The notes under the pieces are model-generated. The model did not search any database. It saw only the letters and a list, made by a program, of their open reading frames with translations, and was not told the origin of the DNA. DNA of 64,000 nucleotides from Thermococcus alcaliphilus (GTDB lineage: Archaea > Methanobacteriota_B > Thermococci > Thermococcales > Thermococcaceae). The translations under genes and the position numbers were made by a program. The stretch is from contig NZ_JAMXLV010000024.1 in NCBI RefSeq assembly GCF_024054535.1, positions 1 through 64,000 of the forward strand. The letters are read 5' to 3'. Positions 1 to 64,000 of this stretch are shown here, in pieces. How positions within the stretch are numbered: position 1 is the first letter of the stretch; every line of letters begins with the position of its first letter.

Positions 1-132
1 TGGAAAAGAGTTCATAGGTTTGTTTTTCTGTTTGCTTTTTGGTATAATTTTGTCAGAATTCATTCTAGGTTTGGTGGACCTCCGGGTGATGTTACTGAAT
101 GGCTTCAGGAGGTGATACCCCAGTTATCCTAA
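1..132 (+). mobile_element. 3' end of a transposase gene (partial, probably IS6 family)
   Basis: Frame 1 is open from the first base to a TAA at 130-132 and gives 43 residues, including FWYNFVRIHSRFGGPPG and ending EVIPQLS. An aromatic-rich tail with YNFVR-H and a GGPPG turn is typical of the C-terminus of DDE transposases; from memory it resembles the IS6-type ISPfu elements of Thermococcales. The catalytic residues lie left of the window, so it cannot be said whether the element is intact. No clear terminal inverted repeat could be delimited in 133-216. Family assignment is inference. Confidence 0.6.
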
Positions 133-216
133 CAGTATCATCTCTAATCTCACAAGTCACAAAAAGAGTAAACTTTAATTATTTCAACCAGCAAATATCC
201 CCCTCGGTGATACTAG

Positions 217-795
217 ATGGGCTCTCCTATCGAGGAATTTATGAGAGAGATTGAGTTAAAGGAGCAAATTCGAGAGAGTGCAAAGAAACTTGCGAGTCTG
301 TCATTTAAAGATGCTCTTTCATTTGCAATCAACTGTGAAAAGGAAGCAACAAAGTTATACATGTATCTTTACAAGAATTTAGAAAGAGATTACCAAAAAG
401 AGAATTTCAAAAAATTTGTCGAAACTGAACGCTTCCATGATAAAAAAGTTGAAGAAATATTCAAAACACTCTTTCCAAATGAGCGCCCAAAGCCCGTAGA
501 CCTCAAAGCATGGGAAGAATTATTCAAGAAGAAACTGAAAACCGTAAAAGACTATCTGGACATCCTTGAAATTGCCATGGAGATTGAAAAACTTGCGGAG
601 GAGGTATATTTAACACTAAAAGAACATTCTGAAAATCTTGAATACAAAAAGATATTCATGGAGTTTGCAAATGACGAGAAAGAACATTATATGTTCGTTG
701 TAGAAGAATATGAGTTCTACAGAAGATTTAAAGCTGAAGAAGCCCTAAAAGAATTGATTAAAGACCTCTATAAGGAGAAAAACAAAGAAACCTAA
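217..795 (+). CDS. ferritin-like diiron protein (rubrerythrin-related, no rubredoxin domain)
   Basis: 192 residues, nearly all helical and highly charged. Two helix pairs each carry a glutamate helix followed by an ExxH helix: ERFH near residue 70 and EKEH near residue 149. This is the four-helix diiron pattern of the rubrerythrin/ferritin-like superfamily. There is no CxxC rubredoxin domain, so electrons must come from a separate donor. The ATG follows GGTGAT at a normal distance. It is a monocistron between a transposase end and convergent gapN. Peroxide reduction or iron oxidation is the family role; the actual substrate is unknown. It is the first of ten ferritin-like proteins in the window. 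Confidence 0.8.
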   Translation: MGSPIEEFMREIELKEQIRESAKKLASLSFKDALSFAINCEKEATKLYMYLYKNLERDYQKENFKKFVETERFHDKKVEEIFKTLFPNERPKPVDLKAWEELFKKKLKTVKDYLDILEIAMEIEKLAEEVYLTLKEHSENLEYKKIFMEFANDEKEHYMFVVEEYEFYRRFKAEEALKELIKDLYKEKNKET

Positions 796-806
796 AAAAT
801 AGAAAA

Positions 807-2327
807 TCAAAGGTACTCCCAGACACCGTAGCCCTTGAAGTTGTGCACTATCGTTTTTGTCGTCGTAAGCTGCTCGACAGAGTAGCCTATGCCTTCTCTT
901 CCCACACCGCTGTCCTTCATGCCGCCAAATGGGTAGTAGCCTATGCCATGCCTCGGGTACTCGTTGATGAAGACACTCCCAACTTCAAGCTTCCTCGCGA
1001 CCTTCCTTGCCCTCCTCTCGCACTCGCTGAAAACAGAGGCATCTAATCCAAAGCGGGAGGAATTCGCTATATCAACTGCTTCGTCTTCATCCTTGACTTT
1101 GATAATCAGAGTTAGCGGGCCAAAGACGTCCTCTTGAAAAGCTCTAAGCTCTTTAACCTTCTCTTTGTCCACTTCAAGGAGTATTGGCCATACATAGTTG
1201 CCCTCTCTTTTGAATTCGGTCAAAGGCTTCGCTCCCTTCTCTATGGCGTCTTTGTAGACTTCCTCAATATAATCCGCAGAATGTTTGTCAATAAGGGGCC
1301 CCATTACAGCGTTTTCATCCTCCAGCGGGTTTTTGGGTTCTATCTCTTTCAGCTTTTCAAGAATCTTCGCCTTCAGTTCCTCATAGATTTCCTCCTGAGC
1401 GAGTATAAGCCTTATTGCATCACACCTCTGGCCAGAATAGCTCACCATACCCTTAATGATTTTTTCACTCGCAAGCTCAAGGTCTGCATCATCCAAAACT
1501 ATGGCAGGATCCTTGCCCCCAAGCTCAAGATGGTAAGCTTTTATTCCACCGGTTCTTATTATGTGCTCCCCAACCTCTGTACTGCCAGTGAAGGTTATAG
1601 CCCTTATACGCTTGTCCTTTACCACATCATGCATAAATCTTCCAGGTATTGTTAAGAGAGCAAAGCTCTCCTTAGGAAAGCCCGCAAGTTCTAAGACCCT
1701 AATAAATAGAAGTGCCGCGAGAGGATCTACAGATGCAGGTTTTAACAGCACTGCATTTCCACTGAAAAGGGCGGGTATTACTTTTGTTGCGGAGATAAAC
1801 AGGGGATAATTGAAGGGACTTATTGCCAAGATAACTCCATATGGTTCTCTCTTTACTATTCCCTCACTTTCGAGGGTCTCTTCACTCCAGTCTCCGGGGA
1901 TGTAATCACCAAGCATTCTCCTTGACTCAAAAGTAGTTTTTTCGAGCCTTTCAATGGTGGCTTTTGTTTCCCCAGTTGCATTGCTTTTCGGCTTGCCAGC
2001 ATCAAGGATCAAAACTCTCACAAAGTCCTCAAATGCTTCCCTCATCAACTGTGCCGCCTTCAAAAAGCTTTCTATTCTCTTTTCCCCAGGATAATTTCTT
2101 ATTTCCTCTCTTCCTTTTTCATAAACCGTGGAGAGAATTTCCTCGGTTTGTTCTTTGCTAAGTCTTGAAACCCTTGCTATAGTCCTGCCATCTATGGGAC
2201 TTTTAACCTCAGAGAAACTTTCTCCAAAAACCCACTCTCCAGCGGCGTAGGTTTTAAATTCAGGGACACCATCTTCGCCAATTCTGTATATCTCATCAAA
2301 AATTTTGTTACGGACAAGTTTGTCCAT
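807..2327 (-). CDS. gapN: non-phosphorylating NADP-dependent glyceraldehyde-3-phosphate dehydrogenase (GAPN)
   Basis: 506 residues with the aldehyde dehydrogenase fold. Seen: SPFNYP and LLKPAS cofactor-binding segments, FTGSTEVG, the general-base glutamate in LELGGKDP and the catalytic cysteine in SGQRCDA. In Thermococcales this enzyme oxidises glyceraldehyde-3-phosphate directly to 3-phosphoglycerate with NADP, next to ferredoxin-dependent GAPOR, and supplies NADPH. Length matches the family. A TATA-like TTTTATAG lies about 30-40 bases upstream of the ATG. It is divergent from the ferritin-like gene at 2481. A different aldehyde substrate cannot be excluded from sequence, but overall resemblance to the Thermococcus/Pyrococcus GAPN is strong. 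Confidence 0.88.
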   Translation of the reverse strand: MDKLVRNKIFDEIYRIGEDGVPEFKTYAAGEWVFGESFSEVKSPIDGRTIARVSRLSKEQTEEILSTVYEKGREEIRNYPGEKRIESFLKAAQLMREAFEDFVRVLILDAGKPKSNATGETKATIERLEKTTFESRRMLGDYIPGDWSEETLESEGIVKREPYGVILAISPFNYPLFISATKVIPALFSGNAVLLKPASVDPLAALLFIRVLELAGFPKESFALLTIPGRFMHDVVKDKRIRAITFTGSTEVGEHIIRTGGIKAYHLELGGKDPAIVLDDADLELASEKIIKGMVSYSGQRCDAIRLILAQEEIYEELKAKILEKLKEIEPKNPLEDENAVMGPLIDKHSADYIEEVYKDAIEKGAKPLTEFKREGNYVWPILLEVDKEKVKELRAFQEDVFGPLTLIIKVKDEDEAVDIANSSRFGLDASVFSECERRARKVARKLEVGSVFINEYPRHGIGYYPFGGMKDSGVGREGIGYSVEQLTTTKTIVHNFKGYGVWEYL

Positions 2328-2480
2328 TTGTAATCACCAATATATACTATTGCACACACCTATAAAAGGTTTTATCTAACCAAACTGAAATTTTATCTCC
2401 CAAAAACTTTCCAAGGAACGAATCACCAAAGTTCCGAAAACGTTAATAACTTTAACGAGAATATATAACCGGTGGTTTCT

Positions 2481-3005
2481 ATGAAGATAACGGATAAGGA
2501 AGTTTTTGAAATTGCCGTAAATGCCGAAATAAAAGCAAAAGAGGCATACGAAAAGATGGCTTCGCTTGTAAAGAGCGATATTATTAGAGATGAGCTCCTG
2601 TTTCTGGCTAAGGAAGAAGATAAACACAGACAAATAGTAGAGAAAATGGCCGAGAAGTTTAAGGAGAGCGAAGAAGAACCAAAACAGATCGAAATTGAAA
2701 TAATGGGAGAGTTCAAAGTTATTGCAGAAAAAATGAGTGAAGCCATTAAAAAACCAGATATCAACCTTGACGAAGTTTACGAGATAGCCATGGAGGCTGA
2801 ACTCGTGAGTGAAAAACTTTACAACGAACTTGCAAAGTATGCAGCAAATGAAAAAACCAAAGTTCTGCTCAACATGCTTGCCGATATGGAGAGACAACAC
2901 TTTAACATCCTTAAGAAGCACTATGACTACATGATGCAGTATCCCGATGTTTATAAAGAGGAGCTCTACGACCAGCTCATGAAAGACATAAACTTCAATT
3001 TCTGA
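2481..3005 (+). CDS. ferritin-like diiron protein
   Basis: 174 residues from the ATG at 2481; an in-frame GTG at 2472 lies inside the GGTGG ribosome site and is rejected. The protein is a four-helix bundle with two halves: EEDKH near residue 52 and MERQH near residue 138 provide ExxH iron ligands, each preceded by a helix with a ligand glutamate (NAEIKAKEAY and EAELVSEKLY). It lacks a rubredoxin domain. The C-terminal tail (HYDYMMQYPDVY) resembles that of the proteins at 7206 and 20738, so these look like paralogues. Likely a peroxide-scavenging or iron-handling protein; the physiological donor is unknown. Confidence 0.8.
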   Translation: MKITDKEVFEIAVNAEIKAKEAYEKMASLVKSDIIRDELLFLAKEEDKHRQIVEKMAEKFKESEEEPKQIEIEIMGEFKVIAEKMSEAIKKPDINLDEVYEIAMEAELVSEKLYNELAKYAANEKTKVLLNMLADMERQHFNILKKHYDYMMQYPDVYKEELYDQLMKDINFNF

Positions 3006-3066
3006 CGCTTTTTAACCTTCTTTTCTTGTTGTATAGAAAAGAGTAAGTAGAACTCTCTTCAATCCC

Positions 3067-3348
3067 TCACATCCTTGAAACTGAGTACAGCAGGCTAACC
3101 CCAAAGAGTCCGCTGAGCGAGAGCAGAATCAAAGGGCCCGCAACTTCCTTCCCAAATCCCATACTTGCCCAGTGGATGTAGAAGGCTATGGCTAGAAGGC
3201 TCTGGACTATGAAGACGAGGGAGACTCCAAAGAGCCGCTTCCCCAACTTTGTATTCTTCATTCCCAAGTAGTTTCTAAGGAGCATGAGAGCTAAGACCAG
3301 CTCGATTAACACTATGAATATATTAACTTTCCAATAAAGCCCTATCAC
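3067..3348 (-). CDS. small membrane protein, unknown function
   Basis: 93 residues with three hydrophobic segments (about residues 7-25, 40-60 and 70-88), separated by a basic loop (MKNTKLGKR). The likely GTG start overlaps the stop codon of the upstream winged-helix gene and has a GGTGA ribosome site, so the two are translationally coupled. No family is recognised. Pairing of a small polytopic membrane protein with a DNA-binding protein is common for membrane-signal or autoregulated units in archaea, but this is inference. Confidence 0.65.
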   Translation of the reverse strand: MIGLYWKVNIFIVLIELVLALMLLRNYLGMKNTKLGKRLFGVSLVFIVQSLLAIAFYIHWASMGFGKEVAGPLILLSLSGLFGVSLLYSVSRM

Positions 3349-3635
3349 TTTCTGTTCACCTCTACTAAGTTTTCAATTTCATTCCAACTCTCCTCCACCT
3401 TCTCGGAAGGGATGTAAATGGCCCCATAGTCTTCGCCAACCTTTTCCACGATGCCGTGTTCGAGCATGAGCTCAAGGTGGTACTTTACCGTGCGGTAGTT
3501 GAGGTTAAGCTCTTTGGCAATTTGGTATACGTTGGAAGGCTTCCTCTTGATTAACTTAAGAATTTTAATCCTTGTTCCACCACCTTTTGACCCCACCAGC
3601 AACCAGAGAAGGATGTTCCTGAGGCTTCTGTCCAT
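3345..3635 (-). CDS. winged helix-turn-helix transcriptional regulator (ArsR-like)
   Basis: 96 residues. Residues about 20-75 form a winged helix: IKILKLIKRKPSNVYQIAKE, then NYRTVKYHLELMLEHGIVEK as recognition helix and wing. No obvious metal-binding cysteine cluster. It begins an operon with the membrane protein at 3067 and lies just downstream, same strand, of the COG4315-type repeat protein gene (3695-4954). Probably a repressor; its target may be the neighbouring surface-redox genes or its own promoter, both inferred from location only. Confidence 0.78.
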   Translation of the reverse strand: MDRSLRNILLWLLVGSKGGGTRIKILKLIKRKPSNVYQIAKELNLNYRTVKYHLELMLEHGIVEKVGEDYGAIYIPSEKVEESWNEIENLVEVNRK

Positions 3636-3694
3636 GTTCAGTATTTGGTGCTCACTCCTAATAAAATTAACCTAAAAATAAATTAAAGGAAGGA

Positions 3695-4954
3695 TCACGG
3701 GAAGTTGAAGGGGTTCACAACGAACCACACGTCCTTGACTCCCTGGCCCTTAAGGTCTCCCCTCTTCTTGTCCATGAAGAAGTAGTAAAGCGGGTAGCCC
3801 CTGAATGTTGTTTGCTTCATTCCGTCTTCCCTCGTGATTTCCCCAAAGTCACCAGCTATGACCGAAGGCGCCACTGGGTTCTCGCGGTAGAATGCTGGCC
3901 ATTTTTGGGCACAGTCCCCGTAGCAGACACTCATATTGGCGTTGTCTTTGACGAAGTAGTACAGCGTCATCCCCATGTCGTCGACTAGATAAGTCCCGAC
4001 GCTATCCTGGTAGGCTATCATTACGTCGTAGTCCCTCATCACGTACCAGACGTGCTTGACGTCCTCACCATTCGTGTCTCCAGCTTTCTCGTCCATGAAG
4101 AAGTAGTACAGCGGCCATCCTTTGTATGCGAGCTGTTTACTGCCGTCTTCCCTCGTTATGTATGTGAAGTCGCTCGGGCTGAGCGTTGAGGGTGCTGAGA
4201 CTTCCTCCGGCGCAAAGACGGGCCACTTCTGGGCACAGTCGCCGTAGCATACGCTTGTGCCGTTTACGTCCTTGGCGAAGTAGTAGAGTGCCATTCCGCT
4301 CGGATCAACGAAATAAGTGCCTATCCCTTCTTTGTAGGCTATCATGAGCGTATAGTCGGGCTTCATGACGAACCAGACGCCCTTAACGCCCTCACCGTTC
4401 GTGTCTCCAGCTTTTTCATCCTTGAAGAAATAATACAACGGCCATCCCTTGTAAGCTAGCTGCTTGCTCCCATCGTCGCGCGTTATCACCGAGAAGTCCT
4501 CTTTGTCGAGCCCGGGCGGGAGGTTCAGCTCTTCCTCGTAAAAGACTGGCCACTTTTGTGCACAATCGCCATAGCAGGCACTTTTGCCCGAGTTAGGGAC
4601 GTCTTTGGCGAAGTAGTAGAGCGCTCTCCCCTCTTTGTCCACGAGGTAATACCCCACGCCATCTTTGTATGCGATGTTTACAGTGTAGACCATTCCCTCA
4701 AGTTCACTTACCCTCTTCTCGTACTCGTTTATCTGCTCTTTTAGGTCGCTTACCTGTTTTTCATAGTCACTTATCTGCCCTTCGTACTGGCTAACTTTCT
4801 CCTGAAGGTCACTGACCTGGTTTTCGAGGCTTTTCACCTGCTCCTGGAGGGCGTTGTACTCTTCTTGGCTCACCCCTTTGGGCGCAAGCCCGTATCCGGC
4901 GAGGGTCCCAATGAGGAGCCCCACCAAAAGGAATCCCAAAACTTTTACGTCCAT
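3695..4954 (-). CDS. membrane-anchored coiled-coil protein with three COG4315-type repeats
   Basis: 419 residues from the ATG at 4954, preceded by GGGAG nine bases upstream; the longer open frame to 5182 would overlap the divergent DOMON gene and is rejected. An N-terminal hydrophobic anchor (residues 1-25) is followed by a heptad coiled coil (about 30-85) and three tandem modules of about 110 residues. Each module has an AYK-x-G-x-YxVD-x-x-G-xx-LYYF strand unit, the motif CYGDCAQKWP, an ITR-DG-KQ strand and a second YYFF unit. This matches the secreted-repeat/Lipoprotein_15 (COG4315) family, whose function is unknown. The invariant Cys pair suggests a disulfide or cofactor site. It faces outward and is divergent from the DOMON lipoprotein. 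Confidence 0.8.
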   Translation of the reverse strand: MDVKVLGFLLVGLLIGTLAGYGLAPKGVSQEEYNALQEQVKSLENQVSDLQEKVSQYEGQISDYEKQVSDLKEQINEYEKRVSELEGMVYTVNIAYKDGVGYYLVDKEGRALYYFAKDVPNSGKSACYGDCAQKWPVFYEEELNLPPGLDKEDFSVITRDDGSKQLAYKGWPLYYFFKDEKAGDTNGEGVKGVWFVMKPDYTLMIAYKEGIGTYFVDPSGMALYYFAKDVNGTSVCYGDCAQKWPVFAPEEVSAPSTLSPSDFTYITREDGSKQLAYKGWPLYYFFMDEKAGDTNGEDVKHVWYVMRDYDVMIAYQDSVGTYLVDDMGMTLYYFVKDNANMSVCYGDCAQKWPAFYRENPVAPSVIAGDFGEITREDGMKQTTFRGYPLYYFFMDKKRGDLKGQGVKDVWFVVNPFNFP

Positions 4955-5111
4955 TTTCAACATCTCCCTTGTTATATAACAATATGTTGCCATAATATAA
5001 AAGTATTCTTTACTATTGACACAAAAATTAGGTATAAATTGGGTATGAATGTTACATAAATGGAAAATCTTAAATAATTTAAAGATTAAAATACAATGTA
5101 GGTGACGTTGG
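4955..5111. promoter_or_regulatory. divergent promoter region with a GTTATATAAC palindrome
   Basis: 157 bases separate the repeat protein (leftward) from the DOMON gene (rightward). Leftward, a TATA-like TTTTATATTA lies about 40-50 bases before the ATG, and the perfect palindrome GTTATATAAC at 4971-4980 falls where the transcription start should be. Rightward, AT-rich sequence with TTTAAAGATTAAAA precedes an AGGTGA ribosome site. The palindrome is an operator candidate, possibly for the nearby winged-helix protein; it is short and AT-rich, so chance is possible. Confidence 0.4.
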
Positions 5112-5744
5112 ATGGAAAATTTGAAAAAACTCAGTTTTGTTGTTTTGTTCTTTGTTGGAGTAGTGTTTCTAAGCGGTTGCACCGGGGGCGGGGGCTACGG
5201 GACTCCTTCCACAACCCAAACGACTCAAAGTGAAATCCCCATCCAGCTCGGAGAATGGAATGCCGATGGCATCATCGGTGAGAACGAGTACGCCCATGAG
5301 CTCTCCCTCGCCGGAGGAAAACTCACCGTTTACTGGAGAAACGACGACACTTATCTTTACATGGCCCTTAAGGGGCAGACTAGTGGTTGGGTGGCAATAG
5401 GTTTTGAGCCCACTGACAAGATGAAAGATGCAGACATGGTTTTTGGGTGGGTTGAAAACGGGGAAGTGAAGATTATAGATGCTTATTCCACCGGAACCTA
5501 TGGTCCGCATCCACCAGACGAGCAGCTCGGGGGAAGTAGTGATATTCTTGAGTATGCCGGGAAAGAGGAGAACGGCTATACTGTGATAGAGTTCAAAAGG
5601 AAACTCAACACGGGCGATCAGTACGATAAGGCCTTTACTCCCGGGCAAAAAATAAGCTTCATCTTTGCTCTAGCCGATGCGGATGACTTCACGACCAAGC
5701 ACAACATAGCGAGGGGTTATGGGGAGCTACAGCTCGACGGGTGA
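5112..5744 (+). CDS. DOMON-domain lipoprotein, probable heme b-binding surface protein
   Basis: 210 residues. Signal peptide with lipobox LSGC (Cys23), then a Thr/Gln-rich linker (about 30-40), then one DOMON domain (about 45-208). Conserved DOMON features are visible: GWVAIGF at 92-98, KMKDADMVFGW at 103-113, GGSSDIL, and H197 in KHNIARG. In cytochrome-type DOMON domains a Met of the M-x-x-AD segment and a late His ligate heme b; both are present here. The next gene encodes a b561-like four-helix protein, the classic partner of DOMON domains. Expected role is extracytoplasmic electron transfer. Heme binding is inference and is notable because Thermococcales are generally considered to lack cytochromes. 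Confidence 0.75.
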   Translation: MENLKKLSFVVLFFVGVVFLSGCTGGGGYGTPSTTQTTQSEIPIQLGEWNADGIIGENEYAHELSLAGGKLTVYWRNDDTYLYMALKGQTSGWVAIGFEPTDKMKDADMVFGWVENGEVKIIDAYSTGTYGPHPPDEQLGGSSDILEYAGKEENGYTVIEFKRKLNTGDQYDKAFTPGQKISFIFALADADDFTTKHNIARGYGELQLDG

Positions 5745-5749
5745 TTTTA

Positions 5750-6103
5750 GTGGAGCCGTTCCAGATACACGCAGTGGTGCAGACTACTGCACTCCTTTTC
5801 TTTCTCTTGGGAATTTACTACGCCAGGAGGCATAAACGAAGGTGGCATCATTTCTTTGTGTACTCCGCTGTGGGATTGCTGACAATTGGTGTGGCCTACA
5901 TGCTATACATCGTCGGAGGCGTGCCCTCAATCCATGGAAAATTTGGGCTTTTTGTATACTTATACGTCCTCTTTGCGGCTATGAGCGGGAGGCTGTTCTG
6001 GGGGAGGAAGATAAAGAGAAATACACACAAGCTAATAGCGCTCTCTGCAGTTTTGCTCTTATCCCTTCAAATACTGCTTGCACTTTATCTATATGTCCTC
6101 TAA
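5750..6103 (+). CDS. four-helix membrane protein resembling cytochrome b561
   Basis: 117 residues from a GTG at 5750, five bases after GGGTGAT; a GTG at 5741 overlapping the DOMON stop is the alternative. Four hydrophobic helices, each entered by a histidine: H7, H33/H34 (after Trp32), H62 and H93. This spacing of one His per helix is the bis-heme ligand pattern of cytochrome b561 cores. The coupling to a DOMON gene reproduces the DOMON-b561 pair known from eukaryotes and bacteria, where electrons cross the membrane. No firm family match can be proven by eye; it could be another small His-rich membrane family. Its stop overlaps the convergent GNAT gene by four bases. Confidence 0.6.
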   Translation: MEPFQIHAVVQTTALLFFLLGIYYARRHKRRWHHFFVYSAVGLLTIGVAYMLYIVGGVPSIHGKFGLFVYLYVLFAAMSGRLFWGRKIKRNTHKLIALSAVLLLSLQILLALYLYVL

Positions 6104-6630
6104 CTCTCTTTTTTCAGCACAACGAACTCTTTGTAATCCATGAGCTTTTTGAAGCCCTTTTTAAGATAGTATGAGTAAGCCTCAAGATGCGGAAAGGTTA
6201 TCACATATGCTTCTTTTCCGAGCTCCCTAAGCCTTTCAACTGCAAATTCCAAAAGCTTTGAGCCATAGCCTTTTCCTTTGTAGGCTGGGTCGACCATGAA
6301 GAACTCGATAAGACCAGTCTTTTTGCCTTTTATCTCCTCCGGCACCCACCATGCTTCTTTGCCTTCGAAGTTGTACACTAGAGCAACGGTACCTATTAGT
6401 CTTCCATCCTCGTTGCGAAGAACATAGAGCTCATCAAACTCATCCCTAAGCCTGAACTCAAGAAAAGGCTCATAAACTCTTTTAAATCCTTCAAAATCAT
6501 CAGGGGATGGTTTGTTTTCTACCCACTCCAATGCAGGGTAAGCTCCATTTGTTCCTTGGTAGACTCTGAAGACAAATCTAAGGAGTTCATCCTTGAGGAA
6601 GAGCGGATTTTCAATTTTTACAATCTTCAT
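6100..6630 (-). CDS. GNAT-family N-acetyltransferase
   Basis: 176 residues. Acetyl-CoA-binding motif A is clear at about 113-135: FMVDPAYKGKGYGSKLLEFA, followed by the AYSYYLKKGFKKL motif B. These are the R/Q-x-x-G-x-G/A signature and the terminal beta-bulge of GNAT enzymes. The acceptor substrate cannot be predicted. Single gene, convergent with the b561-like gene, overlapping it by four bases. Confidence 0.85.
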   Translation of the reverse strand: MKIVKIENPLFLKDELLRFVFRVYQGTNGAYPALEWVENKPSPDDFEGFKRVYEPFLEFRLRDEFDELYVLRNEDGRLIGTVALVYNFEGKEAWWVPEEIKGKKTGLIEFFMVDPAYKGKGYGSKLLEFAVERLRELGKEAYVITFPHLEAYSYYLKKGFKKLMDYKEFVVLKKES

Positions 6631-6692
6631 GGCATATCCCAGAAATTTTTACTCTGCTTTCCTTAAAAAGCCTTGCGAGAAAAGTTTATGAA

Positions 6693-6706
6693 TTAGGCTG
6701 CCCTAA
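6693..6706. promoter_or_regulatory. TTAGG-N4-CCTAA palindrome at the bcp promoter
   Basis: Perfect inverted repeat TTAGGCTGCCCTAA, lying directly after an AT-rich TATA-like AAAGTTTATGAATT and about 15 bases before the bcp start codon. The same 5-4-5 arrangement occurs before the ZIP transporter (16855-16868) and RuBisCO (18265-18278). Arm sequence resembles operators of DtxR/MntR-type metalloregulators; the regulator itself is not in the window. Confidence 0.55.
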
Positions 6707-6722
6707 TAATTTTGGTGATCGC

Positions 6723-7193
6723 ATGAGCTACCTCGATATTAAAGTTACAGATGAAGAAGGGAAAGAGGCTCCCTTGAGGGAGTTTGTGAAAGGAAAGTGG
6801 ACTGTGCTGTATTTTTATCCCAAGGACAACACTCCTGGCTGTACAACGGAGGCAAAGGAGTTCTCTGAGCTTATTGAAGAATTTGAAAGGCTTGGAGTTC
6901 AAGTTATAGGCGTTTCCAGGGATTCCCCAGAGAGTCACAGAAAATTCAAAGAGAAGCATGGACTAAAGGTGAAGCTTCTCAGTGACCCAAGTGGCGAGCT
7001 CCACAAAGCTCTTGGAGCTTGGGGAAAGAAGAAACTATATGGTAAAGAATATGAGGGGATTATTAGGAGCACCTTCATCCTTAGCCCAGAGGGGGAAATA
7101 GCTTGGAAGAAGATAAAAGTTAGAGCCAAAGGACACGCGAAAGAAGTGCTTGAAGAAATCAAAAAGTTAATATCTCCAGAAAACCAAATTTAA
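6723..7193 (+). CDS. bcp: Bcp-type peroxiredoxin, one-Cys form
   Basis: 156 residues with thioredoxin fold. The peroxidatic cysteine is in NTPGCTTEAKEF; many Bcp proteins have a resolving Cys five residues on, but here that position is Lys, so it should act as a one-Cys enzyme or use an external thiol. The conserved Pro-x-x-x-Thr-x-x-Cys loop and a late R-STF segment complete the active site. Reduces hydrogen peroxide and alkyl hydroperoxides in the cytoplasm. Forms an apparent operon with the ferritin-like gene 12 bases downstream. The promoter carries the TTAGG-N4-CCTAA palindrome. Confidence 0.88.
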   Translation: MSYLDIKVTDEEGKEAPLREFVKGKWTVLYFYPKDNTPGCTTEAKEFSELIEEFERLGVQVIGVSRDSPESHRKFKEKHGLKVKLLSDPSGELHKALGAWGKKKLYGKEYEGIIRSTFILSPEGEIAWKKIKVRAKGHAKEVLEEIKKLISPENQI

Positions 7194-7205
7194 ATCGGTG
7201 ATAGG

Positions 7206-7682
7206 ATGAAGGAAATCAACGCACTCGCACTCGCTTTAGAAGTTGAAAAGGCAGAACTCAGGTTTTACATCGAGATGGCCAAGAGGGCAAAGGATGAAAG
7301 GGCGAAAAAAATGTTCCTTTTTTTGGCTGGAGAAGAGGCTGAACACTGGGATGTTTTTGAGAAGAAGTTTGTAGAAAAGCTCCTTCAAAAACCAGAAATG
7401 CCCCAGGTTGACGAGGAACTTTTGGAAAAGCTTACCCCGAAGTATGAGGGAGAGCTTAGCGAGGTTAAAGCTGTAGAGTTGGGGATGGAGCAGGAAAAGC
7501 TTACGTGGGAGTTTTATGAAAAAGCGGCGGAAGAAGCCGAGGATGAAAACGTTAGGAAAATCTTTAACGAGCTGGCAAAAGTTGAGAAGGCACACTATGA
7601 GCTTTTGAAAGCACAGTACGACTCGGTCATGAAGACGGGCATATGGATGGATTATCAGGACTTTAGCCTTGAGGTTGATTGA
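7206..7682 (+). CDS. ferritin-like diiron protein
   Basis: 158 residues, two-half four-helix bundle. First-half ligands are in EVEKAELRFY and EEAEHWDVF; second-half ligands are in EQEKLTWEFY and VEKAHYELL. No rubredoxin domain. The tail (QYDSVMKTGIWMDYQDF) has the same layout as in the proteins at 2481 and 20738. Co-transcription with Bcp suggests a role in peroxide defence. The start ATG follows GGTGATAGG. Rubrerythrin-like peroxidase or iron-binding activity is a family inference. Confidence 0.8.
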   Translation: MKEINALALALEVEKAELRFYIEMAKRAKDERAKKMFLFLAGEEAEHWDVFEKKFVEKLLQKPEMPQVDEELLEKLTPKYEGELSEVKAVELGMEQEKLTWEFYEKAAEEAEDENVRKIFNELAKVEKAHYELLKAQYDSVMKTGIWMDYQDFSLEVD

Positions 7683-7694
7683 AGAGGAAGAGCT

Positions 7695-8078
7695 TCATCT
7701 GCCCTTAATTAGAACGTTAACAAGCTTTACTTCTTTTCTTAGCTTTTCTTTAATCAGTTCGATAATCTCCGGATCGGTAAGATCGACTATTTCACCATTT
7801 TCAATCAAATTCACATGAGGTTCCGTGTTGATCTCAATCCGGGTCTCTCCTTCAACGGAAAAAACCTCTATGAGGCCAAGTTCTTTTAAAGCCATGACAT
7901 TAGAGTACAAGGTAGAGAAGCTCATGGTGGGGAACTCTTCTTTGATCTTCTTGAAAACTTCGCTGAGGGAAGGGTGAGAAGGGCCTAGTTCATCTATTAC
8001 CTCAAGTAACTTAAGTCTCTGGGGAGTAAGCTTGTATCCATTTTCCCTTAGCACTCCAACCGCTTTTTCTTTCCACAT
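7695..8078 (-). CDS. Fur/PerR-family transcriptional regulator
   Basis: 127 residues from the ATG at 8078. An in-frame GTG at 8099 is rejected because the TATA box (TTATAA at about 8101-8106) lies 25 bases before 8078, which implies a leaderless transcript starting there. N-terminal winged helix: NGYKLTPQRLKLLEVI, then SFSTLYSNVMALKELGLIE, the Fur recognition helix, followed by a short dimerisation domain. Both structural CxxC zinc sites of typical Fur/PerR proteins are missing and the His-rich site is reduced to one PH motif, so metal use may differ. Divergent from the Dps-like gene with a 17-bp palindrome in between, so it likely controls both. Confidence 0.85.
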   Translation of the reverse strand: MWKEKAVGVLRENGYKLTPQRLKLLEVIDELGPSHPSLSEVFKKIKEEFPTMSFSTLYSNVMALKELGLIEVFSVEGETRIEINTEPHVNLIENGEIVDLTDPEIIELIKEKLRKEVKLVNVLIKGR

Positions 8079-8116
8079 GTTTTTGAGTATGCACTGCACT
8101 TTATAAGCTTTCCTAA

Positions 8117-8133
8117 TTAGAAATTATTTCTAA
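8117..8133. promoter_or_regulatory. 17-bp palindrome between the Fur-family and Dps-like genes
   Basis: Perfect inverted repeat TTAGAAATTATTTCTAA (8-bp arms around one T). It sits just upstream of the leftward TATA box of the Fur-family gene and in the promoter region of the rightward Dps-like gene. Size and position fit a Fur/PerR-type operator; binding is inferred. Confidence 0.55.
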
Positions 8134-8181
8134 ATAGAAAAGCTTATTAAGAAAAAATACATACTAAAATTGGTGAAACCC

Positions 8182-8739
8182 ATGTCGGAACACAATAGGA
8201 GATTAATTGAAAGGGCAGGAATAGATGTAGAGAAATTGCTAGAACTTCTCGTTAAAGCGGCTGCAGCAGAGTTCACAACATATTACTACTACACCATACT
8301 TAGAAACCATGCAACAGGTCTAGAAGGAGAAGCCATTAAGGAGATAATTGAAGATGCAAGGCTTGAAGATAGAAACCATTTTGAAGCCCTTGTACCGAGG
8401 ATATACGAGCTCGGAGGGGATCTACCAAAGGACATTAGAGAATTTGCCGATCTAGCCTCTTGTAGAGATGCCTATCTGCCAGAAGAGCCCACTATCGAAA
8501 ACCTTCTAAAGGTTCTTCTTGAAGCTGAGAGGTGTGCCGTTGGGGTTTATACGGAGATATGCAACTACACACTCGGAAAGGATCCAAGAACCTATGACCT
8601 TGCACTTGCTATTCTGCATGAGGAAATAGAACATGAAGCATGGTTTGAAGAGCTCTTAACTGGAAAGCCGAGCGGCCACTTCAGGAGGGGGAAACCCGGG
8701 GAAAGCCCATACGTCTCAAAGTTTTTGAGAACGAAGTGA
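8182..8739 (+). CDS. Dps-like protein (DPSL, thioferritin)
   Basis: 185 residues; the ATG at 8182 follows GGTGA, while a TTG twelve bases earlier lies before the ribosome site. Bacterioferritin-like diiron ligands are visible: [33 protein letters not shown] and [10 protein letters not shown]. Cysteines at [18 protein letters not shown] and TEICNY form the paired-Cys (thioferritin) motif of archaeal DPSL proteins, known from Sulfolobus and Pyrococcus. These make 12-subunit cages that oxidise ferrous iron with peroxide and protect DNA. Divergent from the Fur-family gene and upstream of the encapsulin fusion, as in P. furiosus. Confidence 0.88.
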
Positions 8740-8775
8740 GTTTTGAATTAACATCCTTTTTATTTTCTTTGGAAA

Positions 8776-8798
8776 ACCTTATTAACATGAAAGTCGAA
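8776..8798 (+). promoter_or_regulatory. ACCTT-N13-TCGAA promoter element of the encapsulin gene
   Basis: ACCTT at 8776-8780 and TCGAA at 8794-8798 are separated by exactly 13 bases, overlapping the TATA-like CTTATTAA. The same elements with the same spacing occur at the rubrerythrin and 2-oxoacid oxidoreductase promoters. The ten bases AAAGTCGAAC are shared exactly with the latter. Confidence 0.45.
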
Positions 8799-8817
8799 CA
8801 TTAAAATGGTGATTTGA

Positions 8818-9858
8818 GTGTTGGCAATAAACCCAACTCTGATAAATAGGGATAAGCCCTATTCTAAGGAAGAGCTTATGGAAGCCCTAAGGCTGGCAAC
8901 CATAGCCGAGCTCGATGCTGTAAACTTGTATGAACAGATGGCAAGATTTACGGAGGATGAAAGGTTCAAAAAGGTCTTCTTGGACGTTGCAAGAGAAGAA
9001 AAGGCACACGTGGGGGAGTTCATGGCTCTTCTGCTAAGCTTAGACCCAGAGCAGATTAGTGAACTTAAGGATGGATTTGAGGAGGTTGAGGAGTTAACAG
9101 GAATTAAAACCGAACTCAACTCTCAGGAGGAGAATGAAATGGAAGAAAATGGATATCTCAAGGTTTTAAGGGAAGCCCTTCTCGATGCAATTGAAAAGGG
9201 GAGAACGTTAACTCATTCACTTCCAAAAACAAAAATAACTGGCCAATCATTTAGAGTGGACATCATAAGCTTCGAGGATGGCGTGAAAGTAGTTAAACAG
9301 GAGTACAGGCCAATCCCAATGCTCACAAAGAAGTTCTACGTTGGACTGAGAGAGCTTAACGATGGAACTTACGATCCAGCTATAGCTGTGAAAGCTGGAG
9401 AATTGCTTGTCAAAGACGAGGAAAACCTGATAATAAATGAGATACTTTCAACTGGAGGGATAAAAAGATTAAAGCTCGGCCCATGGGAAAACACAGAAGA
9501 GGCATTAGATGAACTTATGAATGCTCTCCAAGAAGCATCAAAGGCCTCTGCAGGTCCTTTTGGAGTAATAATCCATCCAAAGAGATATGCCAAGCTCTTG
9601 AGAGTTCACGAGAAGGGTGGAAGAATGCTCATAGAGGTTTTGAAAGGGGTATTCAAAGGTGGTATCCTAGTTACCCCAAGCATCGACGAAAACAAAGTAA
9701 TCGTGTTCGCAAACACCCCAGCAGTTCTTGACGTTGTCATCGGCCAGGATGCAGATCTAAAAGAGCTCGGACCAGAAGGGGAAGAAGTAGCGTTTTTAGC
9801 AAGTGAAGCCCTAGCAGTAAGGATAAAGAGCCCAGAGGCAATTGTAGTCCTCGAATGA
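8818..9858 (+). CDS. encapsulin shell protein with fused N-terminal ferritin-like domain (PfV type)
   Basis: 346 residues beginning at GTG 8818. Residues 1-100 are a ferritin-like half-bundle (AELDAVNLYEQM and AREEKAHVGEF give the E and ExxH ligands). After a Glu/Asn-rich linker (about 100-115), the rest is an HK97-fold encapsulin shell: GRTLTHSLP, SFRVDII, KKFYVGLRELNDGTYDP and the C-terminal SPEAIVVLE. From memory it matches the P. furiosus virus-like particle protein PF1192 closely along its length. In this layout the ferritin-like cargo is built into the shell subunit, and the assembled shell stores oxidised iron. Follows the Dps-like gene but has its own promoter. Confidence 0.93.
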   Translation: MLAINPTLINRDKPYSKEELMEALRLATIAELDAVNLYEQMARFTEDERFKKVFLDVAREEKAHVGEFMALLLSLDPEQISELKDGFEEVEELTGIKTELNSQEENEMEENGYLKVLREALLDAIEKGRTLTHSLPKTKITGQSFRVDIISFEDGVKVVKQEYRPIPMLTKKFYVGLRELNDGTYDPAIAVKAGELLVKDEENLIINEILSTGGIKRLKLGPWENTEEALDELMNALQEASKASAGPFGVIIHPKRYAKLLRVHEKGGRMLIEVLKGVFKGGILVTPSIDENKVIVFANTPAVLDVVIGQDADLKELGPEGEEVAFLASEALAVRIKSPEAIVVLE

Positions 9859-9887
9859 CCCCCTTCTTATTTTTTGGAGGAAACTTA

Positions 9888-10397
9888 ATGGAAAAGAACG
9901 CCCAAAAAGATATTAAAAAGACAAAGAACAGCCTCAAAAGGCTCCTAAAAGAATTACCAACAGAGGAACTTTTATCACTTTATTTTGATTTTATTCTTCA
10001 AGAAAAATTGTTAAAAGAGCTCCCTAAAGCAGAAATGGAAATAGAGAGAGTTTTGGGAAAGTTTTGGAGCGACAGTGTTGTGGAGAACGTTGAGGTGTAT
10101 AATCTCGGCGGAATGTGTTATAAAGAAAAGGTTCCAGCAGTCAGAATGGGAAGAGAGGAGCTTGCAGAGAGAAGAACCCTTTTTTATGCGGAACCCTTTC
10201 CAGAGAACCTTCCCAAAGAAAAGAAAGCTACTGTTAAAGATATAGTGTTCAGATTAATTGAGGTCAACAACGCGGAACTTGAAGTTTTTGAAAAATTAAA
10301 ATCAAAATCTCCCTTAGAAGACGTGATTTTCAAACTAATTAGGGAGAGTTTACTTCAGCATTCGAGACTTTTAAAGGAGTTGCTGGCTCTTCTCTGA
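9888..10397 (+). CDS. unknown helical protein encoded directly after encapsulin
   Basis: 169 residues from the ATG at 9888, eight bases after GGAGGA; an ATG at 9855 overlapping the encapsulin stop (ATGA) is less likely. Strongly charged and helical. The last 50 residues (IEVNNAELEVFEKL and RESLLQHSRLLKEL) look like two helices of a ferritin-like bundle, but the ExxH motif is degenerate. Residues about 65-95 are non-helical with YNLGGMCYKEK. No known family. Tight coupling (29 bases) to encapsulin suggests a shell-associated or cargo protein; that is inference. Confidence 0.6.
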   Translation: MEKNAQKDIKKTKNSLKRLLKELPTEELLSLYFDFILQEKLLKELPKAEMEIERVLGKFWSDSVVENVEVYNLGGMCYKEKVPAVRMGREELAERRTLFYAEPFPENLPKEKKATVKDIVFRLIEVNNAELEVFEKLKSKSPLEDVIFKLIRESLLQHSRLLKELLALL

Positions 10398-10455
10398 CGC
10401 TATAATGGGAAAGGTATATAACTTTCAAATACCATATTATGAACTGGTGATTCCT

Positions 10456-10902
10456 ATGGTCGAACCTCTTGTTAAAAAGGCTGCCGAAGTTGAGGATAAG
10501 GCAGCCAAAAGCTATACCGAAGGACTGGCAAAGATTAGGGGACAGGGGTTGAAGTACACCGATACAGAGGCGGTTGTGACAAGAATAGCCGTCGATACAA
10601 TTATACACAAACACTTAATGAAAGCAATCCTTGAGGCCCAGAAAGAGCTTGAGAAATTTAGAAAAGGTTATGAACACGTGAAAGAACCAGGGGAAATAGA
10701 ACCTTCCAAAGAACAGGCTCTTCTTGTGAAAAGGTTTGCCGAGATGCACTTAGATATTGAGAAAGACATGATAGAAACATACAAAAAGATGGCAGAAAAG
10801 ATGACCCATCCGCTCTTCAAAGGGCTCGCTGAGGCCCTTGTTAAAAATGAGGAAGAACACCACAGACTTTTGGCTGAGCTTATAGCGAAGTATAAAGAAT
10901 GA
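10456..10902 (+). CDS. ferritin-like protein with a variant first iron site
   Basis: 148 residues from the ATG at 10456 after GGTGAT; the open frame extends to 10405 but that stretch contains the TATA box (GTATATAAC) and is rejected. The second half has normal ligands (LDIEKDMIETY and NEEEHHRLL). The first half has EVEDKAAKSY followed by DTIIHKHLM, in which the usual ExxH glutamate is not in register. Either the first iron has altered coordination or one site is lost. It belongs to the same encapsulin/Dps neighbourhood but has its own promoter. Confidence 0.75.
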   Translation: MVEPLVKKAAEVEDKAAKSYTEGLAKIRGQGLKYTDTEAVVTRIAVDTIIHKHLMKAILEAQKELEKFRKGYEHVKEPGEIEPSKEQALLVKRFAEMHLDIEKDMIETYKKMAEKMTHPLFKGLAEALVKNEEEHHRLLAELIAKYKE

Positions 10903-11105
10903 GGCAAACAAAACGTCTTCCCTTTTTCAGCTTTTTTAGACTCTAGGCTCTCATTTTAGCTACTCATATTGACTCAAAGCCTTCAAGGCTAAAAGCGCTA
11001 TTCCCAGAGATGCTCAACATACTTCGTTCGAAGGACTGGCTAATAATGCTCTAAGGGAGAAAATTTTAAGTACAACAAACACAAATTATTAAAGAGGTGA
11101 TTGGA

Positions 11106-11918
11106 ATGGTTGTCCTTGAGAAGCCGCTCCCCTACGTGGGAGTGAAGCCTGTTCAGGTGATAACTGCGATAGCAGTACTCATAGTGGGCTACATCGTGGC
11201 AAAGATCGTCGTCAGCATGTTCAAGAAGGGCCTGAAGAAGACGAAGCTCCCGGAGCTCGTCGTTGAGTTCCTCGGGAGGTTCCTAAGTGCCCTCCTCTAC
11301 GTTGCAGTGATACTGCTGGCAGTTAGAGCGTTAGGCGTCGAAGTCGGTTCAGTAGTTCTCGGCCTGTCGGCGGTCATAGGCTTGATCTTGGGCTTCGGCA
11401 TGCAGGACACGCTAACAAACCTGGCAGCCGGCGTCTGGATTGCCGCTTTAAGGCCAATTGACATGGGTGAGGTCGTTGAGGTAGCTGGAAAGGTCGGTAA
11501 GGTCAACGTCGTCGGCATAATGAGCACCGAGCTTTTAACAGGTGACAACGTGCTCATAACGATCCCCAATAAGCTCGTCTGGGGCAACGTAATAACCAAC
11601 TACACCAGGATGCCCACGAGGAGGGTCGACGTCAACGTCGGCGTCGCCTACGGAACGGACCTCGACAAGGCCATTAAGATCGCCATGGACCTCATGCAGA
11701 ACCACCCGAAGGTTCTCAAAGACCCAGCTCCGACGGTGGTTATAACAGAGCTCGCAGACTCGTCAATAAACCTCCAGCTCAGGGCTTGGGCTAAGACCGA
11801 AGACTACTGGGCGGTCAAGGGAGACATCACCAAGGGCATCTACGAGGCCTATGTGAAAGAAGGAATAGAGATACCATTCCCACAGATGGACGTTCACATA
11901 AAAGAAATGCCAAAGTGA
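11106..11918 (+). CDS. mscS: small-conductance mechanosensitive channel (MscS family)
   Basis: 270 residues from the ATG at 11106 after GAGGTGAT. Three transmembrane helices (about 15-35, 55-78 and 82-105), the last being the Gly/Ala-rich pore helix with GFGMQDTLTNLAAG. The beta domain follows (GEVVEVAGKVGKVNVVGIMST, IPNK, GNVITNY) and then a C-terminal alpha/beta domain ending in FPQMDVHI. Opens under membrane tension to release solutes on hypo-osmotic shock. Codons are strikingly rich in third-position C and G compared with genes to its left. Convergent with, and overlapping by 25 bases, the OpuC-type uptake operon. Confidence 0.92.
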   Translation: MVVLEKPLPYVGVKPVQVITAIAVLIVGYIVAKIVVSMFKKGLKKTKLPELVVEFLGRFLSALLYVAVILLAVRALGVEVGSVVLGLSAVIGLILGFGMQDTLTNLAAGVWIAALRPIDMGEVVEVAGKVGKVNVVGIMSTELLTGDNVLITIPNKLVWGNVITNYTRMPTRRVDVNVGVAYGTDLDKAIKIAMDLMQNHPKVLKDPAPTVVITELADSSINLQLRAWAKTEDYWAVKGDITKGIYEAYVKEGIEIPFPQMDVHIKEMPK

Positions 11919-12697
11919 GCTAAAAACTCCTCTGCTATCTCTTGCTCTTCTCTTTCTTCGAAGTCAAACTTTCTGTTGAGTTCTCTCATAGTTTCAACGC
12001 TGATTTTTTCTTCAAGCCTCTTTAGTGTAGTAACAGCTTTTTCAGGTAAGTCTTTGCCGATTATGATCGCCTCATAAACCGGAATTGCCTTTTTGTCGTC
12101 CTCAAGTGTCCTCAGATTAAACACTATTACTCTTGCGTCGGTCGTAAAGGCAGTGATCACATCTACTTCGCCCTTCGATATGGCCTCGTACATCTCCCGG
12201 GGCATAAGGGGCTTTATCTCCCTGAACTCAAGGCCGTAAACAGCCTTTAGCCTCGGCAGACCGTCGGGCCTCTCGACGTAGGGAGCAGGACAGGCGAAGG
12301 TAAGGCTTTTCGATATCCTCGCGAGATCGCTTATGGTTCTAAGGTTATTCTCTTCGGCGAATTCCTCTCTTACAGCCAAGGCAAAATCATTCCGAAAGCC
12401 GAGCCTCGCAACTACTTCTATTCCCTTCCCTTTGAACCCCTCCCTGACGGCCTCAAAGACCTTCTCCTCGTCCCACTCCTCCATGGGCGGGAGCTTAAGA
12501 AGGGCGTTGTAGGCCGTTCCGGTGTACTCGACGTAGAGGTTTATCTCTCCCATCTCAAGCGCCTCAAAGTTTGCCTCCAGCCTCGGTTCGCTTACCCTCA
12601 CCTCGTACTCAAACCCTTCCATCTGGAGGAGCTTACCAATGATATGGGCGAGGATCTTCTGCTCGTTGAAGGGCTTTGCCCCTATGACAACCTTCAT
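11894..12697 (-). CDS. OpuC-type substrate-binding protein lacking a signal peptide
   Basis: 267 residues. The fold matches glycine betaine/choline-binding proteins: starts MKVVIGAKPFNEQKILAHII, then [29 protein letters not shown] and the ligand-pocket TAFTTDARV. It is about 45% similar by eye to the lipoprotein at 15061 but starts where that mature protein starts, with no signal sequence or lipobox. Its ATG abuts the TGA of the permease at 12698; a GGTG ribosome site is present in the permease end. Either it acts in the cytoplasm, or it derives from a permease-binding protein fusion split at this stop. Last gene of the operon. Confidence 0.82.
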   Translation of the reverse strand: MKVVIGAKPFNEQKILAHIIGKLLQMEGFEYEVRVSEPRLEANFEALEMGEINLYVEYTGTAYNALLKLPPMEEWDEEKVFEAVREGFKGKGIEVVARLGFRNDFALAVREEFAEENNLRTISDLARISKSLTFACPAPYVERPDGLPRLKAVYGLEFREIKPLMPREMYEAISKGEVDVITAFTTDARVIVFNLRTLEDDKKAIPVYEAIIIGKDLPEKAVTTLKRLEEKISVETMRELNRKFDFEEREEQEIAEEFLAHFGISFM

Positions 12698-13315
12698 TCA
12701 AGCACCCCCTATGCCCTTTGGAGTAATTCTTTTTTCGATGTAGGAAAAGCTAACGTCAATAAACACCGCCATCAGTATGGCTGGAATCGAACCCGCGAGG
12801 ATTTTGTCCGTGTTAAAGCTAGCTAAACCCTCAAAAACTAAACTTCCCAGCCCTCCGGAACCAATTATTGCGGTTAATATCGCTATCGAGTTTGCCAGAA
12901 CGGCGGCAAACTTTATGCCTGCAAACATGGCCGGATAAGCATGTGGAAAGCGTACGTACCTTATGATTTCCCATTCCGTAAGCCCAATACCCCTAGCAGC
13001 GTCTATCATTGCTTCATCCACCTCGCTGAGACCAACATAAGTATTCTTCACTATAGGGAGGAGTGCCCGAAGGAATATTGCAAAAACCGCAGGGGTAAAC
13101 CCTATTCCAAGGAGAGGAACCACTATCGCAACAACAGCAAAGCTCGGTATCGCTTGCACGAGGTTGGCGAAGCCCATTATAAATGAGGCTAACCTTTTGC
13201 TCTTGAGTGAGAGTATGGCTAGAGGTATTCCAACGGCTATGCTCAGGAAGAGAGAAGCATAAGTCAAAACGAGGTGCTCCCCAAAGACTCCAAGAACCCT
13301 CTCAACGCCTACCAT
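12698..13315 (-). CDS. osmoprotectant ABC transporter permease (OpuCB/ProW family), second copy
   Basis: 205 residues with five to six hydrophobic helices and the permease EAA loop: EVDEAMIDAARGIGLTEWEI, then VRFPHAYPAMFAGIKFA. Forms the membrane channel of a glycine betaine/choline-type importer with its partner at 13302, which it overlaps by 14 bases. The C-terminus ends abruptly at the stop that abuts the signal-less binding protein. Two permease genes in one operon imply a heterodimeric channel. Confidence 0.88.
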   Translation of the reverse strand: MVGVERVLGVFGEHLVLTYASLFLSIAVGIPLAILSLKSKRLASFIMGFANLVQAIPSFAVVAIVVPLLGIGFTPAVFAIFLRALLPIVKNTYVGLSEVDEAMIDAARGIGLTEWEIIRYVRFPHAYPAMFAGIKFAAVLANSIAILTAIIGSGGLGSLVFEGLASFNTDKILAGSIPAILMAVFIDVSFSYIEKRITPKGIGGA

Positions 13316-13931
13316 AGCGATCCCTCAGATAGCGTTCTATTAATGCAGCAACTCCATCGAGTATTAATGCCAGAATCCCAACCCACAAACCTGTGACGAT
13401 AATTATGTCCCTGTCGTAGAGGTGTATGCCCGTCTGTATCGGAGCCCCAAGGCCACCAGCCGCTATCAGGCCGCCAAGTGTAACGACGCCCATGGTAAAA
13501 ACAACAGCTATTCTTACGCCGGCCGCTATTAAAGGTAAGGCCAAGGGAAAGCGCACCTTTATGAGCATCTCCCGCTCGTTGAGGCCTATCGCTTCGGCCA
13601 CCTCGATGTAGCTCCTCTCAACGCTCGTCAGCCCCGTGTAGGTGTTTCTAGCTATGGGAAGGATGGAGTAGATGACCGAGGCCGCTATCGTTGGCCTCTC
13701 CCCGAGGCCAAGAATGGGCAGGAGGAGAACGAGGAGTGCGAGCGTTGGCACGGTCTCCAGGATGTTGAGGACGTTGAACACTATTGGAGTCAACTTTGGC
13801 CGCCTGTAGAGGTAAAGGCCGAGGAGAACGCCGATAACGATCGATAAGGCCAGGGCTATCCCGAACATGCGGAGGTGCTCAAGCGTCCTTTGGGTGAGGT
13901 TCTGGCTCTCCCATACCCATCTAATGTCCAT
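13302..13931 (-). CDS. osmoprotectant ABC transporter permease (OpuCB/ProW family), first copy
   Basis: 209 residues with about six hydrophobic helices. EAA-type loop: SVERSYIEVAEAIGLNEREM followed by KVRFPLALPLIAAG, which contacts the ATPase. Start ATG at 13931 with TGAGGGTC upstream, nine bases after the ATPase stop. Pairs with the overlapping permease gene. Confidence 0.88.
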   Translation of the reverse strand: MDIRWVWESQNLTQRTLEHLRMFGIALALSIVIGVLLGLYLYRRPKLTPIVFNVLNILETVPTLALLVLLLPILGLGERPTIAASVIYSILPIARNTYTGLTSVERSYIEVAEAIGLNEREMLIKVRFPLALPLIAAGVRIAVVFTMGVVTLGGLIAAGGLGAPIQTGIHLYDRDIIIVTGLWVGILALILDGVAALIERYLRDRYGRR

Positions 13932-13940
13932 TAAAGACCC

Positions 13941-15035
13941 TCACAAGAGCTTTAAAAGAACTTCATTAGCAAGTAAAATGCCAACGGGCTTTTCCCTCTC
14001 AACTACAACTCCAAGAAAGGCATTCCTGCGTTTCATCTCAGCCAAGGCGGAAGCGAGTGAATCATCGGGAGAAAATACAAGGGGCTCCATAAGAGCTTCC
14101 TCTAAATCCTGCGACTTTAAGAGAGATTTTAAATCCGTAACCCCTTTAAGTGCTCCTTTTTCCACTATAACTGCAAATTCGATGTTTTTATCTTTCATCC
14201 ACTGGAGTAACTCGTCCTTTTTCTTCACTTCCACTGTGTATCTCTCAACGTCCACCATGAGGTCTTTCACCTTCAGGGTGTCGAGATGCTTGAACTTCTT
14301 GTCCGCATTAACTAACTTAGCAACGAACTCATCCGCTGGATTAAGCACTAGCTCGTCAGGATACCCCACCTGAACGAGCTTTCCTTTTCTCATTATCGCT
14401 ATTCTATCGCCGAGCTTGAAGGCCTCCTCTATGTCGTGGGTTACAAAAACAATAGTCCTTCCAAGAACTTCTTTTATTCTCAAAAACTCCTCCTGGAGTT
14501 GCTTTCTCAAAATAGGGTCTAAAGCCCCAAAGGGCTCGTCCATAAGGAGGAGGGGAGGGTTCAAAGCCAAGGCCCTTGCGAGGCCAACCCTCTGCTGTTG
14601 ACCACCACTTAGCTGGTGAGGATAACGAGTGGCGAAGTCTTCAGGAAGAGCTACGAGGTGCAAGAGCTCTTTAACCCTCTTATCAATCTCTTCCTCACTC
14701 CAGCCCTCCAGTTTCAAAAGAAGTCCTATGTTATCTCTCACGGTCATGTGGGGGAAGAGTCCTATCTGCTGGATAACATAACCAATGCTCCTCCTAAGCT
14801 TTACAACATCAAACTCCTTAATGTTTCGCCCGTTGATAAAGATCTCACCCTCATCTGGCTCAATAAGGCGGTTTATAGTTCGCAGAAGAGTTGTTTTTCC
14901 AGAACCGCTTGGCCCTATGAGTATTAAAAGTTCACCGCCTATGATCTCAAGATTGACATGATCAACAGCCGTGAAATCCCCGTATCTTTTTGTAACATCT
15001 CTGAGCTCGACGGTCTCTATTCTGTTGAAGAGCAT
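13941..15035 (-). CDS. osmoprotectant ABC transporter ATPase with C-terminal CBS domains (OpuCA/ProV family)
   Basis: 364 residues from the ATG at 15035 after GGTGAT. ABC domain: Walker A GPSGSGKTT, Q-loop, signature LSGGQQQRVGLARAL, Walker B LLLMDEPFGALD and switch H in VTHDIEEAF. After residue 235, a tail with two CBS-like repeats (KVKDLMVDVERYTVEV ... GVTDLKSLL, and LMEPLVFSPDDSL ... ILLANEVLLKLL). In OpuA/OpuC systems this CBS tandem senses ionic strength and gates transport. Energises uptake of glycine betaine or a related solute. Confidence 0.93.
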   Translation of the reverse strand: MLFNRIETVELRDVTKRYGDFTAVDHVNLEIIGGELLILIGPSGSGKTTLLRTINRLIEPDEGEIFINGRNIKEFDVVKLRRSIGYVIQQIGLFPHMTVRDNIGLLLKLEGWSEEEIDKRVKELLHLVALPEDFATRYPHQLSGGQQQRVGLARALALNPPLLLMDEPFGALDPILRKQLQEEFLRIKEVLGRTIVFVTHDIEEAFKLGDRIAIMRKGKLVQVGYPDELVLNPADEFVAKLVNADKKFKHLDTLKVKDLMVDVERYTVEVKKKDELLQWMKDKNIEFAVIVEKGALKGVTDLKSLLKSQDLEEALMEPLVFSPDDSLASALAEMKRRNAFLGVVVEREKPVGILLANEVLLKLL

Positions 15036-15060
15036 TTCAATCACCATAAAGAAAAAAGAA

Positions 15061-15963
15061 TCAGCCCTTAAGGAGGCCTTTCTCAATTAAAAACTCTCTC
15101 GCTATTTCCCTCGCATCCTTCTTCTCCACGTCGTACTGGTAGTTAAGTTCTCTCATCGTGTCAGTGTCAATGAGCCCCTCGAGCTTCTTGAGGACTTCCA
15201 CTACTTCCGGATATTTGTCGGCGAACTCCTTCTTGATGAGTATGACGGCATCGTAGGGCGGTAGAGCTCCTTTATCGTCCTCGAGGATTTTGAGGCCGAA
15301 TAGGTCGACCCTCGCATCGGTCGTGTAGGCGGAGATGGCATCAACCTGTCCGTTCTTTATTGCCTCGTACATAAGCGTTGGCTCCATCTGCTTTACTTCC
15401 CCAAAGGTGAATCCGTAAACCTCCTTAATCCTAGGCAGGCCGTCCGGTCTCGTCGCAAACTCCGGGTCGGTTCCTAATGTCATCTTAGGTGCGTATGGAG
15501 CAAGATCACTGAGTTTTTCTAAGTTGTTCTTCTCTGCAAATTCTTTCTTAACGGCTATTGCATAATCGTCTCTAAAACCAAGCTTTACAAGGGTTAGAAC
15601 GCCATCACGTTTTAACATCTCTTCCTTGCTTTTCTCATAGACGTAGTCGGGATCCCACTTCTCCGGGGGATCGAGCTTGAGGATGTTGTTGTAGGCAGTT
15701 CCCGTATATTCTACATAGACGTGAATCTGCCCCCTCTTCAAGGCTTCATAATTAACCAAAGTCCCTCCAAGGCCCTCCTTAACCTCTGCCTTGAAGCCGT
15801 TCTCCTCAAGGAGAAGAGCTATCATGTGGGCTAAGATGTACTGCTCGTTAAAGGGCTTAGAACCTATCACTATAGTGGGAACTTCTTCCTTCTGGCCAAT
15901 GCAACCGCTTAAAAAAGCGACTACAATCAAACCAGCTAAAGCCAATGCACCAAACCTGTTCAT
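15061..15963 (-). CDS. OpuC-type osmoprotectant-binding lipoprotein
   Basis: 300 residues. N-terminal signal with lipobox LSGC (Cys21), so it is membrane-anchored outside. Mature domain begins [20 protein letters not shown] and contains [33 protein letters not shown] and [11 protein letters not shown], the hallmarks of glycine betaine/carnitine/choline-binding proteins of the OpuAC type. First gene of a five-gene leftward operon (binding protein, ATPase, two permeases, second binding protein). Substrate within the betaine/choline class cannot be told by eye. Confidence 0.9.
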
Positions 15964-16042
15964 CTTTACACACCTGTATTTAATTGTTCGGTCTTTCTAA
16001 TAAAGTTTTCGAAAAATTAAAAACAAAAGTACCAACTTCGAA

Positions 16043-16852
16043 CTACCCAAGCATCGAATCAAGGAAGAGCATTATATAAAAACCTAGGAAAAAGCCAGCA
16101 GTTACTAAAAGTTCATTCTTCTCGTGTTTATAAATCTCTGGAATCATTTCCTTCACCGTTACATAGAGCATTGCTCCCCCTGCTAAACCAAGACCATAAG
16201 GGAGCAAACCATGAAATATGGTGAAGAAAAACGCGCCCACAAGAACCATAACCCATTCTGCAACTCCGCTTAAAGCTCCCATCAGAATGGGCTGGAACCT
16301 TTTCTTTTGAAGAGTCGCAAGAGGTAATGAAACAACCGTTCCCTCGGGAAAATCCTGTATTCCTATGGCTATTGCCGTCACAATCCCTGTCTTTAGGTCA
16401 AAGACAATAGATGTTCCAACTGCTAAGCCCTCGGGCAGGTTATGTATTATAACTGCCAAAACTATCAGCCAAACAACCCTCAGCTTGTTTTTGAGCTCTT
16501 CGGGGCCTTCGTAGCCTTTAACCAAATGCTCATGAGGTACAAAGCGGTCGATAGCGTATATAAGAACTATTCCGAGCAAAATTCCCACTCCGGCAGGTAC
16601 GAAGCTACCAGTGGCTTCAATCCCCGGGAGTATTAAACTCGTAAAGCTCGCAACAATCATTACCCCAGCGGCAAAAGATAAGCTGAAGTCCATGCCCCAA
16701 TCAGGCATCTTATGGGAAATTATCGCAAGCAACGAGCCAAGAGTCGTCATTAAGGCCACAAAAAGACCTGCATAAAAAGCAACCATCATCAGACTCCCGT
16801 TGGAAACTGCAAGAAGGTACGTGCTCAATGATGTTACGAAGTTTTCTAACAT
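16043..16852 (-). CDS. ZIP-family divalent metal transporter
   Basis: 269 residues with eight hydrophobic helices. Helix IV and V carry the ZIP metal-binding motifs IIHNLPEGLAVG and IQDFPEGTVVSLPLA. The family imports zinc, iron or manganese. Start ATG at 16852; the GGGTGA ribosome site lies inside the TTAGG-N4-CCTAA palindrome, so a bound repressor would cover it on DNA. TATA-like TTTTATATATTTTC lies about 40 bases upstream. This makes it a likely metal-regulated importer. Confidence 0.9.
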   Translation of the reverse strand: MLENFVTSLSTYLLAVSNGSLMMVAFYAGLFVALMTTLGSLLAIISHKMPDWGMDFSLSFAAGVMIVASFTSLILPGIEATGSFVPAGVGILLGIVLIYAIDRFVPHEHLVKGYEGPEELKNKLRVVWLIVLAVIIHNLPEGLAVGTSIVFDLKTGIVTAIAIGIQDFPEGTVVSLPLATLQKKRFQPILMGALSGVAEWVMVLVGAFFFTIFHGLLPYGLGLAGGAMLYVTVKEMIPEIYKHEKNELLVTAGFFLGFYIMLFLDSMLG

Positions 16853-16854
16853 AA

Positions 16855-16868
16855 TTAGGTCACCCTAA
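16855..16868. promoter_or_regulatory. TTAGG-N4-CCTAA palindrome before the ZIP transporter
   Basis: Perfect TTAGGTCACCCTAA, two bases upstream of the ATG (leftward gene), overlapping the ribosome site and close to the expected transcription start. Same architecture as at bcp and RuBisCO. Control of a metal importer supports a metalloregulator as the binding protein. Confidence 0.6.
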
Positions 16869-16909
16869 CTAAAAGTTAAGCGAAGAAAATATATAAAAGT
16901 TGCGGAGGA

Positions 16910-18244
16910 TCAAATCGGAGTCACATGCCCCCACTTTTCTAAAGCCCTTGCGAGCTCTTTATGGGTCTTTGCATATTCTTCTAGAGATATTCCCTGCATT
17001 ATGGCATCTATTGCCTGTCTTACCGCCTTAGCTCCAGCAACAGGTCCGTCCGGATGACCGAGGGTTCCTCCACCGAGCTGGAGAACAATGTCGGTTCCAA
17101 GAGCCTCTATGACCGCTGGCAGGTTGCCCGGATGTAATCCACCGGAGCTCGTTGGGAATGCCGGTTTTATGTGGTAGAACTTCTGTTCAAGATGGAATAC
17201 GTCGTTTTCATCGGGCTTGTAGTGGTTCTCCCTTAAGATTCTAGCGTTTTGAATAACGTCCCACTTGCCACCTTCGAGCTTTCCAGCACCAGCAGTTCCC
17301 ACGTGGAGCTGGTCAATACCTATCAACCTGTAGAGCTTGGCAAGGACGAACATTGAAATTCCGTGGTAGGGATTTCTTGTGAAGGTAGCGTGCATTGCCC
17401 TGTGTCCGTGTATAGCCAAGCCGTAATCCTCGGCTAAGTCCCTTATATACTCCAACGCTCCCCAGCCGGTTATAACGACATCAACCATCGCATGTTTAAG
17501 TCCAAGGTCTGCAAGGAGCTCAAGCCTAGTTTCCATTTCCCTTATGTCCGCAGTTATGTTGGCGAACCATGTCTTCTTCTCTCCGGTTTCGCTCTCGACT
17601 TTTTCAATTATTCTCGCCATTATCTCTGCTCTCTCCTCGAAGCGGTTGTACCATGGACTTGTAAGATTTTCATCGTCTTTCATGTAGTCCGCTCCTGCAG
17701 TGAGAAGATCGTAGGCAAGCTTCTCAAACTCTTCTGGAGAATAGCCGACCTTTGGCTTTGGGACTACACCGTAAAGGGGCCTATCTTTGATTTCAAGCAT
17801 CTTCCTTACTCCCTCTATACCAAAGGCAGGCCCATTGAACTCCCTGATAATCTTCTCGGGCAAGTAGAGATCTTCAAGGCGGAGACCTTTCACTCTCTTC
17901 ATTCCAAAGACGTTTCCTGCAATGCTCGCAAGAAGTCCCGGTAAATTGGCTTCTTCAAAAGCGTGGAACGGATAGGCAATCTTAACTATCCAGCTTCCAT
18001 CCCCCATGTCGTGGAAGTCGTAAGCTTTTGCAGATAAATCCGCCCACCTTTCTTCCTCATACCATGGATAGAGGGTAGTCCATGTTCCCGTTGAGCTTTC
18101 AGCAGCGACTCCTCCAGCGGCTTGCTCAATTGTGTATCCCTCAGCCGGAGTTATCCTAAAAACGGCTATGATGTCTCTCTTCTTGTTGGGCTCATAACCT
18201 TTGTCCACATAGTAGTCATATATCTTGTCAAATTTTTCAGGCAT
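16910..18244 (-). CDS. rbcL: type III ribulose-1,5-bisphosphate carboxylase
   Basis: 444 residues, the length of the T. kodakarensis enzyme. Active-site segments: VVPKPKVGYSPEEF (catalytic Lys), DYMKDDENLTSPWYNRFEER (carbamylated Lys with Mg-binding Asp and Glu), HGHRAMHATFTRN, GTAGAGKLEGG (loop 6 Lys) and LQLGGGTLGHPDGP. In Thermococcales it works with AMP phosphorylase and ribose-1,5-bisphosphate isomerase to turn AMP-derived ribulose-1,5-bisphosphate into 3-phosphoglycerate. Single gene with an AAGGAGGTG ribosome site. Its promoter has the TTAGG-N4-CCTAA palindrome. Confidence 0.96.
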   Translation of the reverse strand: MPEKFDKIYDYYVDKGYEPNKKRDIIAVFRITPAEGYTIEQAAGGVAAESSTGTWTTLYPWYEEERWADLSAKAYDFHDMGDGSWIVKIAYPFHAFEEANLPGLLASIAGNVFGMKRVKGLRLEDLYLPEKIIREFNGPAFGIEGVRKMLEIKDRPLYGVVPKPKVGYSPEEFEKLAYDLLTAGADYMKDDENLTSPWYNRFEERAEIMARIIEKVESETGEKKTWFANITADIREMETRLELLADLGLKHAMVDVVITGWGALEYIRDLAEDYGLAIHGHRAMHATFTRNPYHGISMFVLAKLYRLIGIDQLHVGTAGAGKLEGGKWDVIQNARILRENHYKPDENDVFHLEQKFYHIKPAFPTSSGGLHPGNLPAVIEALGTDIVLQLGGGTLGHPDGPVAGAKAVRQAIDAIMQGISLEEYAKTHKELARALEKWGHVTPI

Positions 18245-18264
18245 TTTTCACACCTCCTTATTAG

Positions 18265-18278
18265 TTAGGTTTTCCTAA
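18265..18278. promoter_or_regulatory. TTAGG-N4-CCTAA palindrome before RuBisCO
   Basis: Perfect TTAGGTTTTCCTAA, 20 bases upstream of the rbcL start, immediately after the TATA-like CTTAATAATT. Third perfect copy of the motif in the window. Confidence 0.58.
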
Positions 18279-18381
18279 TTATTAAGCCTTTCGTTGGGTG
18301 GCATAGAAATAGAAAAGCGGAGGTTATTAAGCTTTCGATAACGGCAAAAAAGAAAAAGAAAGACGTCTCCATGAAAAGCCA

Positions 18382-20568
18382 TCATTTATGTTTGTCATCC
18401 TCATTGATGGTTATTGCGGGTGTTTCCAATACGATGATGCGTTCTACTCTTGATATCTCCGACCTGAAGTCAAACCTGCCGTCAGCTCCAATCAGCTTTA
18501 TGAAGAGCACCATGCTCTCTTCGCCCGTAGCCGGGTCCCTGAGGGTCAGGACCTCAATGATAAGCCTGTCCGGGCTGTGCTCTCCCAAACTCAAGGGTAT
18601 CTCCATGATGTACTCTGGGATTCCGTTCTTAACCCCACCCCCGCCGGCTATTATGACGAAGGGTATCTGGCCTTCATCTGATGTCCCGTAGTCGGGGTGG
18701 GAAAGCCTCTCTCTAACGGCAGAGGGGACGGGCAGTTTTGCTATATCGTTTCCCTCGATCGTCTCTCCCGTGAAGGAATTCTCCATATGGAAGGGACTCA
18801 GCGTTCTCGTCAGGAACGGGCTGTAGGGGCCGGGATACGCTGTGGTTTCGTTTACCGTCAGCGGGAAGCCCCACGGCGTGCCGTTGAATTCCCCATCAAT
18901 CCCATCGAGTTTTATGAACATGTCTACTGCAGATTCCGGATCGAGGACGTCCCTCATCTTCACGGGATCATGGGGTGTATCCGCGGACTCATTAAGGCCT
19001 TTGATGTCCATACTAATCCTCTCCACGTAGCGTTTTCCCTTGTATTCTTCGTTTATGGTCATTCTCATGGCAGTCATGTTGCCTCCTCCCACGAAAACGT
19101 CCACCTCCTCCAGCGGAATGCGCTCCACTTTTGGAGCATCAACCGAGCTTTCGGGACTTACGCGGAGAAGAACAGGGAGACTGCATTTTTCTTTTATGTT
19201 GAGCGTTATATCCCCATTTTCGTCCGTTTCAGCCTCCCAGCAGCCGACCTTTGCCGCCTCGGGAGTTCCACCCATAACGGCCAAAAAGAAGTCCCTTGAC
19301 ACCGGATTGACGGTGATGTCCTTCCGGATATCGCTTCCCTGCAATGCTGCCTCGCCAATTATCTCTCCAGTTTCGGCATCCACCATTGCGAGACCAAAGC
19401 CCATTGTGGTTACTTTGTACTCTCCAGCAGGAATTCCAATGGCCTTCGAATAGCCCTTTGCCTCCGGGATTTCCCGCTGTATCTTGACAAACTCCTCCGA
19501 GCTGAGCTCCCTGGCTTCGCTGTAGTTTCCTACCACCAGCAGCGTGCCGTTAACTGGGTAGCTACATGAGATGAAGGGGTTGTAGGGGGTTATCGTTATG
19601 ACGTTGTCACCGGTTAGTATCTCGTCGTGGGGGAGGTTGGCTCCAATGCACCCAACGCCCTCGATCGCGTACACTCCCGGGCCGAGCTTAACTCCCTGTG
19701 GCTCTCCGTAGGGGATTTCACTGATGAAAGAACCCCTCCTTACCTCTTTCACCACTATATTGCCCTGCGGAAGCGCCCTGTTCACCGCTTTGGCGAGCTC
19801 GGAACCTGCCTTGAACTTCACGACCTTGAGTGAGGGAACCACGATTCTGAAGGGATTTTGGGGGACGATTTTCCACCCCTGGCTTGGGTCTTTGGTATCT
19901 GCAAACCTCAGACCGCTCGCAGGGTGGTATATCTCAATGGAGACAATTTCCTTACCCTCAACTGCCTTTAGGGTATTCTGGGCCATCTCTCTTGCCGAGA
20001 CCCTCTTTCCATCCACCAGAAAAATCCCGTCCTCGTTGTAGAACTCGTTAATGGCTTCTCCTTCCTTTACCCTGTCCCAGTAGGTCCTTTCAACTGCAGC
20101 GGTTATAAGGGCGTTTCTTAGGGTCACCAGTTGGGCAAAGCGAATAATGTATGCATCGGAGAGGTATTCAAGCTTCTTGGTCTTGTTATCTTCGTTTTCG
20201 GCAAGTCTCATAAGCCTGTGAAATTCTTCCTCTTTTGGTGATGCTCCCACGAGGGAAGGTGTGCGTCCACTACCGAAAACACTGTCAATTAGCCCCACTG
20301 CTTCCTCAAGCTCCTTCAGCTTTACATCAATCTGGGCATCCTTCTCTTCTCGGGGCTGAGTTTCTGTGGGTGGCGTTGTTTCTGTTTGGGTCTCCGTTGG
20401 TGGGGGTGTTTCCGTCTCGGTTTTAGTTTCGGTTTCCGTTTTCGTTACTGTTTCTGTTGGCTTGCTGGTTGTTTCTGTGTTAACGCTTTGGTTTATACAT
20501 CCAGAGATGAAAGCTCCAAGCAACACTACACTCAAAAGCAGGGCAAAGCCTGCAAACCTACCTTTCAT
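18382..20568 (-). CDS. large lipoprotein of unknown function
   Basis: 728 residues from the ATG at 20568 after GGTGAAAAA. Signal peptide with lipobox ISGC (Cys22), then a Thr/Glu repeat linker (about 28-65, TETETKTETETPPP-like) that would act as a cell-surface stalk, then a helical segment (about 70-140) and several beta-rich domains. A few cysteines (about VGCIG, ISCSY, VGCWE and EKCSL) may pair. No family is recognised. GC-richer codons than nearby genes. Single gene; location outside the cell is secure, function is not. Confidence 0.75.
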   Translation of the reverse strand: MKGRFAGFALLLSVVLLGAFISGCINQSVNTETTSKPTETVTKTETETKTETETPPPTETQTETTPPTETQPREEKDAQIDVKLKELEEAVGLIDSVFGSGRTPSLVGASPKEEEFHRLMRLAENEDNKTKKLEYLSDAYIIRFAQLVTLRNALITAAVERTYWDRVKEGEAINEFYNEDGIFLVDGKRVSAREMAQNTLKAVEGKEIVSIEIYHPASGLRFADTKDPSQGWKIVPQNPFRIVVPSLKVVKFKAGSELAKAVNRALPQGNIVVKEVRRGSFISEIPYGEPQGVKLGPGVYAIEGVGCIGANLPHDEILTGDNVITITPYNPFISCSYPVNGTLLVVGNYSEARELSSEEFVKIQREIPEAKGYSKAIGIPAGEYKVTTMGFGLAMVDAETGEIIGEAALQGSDIRKDITVNPVSRDFFLAVMGGTPEAAKVGCWEAETDENGDITLNIKEKCSLPVLLRVSPESSVDAPKVERIPLEEVDVFVGGGNMTAMRMTINEEYKGKRYVERISMDIKGLNESADTPHDPVKMRDVLDPESAVDMFIKLDGIDGEFNGTPWGFPLTVNETTAYPGPYSPFLTRTLSPFHMENSFTGETIEGNDIAKLPVPSAVRERLSHPDYGTSDEGQIPFVIIAGGGGVKNGIPEYIMEIPLSLGEHSPDRLIIEVLTLRDPATGEESMVLFIKLIGADGRFDFRSEISRVERIIVLETPAITINEDDKHK

Positions 20569-20737
20569 TTTTTCACCAGCTTTTTCACACGGCGACAAAA
20601 AACGTCAAAAAACCATGTGATTATGATTTGTAATAAGCCGTCAAACTATAAAACAATTTCTGTTTAACATTTGCATATGAAGTAAAAAGATTGACTTAAC
20701 AAAAGGAAAACCAAAAGAAAAATTTTAATGAAAAGCT

Positions 20738-21256
20738 TCACGGTCCAACATGCATCATCTGGCTGTACATCTCCCAGTCGAGGAGGAGCTCGTATTCCGT
20801 CTTTAGGATGAAGTAGTGTGTATTTTCCATCGAAGCCAGATACCTAAGAAGACCTTTCTTTGCATTGTCATCCGTCATCTCTTCGAGCTTAGAATAGAAT
20901 TCTTTGGCAATCCTCTCCGCTTCCATAGCCCATCTAATCAGTTCCAACATATCCTGAACGTTTTTAATTTTCTCCGCAACGGGCTTTAACTCTGGCCCCA
21001 CATGTTCCTTGGGGAACACTATCTCCTCTCCGGGGAACGACTGGGCATAAAGCTTCCTTAAAAATTCCTCGTGCTTTTCCTCCTCCCCAGCGAGAAATTC
21101 CAGCTTCTTCCTTAGAGTCTCTATATCAACATTTGCGGCCATGCTTTTGTAAAACTCCCTTGCTCCTATTTCTGCTTTTATAGCCATTCCCAAAAGCTCC
21201 TTCAGAGAGAACTCATTCACCTTTTCAAGGGGAATCCCCATGTCAATCTCCACCAT
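20738..21256 (-). CDS. ferritin-like diiron protein
   Basis: 172 residues from the ATG at 21256, preceded by GAGGTGG. Helical halves with KAEIGAREFY plus GEEEKHEEF, and EAERIAKEFY plus MENTHYFIL. No rubredoxin domain. Tail LLLDWEMYSQMMHVGP resembles the tails of the proteins at 2481 and 7206, marking a subfamily. Single gene. Likely peroxide or iron handling by family membership. Confidence 0.8.
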   Translation of the reverse strand: MVEIDMGIPLEKVNEFSLKELLGMAIKAEIGAREFYKSMAANVDIETLRKKLEFLAGEEEKHEEFLRKLYAQSFPGEEIVFPKEHVGPELKPVAEKIKNVQDMLELIRWAMEAERIAKEFYSKLEEMTDDNAKKGLLRYLASMENTHYFILKTEYELLLDWEMYSQMMHVGP

Positions 21257-21350
21257 TTCTTCCACCTCATTTCAAAAACAAGACATTTATTAATAGGGCT
21301 TTTCCATACTAAAATCTTTCCATCAAATAAAGGTTCTAGTGACAAACCCT

Positions 21351-22046
21351 CTAACTCGAATATAAAAGTCTCATGGTAGAATTGCCAAGCCTTTCAGCTG
21401 CCACGTAATGAAGCCTCACTAGGGTGTAAATCCACAAGCTTATGGAAAAGAAGTACACTGCAGGAGCTATTTCTGGAGCAAAGATGTTGAGCCAGATAAA
21501 CACTACAAAAGCCCAAGACGATATTCCTGCAAGCCTCTTGTACTCTTCAGGGGTTCTAACATAGCCCGATATGGCATTGATGAGAAGAAGAATGGCCACT
21601 GAAGAGGCCAGCTCAACGGTATAAAAGCTCTCCCTTACAAAGATGGCACTCCCGGCTACAATACTAACTTGCAAGAACATTGTCCAAGTAGCCCTAACAA
21701 GTCCACTTTCCGAGAGGGAATAGGCTATTAAAACAGGCCCCAAAAGTATTGCAATAGTTATAATGCCCCTATGAACGTCAAACATTGTCGCGATAAAGCC
21801 GAGTGAAGTTAGTATTCCTCCAAAGAGGATGTACCAAGAAAGCCTCCTATGTCCTAAAAAGAAGTTCTCAATCTTCCTTGAAAGGTTCCAGGTAAGGAAA
21901 ATTCCCACAAGGGTCAGCACTCCACAGAGACTCATGAGAGTTTGATAAACACTTATCATGCTTCCATCGTCCAAGTTTTTACTCAGATAATTGGGAAGAA
22001 AACTAAATAAACCTTCCGGTAAACTTTTGTAGATTTTAAAAAACAT
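21351..22046 (-). CDS. polytopic membrane protein, type 1, third copy (KaiC-linked operon)
   Basis: 231 residues with about seven hydrophobic segments. Shares layout with the proteins at 22618 and 23786: a first helix pair, GGILTSLGFIATMF, a central LLGPVLIAYSLSES helix, SSWAFVVFIWL and the final SLWIYTLVRL. No enzyme motif or known domain seen. Last gene of the seven-gene operon starting at 25726; one-base gap to the gene before it. Confidence 0.65.
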   Translation of the reverse strand: MFFKIYKSLPEGLFSFLPNYLSKNLDDGSMISVYQTLMSLCGVLTLVGIFLTWNLSRKIENFFLGHRRLSWYILFGGILTSLGFIATMFDVHRGIITIAILLGPVLIAYSLSESGLVRATWTMFLQVSIVAGSAIFVRESFYTVELASSVAILLLINAISGYVRTPEEYKRLAGISSWAFVVFIWLNIFAPEIAPAVYFFSISLWIYTLVRLHYVAAERLGNSTMRLLYSS

Positions 22047-22047
22047 G

Positions 22048-22617
22048 CTAAGTTTGTTCCCAAGAAAAACTCCTTTTCTTTATGTTCTTCAAAATTTCCA
22101 CACCCTCAAACATCTGGAGGGCTCCAAATAACATCCCGCTGAAAAACGAGAATTCACTAACAAGATGGTATCCCATCAGATGGGAGAAGAAGCTAATGAA
22201 GAAGAAAAGGGAAGAAGTTGCCAGAGCATCGGTGTGAAGCCAAGGAAGGAGGTTGTTAAGTCTTATTCCTAAGAGAGCAGAGAGTGCAAATAGAAGTGTC
22301 ATCAATGGGAAAAGCAGTTCAACGGCCGCAAAAACAACATAAATCCCAACAGCAGCTGAAAGACCAACATACAGCCATGTCCATGCTCCAAGTCTACCAA
22401 AAGAAAACGCAAGCACAACAAAAAGAAAACTAATAGCCCCTATGAATCCGATAACGTTTCCAAACTCTGGAAAAGTGAGTTCGAGGAGAAAACCCAGTGC
22501 AAACATTGCAGAGGATAGATACATTATACTCCCCTGTGTTCCTTTTACTTTCCATGCCAGCGCCGCACCAAGAATTGAAGCACTGAGAACCAGGTAGGAG
22601 AGAGCTATCCCTATCAT
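22048..22617 (-). CDS. polytopic membrane protein, type 2, second copy (KaiC-linked operon)
   Basis: 189 residues with about six hydrophobic helices and little else. Layout resembles the protein at 23232 (helix, basic loop, long helices, then a final aromatic-rich helix ending in a charged tail). The ATG is directly next to the TGA of the preceding gene, whose 3' end provides AGGAGGTGG as ribosome site. Function unknown. Confidence 0.65.
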   Translation of the reverse strand: MIGIALSYLVLSASILGAALAWKVKGTQGSIMYLSSAMFALGFLLELTFPEFGNVIGFIGAISFLFVVLAFSFGRLGAWTWLYVGLSAAVGIYVVFAAVELLFPLMTLLFALSALLGIRLNNLLPWLHTDALATSSLFFFISFFSHLMGYHLVSEFSFFSGMLFGALQMFEGVEILKNIKKRSFSWEQT

Positions 22618-23235
22618 TCAAAGCCACCTCCTGAGGTAATCGTATATTCCCATGGCGGAGTACACCCAGAGAATTACAGCGGATGAGTAAAGGAGAACTA
22701 TGAGGAAAGACGTTCCTCCCAAAGAACCCTTGTTAATGAAGTACCTCAACCAGCTGTAGGCCACAAAAAGCCAAGAGGAAAGCAAGAGGGAGTACCTCAA
22801 AAAGGGGGAAAGAATCCTAAGCATTAAAAGGGAATGAACCAGAACAAGAAGGGCTAAAAGAACGCCTATGTAAATAATCTGTGCTGTGGTATCCGAAAAG
22901 CGAGAAGCGAGAGAGAGCGATGAAAGGATCAGAAGAAACTGGACAACGAACCTCTTCGTTGGAACAAGGACTCCCAGCGTGCTAAATGAATAGATCATTA
23001 TCCCCGGTCCTGCAAGAAGAAGAATGGTGATAATGTTCCTCTCAACTGCACTCGTTGGTCTCATAATGCATAAGAAGCCGATTGAAATTAGAATTCCCGC
23101 CAACAGAGGGGCAAAAACGACATACTTTTTTTCAGAAACATAACCTTTCAACTTATTAAAGATTAGGGTAACATAAGCTATCCCTAAAATCGTGAGGGCC
23201 CCGTTTAGTGCCATTATGATATGGTATTCAATCAT
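22618..23235 (-). CDS. polytopic membrane protein, type 1, second copy (KaiC-linked operon)
   Basis: 205 residues from the ATG at 23235, which overlaps the preceding stop (ATGA); a TTG at 23247 is upstream of the GGTGG ribosome site. About seven hydrophobic helices. Contains AGILISIGFLCIMR, LLLAGPGIMIYSFSTLG, SSWLFVAYSWLRYF and a C-terminal WVYSAMGIYDYLRRW that closely repeats the end of the protein at 23786. No known family. Confidence 0.68.
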   Translation of the reverse strand: MIEYHIIMALNGALTILGIAYVTLIFNKLKGYVSEKKYVVFAPLLAGILISIGFLCIMRPTSAVERNIITILLLAGPGIMIYSFSTLGVLVPTKRFVVQFLLILSSLSLASRFSDTTAQIIYIGVLLALLVLVHSLLMLRILSPFLRYSLLLSSWLFVAYSWLRYFINKGSLGGTSFLIVLLYSSAVILWVYSAMGIYDYLRRWL

Positions 23236-23786
23236 CTCATCCACCAAACCTTTTCTCCCATTGTAAGGAACAGGAATAATATTGCTGCGAAATATAGGAA
23301 CGCACTGACAACCTCAAATCCAATCAAAAACGTTGTGATGCTTAAGAGGGCAAATATGCTAGAAAAAAGCAGGGTATCCCTTATCTCCTCTCCGAGAAGA
23401 GATGCATTCTCCCTGAGGTTTAAAGGCAGGATAAGGAGAACCAACAGTGTGCCCACATGGAAGTATTCTAGATCACGGGATATAAAAACGATAAGCAGTG
23501 TAAGGGCAACAATCAAGAGGAAGTACTCGTAGCGAATTCTCCTGGCAGTGTTGACTGAGATGAACCTCTCCATAATCAATAGAATCCCTAGAATTCCAAA
23601 AAACTCTATCATATCTAAGCTGATCCCAAAGGCAATTTCTCCAATACCTGCTCCAATGAAAAACAGACCAAGTAAGAGTGCGTAGGGCTGATGGTATAAG
23701 ATGGGGTTCTTTTTTGTGGAAAAGCCGGTTATTATGAGAAGGCCAAGCAAAATATCAGGCAGGTTTGAAAGTAGAGCGCACTCCAC
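23232..23786 (-). CDS. polytopic membrane protein, type 2, first copy (KaiC-linked operon)
   Basis: 184 residues. The preferred start is GTG 23786, eight bases after AGGAGGT and overlapping the TAG of the previous gene; GTG 23795 would sit inside the ribosome site. About six hydrophobic helices, ending in EKVWWMR. Shares the type 2 layout with 22048. Unknown function. Confidence 0.65.
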   Translation of the reverse strand: MECALLSNLPDILLGLLIITGFSTKKNPILYHQPYALLLGLFFIGAGIGEIAFGISLDMIEFFGILGILLIMERFISVNTARRIRYEYFLLIVALTLLIVFISRDLEYFHVGTLLVLLILPLNLRENASLLGEEIRDTLLFSSIFALLSITTFLIGFEVVSAFLYFAAILFLFLTMGEKVWWMR

Positions 23787-24427
23787 TAAATCCACCTCCT
23801 CAATGTTTCGTATGTTCTAAGTGTAGAATATACCCACATAAGTAAACTTGTGAAATAAATCAAGAGAACCCCATAATGGATGCACGTTTGGGGGTTTTTG
23901 AAGGAATAATAGCGGAGCCATGCATGGAGGATAAGAAGCCAAGATGCAACCCTCGTGAGGTTTTTGTTAAAGCGTGTGCAAGTTGGCAAAGAGGAAATCA
24001 ATTTCATGAGAAAAACAAGAGAAATGAGAATAAAACTGGCTAATGCTCCTACAATTTTCCCCAAAGCAGGAAGTGGAAGAAAATAATAAATAAGGAGCGA
24101 CAGCAGGAGAACAGAGAGCTGCGCTTTAAATTCCTTATCAATTTCAAAATGCCTTATTGCAAAAAAAGGCAGGAGTATAAGGAGGGATCCGGTGAAAGGT
24201 AAGAGAATGATAAAGAGGGCAGTACTGGGCGAGGAAAAGATAACTCTAGTTGCCCTTAGAACGATCATTCCTCCGGCAATCATAAATCCACCAATTAATT
24301 GAAGGACTTCAAAGAGTTTACCCTTCTTGATGTACAAGTTAAGCTCATGGAATATCAAAATAGCAAAAGAAACTCCAAGTAAGATCGTGAATTCAATAAT
24401 AGGACTCAACAGCGTGTATTCATCCAA
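23786..24427 (-). CDS. polytopic membrane protein, type 1, first copy (KaiC-linked operon)
   Basis: About 213 residues from a TTG at 24427 placed five bases after AGGTGA; GTG 24436 is the alternative. About seven hydrophobic helices with GGFMIAGGMIVLRATRV, LPFTGSLLILLPF, ASWLLILHAWLRYY and the terminal WVYSTLRTYETLRRW. The shared motifs SW-x(5)-WLR and W-V-Y-S link it to 22618 and, more weakly, to 21351. It overlaps the degenerate KaiC-like gene. Confidence 0.65.
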   Translation of the reverse strand: MDEYTLLSPIIEFTILLGVSFAILIFHELNLYIKKGKLFEVLQLIGGFMIAGGMIVLRATRVIFSSPSTALFIILLPFTGSLLILLPFFAIRHFEIDKEFKAQLSVLLLSLLIYYFLPLPALGKIVGALASFILISLVFLMKLISSLPTCTRFNKNLTRVASWLLILHAWLRYYSFKNPQTCIHYGVLLIYFTSLLMWVYSTLRTYETLRRWI

Positions 24428-25019
24428 GGGGCTCACCTATGATAATTTCCTTGTTCAGTTCGAGCTTGTAAAAGCCCGTAACTCCTTTAGGAGACTTCTT
24501 AATCCTTATTCCCCTCGTTATTTTAAATCCATCAACAACCTCGACTATATCTATAACATGCGTTGCAGACTCCTCAAAAATAGCCAGGGTCTTCTCATCA
24601 AGCAGCCTCTTATCTACCATCGACATTAAGACAAAGCCACGTTCCAGAGCTATGTTGGCCAATTCAGAGAAGAAACGGTGGACTGTCTCAGGAGGATGGA
24701 AAACGAGAAGGGGCTGAAGGAAGAATATGCCAATTAAGTGATCCTTTGGTATCTCTCTCATTGCATGACTTACCTTGAAGAGCTCCTGTGGAGCAAAATC
24801 TTCTCCTAGGGTAAAGAAAATAACCCCCTCAATCCCCTCTATCTTCTCAAGTCTCTTTTTAAGGCGAGGGGTTACAAAGACAACAGCCTTTTCTTTATTC
24901 TCTCTTAGAACAGCTAAAACTATTTCTATCCCCAGCTCTCCGATGGTTGATATTAAAATCGTGCTTCCCGGTTCAACTTCTCCGAGGAGCTCATCAAGCT
25001 TAGGGACGCCAAGTTTCAT
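24420..25019 (-). CDS. degenerate KaiC/RecA-fold protein without Walker A
   Basis: 199 residues. The N-terminus LGVPKLDELLGEVEPGSTILIS aligns with the KaiC start, but where the P-loop GxxGxGKT should be it has TIGELGIEIV, so ATP binding is doubtful. A later hydrophobic strand with VFVTPR and a segment like the KaiC beta-sheet follow (HLIGIFFLQPLLVF), and the C-terminus has VVDGFKITRGIRIKKSPKG, similar to RGIKITKFRGS of the intact neighbour. It may pair with that ATPase as an inactive subunit. Starts two bases after it. Confidence 0.7.
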   Translation of the reverse strand: MKLGVPKLDELLGEVEPGSTILISTIGELGIEIVLAVLRENKEKAVVFVTPRLKKRLEKIEGIEGVIFFTLGEDFAPQELFKVSHAMREIPKDHLIGIFFLQPLLVFHPPETVHRFFSELANIALERGFVLMSMVDKRLLDEKTLAIFEESATHVIDIVEVVDGFKITRGIRIKKSPKGVTGFYKLELNKEIIIGEPLG

Positions 25020-25021
25020 AT

Positions 25022-25726
25022 TCAGACCCCGTGAAACAGAACTTCTTGGTGGTAAACTTCAATGCCCTTGTCAGTTATCTTATAAGGCCTAATCTCCTCA
25101 TCAAAGGTACTCCCTCTGAACTTCGTTATCTTAATGCCTCTAAGGGTCTTTCCACGCTCTTCGATTGATCTCAGCTCTATAACCCCGCTCACAAGATACT
25201 CCTCAATATCACTATCTCTAAGCTCTGAAGTAAGGATAATTGTAGCCTTATACTTGGATATCGTCTTCAGAAAAGCCATAAAAGTTCTTCTGTACTCAAG
25301 CTCATCTATAATCGTAAGCCTGATCATTGTTAAAGGATCTATAACTATTCTTGAGTAATTTTCAGCATTGAGTTCTTCGCTTATTGCCCTTGTAAGCTTT
25401 TCAAAGCTGGTTGCAAATTCTTCATAAAGGACGTCGGCAAAGATAGTCTTCTTTTCTCCTACGGGTGTTGCATCCACGAGCTTTATATTGGGGTGATCCA
25501 GATCAAAGCCAAATTTGCTCATGTCCTCTTTGAGGGTTGAAATGGGCTCTTCAAAAGTAATATACAGACATTTTTCTCCTTTTTTAGTCCCTTCCATCAA
25601 AAACTGCATTGCCAACGTAGTTTTACCAGCTCCAGGTCCTCCTTTTATAAGATACGCCCTCCCGGGGATGAGGCCACCGTTGAGCATTTTATCGAGGCCT
25701 TCAACCCCTGTAGAAATTCTCTTCAT
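25022..25726 (-). CDS. KaiC-like RecA-superfamily ATPase
   Basis: 234 residues from the ATG at 25726 after GGTGAG. Single KaiC domain: STGVEGLDKMLNGGLIPGR, Walker A GGPGAGKTT, ITFEEP with the catalytic glutamates, Walker B-type RIVIDPLTMIRL, and the terminal LRGIKITKFRGS. Archaeal KaiC-family ATPases are usually parts of signal-transduction or motility switches rather than clocks. It heads an operon with a degenerate paralogue and five membrane proteins, suggesting an ATPase-controlled membrane complex. Substrate and partner are unknown. Confidence 0.9.
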   Translation of the reverse strand: MKRISTGVEGLDKMLNGGLIPGRAYLIKGGPGAGKTTLAMQFLMEGTKKGEKCLYITFEEPISTLKEDMSKFGFDLDHPNIKLVDATPVGEKKTIFADVLYEEFATSFEKLTRAISEELNAENYSRIVIDPLTMIRLTIIDELEYRRTFMAFLKTISKYKATIILTSELRDSDIEEYLVSGVIELRSIEERGKTLRGIKITKFRGSTFDEEIRPYKITDKGIEVYHQEVLFHGV

Positions 25727-25771
25727 GTTACTCACCACTGTGAGTTAATCTACTCTCAACTTAATAAACCT

Positions 25772-25804
25772 TTTTAATTGTACAAGATGTTTTAATTGTA
25801 TAAG
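25772..25804. repeat. direct repeat in the promoter of the KaiC-linked operon
   Basis: Two near-identical 15-mers, TTTTAATTGTACAAG (25772-25786) and TTTTAATTGTATAAG (25790-25804), 18 bases apart start to start. On the leftward strand they read CTTGTACAATTAAAA and CTTATACAATTAAAA, containing TATA-like sequence. They lie 46-78 bases upstream of the KaiC-like start. Possible tandem operator or duplicated promoter. Confidence 0.5.
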
Positions 25805-25875
25805 GCCCTGCTTCAAAACCCCACACTATAAGTAACAAGAAAAGTAGAAAAACACCAAAGAAATCATAAAGAGGA

Positions 25876-26250
25876 TCACTCAAGCTGAACCTCGTTCTCC
25901 CAGAGGCCGTGGATGTTACAGTAACTCAAAGCATAGAGCTTGCCCTTCTTCTTGGTCTTGAGTACAAAGTAAGCTATGGGCTCTGTGTACACATCACTCG
26001 TGTTTGGGCCGTTTACAGACTCTCCATGGGCTGTAAACTCAGCCCTTCCAACATGGTAAACAAAGTTCTCGCCCTCTGGTAAGAAGTAAAGCTCTATGTA
26101 TCTGATGTGGTGCTCGGTGGTGTTTGGATGCGGGATTTCTTTACCAACTTGCACCTTAACTTTAACAAGCTCTCCTTCTCTTTCGTACTCTATAACGGGG
26201 ACGTGCTTTTCTCCTTTCCAGTCCCCACTCCTTATGGTTTCACCAATCAT
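25876..26250 (-). CDS. sorA: superoxide reductase (1Fe, neelaredoxin type)
   Basis: 124 residues from the ATG at 26250, the length of the P. furiosus enzyme; an ORF extension to 26259 is upstream of the ribosome site. The non-heme iron ligands are visible: Glu and His of KGEKHVPVIE, HP and HH of EIPHPNTTEHHIRYIE, and YCNIHGLW (Cys and His). Reduces superoxide to hydrogen peroxide without making oxygen, using electrons from rubredoxin. Lies 10 bases after the rubredoxin gene, whose 3' end supplies the GAGGTGG ribosome site. Confidence 0.97.
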   Translation of the reverse strand: MIGETIRSGDWKGEKHVPVIEYEREGELVKVKVQVGKEIPHPNTTEHHIRYIELYFLPEGENFVYHVGRAEFTAHGESVNGPNTSDVYTEPIAYFVLKTKKKGKLYALSYCNIHGLWENEVQLE

Positions 26251-26260
26251 CCCGACCACC

Positions 26261-26425
26261 TCAATCCTCTATCTTTTCAAACATGTCTTTTGGAGCTCCA
26301 CAGAGCGGGCATACCCAATCATCCGGGATGTCCTCAAACTTTGTTCCTGGGGCAACTCCACTATCCGGATCCCCTGCTTCCTCATCGTATATGTATCCAC
26401 AAACTATGCACTTCCACTTCGCCAT
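26261..26425 (-). CDS. rubredoxin
   Basis: 54 residues, too short for many ORF filters. CIVCGYIY and CPLCGAPK give the two CxxC pairs that hold one iron; the DWVCP segment and acidic surface are typical. Carries electrons from NROR to SOR, rubrerythrin and possibly the flavodiiron protein. First gene of the rubredoxin-SOR operon. The leader contains the palindrome CTAATATTATTAG (about 26439-26451) just downstream of a TTTATAAGG TATA box. Confidence 0.97.
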
Positions 26426-26503
26426 GTTTCCACCACCCTAATATTATTAGATTAACCTTATAAAGTTTGCGCTCCGAACTAAATGGAGCAAAAAACGAAA
26501 GAG

Positions 26504-27019
26504 TTACTCAAACACTACGAACTTGTCCCTTGAAGTGCCACAGACTGGGCAGTACTCTGGAGCCTCGTCAACTGCTGTGTAGCCGCAAACTGGGCAGATG
26601 TAGACCTTCTTTATCTCTATGTCCTTCTTCTGCTCTGCAAGTTCTTTTGCCTTTTTATAAAGCTCTGCATGGATTTTTTCGGCCTCCAAGGCATAGTGAG
26701 TGCTCCTAACGGCTTCTTTCTCTCCTTGGAACTCTGCCACTTTATTGAAAACAGGGTACATTTCTTCAACTTCATAGGTCTCGCCATCAATAGCAACTTG
26801 AAGATTGCTTGGGGTGTCCTTAACGTTGCCTAAAGCTTCATAGTGATTTTTTGCATGAACGAGCTCTGCATAGGCTATAGCTCTAAAAAGCTTCGCTATG
26901 TTTGGAAATCCTTCCTTCTCAGCCACATCCGCAAAAATCATGTACCTCATGTGGGCCATGCTTTCCCCAGCGTATGCTTCCTCAAGAAACTTCTTGGTCA
27001 TTTTTCTTTCAACCACCAT
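26504..27019 (-). CDS. rbr: rubrerythrin
   Basis: 171 residues from the ATG at 27019 after GAGGTGAT, the same length as P. furiosus rubrerythrin. N-terminal diiron domain: EAYAGESMAHMRY, AIAYAELVHAKNH and EAVRSTHYALEAEKIHAEL, which supply the ligands. C-terminal rubredoxin-type domain: CPVCGYTAVDEAPEYCPVCG. Reduces hydrogen peroxide to water with rubredoxin as donor, removing the product of SOR. Own promoter with the ACCTT-N13-TCGAA element. Confidence 0.97.
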   Translation of the reverse strand: MVVERKMTKKFLEEAYAGESMAHMRYMIFADVAEKEGFPNIAKLFRAIAYAELVHAKNHYEALGNVKDTPSNLQVAIDGETYEVEEMYPVFNKVAEFQGEKEAVRSTHYALEAEKIHAELYKKAKELAEQKKDIEIKKVYICPVCGYTAVDEAPEYCPVCGTSRDKFVVFE

Positions 27020-27048
27020 ACCCATCACCTCAAAACGGCATTATTAAT

Positions 27049-27071
27049 TTCGATAGAGAAATATAAAAGGT
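27049..27071 (-). promoter_or_regulatory. ACCTT-N13-TCGAA promoter element of rubrerythrin
   Basis: On the leftward strand ACCTT (27071-27067) begins the TATA region CCTTTTATATTTC and is followed, 13 bases later, by TCGAA (27053-27049), about 30 bases before the start codon. Spacing is identical to the encapsulin and 2-oxoacid oxidoreductase promoters. Confidence 0.45.
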
Positions 27072-27106
27072 TTTCTCTCCGAAATTTATAAGATAGGGAA
27101 AGAACA

Positions 27107-28195
27107 TCACAGTTCATCTATGCTAACTCCAGCTTTTATCTTCCTCTCCAGCATCATTGCCTTCCTTATGTCCTCCATAACAACCGCTCCGACTATCTTG
27201 CCTCCTTCAAGGAAAACTTTTGTCTTCTCATCCAGCCACTTTCCCTCTCCCCTTGTTTTTCCAATCAGGGCTATTGAGAAATTTCCAAATTTAAAAACTG
27301 TGGAACGGAATTCAAAGTCATACCTGTCTTCTATACCTCTTAAAAGGTTAGCAAGGACTCTCGCATGCCCCATGGCAGCCTTTGCAGTGCCGCAGATTAT
27401 TCCATTGTACTCGGCGCAATCTCCGATAGCATACACATCCTTTGCTGAAGTTCGGAAGTGGTCATCAATCAATATTCCCCTCCCAGCGTGAATACCGCTT
27501 TTAACGGCTATTTCCTTGTTGGGAACAATTCCAAAAGCGCATATCTTGACTTTCCCATTTACGTAACCCTTATCCGTAAGAACTCCCTCATTATCTGCCT
27601 TCAGCGCATTTGCATTGAGATAAAACTCTACCCCATCGCATTCGAGCTTCTCCATCATTACTTTCGTGAGCTCTTCATCAAGGCCAAGAAGATTACTCCT
27701 TCTGTGAACTAACTTAACTTTGTAGCCTGCTTTTGCCAGGTTCCCAGCAAGCTCAAGACCTATAAATCCGCCGCCAAGTATCAGAACGTCTTCATATTTT
27801 TCTATTTGCTCTTTAATTCTCTCGGCATCCTGGAGTGTTCTAAGGGTGTGTACGAACTCTTTGCCCTCAAGAGTTGGTTTTCTTGGCCTGGCACCGGTGG
27901 CTATAACTAAGACATCGTAGGGTATCTCGCCTTCACTTGTTATCAGCCTTTTTCGAGCCCTGTCTATTAACTCCGCTCTTACCCCTAGATTCAGGTCTAT
28001 TCCTTTCTTTTCGTACCATTCAAGGGAATACGGGAAGAGCTTTTCCTTCTCAATGAATCCTGCTATGTAATGGCTTAACATAGGTTTGCTGTAATGGGGA
28101 ACCTTCTCCTGCTCAACTATGCTTATCTCTTCTCCAGAAAGCTGATTGGCTAATTCCACTCCCCCGGGCCCATTTCCAACTATGACAATCCTCAT
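27107..28195 (-). CDS. nror: NAD(P)H:rubredoxin oxidoreductase
   Basis: 362 residues. FAD-binding [10 protein letters not shown] at the N-terminus, second dinucleotide fold [19 protein letters not shown] for NAD(P)[10 protein letters not shown], and the FAD-contacting [11 protein letters not shown]. Matches the two-dinucleotide-fold NROR of P. furiosus in length. Feeds electrons from NAD(P)H to rubredoxin for superoxide, peroxide and oxygen removal. It starts 10 bases after the ferritin-like gene at 28206 and is probably co-transcribed with it. Confidence 0.92.
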
Positions 28196-28205
28196 ATGCC
28201 TCCCT

Positions 28206-28745
28206 TCAGAGAACTCTTGGCTTGTAGTAGATTTCCACCTGATTGAATATCACATGAGCGGGGATATCGGCATAATCTGGCCTTCCTCTCATGAGCCCCT
28301 CCAGATATTCCTTGTGAACTTCGATTGCTTTGTAATGAGCTCTCTCCTGCGTTGCCAAGAAGTCAAAAAGAGCCTTATGCTCAGGCAGTCTCTTGGCTAG
28401 AAGTTTATAAACTCTCTCTGCAACCTTTTCATTCATTAGTGCAGTCCTCATAGCCTCAACCATTGCGCCCAGGGTTACGGCATTGACAGTGCTCTCAAGG
28501 AAGGGAATTCCCTGAGGCACTGGATAGCTCTCATCTCCGAAGAGTTTTTTGTATAAGTTTAGCAAGAGTAATCTATGCGCCTCTTCCGCCTTTGCGAGGT
28601 CTTTAAAGAAGTTCTCTATAAGCTCACCCTTTCCCTCCGCAAGTTTGAGATAAAAGGCTTTGGCATCTTCTTCAGAGGCTATTGCATAGCCTAAAATTTC
28701 CTTTTCAGAAAGGGCTTCCAGTCTTTTAACAATATCTTCTTCCAT
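28206..28745 (-). CDS. ferritin-like diiron protein linked to NROR
   Basis: 179 residues from the ATG at 28745 after AGGAGGTG. Opens with [21 protein letters not shown], the same start as the next protein upstream. Ligand helices: [10 protein letters not shown] with AEEAHRLLL, and NEKVAERVY with [10 protein letters not shown]-terminal YKPRVL tail. Close paralogue of the 28818 protein. Co-transcription with NROR suggests NROR/rubredoxin reduces it, as for rubrerythrin; this is inference. Confidence 0.82.
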
Positions 28746-28817
28746 GAATACACCTCCTACGTTAAAGATTTTCTCATGGGTATATTTAATGTTTACCACT
28801 CCACTTCTTCTGAAGAA

Positions 28818-29369
28818 TCAATAGGGTTTTGTCCTCGGCTTATAATACTGTTCAGGGTTTGAAAAGAGCTGTGCTGTTATAGGGGTTTTGGAGATCTCAT
28901 TCCCCTCAAGTTGGGCTTCAAAATAGTCCTTGTACATTTTTAAGGCCTCTATATGGCCTGCTTCTTGAGTTGCCAAGTATTCAAAGACGTCCCTATGTTC
29001 AGAGGCTTTTTTGGAGAGATAATTATAAATTCTGTATGTGTTTTCTTCATTTTCAAGAACGATCCTAAGGGCATCAACTAAGTTCTGACAGGTTTCGGTG
29101 GATAGAGAAGCATGAACTGACGATACGCTTTCAACTAACTGCAATGTTTCCTCCCCAAATTTTTCTCTATAAATTCCCAGAAGGACTTCCCAATGAGCTT
29201 TCTCATCGTTGGCAACCGTTTCAAGAAACTCTGCTATCAGCTGCCCCTTATCTTTTGAAAGGTCTCTATAGAAAAGTTCGAGTTCTCTCTCAGAAGCAAT
29301 CGCATAGCTTAGTATTTCTTTTTCAGAAAAAGCCTCCAGTTTCTCAATAATATTGCTCCTTTTTTCCAC
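28818..29369 (-). CDS. ferritin-like diiron protein
   Basis: 183 residues from GTG 29369, preceded by AGGTGAT; the open frame beyond it covers the promoter. Ligand helices: ASERELELFY with DEKAHWEVL, and NEENTYRIY with QEAGHIEAL. Shares EAFSEKEILSYAIASE and the YYKPR tail with the protein at 28206; a tandem duplication is likely. No rubredoxin domain. Separate promoter. Confidence 0.82.
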   Translation of the reverse strand: MEKRSNIIEKLEAFSEKEILSYAIASERELELFYRDLSKDKGQLIAEFLETVANDEKAHWEVLLGIYREKFGEETLQLVESVSSVHASLSTETCQNLVDALRIVLENEENTYRIYNYLSKKASEHRDVFEYLATQEAGHIEALKMYKDYFEAQLEGNEISKTPITAQLFSNPEQYYKPRTKPY

Positions 29370-29427
29370 AAAAATCACCTGAATATAATTGCACCTAATG
29401 TTATTTAACACTTCCTGAAAGAAATCT

Positions 29428-30057
29428 TCATATGAGTTCGTTTAGCGAATTTAAAAGCATTTGTCCCCTTTTTAGTGCCCCCAAAAGATATTTGTCCCTT
29501 ATTTCACCTCTTTCAAGGAACTCTTCGAGTTCCTTCCTTATGTTCAAAAGATGAACTCGTCTTTGCTCTTCGTTTAAGGGTTTTTCGGCCTGGAGTTTTT
29601 CTCCTCCTTCTTTAAAGCCCTCCGGAAAGTACCAGTCCTTGAACCACGTAAAGCCCAAGTTAAAAAGCTTAAAGCCGAGCCTTGTTGTTGGAGCCGGAGC
29701 CCCAAAATAGAGAGCCCTTTTGGTTTCAAGGTCTTCAACATAGCTAACAAAGATATGCTCTCCGGGTTTTAAATGACTCGCAAAAAGCTCCAGCAGGGTC
29801 TCTTCTACGGGGGAATTGAAGTACAGCAGCCCAACGTTTGGAGTCGGATTTATGGAGGAAACCTCAACCCAAGAGCTGTAGTACCTCCTACCAAAATAAA
29901 TCCTTGCGTAAAGGAGGTGATCCCTTAAAGAACCTTTCTCAATGAAAATCTCAAGAAGAGCCTCGTTTGGAAATCTGCCGGGGTATTTTTCCGCATATAT
30001 CTCAAATTCTCCAACTTTAATTCCACTCAGCAGTTCTTCAACGGCGTTTTCAATCAT
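29428..30057 (-). CDS. DUF1122 family protein
   Basis: 209 residues, soluble, mixed alpha/beta. The stretch APAPTTRLGFKLFNLGFTWF with KDWYFPEG that follows is characteristic, from memory, of the archaeal DUF1122 family, which has no known role. It lies 34 bases after the flavodiiron gene without an obvious promoter, so it may share its transcript and be linked to oxygen response. Confidence 0.72.
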   Translation of the reverse strand: MIENAVEELLSGIKVGEFEIYAEKYPGRFPNEALLEIFIEKGSLRDHLLYARIYFGRRYYSSWVEVSSINPTPNVGLLYFNSPVEETLLELFASHLKPGEHIFVSYVEDLETKRALYFGAPAPTTRLGFKLFNLGFTWFKDWYFPEGFKEGGEKLQAEKPLNEEQRRVHLLNIRKELEEFLERGEIRDKYLLGALKRGQMLLNSLNELI

Positions 30058-30091
30058 AAGGGCACCTCTAAAAATAAATTAAAGATGAAGC

Positions 30092-31318
30092 TCACCTTCT
30101 GAGCCTTTTTACGAGTTCTCTAACCCCTTCTCTGATTCTTACCTCATCTTCTGGCGTAGTTCTGCCCTTTACCTCTATTGTATCCACGTGATCGAACTTT
30201 GACCTCTTGATTAGTGTCTCTATCTCTCTTCCAGCCACTCCTGCCCATCCGAATGTTCCTAGTATAAGAACAGGCTTTTCATAGTTGGCTTTATCGAGCA
30301 TCTCATAGAGAAGATACCTTATTCTCGGGTGTATGCCTGCTTCATATGTTGAAGCTCCAATGATAAGGGCTTCACTATCTGGAACTTCTCCAAGAATGTC
30401 GCTCACCGCTGGAGCCTCTTTGTCGGTGTATCTGTAAACTACCGGAGTGAAGCCGAGTCTTTCTAGCTCGTTAACTGCCACTCTAACGCTTTCCTCAACG
30501 AAGCCATACATTGAATCGTAAACCACCAAAACTTTGCCTTTCTTTGGAACTCCAGCGCCGACATTTGCATAGTGTTCAAAAATCTTCTGTGGGTTCTTAC
30601 GCCATATCAATCCATGCCCCGGAAGAATCATCCTGACATCGTCCACTATGCCGAGCTCTTTTATCTTCTCAATGTTCTCCACGATGTACTTGTGGTAGTG
30701 GCCGATAACAGTAACTATGTACTTGGTAACGTAGGGGAGATATTTCTCAACGACTTCATCGTCACTGTCATCTATGGCTTCGGGAATTGAGTATCCTCCT
30801 CCTGCATCACAGCCAAAAATTATCTTGTCCTCAACAACATAGGTTATCATGGTATCGGGCCAGTGAAGCCATGGAACCGTTATGAACTTTAAGGTCCTGT
30901 TACCTATCTTCAGTTCTTCTCCATCTTCAATTGCATGAACGTTCTCTTTGATATCATAAAACGCCTCTAAAAGTCTCTTTGCAAATATAGTGCCTATGAT
31001 CTTCGCCTTGTACCCGTTTAATTCGAGGATTTTTGGTAAAGAGCCGCTGTGATCCGGCTCCATGTGGTGGACAACTATGTGGGTTATCTGCTTGGGGTCA
31101 ACTATACTTGAGAGTGCCTCAAGAAATTGATCCACATAGTCTTTTTTCCAGGCATCAAAAAGGACAACCGCACTATCTGTCTTCATGAGGTAAGCATTAT
31201 AGGTTATTCCCTCTGGGATATCCCACGTTGCCTCGAAGTATTTTATTTTGTCATCGTCAATCCTCAAAAGGTAGAGCTCAGGTTCATCAAGAAGTTTCTC
31301 TATCCAAACCTTTGGCAT
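30092..31318 (-). CDS. flavodiiron protein (oxygen-reducing FprA type)
   Basis: 408 residues. N-terminal metallo-beta-lactamase-like domain holds the diiron site: HHMEPDHSGS, then WLHWPDTM, FGCDAGGG and the later LPGHGLIW supply His and carboxylate ligands. C-terminal flavodoxin domain (about 258-408) with VVYDSMYGFVEES for FMN phosphate and STYEAGIHP. Reduces O2 to water, or NO, using rubredoxin or F420H2-type donors; in Thermococcales an oxygen-removing role is expected. TATA-like CTTTTTATATTTC lies about 40 bases upstream. Confidence 0.93.
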   Translation of the reverse strand: MPKVWIEKLLDEPELYLLRIDDDKIKYFEATWDIPEGITYNAYLMKTDSAVVLFDAWKKDYVDQFLEALSSIVDPKQITHIVVHHMEPDHSGSLPKILELNGYKAKIIGTIFAKRLLEAFYDIKENVHAIEDGEELKIGNRTLKFITVPWLHWPDTMITYVVEDKIIFGCDAGGGYSIPEAIDDSDDEVVEKYLPYVTKYIVTVIGHYHKYIVENIEKIKELGIVDDVRMILPGHGLIWRKNPQKIFEHYANVGAGVPKKGKVLVVYDSMYGFVEESVRVAVNELERLGFTPVVYRYTDKEAPAVSDILGEVPDSEALIIGASTYEAGIHPRIRYLLYEMLDKANYEKPVLILGTFGWAGVAGREIETLIKRSKFDHVDTIEVKGRTTPEDEVRIREGVRELVKRLRR

Positions 31319-31366
31319 TTTTTCATCACCCCAATTTAGTTTAAAAATAGAAATATAAAAAGCTTT

Positions 31367-31813
31367 TCACCCTTCCAGAAACTCGAATATCTCTTCCAAG
31401 TTGGGAAGCTCCCCTATTGGGTAAACTTTGTAGAAGGCTATCTTTCCTTCTTCATCAACCAAAACGTTTGCCCTTTCTGAAATGCCATCCTTTTCTCTAA
31501 AAAGTCCATATAGCTTTGCAACCTCACCATGAGGCCAAAAGTCGCTCAGAATCCCGAGTTTCTTAAGCCCCATGTGTTCAGCCCAGGCCTTTTTACTCGG
31601 CACGGGATCAACGCTTATACCAACCGGGAGAACGTTTAGGGTTTCAAATTTTTCGTAGTTTTCTTCCAAAGCTTTCATCTGCTTTTCGCAAATACCTGTC
31701 CATGCCAGTGGGTGGAAGGATAGGAGAACTTTCTTCCCTCTAAAATCCGAAAGCTTAAATTCCTCTCCATTTTGGTCTTTCAACACAAAATCCGGTGCTT
31801 TTTCTCCAATCAC
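31367..31813 (-). CDS. AhpC/TSA-family peroxiredoxin
   Basis: 148 residues from GTG 31813, five bases after GAGGTGAG; a GTG at 31822 lies within the ribosome site. Thioredoxin fold; peroxidatic Cys in PLAWTGICEKQMKALEE. No second conserved cysteine, so a one-Cys or AhpE-like mechanism is likely. It follows the 2-oxoacid oxidoreductase beta gene by 29 bases and probably belongs to that operon, which suggests protection of the oxygen-labile enzyme. Confidence 0.85.
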   Translation of the reverse strand: MIGEKAPDFVLKDQNGEEFKLSDFRGKKVLLSFHPLAWTGICEKQMKALEENYEKFETLNVLPVGISVDPVPSKKAWAEHMGLKKLGILSDFWPHGEVAKLYGLFREKDGISERANVLVDEEGKIAFYKVYPIGELPNLEEIFEFLEG

Positions 31814-31842
31814 CTTACTCACCTCAAAAATTTATTAAAAAA

Positions 31843-32715
31843 TCAAAACGTTCTCTTAGCCTCCAAAATTTTTCCAATTTCTTCAAGCTTAGGATTCCTC
31901 TGCCACAGCGGTGTTTTGTCCCTTTTATAAGCTGGAACCAGCTCTTCAAAGGTTGGCTTTTCGTGGATGTAGAACACTCCCAGCGGGAGGGGATCGCTCT
32001 CTATAGCTCTCTTAAATGCCTCCTCCCTATCGTACGGGTTGTGGTCTTTCATCCAGTAAGTGTGCTCGCGATACCATTCGTAGGTGTTCACCTTGTTGAA
32101 GCTCACACATGGATGGAAGATGTCTACTATGGCTAATCCTTTATGCTGGATGGCCTTTTTGATTATCTCCACGCTCTCTTTGAAGTATCCCATGAAAGTC
32201 CTTGCTACAAAAGATGCATCCAGGGCTATTGCCAAGGCTATTGGGTTGAATGGCTCTTCAAAGACTCCCCAAGGTTGAGTAGGAGTTTTCATCCCCAGCA
32301 TTGTTGTGGGAGAAGCTTGGCCTTTAGTCAAACCATAAATCTGGTTGTCGTGGACTAAAACCGTTATGTCTGGGTTTCTTCTTATGGCATGGAGAAGGTG
32401 GTTGCCTCCTTCAGCGTACATGTCTCCATCTCCACCCTCCGCTATTACCGTCAAAGATGGATTTGCAGCTTTAACAGCTGTAGCTATTGGAATTGAACGA
32501 CCGTGAAGGGTATGGTAGCCGTTAACGTTTATGTAGTGGGGCATCTTTGCAGCTTGGCCAATTCCACTTATTATGACAACATCCTGCGGCCTTAGGTTGA
32601 GCTCGGCAAAAGCAGACCTCAAGATGTTTCTAATACCGAAGTTTCCACACCCGGGACACCAGGCTATGTCCTTGCTTCCGGGTCTTTCGGGTTCAAAAAT
32701 AAGCGGAGAGATCAT
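31843..32715 (-). CDS. 2-oxoacid:ferredoxin oxidoreductase, beta subunit
   Basis: 290 residues. Thiamine diphosphate motif [20 protein letters not shown] with Mg ligands. Iron-sulfur ligands C20 and C23 (WCPGC) and C203 (HPCVSFN) are present, but the position of the third cluster cysteine in characterised Sulfolobus-type enzymes (GIGC) is Q54 ([11 protein letters not shown]). Cluster binding may therefore be three-ligand or altered. The pair decarboxylates 2-oxoacids to acyl-CoA with reduction of ferredoxin; substrate unknown. Start overlaps the gamma-alpha stop by four bases. Confidence 0.88.
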
Positions 32716-34424
32716 TCTAACACCTCCTTAAGAGCATCAAGAATCTCTTCAACGGAGAAGGGCCTCCCATCATACTCCAAAATCTTGTGATGCACTTCTA
32801 CTCCAAACTCTTTCTTTAAAAGCTCTGCGAACTGTGCTGTAACATTTTGCTCGATGTCTATTATCACTTTGCCTTCCAAGAGACCTTTAACCTTCTCGGG
32901 CAGAGGATACACCCACTTAAAGTGCAGAAACGCTATGTCTTCCCTGTTGAGAACTTCGAGGGCTTCTCTTATCACATGGTAGGTTGAACCCCATGCGACA
33001 ATGACGTATTTTGCATCCTCTCTCCCCACAAGTTCTGGCATCATGGCATTTTTCCTTATTGTTTCAAGTTTCTTTATTGCCCTTTTCTCCTGCATCAGCC
33101 TTGAAAGTTCCTCGTCTTCGGTTATGTCTCCCCACTCGTCGTGTTCGTTTCCGTTAGCCACCACAACACCCTTTCCGTATCCGGGAATGCTCCTTGGAGA
33201 AATGCCATCTTCGGTGAGCTTGTACCTCTTGTAGTCCTCATCGCTCTCCACAATGTACTTTTCCACCTTAATTTTGCTTAGATCAAGCTCTGGAAGGTTG
33301 TAGTAGGTATCGACAAAGTATTGATCCGTTAAGATTATCACAGGCACTTGGTATTTGTCCGCTAAATTGAAAGCCTCTGCCGTAAGGTAAAAAGCCTCCT
33401 CAATGCTCCCTGGCGCGAGAACTATGCGCGGAAATTCACCATGGCCAGAATAAAGAACAAGGTTCAGGTCGCCTTGCATTGTTCTTGTGGGCAAACCTGT
33501 AGCAGGCCCCGGCCTTTGAGCAAGGTGTATTACCACTGGATTTTCTGCCATTCCAGCTAAGCTTAGGGCTTCGCTCATCAAGGCAAAGCCGCCTCCCGAG
33601 GTTGTTACCATTCCCCTTGCACCGGCAAACCATGCTCCCAGAGCCATGTTTATTGCAGCTATCTCATCCTCTACCTGCTCCACTATTATTTCAAAGTCCT
33701 CGGCATGCTGGGCAGAAAAGACGGCAACACCTGTGGAGGGGCTCATGGGATAAAAGCTCAAGAAGTTCATTCCCCCCGCAACTGCACCCAAGGCTACAGC
33801 CTCGGTGCCGCTTAAAAGAACCTCTTTCTTAACGTTTTCGTCTCTTTTAACCTCAATCCCAATTGTTCCATCTTCACACAGCTTTACTCCAAGCTCATAA
33901 CCTTTCCTAGCGGCTTCAATGTTTTTTAACACAACCTCTTCTCCTTTGCTGCCAAATCTTTTTCTCAGATATTCCTCAAGAACCTCAAAGTCCCCGTGGA
34001 AGAGTCCAACCACAACTCCCGCTGCTATTGTGTTTAAATACAGAGGACTGCCAACTTCTTTTGCCATTTCATTGAGAGGCACTTCAACAAAGTTTACTCT
34101 GCTGAGGTATTCCTCCTCAACGTTTTCCTTTTCGCCCAAAACCACTGTGTTCTCTGTGAGCCTCTTTTCCACCCAAGGAAGAACTCCACGTTTGAACGGG
34201 ATTAAGATATCGATTCTCCTTACAAATGCTCTTACCTTTTTTGATGATACTCTGATTTCGGTGGTGTTTATACCACCTCTAACCCTCGACATGTACTCTT
34301 TGTTTGCATAGACGTTATAACCAGAAAGCTTCAAAACCCTTGTAAGAATCTCTTCAACTGTCTGAATTCCCTGACCTGCTGCACCACCCAAAACAATAGA
34401 AACATCTTCCTTAAACTCGACCAT
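32712..34424 (-). CDS. 2-oxoacid:ferredoxin oxidoreductase, fused gamma-alpha subunit
   Basis: 570 residues. Gamma domain at about 1-190 ([23 protein letters not shown]), alpha domain from about 205: [12 protein letters not shown] (CoA/2-oxoacid loop; canonical YPITP), [43 protein letters not shown]-terminal [12 protein letters not shown] domain. The fused gamma-alpha plus beta layout is that of the two-subunit Sulfolobus/KorAB type. The promoter carries the ACCTT-N13-TCGAA element shared with oxidative-stress genes. Confidence 0.9.
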
Positions 34425-34445
34425 ATGCCATCACTTCCAATAAAG

Positions 34446-34468
34446 TTCGACTTTCGTCATAATAAGGT
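34446..34468 (-). promoter_or_regulatory. ACCTT-N13-TCGAA promoter element of the 2-oxoacid oxidoreductase operon
   Basis: Leftward strand: ACCTT (34468-34464), 13 bases, TCGAA (34450-34446), about 20 bases before the ATG. ACCTTATTA and AAAGTCGAAC are both identical to the encapsulin promoter, with five differing bases between them. Confidence 0.5.
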
Positions 34469-34562
34469 TTGTGGATTAGGTTTATATAATTTTCTTCCAA
34501 AGCCCTAACAATGAAGAAAGCAAACAAACTCTGGGAAAAAAGACAAAGTTAAAGAAAAGAGA

Positions 34563-35213
34563 TCATTCAAGCTTCTTGTAGCAGAACCACCAGTCGTAGC
34601 ACTCTATCTCGCCCTTGGCTTTGGCCTCTTCGCGTTCTTTAACTTGGTCAACTGTGCTAGCTGGTGGGACAATGACTTTGTTACCTATAAGCTCATTGTT
34701 GGGCCACTTGTGAGGCAAAGCAACTCCCTTTTCTGTGCTTATCTTTAGAGCCTTGACGAGCCTTAAAATCTCGTCCCAATCTCTACCAACTTCGGCTGGG
34801 TAATAGACTATTGCCCTGATAACGCCTTTGTCATCAACCACAAAGACCGCCCTGGCTGTTATTGTTGCACCACTCGGTATCATGCCGAGTCTATCAGCCA
34901 AGTCTCCCCTGTCGTCAGCGATAACTGGGAAAGTTATTTCCTCACCGAGGTTCTCCTTGATCCATTCCATCCATTTGATGTGGCTGAATACTTGGTCAAC
35001 GCTGAGTCCTATAGGCTCAACACCAAGTTCTCTGAACTTATCAATTCTCTTTTGTAGAGCGTAGAACTCGGTAGTACAGACGGGAGTGAAATCTGCTGGG
35101 TGGCTGAAAAGCAAGAACCACTTGCCCTTTTCTGCAAAGTAGTCTGGAAGCTTTATTACCCCGTGGGTTGTTTTTACCTCAACCTCTGGAAACTTTTCAC
35201 CGATAGCTACCAT
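34563..35213 (-). CDS. peroxiredoxin (archaeal Prx6-like)
   Basis: 216 residues from the ATG at 35213 after GAGGTGAT. Peroxidatic Cys in [18 protein letters not shown]-terminal arm with two further cysteines ([15 protein letters not shown]) that can form the resolving disulfide, as in the Aeropyrum and Pyrococcus enzymes that make decamers. Reduces hydrogen and organic peroxides. Single gene with TATA GTTTTATATA and a near-match TTCGG-N4-CCTAA site upstream. Confidence 0.95.
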
Positions 35214-35270
35214 CTCCATCACCTCATTTTGTTTTCATATGAAACTTTTAAAGTTCGAATATATAAAACT

Positions 35271-35284
35271 TTCGGTTTTCCTAA
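35271..35284. promoter_or_regulatory. near-match TTAGG-N4-CCTAA palindrome at the peroxiredoxin promoter
   Basis: TTCGGTTTTCCTAA differs by one base from the perfect motif and has the same TTTT spacer as the RuBisCO site. It lies just upstream of the TATA box instead of downstream, so any action could differ. Confidence 0.35.
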
Positions 35285-35345
35285 CAAAACTCAGAAACCC
35301 TAATTAGTTCAGCGACGTTCCCATCTTTAAGTTCGAAAGAATAAC

Positions 35346-36086
35346 TCAAAGAGACACAAGTTGTAAAACTAGCTCGGATTTTTCACAGTGCTTTTTCAGT
35401 CTCTCAATGACCCTTCTATCTCCTCCAAGTACGGGCCAGAGGATAGAATCTATGTGGAGGGGCGGCACACCAACTTCCCTCGAAATTTTTCTCCAGAATT
35501 TTACTGGCTCCTCGGATGTAAATCTTTTTGTGTAGTTTTCGATTCTGAAGTCTTTTGGGATGTCGATTTCCATTGGATAGGGAATGAACTCTTTGAAAGC
35601 TATCCTTGATGCATAGCCGAACATTTTTACAGCAAAAACAATGGTTTTTGCATCTTCCTTTGAATTCATGACCCTTGCCAAATGATCCCGAAATCTCAGC
35701 ATATTGTGATAGTAATCCCTTAAATCCTCCATCGTTAGGGAGCTTAAAAAAGGCTCCAGCTTTTTAAGACGATTTAACTTCGGCTGGATTAATCTCCTGT
35801 TGGTTTTTGAGTTTGGCAAAAATTCGGAGTAAGCCGCTACGATGCCTTTTGGAGGGTTTTTTGAAAAGTACCTCGAGAATTCCCACCACCATTGTTCTCC
35901 TTTAGCAGAAAGCTGATAGCTAACAATTGAATTGGCTACCACAAGCTTGAGAAAGAGCTCATCATCATTAAGGTTTTTGTAAAGGTTCTCCAAAGCTGAA
36001 AACTGCAGGTCAACCTTCTCCTCGATGGTTCTAGCGCATTCAATACCGAGTTCTTTAAGAATGTTCTTGAGGGCTTCAACTTTCAA
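35346..36086 (-). CDS. 8-oxoguanine DNA glycosylase/lyase (AGOG)
   Basis: About 246 residues from TTG 36086 after GGTGGG (TTG 36098 is an alternative). Features of the archaeal AGOG family: SYQLSAKGEQWWWEFSRYF, RRLIQPKLNRL and DLRDYYHNMLRFRDHLARVM. The helix-hairpin-helix core includes the catalytic Lys of TIVFAVKMFGYA and the Asp of DIPKDFRIENY. Removes 8-oxoguanine and nicks the abasic site. It sits between a peroxiredoxin and the mbx operon, in keeping with oxidative damage repair. Confidence 0.88.
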   Translation of the reverse strand: MKVEALKNILKELGIECARTIEEKVDLQFSALENLYKNLNDDELFLKLVVANSIVSYQLSAKGEQWWWEFSRYFSKNPPKGIVAAYSEFLPNSKTNRRLIQPKLNRLKKLEPFLSSLTMEDLRDYYHNMLRFRDHLARVMNSKEDAKTIVFAVKMFGYASRIAFKEFIPYPMEIDIPKDFRIENYTKRFTSEEPVKFWRKISREVGVPPLHIDSILWPVLGGDRRVIERLKKHCEKSELVLQLVSL

Positions 36087-36146
36087 TTTTCCCACCAAAA
36101 AGAAAAGGGAGTAGAGCCTTATAGAATTTGCGAAAAAATAAAGAGG

Positions 36147-36764
36147 TTACTCGGCTTTCTTTTCTTCTTTAGCTTCTTTCTTCTCGGGTGGCTTGGGCTT
36201 TGCCGGTGGTTTGAGGCCATAGCCGAGAATCCTGAACTCTACAACGTCACCATCCCTCAAGATGTATCTAACTTTACCCTCCTCGAGGTGCTCTATCTTA
36301 GCTAAGGGATGCCTGTAGTCTTTGAACTTCCTTACTTTCTCCTCTGGCAGGGGAACCCAGTCAAATAGCTCGAGCTCTTCCTCTTTCCACTCGGTTGTGA
36401 GGATGTAGTTTTCCACATAGCCTAAGGCATTCGTTGGACACACATCAACACAGAACTGGCAGAAAGTACAGCGTCCGTAGTCTACTTTAGGATGGGGTCT
36501 CTTTTCTCCCTCTATCCAGGTCATCTCTATTGCCCTTGCAGGACATATCTGGCCACACATGTTACAGCCTATGCACGTTTTCCAGTTAAGCGTGTGGAAC
36601 CCCCTATACTTCTCGGCTATTTGCGTTTGTTCATAGGGGATCTTAATGGTGACGGGCTTTTTGAAGAGATACTTAAGCCCAAGCCATGGCTTGAGGAATG
36701 AAGGTTTCTTCTTGACTTTCTCTTCAGGGGCAACTTTAAATTCAACCTGCTTTGCGCTCTCCAT
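36147..36764 (-). CDS. mbxN: Mbx/Mbs subunit N, two-[4Fe-4S] ferredoxin-like protein (NuoI-like)
   Basis: 205 residues from the ATG at 36764 after GGTGAT. Two four-cysteine motifs, CIGCNMCGQICP and CTFCQFCVDVCP, bind the clusters that take electrons from ferredoxin. A Lys/Pro/Glu-rich tail (about 180-205) is extra. Peripheral arm subunit on the cytoplasmic side, last gene of the 13-gene operon. Confidence 0.93.
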   Translation of the reverse strand: MESAKQVEFKVAPEEKVKKKPSFLKPWLGLKYLFKKPVTIKIPYEQTQIAEKYRGFHTLNWKTCIGCNMCGQICPARAIEMTWIEGEKRPHPKVDYGRCTFCQFCVDVCPTNALGYVENYILTTEWKEEELELFDWVPLPEEKVRKFKDYRHPLAKIEHLEEGKVRYILRDGDVVEFRILGYGLKPPAKPKPPEKKEAKEEKKAE

Positions 36765-36769
36765 TTTTA

Positions 36770-37945
36770 TCACCTATCTATATCGGGTGGGCAGTTATCA
36801 AGGCTCACCAAAATCACGGGCACGTCTGCTAACCTTGCTCCCACTAAAAGTTGCTCTATCACTCTGATTCCGTGGGCTATGCTTGGGCCTCTTATCTGAA
36901 CCCTGTAAGGCTTGTTTCCTCCATCGCTCACGACATAAGCTCCAAAGTCCCCTTTACTTGATTCCACGTGAGCGTAAGCGTCTCCAGCTGGAACTTTAAA
37001 CCTTGGAAGAGCCTTGAAGCCAGCATGCTCTACCTTATAGGGTCCGCTCGGCGGCCCCATTTCAAGGAGCTGTTCGAGGATGTAGAGATCCTGTTCAAGT
37101 TCAAACCTTCTTACGAGAGCTCTTGCCAACGCGTCTCCCTCTCTAAGCACTGGCACCTCGAAATCAAGTTCTGGGTAAAGGAGATATGGGTCGAGCTTTC
37201 TAACATCAGCTCTAACTCCCGTCGCTCTGAGGTTTGGCCCGGTTACGCCTTCTTCCAAGGCAAATTTCTTGTCCATAACCCCAATTCCTTCAAGCCTCTT
37301 GAATGTGATGTAGTTTTCGAATAGGACGTTGTCAAAGTCTTTAAGCTTGTCTTTTAGATACTCCACAGTGTCCTTCAGCTGCCTTAACCACTTGTCTCCG
37401 GGTATGTCTCTCCTAACTCCCCCGGGGATTGTATAGATGTGGTAAACCCTTGCTCCAGTAAGCTGCTCGAAGAGCGCCATGAACCTCTCTCTATAAGCGG
37501 CAGCCCACTGTCCAGCGGTATAAACACCTAGCTTAAACGCCATTCCCATAGTCCAGAACAGGTAAGCACTAACCCTCGCCATCTCGAGGACTGTTGTCCT
37601 GATCCATTGAGCTCTCTCTGGAACCTCCCATCCCATGAGCTCGTCCACGGCCATTGAGTAGATTGCCTCCGGCACATCCGGCTCAGGAACACATATTCTA
37701 AGGAGGAGAGCTATGTTGGTATACCAAGGCCTATATTCGGCAAGCTTTTCAAAACCCCTGTGGAGGAATCCTGGGTTAGCTATGGCTTTGACTACCCTGT
37801 TACCATCCATTTTAAGGATTAGGCTGTAGTTCTCGGTGGCCATGTGCTGTGGCCCAAAGAACAACTCGTAAGTGTCCTTCTCAAGGGGTAAAAGCTCCAT
37901 CCCATTTTCTCTCGCTTCTCTAATCAACTCTTGTTGTGAAACCAT
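36770..37945 (-). CDS. mbxL: Mbx/Mbs large subunit L (NuoD-like), active-site subunit
   Basis: 391 residues from the ATG at 37945. Related to [NiFe]-hydrogenase large subunits, but where hydrogenases have two CxxC pairs only C85 (RICVPEP) and C385 (LDNCPPD) remain. Loss of half of the nickel ligands is the known mark of Mbx/Mbs, which reduces polysulfide instead of protons. Conserved NPGFLHRGFEKLAEYR and SSKGDFGAYVVSDG line the NuoD fold. Catalytic arm, cytoplasmic. Confidence 0.95.
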   Translation of the reverse strand: MVSQQELIREARENGMELLPLEKDTYELFFGPQHMATENYSLILKMDGNRVVKAIANPGFLHRGFEKLAEYRPWYTNIALLLRICVPEPDVPEAIYSMAVDELMGWEVPERAQWIRTTVLEMARVSAYLFWTMGMAFKLGVYTAGQWAAAYRERFMALFEQLTGARVYHIYTIPGGVRRDIPGDKWLRQLKDTVEYLKDKLKDFDNVLFENYITFKRLEGIGVMDKKFALEEGVTGPNLRATGVRADVRKLDPYLLYPELDFEVPVLREGDALARALVRRFELEQDLYILEQLLEMGPPSGPYKVEHAGFKALPRFKVPAGDAYAHVESSKGDFGAYVVSDGGNKPYRVQIRGPSIAHGIRVIEQLLVGARLADVPVILVSLDNCPPDIDR

Positions 37946-37955
37946 CTTTCTCACC

Positions 37956-38483
37956 TCAGATCACATAGTTCTCCTTATCCTCTTCAAACCTATCGAGCAG
38001 TTTGTACTTCCTCTTGACATAGCTAAGCATGTCAAAGTCCTTCCTGTGAGAAACCCCAGCTTCTCTGTCCTCATCTTCGAGAATCCACGGCATTTCAAGC
38101 TTATCGTTACCTTCAAAGGTTACCTTGTAGAATTCATGAGCGTCTCTCTCATAGGTTTCTGCAGCTGGATAAATGTCCCTAACACTTGGAACCTTTGCTT
38201 TATCAACGTCCCTTGGAATCCTCGTCTTTACAAAGGCATGAACTGCATATGTGTAGCTCCACATCTGGTAAACAAGCTCTATCTCGCCGTCCTTTGGCCA
38301 ATCAACCGCCGTTATCTGCATCATTGACTCAAAGTTGTTTTCCTTGAGGAGAGTAAGAAAGTCCCTTATCCTGTCAGCTGGAATCTTGAACTCTATTCTT
38401 CTCTGCCTTCTAACCTTTCCCTCTGCGTATGGTGCTTTTTGGAGTATGGTATCTACGATTACCTGCTCTTTTTCAAGGCTCAT
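37956..38483 (-). CDS. mbxK: Mbx/Mbs subunit K (NuoC-like)
   Basis: 175 residues from the ATG at 38483, overlapping the mbxJ stop (ATGA) with GGGGGAGG upstream; the longer frame to 38534 is rejected. ETYERDAHEFYKVTFEGN and MPWILEDEDREAGVSHRKDF match the 30-kDa NuoC signature. Scaffold subunit of the peripheral arm. Confidence 0.92.
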   Translation of the reverse strand: MSLEKEQVIVDTILQKAPYAEGKVRRQRRIEFKIPADRIRDFLTLLKENNFESMMQITAVDWPKDGEIELVYQMWSYTYAVHAFVKTRIPRDVDKAKVPSVRDIYPAAETYERDAHEFYKVTFEGNDKLEMPWILEDEDREAGVSHRKDFDMLSYVKRKYKLLDRFEEDKENYVI

Positions 38484-39067
38484 TGCTTTCCTCCCCCGAT
38501 TTCTTTCTTCTTGTTCATAAGCCAGGGTATCCATCTTCTCGCGGTTCTCTCTCTCCAGCCCTCGCCAAAGAGCTCGTCTTGGTTCTTCTTGTAGTACTCG
38601 TAGTTTTCCTTATAGCGCTTCCATCCATCGGCTTTGCCCGTCTCGATCAATTCCATCATCTTCTTTATTCCATCCATTACAGCCTCTGGCCTCGGCATAC
38701 AACCGGCTATTGCCACATCCACCGGGATGTACTTATCGAGGTGCTTTATTGCGTTGTAAGCGTCCCAGTAAATGCCGCCATTAAGGGGACATGAACCGTG
38801 GGCAAGGACGTACTTCGGGTCGGGCTGCATCTCATAGGTTATGATTATCCTCTTGAGTGTCTTTGGAGTTACATAACCGGTAATGAGGAAGAGATCGGCC
38901 ATTCTCGGCGCTGGATTAGGCATCATACCGAAACGCTCTAGGTCATATCTAGAGGTCATTAATGGGGGCATCTCTATACCCCCACATCCCGTACAAAATG
39001 CAACAATCCACATGCTTCTCTTTCTCGCAAAGTTGATGAGCGGTTCATACAACCTCCAATCTACCAT
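38480..39067 (-). CDS. mbxJ: Mbx/Mbs subunit J, [4Fe-4S] small subunit (NuoB-like)
   Basis: 195 residues from the ATG at 39067. Cysteines of CTGCGGIEMPP, GSCPLNGG and AGCMPRPEA bind the proximal cluster next to the active site in MbxL. Passes electrons from MbxN to MbxL at the membrane interface. Confidence 0.94.
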   Translation of the reverse strand: MVDWRLYEPLINFARKRSMWIVAFCTGCGGIEMPPLMTSRYDLERFGMMPNPAPRMADLFLITGYVTPKTLKRIIITYEMQPDPKYVLAHGSCPLNGGIYWDAYNAIKHLDKYIPVDVAIAGCMPRPEAVMDGIKKMMELIETGKADGWKRYKENYEYYKKNQDELFGEGWRERTARRWIPWLMNKKKEIGGGKQ

Positions 39068-39077
39068 CTCTACCACC

Positions 39078-40007
39078 TCACAGACTTGCTAAGATAGCTC
39101 CAAGAGCCGCTATAATTGTGGGCCACTTCCAGTAGAACTTTGCCGCTTGGTCTATGGTAAACCTCGGGAACAGTGCGCCCATGAAGGTCGCCACTAATAA
39201 CACGGCTACCTGCTTAATAAGGAGTATTCCCAAGCTTGCTATTGTGTTGAGTATTGGGCTTGAGAACGCTGTAACGACGGCTCCTCCAAGGAATATGTTG
39301 CTGAAGAACAACGTTTCTGCAAATAATGCTATGGCGTGCTGTATCTGCAGTATCCCCATGTGCTTGCCGCCGAACTCTACCATCGGTCCAAGGGAAATCT
39401 CACCTGGGGCAATCATTATGTCGAATGGCTCTTTTCCGAACATTGCCTGCAGAACGATGTCATAAGCTATCGCTGCCAGCAACAGCGGAAGGTGAATTAT
39501 GCTCCACCCCATTGTCTGCTGAGCCATGACTATTTCGTAGGTGCTGAAAGTTCCGTAAAATTCAGCCAAGGCAACTATAGCAAATCCTAGAGGTACTTGA
39601 ATTGCTAAAAGTGTGAGCAGTGCTCTCTGGGCACCAATGCCTGCATAGGGGTTTCCTGAACTCATTGCTGCAAACATTATTCCCAGCATTGGGATTTCGA
39701 GGAGGAAAGTGATGAGGATTAGATCACCATAGGCTCTAAGGATTCCAATGCTGCCAAGTGGAATGAACATCAAAGCCAATATTGTCGCTCCTAAAGCGTA
39801 GATTACGCCGAAGTCGTAGATCAAACCGTGGGTTATGTTGCTCTTCTTGGAGAGAAGCTTTATTGTATCAAGGATGGGCTGGTAAATCGGGGGTCCAACT
39901 CTCCTGTGAATTCTTGCCGTAACTATTCTGATTATTCCCATGAACATGAACCCTACAAAGGTCGCATAAATTAAAATTAGGAAAGCCTTCAAAGCGGTTT
40001 CAATCAT
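39078..40007 (-). CDS. mbxM: Mbx/Mbs membrane subunit M (NuoH-like)
   Basis: 309 residues with about eight transmembrane helices. IVTARIHRRVGPPIYQPILD and FGKEPFDIMIAPGEISLGP are the NuoH loops that dock the peripheral arm. Links redox chemistry to the ion-pumping modules. Confidence 0.95.
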   Translation of the reverse strand: MIETALKAFLILIYATFVGFMFMGIIRIVTARIHRRVGPPIYQPILDTIKLLSKKSNITHGLIYDFGVIYALGATILALMFIPLGSIGILRAYGDLILITFLLEIPMLGIMFAAMSSGNPYAGIGAQRALLTLLAIQVPLGFAIVALAEFYGTFSTYEIVMAQQTMGWSIIHLPLLLAAIAYDIVLQAMFGKEPFDIMIAPGEISLGPMVEFGGKHMGILQIQHAIALFAETLFFSNIFLGGAVVTAFSSPILNTIASLGILLIKQVAVLLVATFMGALFPRFTIDQAAKFYWKWPTIIAALGAILASL

Positions 40008-40010
40008 TCT

Positions 40011-41864
40011 TCACACCCCCCACAGTGCAAGGATTAGCAAGATTATTGCCAGATACCACGCGTAGCTTTGGGCGCTTCCATTGTAAATATAGCTCCTCAA
40101 AACCTCGGCCAAGTCCTCAACCCATGCCCCTATGTCCCGATAAAGCTTATCGAAGCTTATTCTGAGCCAGAAGGCAAGGGCCTCTTTTAGTGGAAGGAAG
40201 AAGTTCCTCCTTATGGTTAGGTTGTACTCCATTGTAACGGGGTTAGCAGATTGGTAGGTATCTGTGACCGGGACTTTTCTGACCTTTGCTCCAAGGAAGT
40301 AGATTATTCCAGCGATTATGATACCTACTATAAGGTAGATGAGTATTGCCAATGCGTTGTATCTTCCAAAGCCTAAATCAAGTACAAAGAGGTTTCCGCC
40401 GATAACTTCCTTTCCAAATATTTTGTTGAGTTCTCTAGCAACTAATCCCGGAGCTATACCCAAGACAACGTTGAACAATGCCAATATCGCCATCGCTATC
40501 GCCATTGGTAGCGGGGCGTCCTTGGTGTCGTCAAGGTCGGTTGGTCTTTGTCCAAACCACACCGCATATGTGAATCTTATTAGGTAAACGAAACCTATTG
40601 CACTTCCAAAGAAGACCATGCCACCAAGTATTGGGAGATTTTGGCTTATAACCGCCTCAAAGAGCACCCACTTGCTCGCGAACCCAACAAGTGGGGGTAT
40701 TCCAGCTAAGCTTAAAATCGCCACGAATGCCATTGCAAAGGTGAAGGGCATCTTCTCAGCCAATCCTCCCATGTCCGCAAAGGTCGTCTTGCCTGTGCGG
40801 TAGACAATTGTAGCAACTATGAGGAAGAACAATCCCTTAAAGAGTGCGTGGCTTAGAGCGTGGAAGAGGGCAGCTTGCATGCTTAAAGCCGTGCCCACTC
40901 CTATACCAACTAGTATGTAGCCAATTTGGCTTATACTTGAATAAGCGAAGAGCTTTCTTATGTCCTCTTGGAGAGCTGCCAAAAGACCACCGACAATTAT
41001 TGTTAAGCCACCGAGGAAGGCTATTATATATCCGAACTTTGTCGTGCTTCTAAACCCTCCAAGCTCAATCGCTAGGCGAGTCCCCATAAGGATGTAGAGC
41101 ATTACAAGGCCGTAAACTCCAGCCTTGCTTAGAACTCCGCTGAACATCGCTGTATAGCTCTGGTTAGTCTCGGAGTAAGCATCGGGCGCCCACACGTGGA
41201 GTGGGAACATTCCCGCTTTAACTCCAAACGCAATTAGGAAGAGCAGGTATATAAGGGCACTCTCTCCTTTGCTGAAAACCGTATCTGCTCCAAAAGCCGC
41301 TGCATAAGCTTCTTTGTACATCGCCTGCTGTATCTGGGCAAAGTCAAACGTGCCGAGCTTTGCGTAAATCATTCCCAGTGCAATAAGCATCGCATATGCT
41401 CCAAAGACGCTCAGCAGGAAGTACTTAAGTGATGCAGCTCTGTTGTAGTGGAGAACCATCATAAAGCTCGCAAAGGTCATTATCTCCCAGAAGATGAAGA
41501 AAGTCATAAGGTCGTTTGCGAGGAACACTCCAAGTACTCCGCTGAGGCTCATTAACGCAAATAACCATTCATAGCTGTCTCTACCCGTAGATACTAGGGC
41601 AAGGATTGCCGAAAATCCTACCAAGGCACCTATTCCTAGGAAGAACCAGTTCAGTGTGTTTAGAGCAAAGGTCAGCTTAAAGACGCCCAAGTTGAGGACA
41701 AAGCTAAGGCCTTCGCCTGTCTTCTGGTATAGCAGAGCGGTGTATCCGAGTGAAACCCCAGCTCCTAAAACACCAAGGATCTCTCTAATGCCTTTCATGT
41801 CAATGAGCCACGCCAGAGCACCAGCTATTAGGGGAGCAAATATAACTAAGGCAAGTTCGTTCAT
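40011..41864 (-). CDS. mbxH': Mbx/Mbs antiporter-like subunit H' (NuoL/MrpD-like)
   Basis: 617 residues, about fourteen helices plus a C-terminal extension with a lateral helix. Antiporter core: FIFWEIMTFASFMMVL, GVKAGMFPLHVWAPDAYSE, AYSSISQIGYILVG and HALSHALFKGLFFL. One of two adjacent H-type subunits; having two is specific to Mbx as against Mbh. Overlaps mbxH by four bases. Confidence 0.93.
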   Translation of the reverse strand: MNELALVIFAPLIAGALAWLIDMKGIREILGVLGAGVSLGYTALLYQKTGEGLSFVLNLGVFKLTFALNTLNWFFLGIGALVGFSAILALVSTGRDSYEWLFALMSLSGVLGVFLANDLMTFFIFWEIMTFASFMMVLHYNRAASLKYFLLSVFGAYAMLIALGMIYAKLGTFDFAQIQQAMYKEAYAAAFGADTVFSKGESALIYLLFLIAFGVKAGMFPLHVWAPDAYSETNQSYTAMFSGVLSKAGVYGLVMLYILMGTRLAIELGGFRSTTKFGYIIAFLGGLTIIVGGLLAALQEDIRKLFAYSSISQIGYILVGIGVGTALSMQAALFHALSHALFKGLFFLIVATIVYRTGKTTFADMGGLAEKMPFTFAMAFVAILSLAGIPPLVGFASKWVLFEAVISQNLPILGGMVFFGSAIGFVYLIRFTYAVWFGQRPTDLDDTKDAPLPMAIAMAILALFNVVLGIAPGLVARELNKIFGKEVIGGNLFVLDLGFGRYNALAILIYLIVGIIIAGIIYFLGAKVRKVPVTDTYQSANPVTMEYNLTIRRNFFLPLKEALAFWLRISFDKLYRDIGAWVEDLAEVLRSYIYNGSAQSYAWYLAIILLILALWGV

Positions 41865-43345
41865 GGGTTCACCCCCATTAGAGGAACGTTCTTAACATAT
41901 TGGGCAACGTTGAAGATATCATTTCCAGCTTTCTGCATAACATTCCAGAATGGCTCTGGATAGATTCCAATGACTATTATCAACGCCACCAGCAAGAGCA
42001 TCACCAATGCTAGCACGCTGTTTTCCTTCACTTTCTCGCCCTCTCCCTTGAACCATATTGTGTGTATCAGCCTTATATAATAGGTAGCCTCCACCAAGCT
42101 TGCACCCAAGATCAGTGCGACCACCCAAGTGTACTGAGCATTTAACGCGGCAAGGATAAGTTGCATTTTGCTCCAGAAGATGTTGAAGAGTGGTACCCCA
42201 ATGATGCTTATCGCACCAATGGTTATTGCAAACGCAGTTACTGGCATTCTCTTGCCTAATCCTTCAAATTTGTCCATCTCTGCCCCTCCAAGCTCCACTG
42301 CAACATAGCCAACTGCCAAGAACATAAGGGCTTTAACTATTGCGTGATTAAACATATGAAATACGCTTGCGCTTACACCGTTTGCTGTTCCTAAGGCTAA
42401 GCCCACGGCAATCAGACCAACTTGGGCTATACTGGAATAGGCAAACATTCTCTTAACATTGCTTTGCCTTAACGCACTCATCTCGCCTATAATAACAGTG
42501 AGGGTTCCCAAGATTATCAGCAACCTTAGGATTGAGCTCCACCCTTCTGCGGCACTGAGAATATACAGAATCCTTCCAATTGCATAGAGAGAGGCTTTAA
42601 CGACAAAGGCGGAAAACATTGCCGTCACTGGGTGTGGGGCTTCTTGATACGCATCAGGCGCCCAGGCGTTAAGTGGGAACTGCTCTGCCTCAACTGCCAA
42701 TCCAAAGATAAGCAACGCCAGTCCAGCTTTAGCAGCAGTGGGGTTAATTAAATGTGCCAATTGTGCAATGTGAGCCATGTTGAGTGTTCCGAGGCTTCCG
42801 TAAATCAAGGCGATGCCGACGAGGAAAAAGCTTGAGCCAACTCCTCCGAGGACAACGTACTTTAGAGCAGCTTCACTCGCTTCTCCGGTTTTATTGTAAG
42901 CGGTTAATGCATAAGCACTTATTGCAGTGATCTCCATGAAGACGAAGAGGTTGAAGATGTCTCCAGTGGAAATCATACCGGTTGCACCGAGCATGAGAAG
43001 CAAGAACAACATTGCGTATTTGTCCTTTGGCTCAACGCTAACGGCTTTAATGCTAAAGATTGCCATTAGAAAGCTGGCAACTGCAATAACTAAGACGAAG
43101 AGTGCTGCAAAGTGTCCTATATAAAGATTGATTCCAACAGGAGGCCTAAATCCACCGGCCATGACTATTATTGGTTTTCCTGTTGTGTAAACTTCCTTGA
43201 ACACTAAAGCGGCAATTCCACTTTGTATTAACGTCACCAAAGCCAAGAATGGCATTACTGCATTTTTACTTATTCTCTTGAGTATTGGAATGAAGAATGC
43301 ACTAAACAACGGTAACGCGATGAGGAGTGAAGCGTACTGACTCAT
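41861..43345 (-). CDS. mbxH: Mbx/Mbs antiporter-like subunit H (MrpD-like)
   Basis: 494 residues, fourteen predicted helices. FVFMEITAISAYALTAYNKT, AVEAEQFPLNAWAPDAYQEA, AYSSIAQVGLIAVG and HMFNHAIVKALMFLA are the MrpD/NuoN ion-channel segments. Part of the Na+/H+ antiporter module. Overlaps mbxG by four bases. Confidence 0.93.
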   Translation of the reverse strand: MSQYASLLIALPLFSAFFIPILKRISKNAVMPFLALVTLIQSGIAALVFKEVYTTGKPIIVMAGGFRPPVGINLYIGHFAALFVLVIAVASFLMAIFSIKAVSVEPKDKYAMLFLLLMLGATGMISTGDIFNLFVFMEITAISAYALTAYNKTGEASEAALKYVVLGGVGSSFFLVGIALIYGSLGTLNMAHIAQLAHLINPTAAKAGLALLIFGLAVEAEQFPLNAWAPDAYQEAPHPVTAMFSAFVVKASLYAIGRILYILSAAEGWSSILRLLIILGTLTVIIGEMSALRQSNVKRMFAYSSIAQVGLIAVGLALGTANGVSASVFHMFNHAIVKALMFLAVGYVAVELGGAEMDKFEGLGKRMPVTAFAITIGAISIIGVPLFNIFWSKMQLILAALNAQYTWVVALILGASLVEATYYIRLIHTIWFKGEGEKVKENSVLALVMLLLVALIIVIGIYPEPFWNVMQKAGNDIFNVAQYVKNVPLMGVNP

Positions 43346-43683
43346 CCCCTCAACCTCCTTATCTCTTCTACGTTAAGGGTCTTGTACTTCTCGTAGAGGT
43401 TTATAACAACACTCAAGGCCATTGCAGTTGTTGCAACACCAATAACTATTGCTGTAAGAACCAAAGCCTGGGGGATTGGATCTACAGCCTTGTCTGGGGT
43501 TATTCCCTCGCTAAGTATGGGTGCACTTCTCCCGCTAACATAGCCAACGCTTATGAGCAGTAAGTTAACCCCAGTTTCCATTATGCTAAGCCCAACGAGC
43601 ATCTTAAGGACGTTTCTCTTTGCCAATACTGCGTAAAATCCAATAAGGATTAATGCGATTGAAGCAAAGTAGTACGGGTTCAT
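43342..43683 (-). CDS. mbxG: Mbx/Mbs subunit G (MrpC/NuoK-like)
   Basis: 113 residues, three helices. GFYAVLAKRNVLKMLVGLSI with METGVNLLLI is the NuoK/MrpC signature with a membrane glutamate. Four-base overlaps with both neighbours. Confidence 0.93.
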   Translation of the reverse strand: MNPYYFASIALILIGFYAVLAKRNVLKMLVGLSIMETGVNLLLISVGYVSGRSAPILSEGITPDKAVDPIPQALVLTAIVIGVATTAMALSVVINLYEKYKTLNVEEIRRLRG

Positions 43684-44393
43684 TGCCCTCCCTCCTCGGG
43701 CTCTTTAACCATGTTGTCAACAATTCCAGTAAGTTCAGTACCGACCTTTATCCCAATTAGGGTATAGATTATTGGTATGAACCCCGCACTGAAAAGCCTT
43801 CCAATGTTCTCCTTTCCGATTCCCCATGTTTGCCATATCCAGTCAAAGAGGAAGTAGCCGCCTATTGCCAAACCTATAAGGCCAACCGTAACATAGCCAA
43901 CACCGGCGAGACCTTCAAGGGGTTCAAAGATTTTGTGATCTATTTCGTAGACTGTGAAAGCCAAGTAGAGGAATAGGAACGCTGTTGCGATTGTTGCCCC
44001 ACCGGGGAATCCTCCACCCGGAGTCAGGTGTCCATGGATAAAGATGTAGGCTCCAAAGAGCATTATGAACGGTAAAAGAAGCCTTGCACCAGTTGTTAAA
44101 ACAACGCTTCCCTCTGTTTTTGCCGTTCTCTTCCTCTTCTTTCTCCATAGAAGGGCGGCAACACCTGTGGAAGCTATGAATAGCACGGTAACTTCTCCTA
44201 GAGTATCAAAACCTCTGTAGTTAACGACCACAGCGGTTACAGCGTTTACTGCCCCAGTCTCTTCCTTAACATGCTCGAGGTAGTATTTGCCTACGAGCAT
44301 TCTATCTTCGCCGAAGGGAACTTGATCGAGGGCCTTTGCCATCCAGAAACCTATTATCAAGATGAAAACTATGGCAAGGATACGCTTCACCAT
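43680..44393 (-). CDS. mbxF: Mbx/Mbs subunit F (MbhE-like segment fused to MrpB-like domain)
   Basis: 237 residues from ATG 44393 (ATG 44405 possible). N-terminal part NYRGFDTLGEVTVLFIASTG matches the MrpA-C/MbhE piece; the rest (GAYIFIHGHLTPGGGFPGG and later helices) is MrpB. In Mbh these are separate genes, in Mbx they are one. Part of the antiporter module. Confidence 0.9.
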   Translation of the reverse strand: MVKRILAIVFILIIGFWMAKALDQVPFGEDRMLVGKYYLEHVKEETGAVNAVTAVVVNYRGFDTLGEVTVLFIASTGVAALLWRKKRKRTAKTEGSVVLTTGARLLLPFIMLFGAYIFIHGHLTPGGGFPGGATIATAFLFLYLAFTVYEIDHKIFEPLEGLAGVGYVTVGLIGLAIGGYFLFDWIWQTWGIGKENIGRLFSAGFIPIIYTLIGIKVGTELTGIVDNMVKEPEEGGQ

Positions 44394-44662
44394 CTCACCC
44401 ACCATCCTGTGCCTTCTTCCTCACTCTCGTATCTCTCGGTTCTCTTTATTGCGAAGATGAAAACTGCAGCACTCAAAGCGGCTCCTATAGCTGCCTCAAC
44501 CATAGCTACATCCGGTGCTTGAAGGAAGAAGAAGGCTATTGAGGCGAATAAGCTTACTGCAGCCATTCCAACTACCGCTGCCAAAAGGTCTCTCCATTCA
44601 ACTGCGAAGATTGCGGAGATTACCATAAGAGCGGCTATAAAAATAGCAACCCAGTCACTCAT
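44387..44662 (-). CDS. mbxD: Mbx/Mbs subunit D (DUF4040, MrpA-related)
   Basis: 91 residues from ATG 44662 after GGAGGT. Three helices; LLAAVVGMAAVSLFASIAFF and APDVAMVEAAIGAALSAAVF are the MrpA-type segment with a membrane glutamate. Start overlaps the mbxC stop by eight bases. Confidence 0.92.
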   Translation of the reverse strand: MSDWVAIFIAALMVISAIFAVEWRDLLAAVVGMAAVSLFASIAFFFLQAPDVAMVEAAIGAALSAAVFIFAIKRTERYESEEEGTGWWVRW

Positions 44663-45068
44663 TCGTCTCAACCTCCTGTGAAGGTTCTTCTAACTTCTCC
44701 TTTATTTCCTCTACTCGCTCCAAGGAGCTTTCTGCCTCTTTGTACCTGTCTACAATACTGCCCTCCCACAAAGGCACTCCACTCTTGTAAGCAGCTCTGA
44801 TTAATGCATGTGCCGCTATTGGATTCGTGAGGAGCAGAAATACGGCAATTATCAAAGTCTTTGGAATCCAAGAGTAACTTCCCACTTCTCCAATGGCCCA
44901 TATTCCAGTTCCGATTATAACGCCAAGGGATCCCAATGTAGCGCTCTTGGTTGCAGTTTGCATTCTGTTGTAAACATCAGGCATTCTAATGAGACCTAAT
45001 GAAGAGAGCACGTAGAAGAAAGTTCCAAAGAGCACAAGGGCTTGGCCAATTATTGAGGCAACGCTCAT
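44655..45068 (-). CDS. mbxC: Mbx/Mbs subunit C (MrpG-like)
   Basis: 137 residues, three helices. LGLIRMPDVYNRMQTATKSATLG is the MrpG signature. Extended acidic C-terminal tail. ATGA overlap with mbxB. Confidence 0.93.
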   Translation of the reverse strand: MSVASIIGQALVLFGTFFYVLSSLGLIRMPDVYNRMQTATKSATLGSLGVIIGTGIWAIGEVGSYSWIPKTLIIAVFLLLTNPIAAHALIRAAYKSGVPLWEGSIVDRYKEAESSLERVEEIKEKLEEPSQEVETNE

Positions 45069-45313
45069 AGACCTCCCTCCATGTATCTGGCGAAGGATAT
45101 AACTCCAACGAAAGCAAGAACTGCATAAACTAACGCCACGTCAAGGAATATCGCTCTCCTGTAGTAGAGGGCAAACAGCACCATCAGCCCGGTGGTTAAA
45201 GTGGTCATTATGTCTACCGCAACTATTCTGTCGGCTGTCGTTGGTCCTCTGAAAAATCTGTACATGCTTAAAACAACAGCAAGGGCAATTAGGATTAGAT
45301 AGACCTCTATCAT
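45065..45313 (-). CDS. mbxB: Mbx/Mbs subunit B (MrpF-like)
   Basis: 82 residues, three helices. YRFFRGPTTADRIVAVDIMT is the MrpF signature with its membrane Asp. ATGA overlap with mbxA. Confidence 0.93.
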   Translation of the reverse strand: MIEVYLILIALAVVLSMYRFFRGPTTADRIVAVDIMTTLTTGLMVLFALYYRRAIFLDVALVYAVLAFVGVISFARYMEGGL

Positions 45314-45816
45314 TCGAAGATCACCTTCAGGAATTTTTCAAAAGGTTTTGTTATGTTCTCAGAAGCTCCCTCTATACTTTTGTCTTTAACATCAATCCAG
45401 TGGATGAAGTAGCGATCGCCTTTAACATCTAGAGTAATTGTACCCGGAGTCAAGGTTATTGAATTGGCAAGGGTCAGCTTTCCAACGTTGTTGGTGAGTG
45501 TTGTTTTACATTCAACAATTCCTGGGTTTATTGGTCTTTTTGGGTGCAAAACACGGTATGCAACATCTAGATTTGCCATTATCATTGCCCAAAGGAAGTA
45601 GGGTATGTACGCTATGAAATACAGCACCCTTTTTGGATTAAGGTTTCCTAAGCCTCTCTCTGTAAAAACTTCGTAGGTCAGCGCTCCAACCACTAATGAA
45701 AATATCGCTCCAATGGTGAGTTCTTGAGGATCAAGGCTGCTGGTTAAAAACAACCAAATAATAAACAATATCAAAACGGTATAGATGTATCGGCTTATCT
45801 TGCTTGCTTCTCCCAT
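45310..45816 (-). CDS. mbxA: Mbx/Mbs subunit A (MrpE-like)
   Basis: 168 residues. Two N-terminal helices, then NLDVAYRVLHPKRPINPGIV and NSITLTPGTITLDVKGDRYFIHWI, the MrpE signature. First gene of the operon; start ATG 45816 with GGAGGG upstream. The operon order A-B-C-D-F-G-H-H'-M-J-K-L-N is that of P. furiosus mbx. Confidence 0.94.
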   Translation of the reverse strand: MGEASKISRYIYTVLILFIIWLFLTSSLDPQELTIGAIFSLVVGALTYEVFTERGLGNLNPKRVLYFIAYIPYFLWAMIMANLDVAYRVLHPKRPINPGIVECKTTLTNNVGKLTLANSITLTPGTITLDVKGDRYFIHWIDVKDKSIEGASENITKPFEKFLKVIFE

Positions 45817-45861
45817 TTAACAACCCTCCACAAGCCAAGGTTGAAATTTTTTACACCTAAC

Positions 45862-45897
45862 GTTTCTAACCTTTATTGGGGGATTGATATTTATAAA
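45862..45897 (-). promoter_or_regulatory. mbx promoter with a SurR-type site
   Basis: Leftward TATA box TTTATAAATATC (45897-45886) is followed by GTTAGAAAC (45870-45862), a perfect GTT-N3-AAC as bound by the redox regulator SurR of P. furiosus. It lies about 16 bases after the TATA box, near the transcription start, where binding should block transcription until sulfur oxidises SurR. The 262-base gap 45817-46078 holds no gene; the far part is AT-rich with nothing else recognised. Confidence 0.6.
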
Positions 45898-46078
45898 CCT
45901 TATCAAAACACCAAAAGGTTAAAAACCAATGGTTAAACAAATAAAAACTTGCTTTCCCAAATTTAACAAAAAGAAAAATTATACACCCAAATTGTACAAA
46001 AATTAAAAGCAAATACTGACAAATCGTATTAAGATTATGCCCTAATGTGTACATCAAGATAATAAGTTAAAAGAGAGC

Positions 46079-46579
46079 TCAGTAAATGGAAATACGCTTA
46101 ACACCCTCAAGCTTCGATAGTTCATTTATCAGTTCCCCAGGAATAGGCTTCTCAGTAATGATGGTTAAAGTTGCCTCTGGATAAAGCTCCGGATCTTCTG
46201 CAACAACCTGTACAATGTTTATTCCCCTCTCTGCAATCTTTGATGCTATCTTTGCCAGTATCCCTATGGCTCTTGGCTCGGGCTCTATCTCTATGACCCC
46301 ATAGCCGACATGCCTTCCGACGAACTTCATGTGAACTGTGGGTTCGAGGTTCGTGTACACCTCTCTAAGCTCTGGGATTTTTAGTATCATAGCAACAGTT
46401 TCTTTGACAACCCTCCTGTCTACATCAAGGGCTTTGGCTATTTTTGTGTATGGAACTTCTATGTTGCCGCATTTTATTTTCATATCATCCGAAACCTTGA
46501 GACCATATTTCAATAACAGTTTTGCTATTTGTTTTCTGACTGGATACTCATCAAAGTAGTGCTCGAGTTTGCCCCACAT
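46079..46579 (-). CDS. HTH-ACT regulatory protein
   Basis: 166 residues from the ATG at 46579 after GGGGTGGGG. N-terminal helix-turn-helix-like part (VPYTKIAKALDVDRRVVKET), C-terminal ACT domain (YGVIEIEPEPRAIGILAKI, then GINIVQVVAEDPELYPEATL). ACT domains bind amino acids; such archaeal proteins are annotated as predicted regulators of amino-acid metabolism. Target unknown. Confidence 0.82.
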   Translation of the reverse strand: MWGKLEHYFDEYPVRKQIAKLLLKYGLKVSDDMKIKCGNIEVPYTKIAKALDVDRRVVKETVAMILKIPELREVYTNLEPTVHMKFVGRHVGYGVIEIEPEPRAIGILAKIASKIAERGINIVQVVAEDPELYPEATLTIITEKPIPGELINELSKLEGVKRISIY

Positions 46580-46721
46580 TTTCCCCACCCCTGTTCATAA
46601 TAGTTCATCATTAGACCATTTGCTACAAAAGTATTAAAATGTTTCCATGCAGAACTGTGTCCAATTATATTTTATAAATTTTGCTAAAATTTTAAAAGAC
46701 CGTATCATTAAAGGGAACGTG

Positions 46722-47975
46722 ATGAGAATAAAGCTTCCAAATTCGTATTTCGAGGAAGTTGACAATAGCATAAGATTAATCTGGAGAAACACCCTCTATG
46801 CTGATTTTGAAAAAGCCCTCCTTGAAAAGGCCATTAGAAGAAAATTTAGAATTAAACCCGAAATTCACGTTGAGGACGGATATCTTGTAGTGAATATGGA
46901 AAACGAAGAGATTGAAAAATTCATTGCCTTCTTCATTCAGAGCCACATCGGAGAATTTTTAAAAAGCAAGTACACGAGAAGGAAAGTGATATACATCCAC
47001 GAAGGGATGGAAGTGCCTCTTTTGGGATATAATGGATTTGGTCTAATAGATAGGGGAACGAATCTAATCCAGATCAGAGGCTCAACTGGGTGTAATGTCT
47101 CATGCATCTTCTGCTCCGTTGATGAAGGACCATACTCAAGAACTCGGCTTCTCGACTACGTTGTTGATATCGACTATCTGCTGAAATGGTTCGATGAGGT
47201 TGCCAGGTTTAAGGGCAAAGGTCTGGAAGCCCATTTAGATGGGCAAGGGGAACCTCTGCTATATCCGTTCATTGTAGAGCTCGTCCAGGGGCTTAGGGAA
47301 AACCCAAACGTTAGTGTAATTTCGATGCAGAGCAATGGGGTGTTGCTAAACGATAGGCTAGTTGAAGAGTTGGCAGAGGCGGGACTTGACAGGGTAAACC
47401 TCTCAATTCACTCCCTCGACCCCGAAAAGGCAAAAATGTTAATGGGAATGAAAAATTATGATCTCAACCATGTTTTGGAGATGGCCGAGGCACTTGTAAA
47501 TGCCGGGATTGACGTTCTTTTGGCTCCGGTAATAATTTTTGGGATAAACGACAATGAAGCGGAGGCATTTATAGAGTTTGCAAGAAAAATTGGTGCTGGG
47601 AAAAGATGGCCTGCTTTGGGCTTCCAGAACTACGTCCCCTACAAGTTTGGGAGACATCCCACAGTGAAGTTTCTGTCGTTTAAAGAATTTTACACATGGC
47701 TGAGAAGCCTTGAAGAAAAAACCGGGATGAGACCGCTTGTCTTAAGGCCCGAACACTTTGGGATGCACAGGAGAAGGTTTATTCCCCTACAGTTCCACAT
47801 CGGAGAAGTTGTTAAAGTAAAAGTCATCCTCCCGGGAAGAATCAAAGGAGAAATGCTCGGAACTGCAAGGAACAGGTTAATAGAGATAATAAACACGAAC
47901 GCAAAAGTTGGCGAGGAAATTAAGGTCAAAATAGTGAGAACAAGGCACGGAATCTACGTTGGGACTCCTGTTTAG
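46722..47975 (+). CDS. radical SAM protein with C-terminal TRAM domain
   Basis: 417 residues from the ATG at 46722. A family-specific N-terminal region (1-110), then the radical SAM core with GCNVSCIFCSVDEGPYS (CxxxCxxC for the [4Fe-4S]) and DGQGEPLLYPF, ending in a TRAM domain (about 355-417, GEVVKVKVILPGRIKGEML). TRAM suggests an RNA or tRNA substrate. The reaction is not predictable from sequence. Start is set by the spacing; the longer frame to 46647 crosses AT-rich promoter DNA. Confidence 0.88.
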   Translation: MRIKLPNSYFEEVDNSIRLIWRNTLYADFEKALLEKAIRRKFRIKPEIHVEDGYLVVNMENEEIEKFIAFFIQSHIGEFLKSKYTRRKVIYIHEGMEVPLLGYNGFGLIDRGTNLIQIRGSTGCNVSCIFCSVDEGPYSRTRLLDYVVDIDYLLKWFDEVARFKGKGLEAHLDGQGEPLLYPFIVELVQGLRENPNVSVISMQSNGVLLNDRLVEELAEAGLDRVNLSIHSLDPEKAKMLMGMKNYDLNHVLEMAEALVNAGIDVLLAPVIIFGINDNEAEAFIEFARKIGAGKRWPALGFQNYVPYKFGRHPTVKFLSFKEFYTWLRSLEEKTGMRPLVLRPEHFGMHRRRFIPLQFHIGEVVKVKVILPGRIKGEMLGTARNRLIEIINTNAKVGEEIKVKIVRTRHGIYVGTPV

Positions 47976-48022
47976 AAAAATTTATTAATTTCTAGCTCTA
48001 ATCAGATCTTTGGGAGAGTTAG

Positions 48023-48607
48023 ATGAAGCGTTCATATATTGCCGCACTTATTGGAATAATAATCGTAGCTTTTATTTTTGGGAATTTTGCATTTATCAAG
48101 TCAAAAACAGAAAGTGGAGCCTCAGTAGGAGCGGGGAGATCCTGTGGAAACGTAACCGTCAAAGATGGCTTTTGCATCTACCCAAATTCCAATTTTGGAA
48201 AGATTGTAGCAGACGAATTAAGAGCCAGAGGAGAAAATGTTGTAATGCTTGACTCCCCTACAAAGTGCAACGGGCAATTTTTAGCGGTGTGGGTTGAAGA
48301 AGTAAACATCACATACACCCCGTTCTTCTCAAAAGGCAGTGAAAAAGTGCGCTTCATCTATTCCAGCACCGGCGATCCAAGTCACTATCTAAGGTACGAA
48401 AACGCCACGGACAAGGAACGGGAGTTTATTACCTTCATAATAAACAATTCTGAAGTCGAGGCTTCGGGAGAGATAATAGTGAACGACAACTCCAAGGGAT
48501 TAATGAGCTTCATGGGATACCAGAGGTATCTGCTCAAGCAAGCAGCGGCCACTATAGTCAACAGGGTGCAAAAAATTGCTCTCGACAATATAGAATGTCC
48601 AAACTAA
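48023..48607 (+). CDS. membrane-anchored extracytoplasmic protein, unknown
   Basis: 194 residues. N-terminal hydrophobic anchor (residues 5-28), then a soluble domain with cysteines at about 41, 51 and 82 and a late one (IECPN). Two-strand and helix pattern without a recognised motif; several NxT/NxS sites fit surface exposure. Single gene before the amylase. Confidence 0.65.
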   Translation: MKRSYIAALIGIIIVAFIFGNFAFIKSKTESGASVGAGRSCGNVTVKDGFCIYPNSNFGKIVADELRARGENVVMLDSPTKCNGQFLAVWVEEVNITYTPFFSKGSEKVRFIYSSTGDPSHYLRYENATDKEREFITFIINNSEVEASGEIIVNDNSKGLMSFMGYQRYLLKQAAATIVNRVQKIALDNIECPN

Positions 48608-48673
48608 TCTTAATTCTCCACTTAACAAAACTTTAATATATCTCCAGAATAATCACTATCGGTGATACACAAT

Positions 48674-50869
48674 ATGAAGAGAAGGCTCTCTGGGGTAGTG
48701 ATGGTAATTCTCATAATAGGAATAATAGCTTCTGGATGTCTTCAACAAAGTACTCCTCAAACTACTGAACAAACTCTAACCCTTCCAGAAGGCAACTACA
48801 ATACGATTTACCTCAATGAAGAAACCAAAGACACTTGCCCTCCAGGAAAAGTCCCTGTAACTTTCACTTATAATCCACAGGGGGAGAATGTCACCTCTGT
48901 TAGCTTACGCGGAACTTTCAATGACTGGGGAGAGTGGCCAATGAAAAAAGGGAATGGAGTATGGACAATTTCCGTGTGCTTGGAACCTGGTAGATACGAA
49001 TACAAGTTCTTTGTGGATGGCGAATGGATAAAGGATATGTCCGCTGTAGATCCAACGGCAGATAGCTACGTTGATGACGGCTTTGGCGGAAAAAATGCTG
49101 TCAAAATCGTAAAAGGCGAAAAAGGTCCGGGAATAGAGCATGACACCAAAAATCCCGCATATCTATCAATCGCCGATAATAGGACGGTAATCAGGTTCAA
49201 AATACATCCCAACCAGATAAAATCAGCCCTTCTCATAACCTCCAATGGAGAATACGAGATGGAGCGCCAGCTTTGGTGGGGTTCTGGAGAAGTGTGGAGG
49301 GCTGAAATTCAGGAAGTGAAGCCAATTAAATATTACTTTAGGCTTACGACGAAAGATGGAGACGTTCTTCTTCTCAATACCTCCACCAATCCCTTCTTTA
49401 CATTCGATGGGGTAAACAGGTTCCCCCAGGTTGAATGGGTGAGCAAAGGAATAGGATACCAGATATTCCCAGATCGCTTTAACAACGGTGACCCGAGCAA
49501 TGATCCCTTAGCCCTCCAAAACGACGAGCTCTGGTTTAATGAACTCACGGATAAAAAACCCGTCCTGTCAAATTGGAGTGATCCCATAGGTCCACTCCAC
49601 TGCTGCCACCAGTACTTTGGTGGAGACGTAAAGGGAATAATCGAAAAGCTCGATTACCTCCAAGAACTTGGAGTTACTGTTATCTACCTAAACCCAATCT
49701 TTTTAGCTGGAAGCGCTCACGGCTACGATGTATACGACTACTATCGCCTTGATCCACAGTTTGGGAGCGAGGAAGACTTAAAGACCCTTATTGAAGAAGC
49801 CCATAAGAGAGGTATCAAGATTATCTTCGACTTTGTCCCCAACCACAGCGGAATCGGACATTGGGCCTTCCTAGATGTCGCATCAAGGGGGAAGAAAAGC
49901 CCCTACTGGAACTGGTACTTTGTGCAAAGATGGCCCTTCAAATTGGGTGATGGAAAGGCCTATTTAGGATGGTGGGGACTTGGGAGTTTACCAAAGCTCA
50001 ACACCGCTAACCCAGAGGTCAAGGAATACCTAATAGGAGCCGCTCTTTACTGGCTCGATTTTGGATTTGATGGGATTAGAATAGATGCTCCGCAGGAGCT
50101 CATAAACGGCGAGGAATTTTTCTCCGAGCTAAGGAAAGCCGTCAAAGAAAAGCATCCAAATGCGTATATAGTTGGAGAAATCTGGTCATTATCTCCAAAA
50201 TGGGTTCAGGGGAATATGTTTGACTCTCTTATGAACTACGCCCTAGGAAGAGACATCCTTCTAGCTTACGCAAGAGGGGACTGGAATGGAGAAAGAACAC
50301 TCGAGCTTTTGGGCAGATACTATGCAAGCTATGGGGAAAACGTCGTTGCCATGGGCTTTAATCTGGTAAGCTCCCACGACACATCGAGAGTCCTCACCGA
50401 CCTTGGAGGTGGGAATTTAGGAGATACACCTAAGCCAGAAGCTATTCAGAGGCTAAAACTTCTCTCAACACTCCTTTACACGCTTCCAGGCATGCCTGTG
50501 ACTTTTCAAGGGGACGAACGGGGTCTCCTTGGAAATAAGGAGCACTTCGATTCACAGAGGTACCCAATACAGTGGGATACGGTGAATGAAGAAGTTTTAG
50601 ATCACTACAAAGGCCTTGCAGATTTGAGAAAAAGCGTTCCAGCATTAACAAGCAGCAAAATAAAGTTTTACACCGCAAAAGAAGGAGTACTGGCGTTCTT
50701 TAGAGGGCACGATAATGAAGTCCTTGTAATCGCTAACAACGCTCCAAAAGACACAGATATCTCTCTTCCTCCGGGCAAATGGAAAGAGGTGTGGCCAAAT
50801 GGGGATAAAACATACGAAGGGAAGTTAACCGTCCCCGGGTTAAAAGTTTTGGTGCTTGTGAAAAGCTAG
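48674..50869 (+). CDS. GH13 amylase/neopullulanase-type lipoprotein
   Basis: 731 residues from the ATG at 48674 after GGTGAT. Lipobox ASGC (about residue 24), then a starch-binding E-set/CBM48-like domain (about 50-150, LRGTFNDWGEWPMKK ... YEYKFFVDGEW), a second beta domain, then the GH13 barrel: DFVPNHSG (region I), LPKLN (region V of the neopullulanase subfamily), GFDGIRIDAPQE (II, nucleophile Asp), VGEIW (III, acid/base Glu) and VSSHD (IV). C-terminal beta domain. Degrades starch, pullulan or cyclodextrins at the cell surface. Exact specificity not clear. Confidence 0.9.
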   Translation: MKRRLSGVVMVILIIGIIASGCLQQSTPQTTEQTLTLPEGNYNTIYLNEETKDTCPPGKVPVTFTYNPQGENVTSVSLRGTFNDWGEWPMKKGNGVWTISVCLEPGRYEYKFFVDGEWIKDMSAVDPTADSYVDDGFGGKNAVKIVKGEKGPGIEHDTKNPAYLSIADNRTVIRFKIHPNQIKSALLITSNGEYEMERQLWWGSGEVWRAEIQEVKPIKYYFRLTTKDGDVLLLNTSTNPFFTFDGVNRFPQVEWVSKGIGYQIFPDRFNNGDPSNDPLALQNDELWFNELTDKKPVLSNWSDPIGPLHCCHQYFGGDVKGIIEKLDYLQELGVTVIYLNPIFLAGSAHGYDVYDYYRLDPQFGSEEDLKTLIEEAHKRGIKIIFDFVPNHSGIGHWAFLDVASRGKKSPYWNWYFVQRWPFKLGDGKAYLGWWGLGSLPKLNTANPEVKEYLIGAALYWLDFGFDGIRIDAPQELINGEEFFSELRKAVKEKHPNAYIVGEIWSLSPKWVQGNMFDSLMNYALGRDILLAYARGDWNGERTLELLGRYYASYGENVVAMGFNLVSSHDTSRVLTDLGGGNLGDTPKPEAIQRLKLLSTLLYTLPGMPVTFQGDERGLLGNKEHFDSQRYPIQWDTVNEEVLDHYKGLADLRKSVPALTSSKIKFYTAKEGVLAFFRGHDNEVLVIANNAPKDTDISLPPGKWKEVWPNGDKTYEGKLTVPGLKVLVLVKS

Positions 50870-50884
50870 GTTCTCTTTTTATTT

Positions 50885-52018
50885 TTAAATAAACCTCGAA
50901 CTCTTCACCCTAAGTTCTCCCTTTTCGTAAAGACCGATAAGTATTTCAGCAATTCTTTCGCCAGCCTTTCCATCTCCAAAAGGATTCTTAGCATTTGCCA
51001 TCCTGCTGTAAAACTCTTCATCGTTTAAGAGCTTATCGACATAATAAAGAACCCTATCCTTCTCAAGACCGACTAAAACGTTCCCTCCCGCTTTTATTGT
51101 CTCCGGCCTTTCTGTATTATACCGTAGGGTTAGGCATGGGATGCTAAGGATTATGCTCTCTTCCTGAATCCCACCCGAGTCTGTTAAAACAAACCTAGCA
51201 TTTTTCTGCAGTTTTAAAAAGTCAAGGTATCCCAGAGGTTTTGTTAGAATGACGTGCTCCTTTGCTTCCAGTTTTTCCCACAATCCAAGGGCTTTTAACC
51301 TTTTTTCAGTTCTCGGGTGGACAGGATATACCACAACTATTGGAAGAGAACCGATTATTTCCACGAGTTTTTTAAGGTTCTCCTCGCTGTCGGTGTTCTC
51401 AGCTCTATGAGCTGTTAAAACGGCATATCCCTTTGGTTTTAATCCAAGAGTTTCCAAAATTCTGCTTTTCCTTTCGGCTATCTCCGAGTTTTGGAGAACC
51501 GCATCGACTATTGTATTTCCAACCACGTAAACCCCTTCAATGATGCCCTCTTTCTCAAGATTTTTCTTTGCCTCCTCAGTCGGGGCAAAAAGAACTTCAC
51601 TCGCGTGGTCAGCTAGAATTCTGTTTATCTCCTCAGGCATTGTCCTGTCAAAGCTTCTTAAGCCTGCTTCAACGTGTGCAACGGGAATTTTAAGCTTAAC
51701 ACTCGCCAAAGCTCCAGCTAAGACTGTGTTTGTGTCTCCTTGAACCAAGGTAACATCGGGCTTCTCTTTCATAAGAACTTCTTCTATCTTTATCATTGCC
51801 ATTCCCGTTTGATAAGCTTGGGTTCCAGAACCCACTTCGAGATGGTAATCGATTCTATGTAGCTCGAGCTCTTCTAAGAAAATCTTGCTCATCTCGTAAT
51901 CGTAGTGCTGTCCCGTGTGGACTATTAGCGGCTCAATGCCCCTCCTTTCGAATGCCCTTATCACAGGAGCAAGTTTTATTATTTCCGGCCTTGTACCAAA
52001 GACAAACGCCGGTTTCAA
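50885..52018 (-). CDS. wecB: UDP-N-acetylglucosamine 2-epimerase (non-hydrolysing)
   Basis: 377 residues from a TTG overlapping the wecC stop (TTGA), with GGGAGGGG upstream. FGTRPEIIKLAPVIR, VQGDTNTVLAGALA, HVEAGLRSFDRTMPEE and LTDSGGIQEES are the epimerase signature. Converts UDP-GlcNAc to UDP-ManNAc for surface glycans. Confidence 0.95.
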   Translation of the reverse strand: MKPAFVFGTRPEIIKLAPVIRAFERRGIEPLIVHTGQHYDYEMSKIFLEELELHRIDYHLEVGSGTQAYQTGMAMIKIEEVLMKEKPDVTLVQGDTNTVLAGALASVKLKIPVAHVEAGLRSFDRTMPEEINRILADHASEVLFAPTEEAKKNLEKEGIIEGVYVVGNTIVDAVLQNSEIAERKSRILETLGLKPKGYAVLTAHRAENTDSEENLKKLVEIIGSLPIVVVYPVHPRTEKRLKALGLWEKLEAKEHVILTKPLGYLDFLKLQKNARFVLTDSGGIQEESIILSIPCLTLRYNTERPETIKAGGNVLVGLEKDRVLYYVDKLLNDEEFYSRMANAKNPFGDGKAGERIAEILIGLYEKGELRVKSSRFI

Positions 52019-53301
52019 TACTCGCCCCTCCCGATCCCTTTGAATATAAATCCTTTCGGAGGCTCTTTTACGACATGCCTTCCGTCTATGAGTATTTTGT
52101 TTCTCATAAGGGCTCCAAGGGCTTGCCAGTCTAAACTCTTAAACTCCGAATGGTCTGTTGCTATGACAGCTGCATCTGCTCCCTTTAAAGCCTCCTCAAG
52201 ACTCCCATGAGTTCCCTCAACGTAGGGATCATAGGTTCTCACTTCAGCAACAACCTCCTTTATCTCCTCAATGAACTTAAGAGATGGAGAATTTCTGGTG
52301 TCGTCTGAATTGCCCTTGTAAGACAGCCCCAGTACCACCACTACAGCCTCTTCTGGTGGAAGATTAATCAACTTTAAGGAATCCATAAGAAGGTCCTTTG
52401 CAAAGAGAGGCATGTCTTCATTGATTTCTCTTGCTTTCTTTATCAATCCAAAGTCTTCTTTTGCAGAACTGAGGAGCAAATATGGGTCTTTCGGCAAACA
52501 GTGGCCTCCAACACCAATTCCCGGGATATGGATTTTAACCCTCGGATGAGTGTTGGCCAGCTCTATTGCCTCAAAAACATTGACCCCATACTGGTGAGCG
52601 AGGAAAGCGAATTCGTTAGCCAGAGCTATGTTTACATCCCTAAAAGTGTTCTCCATTAGCTTTACCATTTCGCTTGTGGTTGAGTTTGTTTTAAAAATTT
52701 GACCCTTTACAAATGCCCTATACAAAAGCTCAGCAAGTTCGGAGCTTTCTTCATTTATCCCCCCAATTATTCTGGAGTTGTAAACGAGCTCCTTAAATAT
52801 TCTGCCGGGCATGACCCTCTCAGGAGCATGAGCCATATAGAAGTCCTCCCCAGCTTTGAAGCCCGTCAGATCCTCTATAAGCTTCGCCATCTTTAGAGTC
52901 GTCATAGGGGGAACGGTGCTCTCTATAATCACAAGAGAACCCTTCTTCATAGATTCAGCAGTTGTTCTAACGGCGTTTTCGAGATAGCTCAAGTCTGGAG
53001 TTTTGTCCTCCTTCAAAGGGGTTTGGACGCATATTATGTAGACATCCTTGCCCGCTATCTCCTTTTTATCTGAAGTAGCTCTCAAATTTCCATTTTCAAT
53101 TGCTCTCTTTAGCATCTCTTCTATTTCCGGCTCGATTATGTGGGAATTCCCTGAGTTTACCTTTTTCACTACTTCTTCCCTTATTTCATATCCTATTACT
53201 TTGAACCCAGCATTGGCAAACATAATTGCCGTAGGAAGACCGATATAACCCAAACCTATGACAGCGATTTCTGCACTTCTGTCTATTATTTTCTCTCTCA
53301 T
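52015..53301 (-). CDS. wecC: UDP-N-acetyl-D-mannosamine dehydrogenase
   Basis: 428 residues. NAD fold AVIGLGYIGLPTAIMFA, IIESTVPPMTT, active-site Cys in GGHCLPKDPYLL and the C-terminal LGLSYKGNSDDTRNSPS domain. Oxidises UDP-ManNAc to the uronate. Heads the wecC-wecB operon, with GGTGAG before the ATG. Confidence 0.94.
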   Translation of the reverse strand: MREKIIDRSAEIAVIGLGYIGLPTAIMFANAGFKVIGYEIREEVVKKVNSGNSHIIEPEIEEMLKRAIENGNLRATSDKKEIAGKDVYIICVQTPLKEDKTPDLSYLENAVRTTAESMKKGSLVIIESTVPPMTTLKMAKLIEDLTGFKAGEDFYMAHAPERVMPGRIFKELVYNSRIIGGINEESSELAELLYRAFVKGQIFKTNSTTSEMVKLMENTFRDVNIALANEFAFLAHQYGVNVFEAIELANTHPRVKIHIPGIGVGGHCLPKDPYLLLSSAKEDFGLIKKAREINEDMPLFAKDLLMDSLKLINLPPEEAVVVVLGLSYKGNSDDTRNSPSLKFIEEIKEVVAEVRTYDPYVEGTHGSLEEALKGADAAVIATDHSEFKSLDWQALGALMRNKILIDGRHVVKEPPKGFIFKGIGRGEY

Positions 53302-53562
53302 GGATTCTCACCAAGAAGAAAGATTGAGCACCAAAATTTAAGGTTTTTCCACGAAACAATTTCGAGTGGTAATCTCAAAGATTTCCCAGCAAGCTCAAGA
53401 AAATTTTCATAAACTACGTTTATCCTAGCATCTCTACATGATTACTCCAATATAAAACCTTTTCTCATGAACAGAAATCGTAATAAACGATTAACAAAAT
53501 AAAGAGTTTTTGAGTAACTTGAAAAATAAAGGCAGGAAAACCGTTTTACGGAAACCCTTTTA

Positions 53563-53580
53563 ATGGACAAAGCTGTCCAT
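53563..53580. promoter_or_regulatory. ATGGACA/TGTCCAT inverted repeat before the DUF354 gene
   Basis: Seven-base arms ATGGACA (53563-53569) and TGTCCAT (53574-53580) around AAGC, 17 bases before the GTG start and after the TATA-like CCTTTTAAT. Operator or leader hairpin candidate. The rest of the 296-base gap 53302-53597 is AT-rich; no gene is seen. Confidence 0.45.
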
Positions 53581-53597
53581 AATAATGGGTGAAATCC

Positions 53598-54686
53598 GTG
53601 AAGATATGGGTAGATATTGTCAATGCACCTCACGCTCACTTCTTCAAGGGTATAATCAGGGAGCTTGAAAAAAGAGGACATGAAGTTTTGGTTACCACAA
53701 GGGAATTTGACGGCCTAACTGGAATCTTGGATATGTTGGGAATAGACTATTACGTTGTAGGAAAGCATGGCGGATCAACCCTTGAGGGAAAGCTTATAGC
53801 AAGTGTTGAGAGACAATACAAACTTGCTAAGCTGATAATTGAAGAAAAACCAGATTTGGCGCTCTATAAAAATTCTCCCGAAGCTCCAAGAGTAGCTTTT
53901 GGATTGGGAATCCCAACAATTGGATTTGCTGACAACGATACCGCCATAGCGGTCAACAAGCTCATGCTGCCCTTCACAAGGAGATTAATATACCCCAAAG
54001 CCATAGACGCTTACGAGCTCATAAAATGCGGGGCAGATGTAAATTCTCTCAAGCCAATAAACGGCATACCAGAGTTGGCCCATGTATATGGCTTTATCCC
54101 TAGTAAAAAGCCCCTAAAAGAATTGGGCATATCTCCACACAGCTACATTGTAATGAGAACCGAGCCCATAAAGGCTAACTACTTTAACGGCGACGCCGAG
54201 AAGAGCGTTCTTGAAAATATAATCCCTCTGCTCCCAGATATCCCCATAGTTTTATTCCCAAGAACAGAAAGTCAAAAGAAGCGCTTTGAACACTTTGAAA
54301 ACGTCATAATTCCAGGGCACGTTACGGACAGCTTGTCCCTCCTCTACTATGCAAAGCTAATGATCGGTGCAGGGGGAACGATGAACAGGGAGGCCTTGGC
54401 TTTAGGAACTCCAACCATTTCAACTTACCCGGGCAAGCTTTTGGCGATCACAAGGTGGCTTATAAGCCTCGGCATTAAGTTCCACTCTACCGATCCGATA
54501 GAAGTTTCTGAGAAGGCCTGGGAACTCATGAGGAAGAATGGAGCCTTTAGAAAGCATATAAGAGGAATAATTGCCTCCATGGAGAACCCAATAGACGTCT
54601 TCCTAAGGGAAATCGAAATCTATGAAGAGTACGGCACCTTCCCTGCTTCGGAAATTTCCACAGAGGAGCTGGTGGACAAAGGATGA
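53598..54686 (+). CDS. DUF354 glycosyltransferase-like protein
   Basis: 362 residues from GTG 53598 after GGGTGA. VDIVNAPHAHFFKGIIRELEKRGHEV is the N-terminal Rossmann start of the DUF354 family; the GAGGTMNREALALGTP loop resembles the donor-binding site of GT-B epimerases and transferases. Probably acts in surface polysaccharide or N-glycan assembly with the neighbouring wec genes. Confidence 0.82.
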   Translation: MKIWVDIVNAPHAHFFKGIIRELEKRGHEVLVTTREFDGLTGILDMLGIDYYVVGKHGGSTLEGKLIASVERQYKLAKLIIEEKPDLALYKNSPEAPRVAFGLGIPTIGFADNDTAIAVNKLMLPFTRRLIYPKAIDAYELIKCGADVNSLKPINGIPELAHVYGFIPSKKPLKELGISPHSYIVMRTEPIKANYFNGDAEKSVLENIIPLLPDIPIVLFPRTESQKKRFEHFENVIIPGHVTDSLSLLYYAKLMIGAGGTMNREALALGTPTISTYPGKLLAITRWLISLGIKFHSTDPIEVSEKAWELMRKNGAFRKHIRGIIASMENPIDVFLREIEIYEEYGTFPASEISTEELVDKG

Positions 54687-56551
54687 GAACCAAGGTTATC
54701 GGGATTATTATTTTTCTCCTGCTCTTCTACGCTTTTCCAACCAAAGCTTTTGAATACTACATCCATGGGGTTGGGAAGATAATTGACAATCCCCAAGCTG
54801 TTTCTCTGAATATCCAAGAGATTCCCGTAACCTACGTTGTAGGCCCTGACCCAGAGGGGTACCTTTACGGAGTCGAGTACAAAAAGCTGAGGCACGAGAG
54901 GAGAAAAATCCTAAAAAGCAGGGATGGAATAACGTGGGAGCCTATATTTGAGCATAGGACAGAGATCAAATCTCTCTATCTCTGGAAAGGAATTCTCTTC
55001 TTTTCAGACGCTAACGGGAGTGTATTCATGAAGAACGGAGAAGAATTCGAAGAGGTCTTAAGATTAGACAAAGGCAAGTATGCAATATGGTGGTCGTGGG
55101 CAGGAAACGAGGAATTTTTGCTTATAGGGGAATACGGGGCCAAATCCAACAGCGCAAAGGTTTACAGGAGTTTCGATGGTAAGCATTTTGAGGTTTTCTT
55201 CGACATAAAAGATCACTACAATGTGAAAGACAACGGATGCCACATTCATCTTGTAAGCATAGATCCTTACGATGGCACTGTCTACATAGGCGTTGGGGAC
55301 AATCCACCTTATAGAGGCTTGTATATATACAAAAACGGAAGGTGGGTGTTTAGAAACACCAATAACCACATACTAAACACCATAGTGAACAGCGGGCCTT
55401 TGGCAGCAACTTATGATGAAAAAAGAGTCCTCTTTTACAGCGATAATTTTCCCCAGATAGTTGAGTACAATAAAGAAAAAGACGAGCTTAAGCCTCTCGC
55501 AACTTGGTTTGGAGAGTATTATAATGATGAGATGAAGTTCTACGATGCCCTAAAGGATCCAAAAACCGGAGTCCACTATGCTGTAAGTGTAGATTACAAG
55601 AAAAGAGGGCTCCACTATCTCTGGATTTCTCTCGACGGTGTAACGTGGAGGAGAATTGGCGGTGGAGCGATAAACGGCACTCACGTTTTGTATCCCCTCC
55701 ATATAGCTGGAGAGTACCTCTACATGAACAACCTGCGGATGAGACTCTTTACGCGTGAGGAAGCCCTGAAGTTGATATATAATGAGACCAAACCGCCAAT
55801 ATCGCTAACACTCCTTGAGGATCGCCCCATAGTGATTTACCTGAAGAACGAGAAGCCGCTTGAAGTTACAGTAAAGGGGAAAAAGTTCAGAAATTATCTC
55901 TCCCCTAACTTAGCTTGGACTCCAGTAAACGGAACTTTGAAAAAACAAGAAGAATCTTTAATATTCACCACATTAAGTTCCTCTGCACTTCTTAAACTCA
56001 AACTTCCCCTAGAAAAAGGGTGGTATACCTTAGGTCTATGCATGAAAAGCTCCCGTTCGTGGAATGAGATCGCTCCCGCTTGTGTAGCAGTTGGAACAAA
56101 AGAAAGAATCTATGGAGGTCTAGCCCAAGTAAGCACTGAATTGAGACCTTTTTACTACGTATTCAACATGCCAGAAGAGGGTATAGCGGAGATTGCAATA
56201 GAGTTTAACGGTAGCGCAGTTTACCAGATTGGGTGCCTCTTCCTATCAAACGATTTGAGCATATCAAAGCCAAACGGTGAATTCCTGAAAGGAGAGAGCT
56301 ACTCAAAGAACGTGACGTTAAGGATAGATGGGAAGATCTATCACATAGGTGACCTTAGACCAGGAGAAAAAAGAACCATCCGTGTAGAAAAGCTTCAAAC
56401 TCTGGAACTCCTCTCCGGAGGAGCTGTTGATTTGCTCATAACAGAAACTCCAGAAGGAGAAAAAGAAAACCCCAAGAGTACTCCCTTGCCCGTCTTAGCA
56501 ATAGTTGCATTTCTTGCTTTTGCATATCTACTTAAACGCCTGAAGCAATAG
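54683..56551 (+). CDS. secreted beta-propeller protein with C-terminal anchor
   Basis: 622 residues. Signal peptide (1-22), then repeats with Asp-box-like S-x-DG-x-x-W/F motifs (SRDGITWEP, SFDGKHFEV, SLDGVTWRR), which indicate a sialidase-type beta propeller (about 50-365). Two beta-sandwich regions follow (about 380-590) and a C-terminal helix with basic end (PVLAIVAFLAFAYLLKR) anchors it. No catalytic residues are recognised. ATGA overlap with the DUF354 gene couples their translation, so it may be its glycan-related partner. Confidence 0.75.
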   Translation: MRTKVIGIIIFLLLFYAFPTKAFEYYIHGVGKIIDNPQAVSLNIQEIPVTYVVGPDPEGYLYGVEYKKLRHERRKILKSRDGITWEPIFEHRTEIKSLYLWKGILFFSDANGSVFMKNGEEFEEVLRLDKGKYAIWWSWAGNEEFLLIGEYGAKSNSAKVYRSFDGKHFEVFFDIKDHYNVKDNGCHIHLVSIDPYDGTVYIGVGDNPPYRGLYIYKNGRWVFRNTNNHILNTIVNSGPLAATYDEKRVLFYSDNFPQIVEYNKEKDELKPLATWFGEYYNDEMKFYDALKDPKTGVHYAVSVDYKKRGLHYLWISLDGVTWRRIGGGAINGTHVLYPLHIAGEYLYMNNLRMRLFTREEALKLIYNETKPPISLTLLEDRPIVIYLKNEKPLEVTVKGKKFRNYLSPNLAWTPVNGTLKKQEESLIFTTLSSSALLKLKLPLEKGWYTLGLCMKSSRSWNEIAPACVAVGTKERIYGGLAQVSTELRPFYYVFNMPEEGIAEIAIEFNGSAVYQIGCLFLSNDLSISKPNGEFLKGESYSKNVTLRIDGKIYHIGDLRPGEKRTIRVEKLQTLELLSGGAVDLLITETPEGEKENPKSTPLPVLAIVAFLAFAYLLKRLKQ

Positions 56552-57089
56552 CCGGAGTAATGTAAGCCTCAACAAAAGCCGCCGCTAGAAGCATTATAAG
56601 CGCTAATGCAAGCATTCTCATAGCCCTCTTAAATCCCTTTAAAAACCTCTCTCCAACGGTTTCTTCTCCGTTGATTATCTCAAGATACCACTCCACTCCC
56701 CCCATCCCGGCAACTGCAAAAGCCGGAATCTCTATCACCCCATGGGGAATAATAGCGAGAAGAATCTTTGCCAAGCTTTCTCCCTGCGCATTGAAGTACT
56801 GAATAACTATCCCCACTATAAAGCCGTTAAAGAACAATATTCCTGCAGGAACTATACCAAAAAGGACTCCACCAAGGGCACATATTACCGCAACCCTTGA
56901 GTTGTTGAGGAATATAAAGCTGAAAAGGCTGAACTTGTCAGTATTTTCTCCTATAGTCCCGCCAAAAAACTGCCTGAGGTTTGAGAATAGGTTCTCCGCA
57001 GAATTTGGACTTAAGAAGGAAAACACCATGCCAAAGAGAACCCCAGCCAGGAAAATTCCAAGAAATGCATAAAAGATTTTAGTCCTCAT
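56532..57089 (-). CDS. SpoIIM/DUF95-family membrane protein
   Basis: 185 residues from the ATG at 57089 (GGTGAAA upstream), overlapping the end of the upstream gene. Five to six helices with FIFLNNSRVAVICALGGVLFG and IPHGVIEIPAFAVAG, typical of the stage II sporulation M family found widely in non-sporulating archaea. Function in archaea unknown. 3' end overlaps the convergent propeller gene by 20 bases. Confidence 0.88.
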   Translation of the reverse strand: MRTKIFYAFLGIFLAGVLFGMVFSFLSPNSAENLFSNLRQFFGGTIGENTDKFSLFSFIFLNNSRVAVICALGGVLFGIVPAGILFFNGFIVGIVIQYFNAQGESLAKILLAIIPHGVIEIPAFAVAGMGGVEWYLEIINGEETVGERFLKGFKRAMRMLALALIMLLAAAFVEAYITPAIASGV

Positions 57090-57366
57090 TTTCACCACGC
57101 AGAGCGTTTTTGAGGGCAATTTTAAAGTCTTCAACGTTTATGTAAGGCATCTCAATGTCCAGTCTCACTGCGAAGAAGTCCTCTATCTCCTTCTCAAGTT
57201 CCTCAAGCTTTTTTCCTTTTAAAGCACTCTCAAGTTCGCCGATAATTTCTTCAGGATAGATAAAGAAGTCGCCAGTGATCTTTACATCCTTTGCAATGCC
57301 TCTCTCTTCTTCAATCTCAAACCTTATAAGGCCCTTTTTGGCTTTGTGCTCGCCTATCCTCCTCAT
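57079..57366 (-). CDS. lipoate-protein ligase C-terminal domain protein (LplB-like)
   Basis: About 95 residues from ATG 57366 (ATG 57372 possible); a TTTAAA box 20 bases upstream suggests a leaderless message. KGLIRFEIEEERGIAKDVKITGDF and DFFIYPEEIIGELE match the accessory C-terminal domain of lipoate ligases, which archaea encode as a separate subunit. The catalytic partner is not in the window. Confidence 0.72.
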   Translation of the reverse strand: MRRIGEHKAKKGLIRFEIEEERGIAKDVKITGDFFIYPEEIIGELESALKGKKLEELEKEIEDFFAVRLDIEMPYINVEDFKIALKNALRGENED

Positions 57367-57403
57367 GCCCATCACAGACAAATTTAAAGCGGGTAGTTTT
57401 TAA

Positions 57404-59371
<1,968 letters not shown>

Positions 59372-59373
59372 GC

Positions 59374-59386
59374 CTTTTTCTTTTTT
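59374..59386 (+). terminator. T-tract terminator after argS
   Basis: CCTTTTTCTTTTTT begins three bases after the stop codon on the coding strand; archaeal RNA polymerase terminates at such T-runs without a hairpin. Confidence 0.45.
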
Positions 59387-59431
59387 CCACAAACCTAAAA
59401 TATTCCGATGTCTATTTATCTCGGTGGTTCT

Positions 59432-60319
59432 ATGAGAGGAGTAATAGTCCCCCTTGTAACACCTTTCAACGAAGACTATTCAATAGACTTTCAGGCACTG
59501 GAGGAGCACATAACCTACCTCCAAAGAGTCGGAGTCAATGGAATTTTTATCAACGCAACAACCGGCGAATTCACGAGCCTCAATTTTGAGGAAAGAAAGC
59601 TTCTTGCAGAGAAGGGCAGGGAGATCGTTACCTCAACTTTCTATCTGGTGGGAACGGCCTCAACAAACACCTTTGAAGTGGTTGAGCTGACTAAGCATGC
59701 CCAAGATATTGGGGCGGATTATGTGGTTATAGCGCCCCCCTATTACTGTCCTCTCAGTGATGAGGCACTCTTTAACCACTACTCCATAATAGCGGAGAAA
59801 ACGGATATCCCGATAATCCTCTACAACATCCCGAGCTGTGCAAATCCTCTAAGCGTTCCACTCATCAAAAAGCTCGCCACTGAGTACTCAAACATAGCCG
59901 GCATAAAGGAAACCATAGACAGCATAAACCACGTCAGAGATGTCGTATTTGAGGTCAAAGGCGAAAGAAAGGATTTTAAGGTTTTCACAGGCTTAGATCA
60001 GCACTTCCTCAACACGCTTCTCCTTGGAGGCGACGGAGGGATAATGGCATGCGCAAACTTTGCCCCGGAGCTCCATATTGCCCTATACAAAGCCTTTGAA
60101 GATAGGGACTTTGAAAAAGCTATGGAATATGCCAGAAAGCTTGCCAAACTTTCAAAGGTTTACGACCTTGCATCTTCCTTCGGCTCTGCGATAAAGATAG
60201 CAATGGGCATAAGGGGCTTCTCCATAAAACCCATCCTAAGACCACCCTATACAATGGATGGAGAAGAGGTTAAAGGGAAGATAAAAGACCTTCTATCTTC
60301 ACTGAATCTTGTACCTTAA
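59432..60319 (+). CDS. dihydrodipicolinate synthase/N-acetylneuraminate lyase family aldolase
   Basis: 295 residues from the ATG at 59432 after GGTGG. TIM barrel: [31 protein letters not shown] (active-site Tyr), GIKETIDS (Schiff-base Lys) and [11 protein letters not shown]. Class I aldolase of the DapA superfamily; it could be a 2-keto-3-deoxygluconate or similar aldolase. Substrate uncertain. Overlaps the convergent prf1 gene by 21 bases. Confidence 0.87.
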
Positions 60320-61546
60320 AATTGCTCCAAGTCCACCAAATGCCCTGTAGAACTGCTGTCCATCTTCGGTATCTAGGGAGATCACTTCGACTTCAGCCCC
60401 GCTCTCCTCTGCCATTTTTATTAACTCTTCTGCAACATCCCACTTTTCAAAGCTTATATTTTGGCTTCCACATTTGGGGCATGTTTTAAGGTTCTTCTTG
60501 TAAACCTCGTATTCACTCTCGGTCATGGTCTTGAGCTCTTCCCAGCCGCAGTGGTTGCACTTCGCCCTAACGCGAACTCTATCGTAACCCTCGCTTATCA
60601 AAAGAGTATCAACCGCCCCAAGCTCCAGAGCTTTTCTTACTTCCTTTTCTCCATACGTTATCAAGCCCGTGTCCTTGACCAGGTGTCTGAAGAACTCCTG
60701 CACGAGCTTTCTCTCTCTAATTGCCTCGTGCTCCTTCAGTATGTCGCTCGCCTTTTCAACTAGCTCCCTCAACCCATACTCACCGTGATAGCTTATGTCC
60801 ACTACCCCTATAATCTTCTTCTTGAGCTCGTGGTGGAGGTAGTCGCCTTCAACGAATTCCTCCTTTGTAGGTCCGGGACCGCCAACAATAATACCCTTAA
60901 GCTCGCCCTTTTCAAGGAGGGGCAGAAAAACCTTCGTTGCATGCTCTCCAATCCTCTTCATGAACTCATGAGTCTCTTGCTCTCTAATTCTCTCATATCT
61001 CCTTGCAGACTGACCACCAGCCCTTGTCTTTCCGGGAACGTTGGAGGTAAGCTCCTCAATGACCTCTATCTTCTTCCCTCTCAGAAGGCCTATCGTTGCT
61101 TCGTTCTTTTCAACCGTTATTAAGCCATAGGCATCTTTAACTCGAAGCATCTCCTCAAGAGGCTCCGTAACAAAGGTTTGGTCACATCGATAGAGCCTCA
61201 CGTTTAGCGGTTCCGGTGGGATTATGGCGAAAAGCTGGATATCCGTAACTCCTTCCTGTTCGCTGACGTTTCCCACAAATAAGGCCAAGCCCGTCTCTGG
61301 AGTTTGCTTGTAAAGCTTAAGGTGCTGCATTGCCCTTTCGAGTGCCCCTAAAACATTCTTTCGGGTTGTTTTTGATTTGATGTTTTGTGCCGTGCCGTAC
61401 TCTTCCCTAAGCTGCTGCATAACCTTGTTTATGTCATAGCCCGCAGGGATGTAGAGTGAGACAAGCTCAGTCCCTCGACCTCGAATCTTCTTAAGCTCCT
61501 CTACCTTCTTTTTGAGCTCGTACATTTCAGCAGATTTGTGAGACAT
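60299..61546 (-). CDS. prf1: peptide chain release factor aRF1
   Basis: 415 residues from the ATG at 61546 after GAGGTGAT. NIKS stop-codon recognition motif ([11 protein letters not shown]), GGQ hydrolysis motif ([13 protein letters not shown]), a zinc-binding CNHCGWEEL ... CPKCGSQ and the C-terminal eRF3-binding domain. Terminates translation at all three stop codons. Confidence 0.97.
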
Positions 61547-61623
61547 GAACATCACCTCTAACAACTTATTTTCTCTCTCCCAACCACCTTTAAAAATTCG
61601 ACTTTATAAAGGTTTGGAAAAGG

Positions 61624-61860
61624 CTAAAGGAAGGACAGAAAAGCCAAAAGAAAAACCCCCAAAATTCCACCCACAGCTATTATAAGGAAGTTTATAAGGT
61701 TGAGCTCTATGTGGGTAATTCCAAGATAGTTTAAAATCCCCACCAGGATTAGCCCAATTATAGCGTTTACTGCCATCCATCTAAGCACAGCAAAGGTCAG
61801 CTTGATCACTATAAACGCGGCAATTATTAAGAGTATTATGAATATTAGGACATTAATCAT
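61624..61860 (-). CDS. BofA-like small membrane protein
   Basis: 78 residues, almost entirely hydrophobic, three helices. AVNAIIGLILVGILNYLGI resembles the pro-sigma-K processing inhibitor BofA family, common in archaea without known role. Start overlaps the HEAT protein stop by eight bases. Confidence 0.72.
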   Translation of the reverse strand: MINVLIFIILLIIAAFIVIKLTFAVLRWMAVNAIIGLILVGILNYLGITHIELNLINFLIIAVGGILGVFLLAFLSFL

Positions 61861-62431
61861 TCACATCACCTCCAAGCTCTTTTATAACTTTCTCGGCTAT
61901 CTCTCCAAGGGGCACCCATTTAATGCCTTCCAGGGGCAAAATTACGGTGTCGCTGATGTTTCTGAACTCCTCTATTACCGGAAGGGCTTCTTTCACCTTA
62001 AGCCTTCCGAGCATTAGAATCGCAAAGGCTTTTCTGTTTTTATCTCCCGTCTGGAGGATTTCAAGCAATAGAGAGGTCATTTCATTCTTGAACTTTTCCC
62101 CAACCCATGGGAAGTATCTCAGTATAATCTCAAAGCTCTGCATGGCGTTTTCCTTAACATAAGGATCAGGATCGTTTATGAGCGAAAGCACGGTTATGGG
62201 AAGACCTTCCTCGACATAAGGCATCATAAGCTCTTTATGCCTGACGGTCAGCTCTCCAATGAGGAGAAGCGCATCTCCCCTTATCCCCGGATTTTCCTCG
62301 TTGAGAAGCTCTACTACGGCATCTACATATTTAGGGTCTTTCGCTGCAGAGCGGAGAATCCCCTCAAGATCTCCCTCCGAGAGCATCTTTATGATCTTAT
62401 TCTTTTTTGAGCCGAAGGAGAATAATCCCAT
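61853..62431 (-). CDS. HEAT-repeat protein
   Basis: 192 residues of paired helices: ENPGIRGDALLLIGEL, DPDPYVKENAMQSFEIIL and DKNRKAFAILMLGRLKV are HEAT repeats. A scaffold for protein binding; partner unknown. In an operon with the BofA-like protein. Confidence 0.85.
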   Translation of the reverse strand: MGLFSFGSKKNKIIKMLSEGDLEGILRSAAKDPKYVDAVVELLNEENPGIRGDALLLIGELTVRHKELMMPYVEEGLPITVLSLINDPDPYVKENAMQSFEIILRYFPWVGEKFKNEMTSLLLEILQTGDKNRKAFAILMLGRLKVKEALPVIEEFRNISDTVILPLEGIKWVPLGEIAEKVIKELGGDVND

Positions 62432-62518
62432 AAGTCATCCCTAAACGATTTTATACTTTCAACCTTAAATGGGTTTTGGCTAACCTTTAAAAGGCTCCCG
62501 AGAATTTAAAGTCGGGCA

Positions 62519-62564
62519 ATGAGGAGAGCGAATTGCGCTGAGTGGTGATGACAGCTCAACCCGA
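62519..62564 (+). ncRNA. candidate C/D box guide sRNA
   Basis: ATGAGGA (C, one mismatch, 62519-62525), 12-base spacer, CTGA (D', 62538-62541), three bases, GTGATGA (C', 62545-62551), then CCGA (imperfect D, 62561-62564). The first half has the canonical 12-base guide length; the second half is short (9) and its D box is poor. TTTAAA boxes lie just upstream. It lies in the 5' region of the MazG gene. Confidence 0.33.
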
Positions 62565-62585
62565 GCCGTTAATAGGGGTGAGACC

Positions 62586-62876
62586 ATGCACATAAGGGAG
62601 TTCCAAGAGCTTATTAGGGAACTTTACTTTCACAGGGATGAGAAGAGGGGCTTGGAGAAGACGTTTCTCTGGTTTACTGAGGAAGTAGGCGAGCTAGCGG
62701 AGGCGTTGAGAAAAGGGGATAAGAAAGCTATGGAAGAGGAGTTTGCCGACGTTTTAGCGTGGCTTGTGAGCTTAGCCAACATAGCTGGAATTGACGTGGA
62801 GGAAGCGGCAAAGAAGAAGTATCCGGGAGTTTGCCCCTACTGTGGGAAGAATCCTTGTGAGTGTGAGAAGGAGTGA
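62586..62876 (+). CDS. MazG-like nucleotide pyrophosphohydrolase with zinc-ribbon tail
   Basis: 96 residues. EEVGELAEALRK and EEEFADVLAWLVSLA carry the four acidic Mg ligands of MazG-type enzymes, which remove non-canonical NTPs. The C-terminal CPYCGKNPCEC adds four cysteines that can bind zinc. Start ATG after GGGGTGAG. Confidence 0.9.
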   Translation: MHIREFQELIRELYFHRDEKRGLEKTFLWFTEEVGELAEALRKGDKKAMEEEFADVLAWLVSLANIAGIDVEEAAKKKYPGVCPYCGKNPCECEKE

Positions 62877-62882
62877 GAGCCT

Positions 62883-62936
62883 TTATTTTTCCAAGAGTTC
62901 TTCTATGGCTTTCTTGATATTCCACACTTCGAGTGA
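62883..62936 (-). pseudogene. 3' fragment of a gene cut by the TnpB element
   Basis: Leftward strand reads SLEVWNIKKAIEELLEK followed by TAA (62885-62883), a plausible helical protein C-terminus that ends exactly where the TnpB element begins. The rest of the gene should lie on the far side of the element, beyond the window. Alternatively a chance reading frame. Confidence 0.5.
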
Positions 62937-63033
62937 ACTACCCCGTCCTTTTGGGCGGGGCTTCCTGCTTCATAAGGAAGACTTGCCCCGTGATAACAGC
63001 CTCATAAGGCACTACACGGGGTAGAGGTCTTCC
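62937..63033 (-). ncRNA. candidate omega-RNA/right-end structure of the TnpB element
   Basis: Nested stems embedded in the 3' end of tnpB: GGAAGAC (62976-62982) with GTCTTCC (63027-63033); CCCCGTG (62986-62992) with CACGGGG (63015-63021); GCCT (62999-63002) with AGGC (63007-63010). A second hairpin follows at the element end: CCCCGTCC (62941-62948), loop TTTT, GGGCGGGG (62953-62960). TnpB omega-RNAs are made from this position and use flanking DNA (here 62936 downward) as guide. Structure is seen; function is inferred. Confidence 0.6.
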
Positions 63034-64000
63034 CTCCACAGGCAATCCGGGTCGTCCCAACCCTTCATCCAAACCCTTTCTCAAAATGTTGAGCGAAGCG
63101 TTCAAATCCCTATCCATCACCAGCCCACACTTCGGACAACGGAAAACCCTCTCCAAAAGAGGTAATTCCTCCACTACAAACCCACAGCGGGAGCAAGTCC
63201 TCGAAGTGTAGGCTGGCTCAACGAAAACAACCCTCCGACCAGCTCTCTCAGCCTTGTCGGAGAGTATCCTGATGAAAGCACTGAGAGAGGAATCGAGCAG
63301 ATGGCGGTTGAAGTTTTTATGACCGTTTCCAACCATATTCTTCGGTTTTAGGTTCTCCGCCGCGATGACATCATAATTCCTGACGTAGTAGAGAGCAAGC
63401 TTGTGGAGAAAATCATTTCGCTGGTTCGTTAGCTTTTCATGAGCTTTAGCTAATTTTATCCTCTCCTTCTCCCAGTTCTTCGAACCCTTCTGCTTCCTTG
63501 AAAGCCTTCTCTGTATCCTCTTAATTTTTTCAAGGGATTTCTCAAGGAACAGCGGGTTCTCAAAAGCGTTACCATCGCTGTCAACGACGAAATGAGCGAC
63601 TCCCAAATCAACCCCAACTACTCTACCCGTTTTGGGCAACGGTTCTGGCTCCTCCTCAACCTGAAAAATAGCATACCACTTCCCGCTCTTTGTCCGCTTT
63701 ATGATTACTCCCTTGATTTTACCTTTAATTCTCCTGTGGAGCTTTATGGGAATTTCCCCAATCTTGGAAAGGTGCAGTCTCTTCTTCTCCTCGTCAAGCT
63801 TGAAACCGCTTTGGTTGTAGTTCAGCGTCTTCCAGCTATTCGGTGAGGTTTTGTATCTTAGCTTTCCTACCTTGTGCCCGTTCTTTTTTAGAGCCTTCAA
63901 GACGGTCAGGTTGTTCCAGAGTTGGTGATTCACCATTTGTAGAACTTTGGAGTAAACTTCCTTGAGTTCTGGGTTTTCCTTCTTTAATTCGACGATTAGC
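62938..64000 (-). mobile_element. tnpB: TnpB (IS200/IS605 or IS607 accessory nuclease), 5' end outside the window
   Basis: Open from the right window edge to TAG at 62938; 332 residues after an internal Met plus 21 more to the edge (LIVELKKENPELKEVYSKVLQ). RuvC-type nuclease residues are intact: VGVDLGVAHFVV (Asp), AAENLKPKNM (Glu) and MDRDLNASLNIL (Asp), with the zinc ribbon CSRCG ... CPKCG. So it should be an active RNA-guided nuclease. No TnpA transposase is in view; it may lie beyond the edge or the element may rely on one elsewhere. Confidence 0.92.

Follow-up and report, generated by a model that had tools for sequence, protein, structure and literature searches.

The DNA examined in this work (the window, 64,000 nucleotides from Thermococcus alcaliphilus) contains an array of seven genes whose core is a four-gene unit, encoding a KaiC-family ATPase (K), an inactive KaiC-like protein (i, or iKaiC) and two membrane proteins from different families (T1 and T2). 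At the level of the sequences, the existence of this K-i-T1-T2 unit, its conservation in 24 loci, its association with the superoxide reductase (SOR) locus and the pairing of one motif-complete KaiC with one that has no P-loop are all shown. The explanation that we favour, and to which we give a chance just short of even, is a KaiC/iKaiC signalling module that is docked at the membrane and serves the SOR/rubrerythrin antioxidant system of the Thermococcaceae.

An ORF check of the window indicated that the seven leftward open reading frames at 21351-25726 are real genes. A first-pass annotation had described all of them as overlapping or spaced by a few bases. This description holds for genes 1-6, where the overlaps are of 17 bp (genes 2/3), 10 bp (genes 3/4) and 16 bp (genes 4/5) and the spacers of 2 bp (genes 1/2) and 0 bp (genes 5/6), but not for gene 7, which likely starts later and has a TATA-like box of its own. 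The features of the array are as follows:

25760..25775, (-) strand: TATA-like box upstream of gene 1, AAAAGGTTTATTAA; similar boxes occur upstream of K in relatives
25022..25726, (-) strand: gene 1 (K), single-domain KaiC-family ATPase of 234 aa (PF06745, E 4.7e-52)
24420..25019, (-) strand: gene 2 (i), stand-alone inactive KaiC-like domain of the DUF835 type, 199 aa, Walker A absent
23786..24436, (-) strand: gene 3 (T1a), predicted 7-TM protein of the K-i-T1-T2 unit (T1 tree clade)
23232..23795, (-) strand: gene 4 (T2a), predicted 7-TM protein of the second family (AlphaFold2)
22618..23247, (-) strand: gene 5 (T1b), second T1, forming an alternative partner pair with gene 6 (AlphaFold2, T1 tree)
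22048..22617, (-) strand: gene 6 (T2b), second T2 (T2 family profile)
22004..22017, (-) strand: GGAAGGTTTATTTA, the TATA-like box of gene 7, which relatives retain upstream of T1c
21351..21974, (-) strand: gene 7 (T1c), a T1 of the stand-alone type belonging to the antioxidant locus; relatives and the TATA-like box led to a revision of the called start at 22046

The gene 1 protein matches the PF06745 profile with a score of 177.1 bits (cut-off 26.6). The intact P-loop reported for it earlier (GGPGAGKT) was recovered, and this motif, together with E59/E60, D130 and K202-x-R204, is invariant among the 27 aligned sequences (alignment A4), with the KxR motif aligning with the trans-acting finger of KaiC. 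Judged by these residues, gene 1 is a member of the KaiC family with all of the ATPase motifs, viz. Walker A, the catalytic Glu pair, the Walker B Asp and the KxR finger. The loss of Walker A (GxxGxGKT) that had been proposed for gene 2 is equally clear, as this motif is absent in all 31 sequences of the gene 2 alignment, and a basic residue is present at position 175 in every one of them. The genome-collection scan with gene 2 as the query reached close relatives only. The DUF835 profile matches 24 of the 31 relatives (best E 3.6e-7), with gene 2 of the window scoring 14.8 bits against a cut-off of 33.1, and the hhalign comparison of the gene 2 family with active KaiC spans 172 columns with a score of 24.2, versus a shuffled maximum of 23.3. 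The active/inactive KaiC pair with membrane partners that the first-pass annotation had proposed is supported. A fusion of iKaiC and T1 in one genome (G049, L083:5520-6743) was rejected as proof of contact between i and T1, because the K gene of this genome is broken into pieces, the fused genes overlap elsewhere, and i would come to lie at the N-terminus of T1, which is predicted to be outside.

The membrane proteins fall, as their shared layouts had suggested, into two families: genes 3, 5 and 7 are homologous (T1; phmmer from gene 5, E about 1e-12 to 1e-15), and so are genes 4 and 6 (T2; E about 1e-4, and 3e-39 for gene 6 with the T2 family profile). A relationship between T1 and T2 was not supported by hhalign (1.4% probability). 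The alternation of the two types in the array had been ascribed to tandem duplication of a two-gene unit. The alternation is real, but the T1 tree rules out plain tandem duplication as the whole story, since the three T1 genes occupy deep and separate positions, with genes 3 and 7 only 24-25% identical to gene 5. Gene 3 is part of a clade (support 100/99) of T1 genes that lie between i and T2, whereas gene 5 branches off between the T1 clades, close to the base, and genes 5-6 are an anciently diverged second T1-T2 pair. Gene 7 falls among the T1 genes that stand alone in other genomes (support 100/100) and is 95% identical to the one in G098; it is a member of a separate, older T1 clade, normally found alone in the antioxidant locus. 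Relatives have their start region 24-29 codons downstream of the called ATG of gene 7 (22046), and the GGAAGGTTTATTTA box lies inside the called N-terminal extension; translation therefore probably starts at 21974 (TTG) or 21959 (ATG), 70-90 bp downstream of the called start, under its own promoter. This box is kept upstream of T1c in L113, L116 and L119, and in the form GGAAGATTTATTTA in L117.

The genes flanking the array, absent from the earlier description, provide the most informative single fact about it, viz. that SOR, rubrerythrin and NROR genes lie directly upstream and a ferritin-like gene directly downstream:

27107..28195, (-) strand: NAD(P)H:rubredoxin oxidoreductase (NROR; homologue L119_03 matches Pyr_redox_2 and PF1197-like_C)
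26504..27028, (-) strand: rubrerythrin (homologue L117_08 matches Rubrerythrin, 1.2e-27, and RUBY_RBDX)
26261..26425, (-) strand: rubredoxin, a 54-aa ORF with two CxxCG motifs, adjoining SOR in the conserved locus
25876..26259, (-) strand: SOR, directly upstream of gene 1 (homologue L117_07 matches Desulfoferrodox, 1.3e-28; tblastn map)
20738..21265, (-) strand: ferritin/rubrerythrin-like protein, directly downstream of gene 7 (PF02915, 5.2e-26)

This address recurs in other genomes. By a 4.5 kb rule, 13 of the 24 loci place the full unit in the SOR/rubrerythrin locus, a number that rises to 15 when L068 and L075 are added by their flanks. Stand-alone T1 genes adjoin SOR, rubrerythrin or Fe-S-assembly genes in 44 of 47 loci, and T2 adjoins a T1 in every locus. 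In G098, G099 and G102, which lack the operon, the 3' end of gene 6 persists as a scar between SOR and T1c; in G047, G060 and G062, K-i is 14-17 kb away from SOR. The neighbourhood of the membrane proteins is thus conserved, and neither placement in a known family nor a lack of relatedness, the other outcomes that would have spoken against the first-pass annotation, was observed. No T1 was found on plasmids, no RNA elements were detected at 18-30 kb of the window, and the SurR-like motif GTTnnnAAC did not exceed its chance frequency and was absent from the region upstream of K.

The position in the antioxidant locus could also be inherited and without functional meaning, with the KaiC unit serving signalling in general and receiving an unrelated input. 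The unit is located far from an intact SOR gene in G042, G096, G100 and G105, and the loci are not independent, since related genomes share ancestry. However, the units at the SOR locus are spread over five genera in several different arrangements, the same neighbours accompany the separate T1c clade, and a diverged K-i type is found near another redox protein, a flavoprotein of the CoA-disulfide-reductase/NADH-oxidase type, in five of its six loci. We regard a position that is inherited and nothing more as unlikely.

The properties of T1 and T2 bear upon two further alternatives. The set of six to seven helices noted earlier can be refined to seven in each family by the AlphaFold2 models, which covered one member per family (gene 5 for T1, pLDDT 85.9; gene 4 for T2, pLDDT 86.6), and the loop charges across both families predict an N-out/C-in orientation. 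In agreement with the earlier statement that no enzyme or receptor domain was recognizable, no Pfam family broadly matched the 53 T1 and 26 T2 members (best 0.001, Got1, for four T1 members). No structural relatives were found in the PDB at E <= 0.001, the best TM-score of T2 being about 0.5, to rhodopsins and ACER3. A seven-helix pair of this kind, with the conserved acidic residues E64, E76 and E181 in T2, could constitute a channel or transporter, energised or gated by K and i, for an ion or a small metabolite that the cell requires during oxygen stress. However, the T1 helices have no conserved charged residue, neither T1 nor T2 matched a transporter family or fold, and we know of no KaiC ATPase that serves as a transport motor; a transport role is thus quite unlikely. 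The least probable proposal, that T1/T2 act at the membrane in the SOR pathway, in redox reactions or in the protection of lipids, with K/i as their assembly or quality-control ATPase, would account for the persistent SOR-locus address of T1 and for the occurrence of T1c without K/i, but in T1 no His or Cys that could hold haem, flavin or metal is conserved, and T2 has one Cys (C6), conserved at 84%. As no His, Cys or charge is conserved in the membrane core in the T1 family alignment, a sensor or scaffold fits better than a redox enzyme or an ion-coupled pump.

Returning to the signalling module, the frequent presence of the unit inside an oxygen-damage defence cluster points to a probable role as a membrane sensor or switch for that defence. 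In such a module, T1 and T2 would sense a membrane state or a redox- or oxygen-related one, and K and i may assemble into a hetero-oligomer on the cytoplasmic side of T1 and T2. Although i would not bind ATP through a P-loop, its basic residue 175 is located where KaiC has the lysine of its trans-acting finger, and i may thereby influence the ATPase activity of adjacent K subunits. The ATP state of K would then relay the signal to a partner encoded outside the operon. As for gene 7, it may be a paralogue with a sensor role in this locus and be able to work without K, i and T2; the persistence of T1 alone where K-i is missing implies that a fixed K-T1 pairing is not required. This reading, for which the odds remain nearly balanced, is favoured by the conserved loci, the SOR-locus address, the K-i pairs 14-17 kb from SOR, the gene 6 scars, the diverged K-i type by a flavoprotein, the contrast of an intact K with the lost P-loop of i, the predicted N-out/C-in orientation of T1 and T2, the T1 core free of conserved His, Cys or charge, and the scarcity of two-component systems in Thermococci (PMC5847659). 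Against it count the units far from SOR, the persistence of T1 without K-i, the descent shared by the loci, an operon that encodes no output domain or DNA-binding protein, and genus g3, where all nine genomes have SOR but neither T1 nor i. Its most specific form is doubtful: in it, 7-TM receptors from two new families would work in pairs to drive a KaiC hetero-oligomer with an ATP-dead subunit, and the system would sense stress from oxygen or superoxide and adjust the SOR/rubrerythrin defence.

To our knowledge, the manner in which Thermococcales sense and answer oxygen is largely open. If the most specific form of the signalling module is real, it would be an undescribed membrane signalling system in anaerobic archaea with very few two-component systems, of which Thermococci have hardly any (PMC5847659). 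The first-pass annotation considered the assembly as not named in any scheme, which was too strong, since KaiC and inactivated KaiC with input domains are part of a published concept of archaeal KaiC signalling hubs (Makarova, Galperin and Koonin, 2017, as cited in PMC5847659). The hub concept is known; in the open-licence literature we found no report of the K-i-T1-T2 module or its SOR link, and no published tie of T1/T2 or KaiC to the SOR/rubrerythrin cluster.

The array can be compared with several known systems. Like cyanobacterial KaiC, gene 1 has the Walker motifs, the EE pair and the KxR finger; it was rejected as a circadian KaiC, as it has one domain of 234 aa instead of two, scores 75.7 bits against the circ_KaiC equivalog cut-off of 546, and is accompanied by no KaiA or KaiB in the operon. 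ArlH (FlaH) and GvpD are likewise single KaiC-like domains encoded with membrane machinery, but no archaellum or gas-vesicle gene is present in the operon, and gene 1 was rejected as ArlH (41.1 bits, equivalog cut-off 215). The DUF835 (PF05763) membrane proteins of Thermococcales contain a related inactive KaiC-like domain joined with N-terminal TM helices in one chain, whereas gene 2 is stand-alone, is paired with an active KaiC and has separate, predicted 7-TM proteins as its membrane partners. T1 and T2 resemble microbial rhodopsins and GPCR-like receptors in their predicted seven TM helices and N-out/C-in orientation, but show no significant fold match to a solved member, and no retinal-type Lys is conserved in TM7 of either family. 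The cluster of SOR, rubredoxin, rubrerythrin and NROR genes in which the unit sits is that of Thermococcales, its conservation having been noted for Palaeococcus pacificus (PMC6981617). Lastly, as in the archaeal KaiC/iKaiC hubs, so far as these are described in PMC5847659, an active KaiC-like ATPase and an inactivated homologue are genetically linked with a candidate input protein in all 24 loci, with signal transfer being putative; in contrast to the hubs described there, the unit has a fixed set of four genes, two 7-TM families and an antioxidant-locus address, and it makes the hub hypothesis directly testable, the membrane pair being the candidate input and oxidative defence the candidate process.

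The seven leftward reading frames described in the first-pass annotation were found where it had placed them, and they are summarized here together with a neighbouring ORF.

21351-25726, minus strand: gene 1 (K, a single-domain KaiC ATPase), gene 2 (i, an inactive KaiC-like protein), and genes 3 to 7 (T1a, T2a, T1b, T2b and T1c), from two membrane-protein families, T1 and T2
18382-20598, minus strand: a 738-aa ORF downstream of a ferritin-like gene, lipobox-like at its N-terminus and containing a linker rich in Thr and Glu; it was not seen at the matching position in genomes G098 and G096

Overlaps of 10-17 bp join gene pairs 2/3, 3/4 and 4/5, and the spacers between genes 1/2 and 5/6 are 2 and 0 bp; genes 1-6 therefore appear to form a single operon with translational coupling. 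The tight packing proposed for all seven genes holds for these six but probably not for gene 7, whose called start (22046) is doubtful. As its relatives start around 'xDDxxMxxxYQ' and a TATA-like box, GGAAGGTTTATTTA, lies within the 5' part of the ORF as called, gene 7, judged by sequence comparison, probably starts at 21974 (TTG) or 21959 (ATG), about 73-88 bp past gene 6, with its own promoter. The same box recurs 5' of T1c in G098, G099 and G093, and G096 has a variant, GGAAGATTTATTTA.

The distribution of these genes was examined by profile searches of 115 genomes of the phylum. T1 was detected in 61 genomes, T2 in 24 (one a weak 22-bit match) and orthologues of gene 2 in about 34, the 60 genomes matched by the gene 2 profile taking in DUF835 proteins; all carriers of T1, T2 and gene 2 belong to the Thermococcaceae. 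A gene-neighbourhood survey, one of the checks proposed with the first-pass annotation, revealed a conserved K-i-T1-T2 order in 24 loci, one of which (L071) begins at i on a short contig. Every T2 in the surveyed loci adjoins a T1, and nine loci contain the K-i pair without T1 or T2.

In the window, the order is an FprA-type protein, two rubrerythrin-family genes, NAD(P)H:rubredoxin oxidoreductase, rubrerythrin, rubredoxin, superoxide reductase (SOR), K-i-T1a-T2a-T1b-T2b, T1c and a ferritin-like protein. Elsewhere T1c stands alone in the antioxidant locus, typically as SOR-T1-DUF59-DUF59-ferritin-like, and SOR, rubrerythrin or DUF59 genes lie within 4.5 kb at 44 of the 47 T1-alone loci. By the same 4.5 kb rule the full unit is in an antioxidant locus in 13 of 24 cases, or 15 when L068 and L075, judged from their ferritin-like/rubrerythrin flanks, are added; in G047, G060 and G062, SOR is 14-17 kb from K-i. 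For scale, extending 20 kb both ways from a single gene covers about 2% of a genome of this size (2 Mb). The SOR-locus cases span five genera and several arrangements, and because relatedness makes the loci non-independent, no P value is given. In genus g3, SOR is present in all nine genomes and T1 and i are absent from all of them; hence, the KaiC module is accessory.

A second redox link is seen for a diverged K-i type: five of its six loci (L094-L098, L093 being the exception) have it 0.1-2.5 kb from a CoA-disulfide-reductase/NADH-oxidase-type flavoprotein. Also beside this type, L094 encodes a membrane protein that carries an endonuclease/exonuclease/phosphatase domain (3252-4997) and a KptA-type RNA 2'-phosphotransferase (5029-5562). 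Between SOR and T1c, six genomes have a gap of about 1.1 kb (L122, L134, L136, L139, L140, L145), which in L122 contains an ORF for a 335-aa membrane protein on the reverse strand. In L105 (G074) the gap is 1.9 kb; it contains a reverse-strand ORF that may be transposase-like and, directly past SOR, a small winged-helix-like ORF, which L149 (G068) has too.

Gene 1 encodes an ATPase of the KaiC family (PF06745, E 4.7e-52) that matches solved KaiC relatives with E values down to 2.7e-43. In an alignment of 27 sequences, the core residues of the intact P-loop noted earlier are invariant; so are the EE pair, D130 and the finger, K202-x-R204. A circadian KaiC is ruled out by the single domain and a score far under the circ_KaiC cut-off; the score is also far under that for ArlH. 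The loss of Walker A from gene 2 was likewise confirmed, the P-loop being absent from every relative (n = 31). By hhalign, genes 2 and 1 align collinearly over 172 columns with 24% identity, at a score (24.2) that is hardly above the maximum of 23.3 for 60 shuffled profiles. Better evidence for the apparent KaiC-like nature of gene 2 comes from DUF835, matched by 24 of the 31 relatives (best 3.6e-7) and recovered by a profile built on gene 2; in PMC5847659, DUF835 is classed as an inactivated KaiC-like domain, iKaiC. The invariant residues of the 31 sequences include D136-K137-R138, R172, K174 and P177; at position 175, which the hhalign register matches to the finger lysine of active K, 30 sequences have Lys and one has Arg. 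As the window's genome has 11 KaiC-profile and 12 DUF835 matches, this K-i pair is one of several.

The layouts that had set genes 3, 5 and 7 apart from genes 4 and 6 correspond to two families. Predicted structures of gene 5 (with 53 T1 rows; pLDDT 85.9) and gene 4 (26 T2 rows; pLDDT 86.6) each contain seven helices, so that of the six or seven suggested, six was not seen. The predicted topology is N-out/C-in, and family-wide loop charges fit the positive-inside rule, less clearly for T1 loop 6. In T1, G80 and W159 are present in 53/53 sequences and Q103, Y187 and W194 in >90%, and no His, Cys or charge conserved within the membrane was found in these sequences; in T2, F78 is present in all sequences and E64, E76, E181 and C6 in 73-96%. 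The earlier failure to recognise a domain agrees with our searches, in which no Pfam family covered T1 or T2 and comparison of the models with PDB folds gave no significant match.

The T1 tree argues against plain tandem duplication of a two-gene membrane unit, as first proposed. Gene 3 falls within KaiC-unit T1 genes (support 100/99) and gene 7 within stand-alone T1 genes (100/100); gene 5 branches between these clades, near the base. Since G068 (L071) has a T1b-T2b-like pair directly after i, genes 5-6 seem to be an alternative pair of partners, carried by the window on top of genes 3-4. Two short, decayed T1 remnants were noted: one, at G104:C42:5673-5798 (L066), is a fragment of T1b that contains a stop and sits between T2a and T1c; the other, at G062:C5:23669-23752, adjoins SOR.

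Four operon-free SOR-T1c loci, namely L113 (G098) with L130 (G102) and L116 (G099) with L131 (a second G102 contig), retain in the gap an in-frame end of gene 6, its final 27-42 bp including the stop (SFSWEQT* in L113, VEILKSIKKRSFSWK* in L116), in DNA 92-96% identical to the window. The simplest reading of these remnants is that the KaiC operon was once present there and was then deleted. The two G102 loci (C101, C121) differ; this genome is 79% complete and may mix two strains.

The best-supported reading of the module is a membrane sensor or switch for the antioxidant system. Gene content, motifs and locus association are direct observations on the sequences, to which this reading adds the roles of the proteins. 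T1/T2 would form the input side and K/i, in contact with each other and docked on T1/T2, an ATP-dependent cytoplasmic relay through which sensing would affect defence. We consider it probable that the link to the antioxidant locus is functional and, given such a link, a sensor mechanism is somewhat favoured; the locus association is firmer than that mechanism. Our search of the open-access literature turned up no description of the seven-TM families or the four-gene unit, and none of the link to SOR. The K202-x-R204 finger of gene 1 aligns to the KxR of cyanobacterial KaiC. As a general concept, KaiC/iKaiC hubs that have input domains are already published (Makarova et al., 2017, as represented in PMC5847659 and other citing papers).
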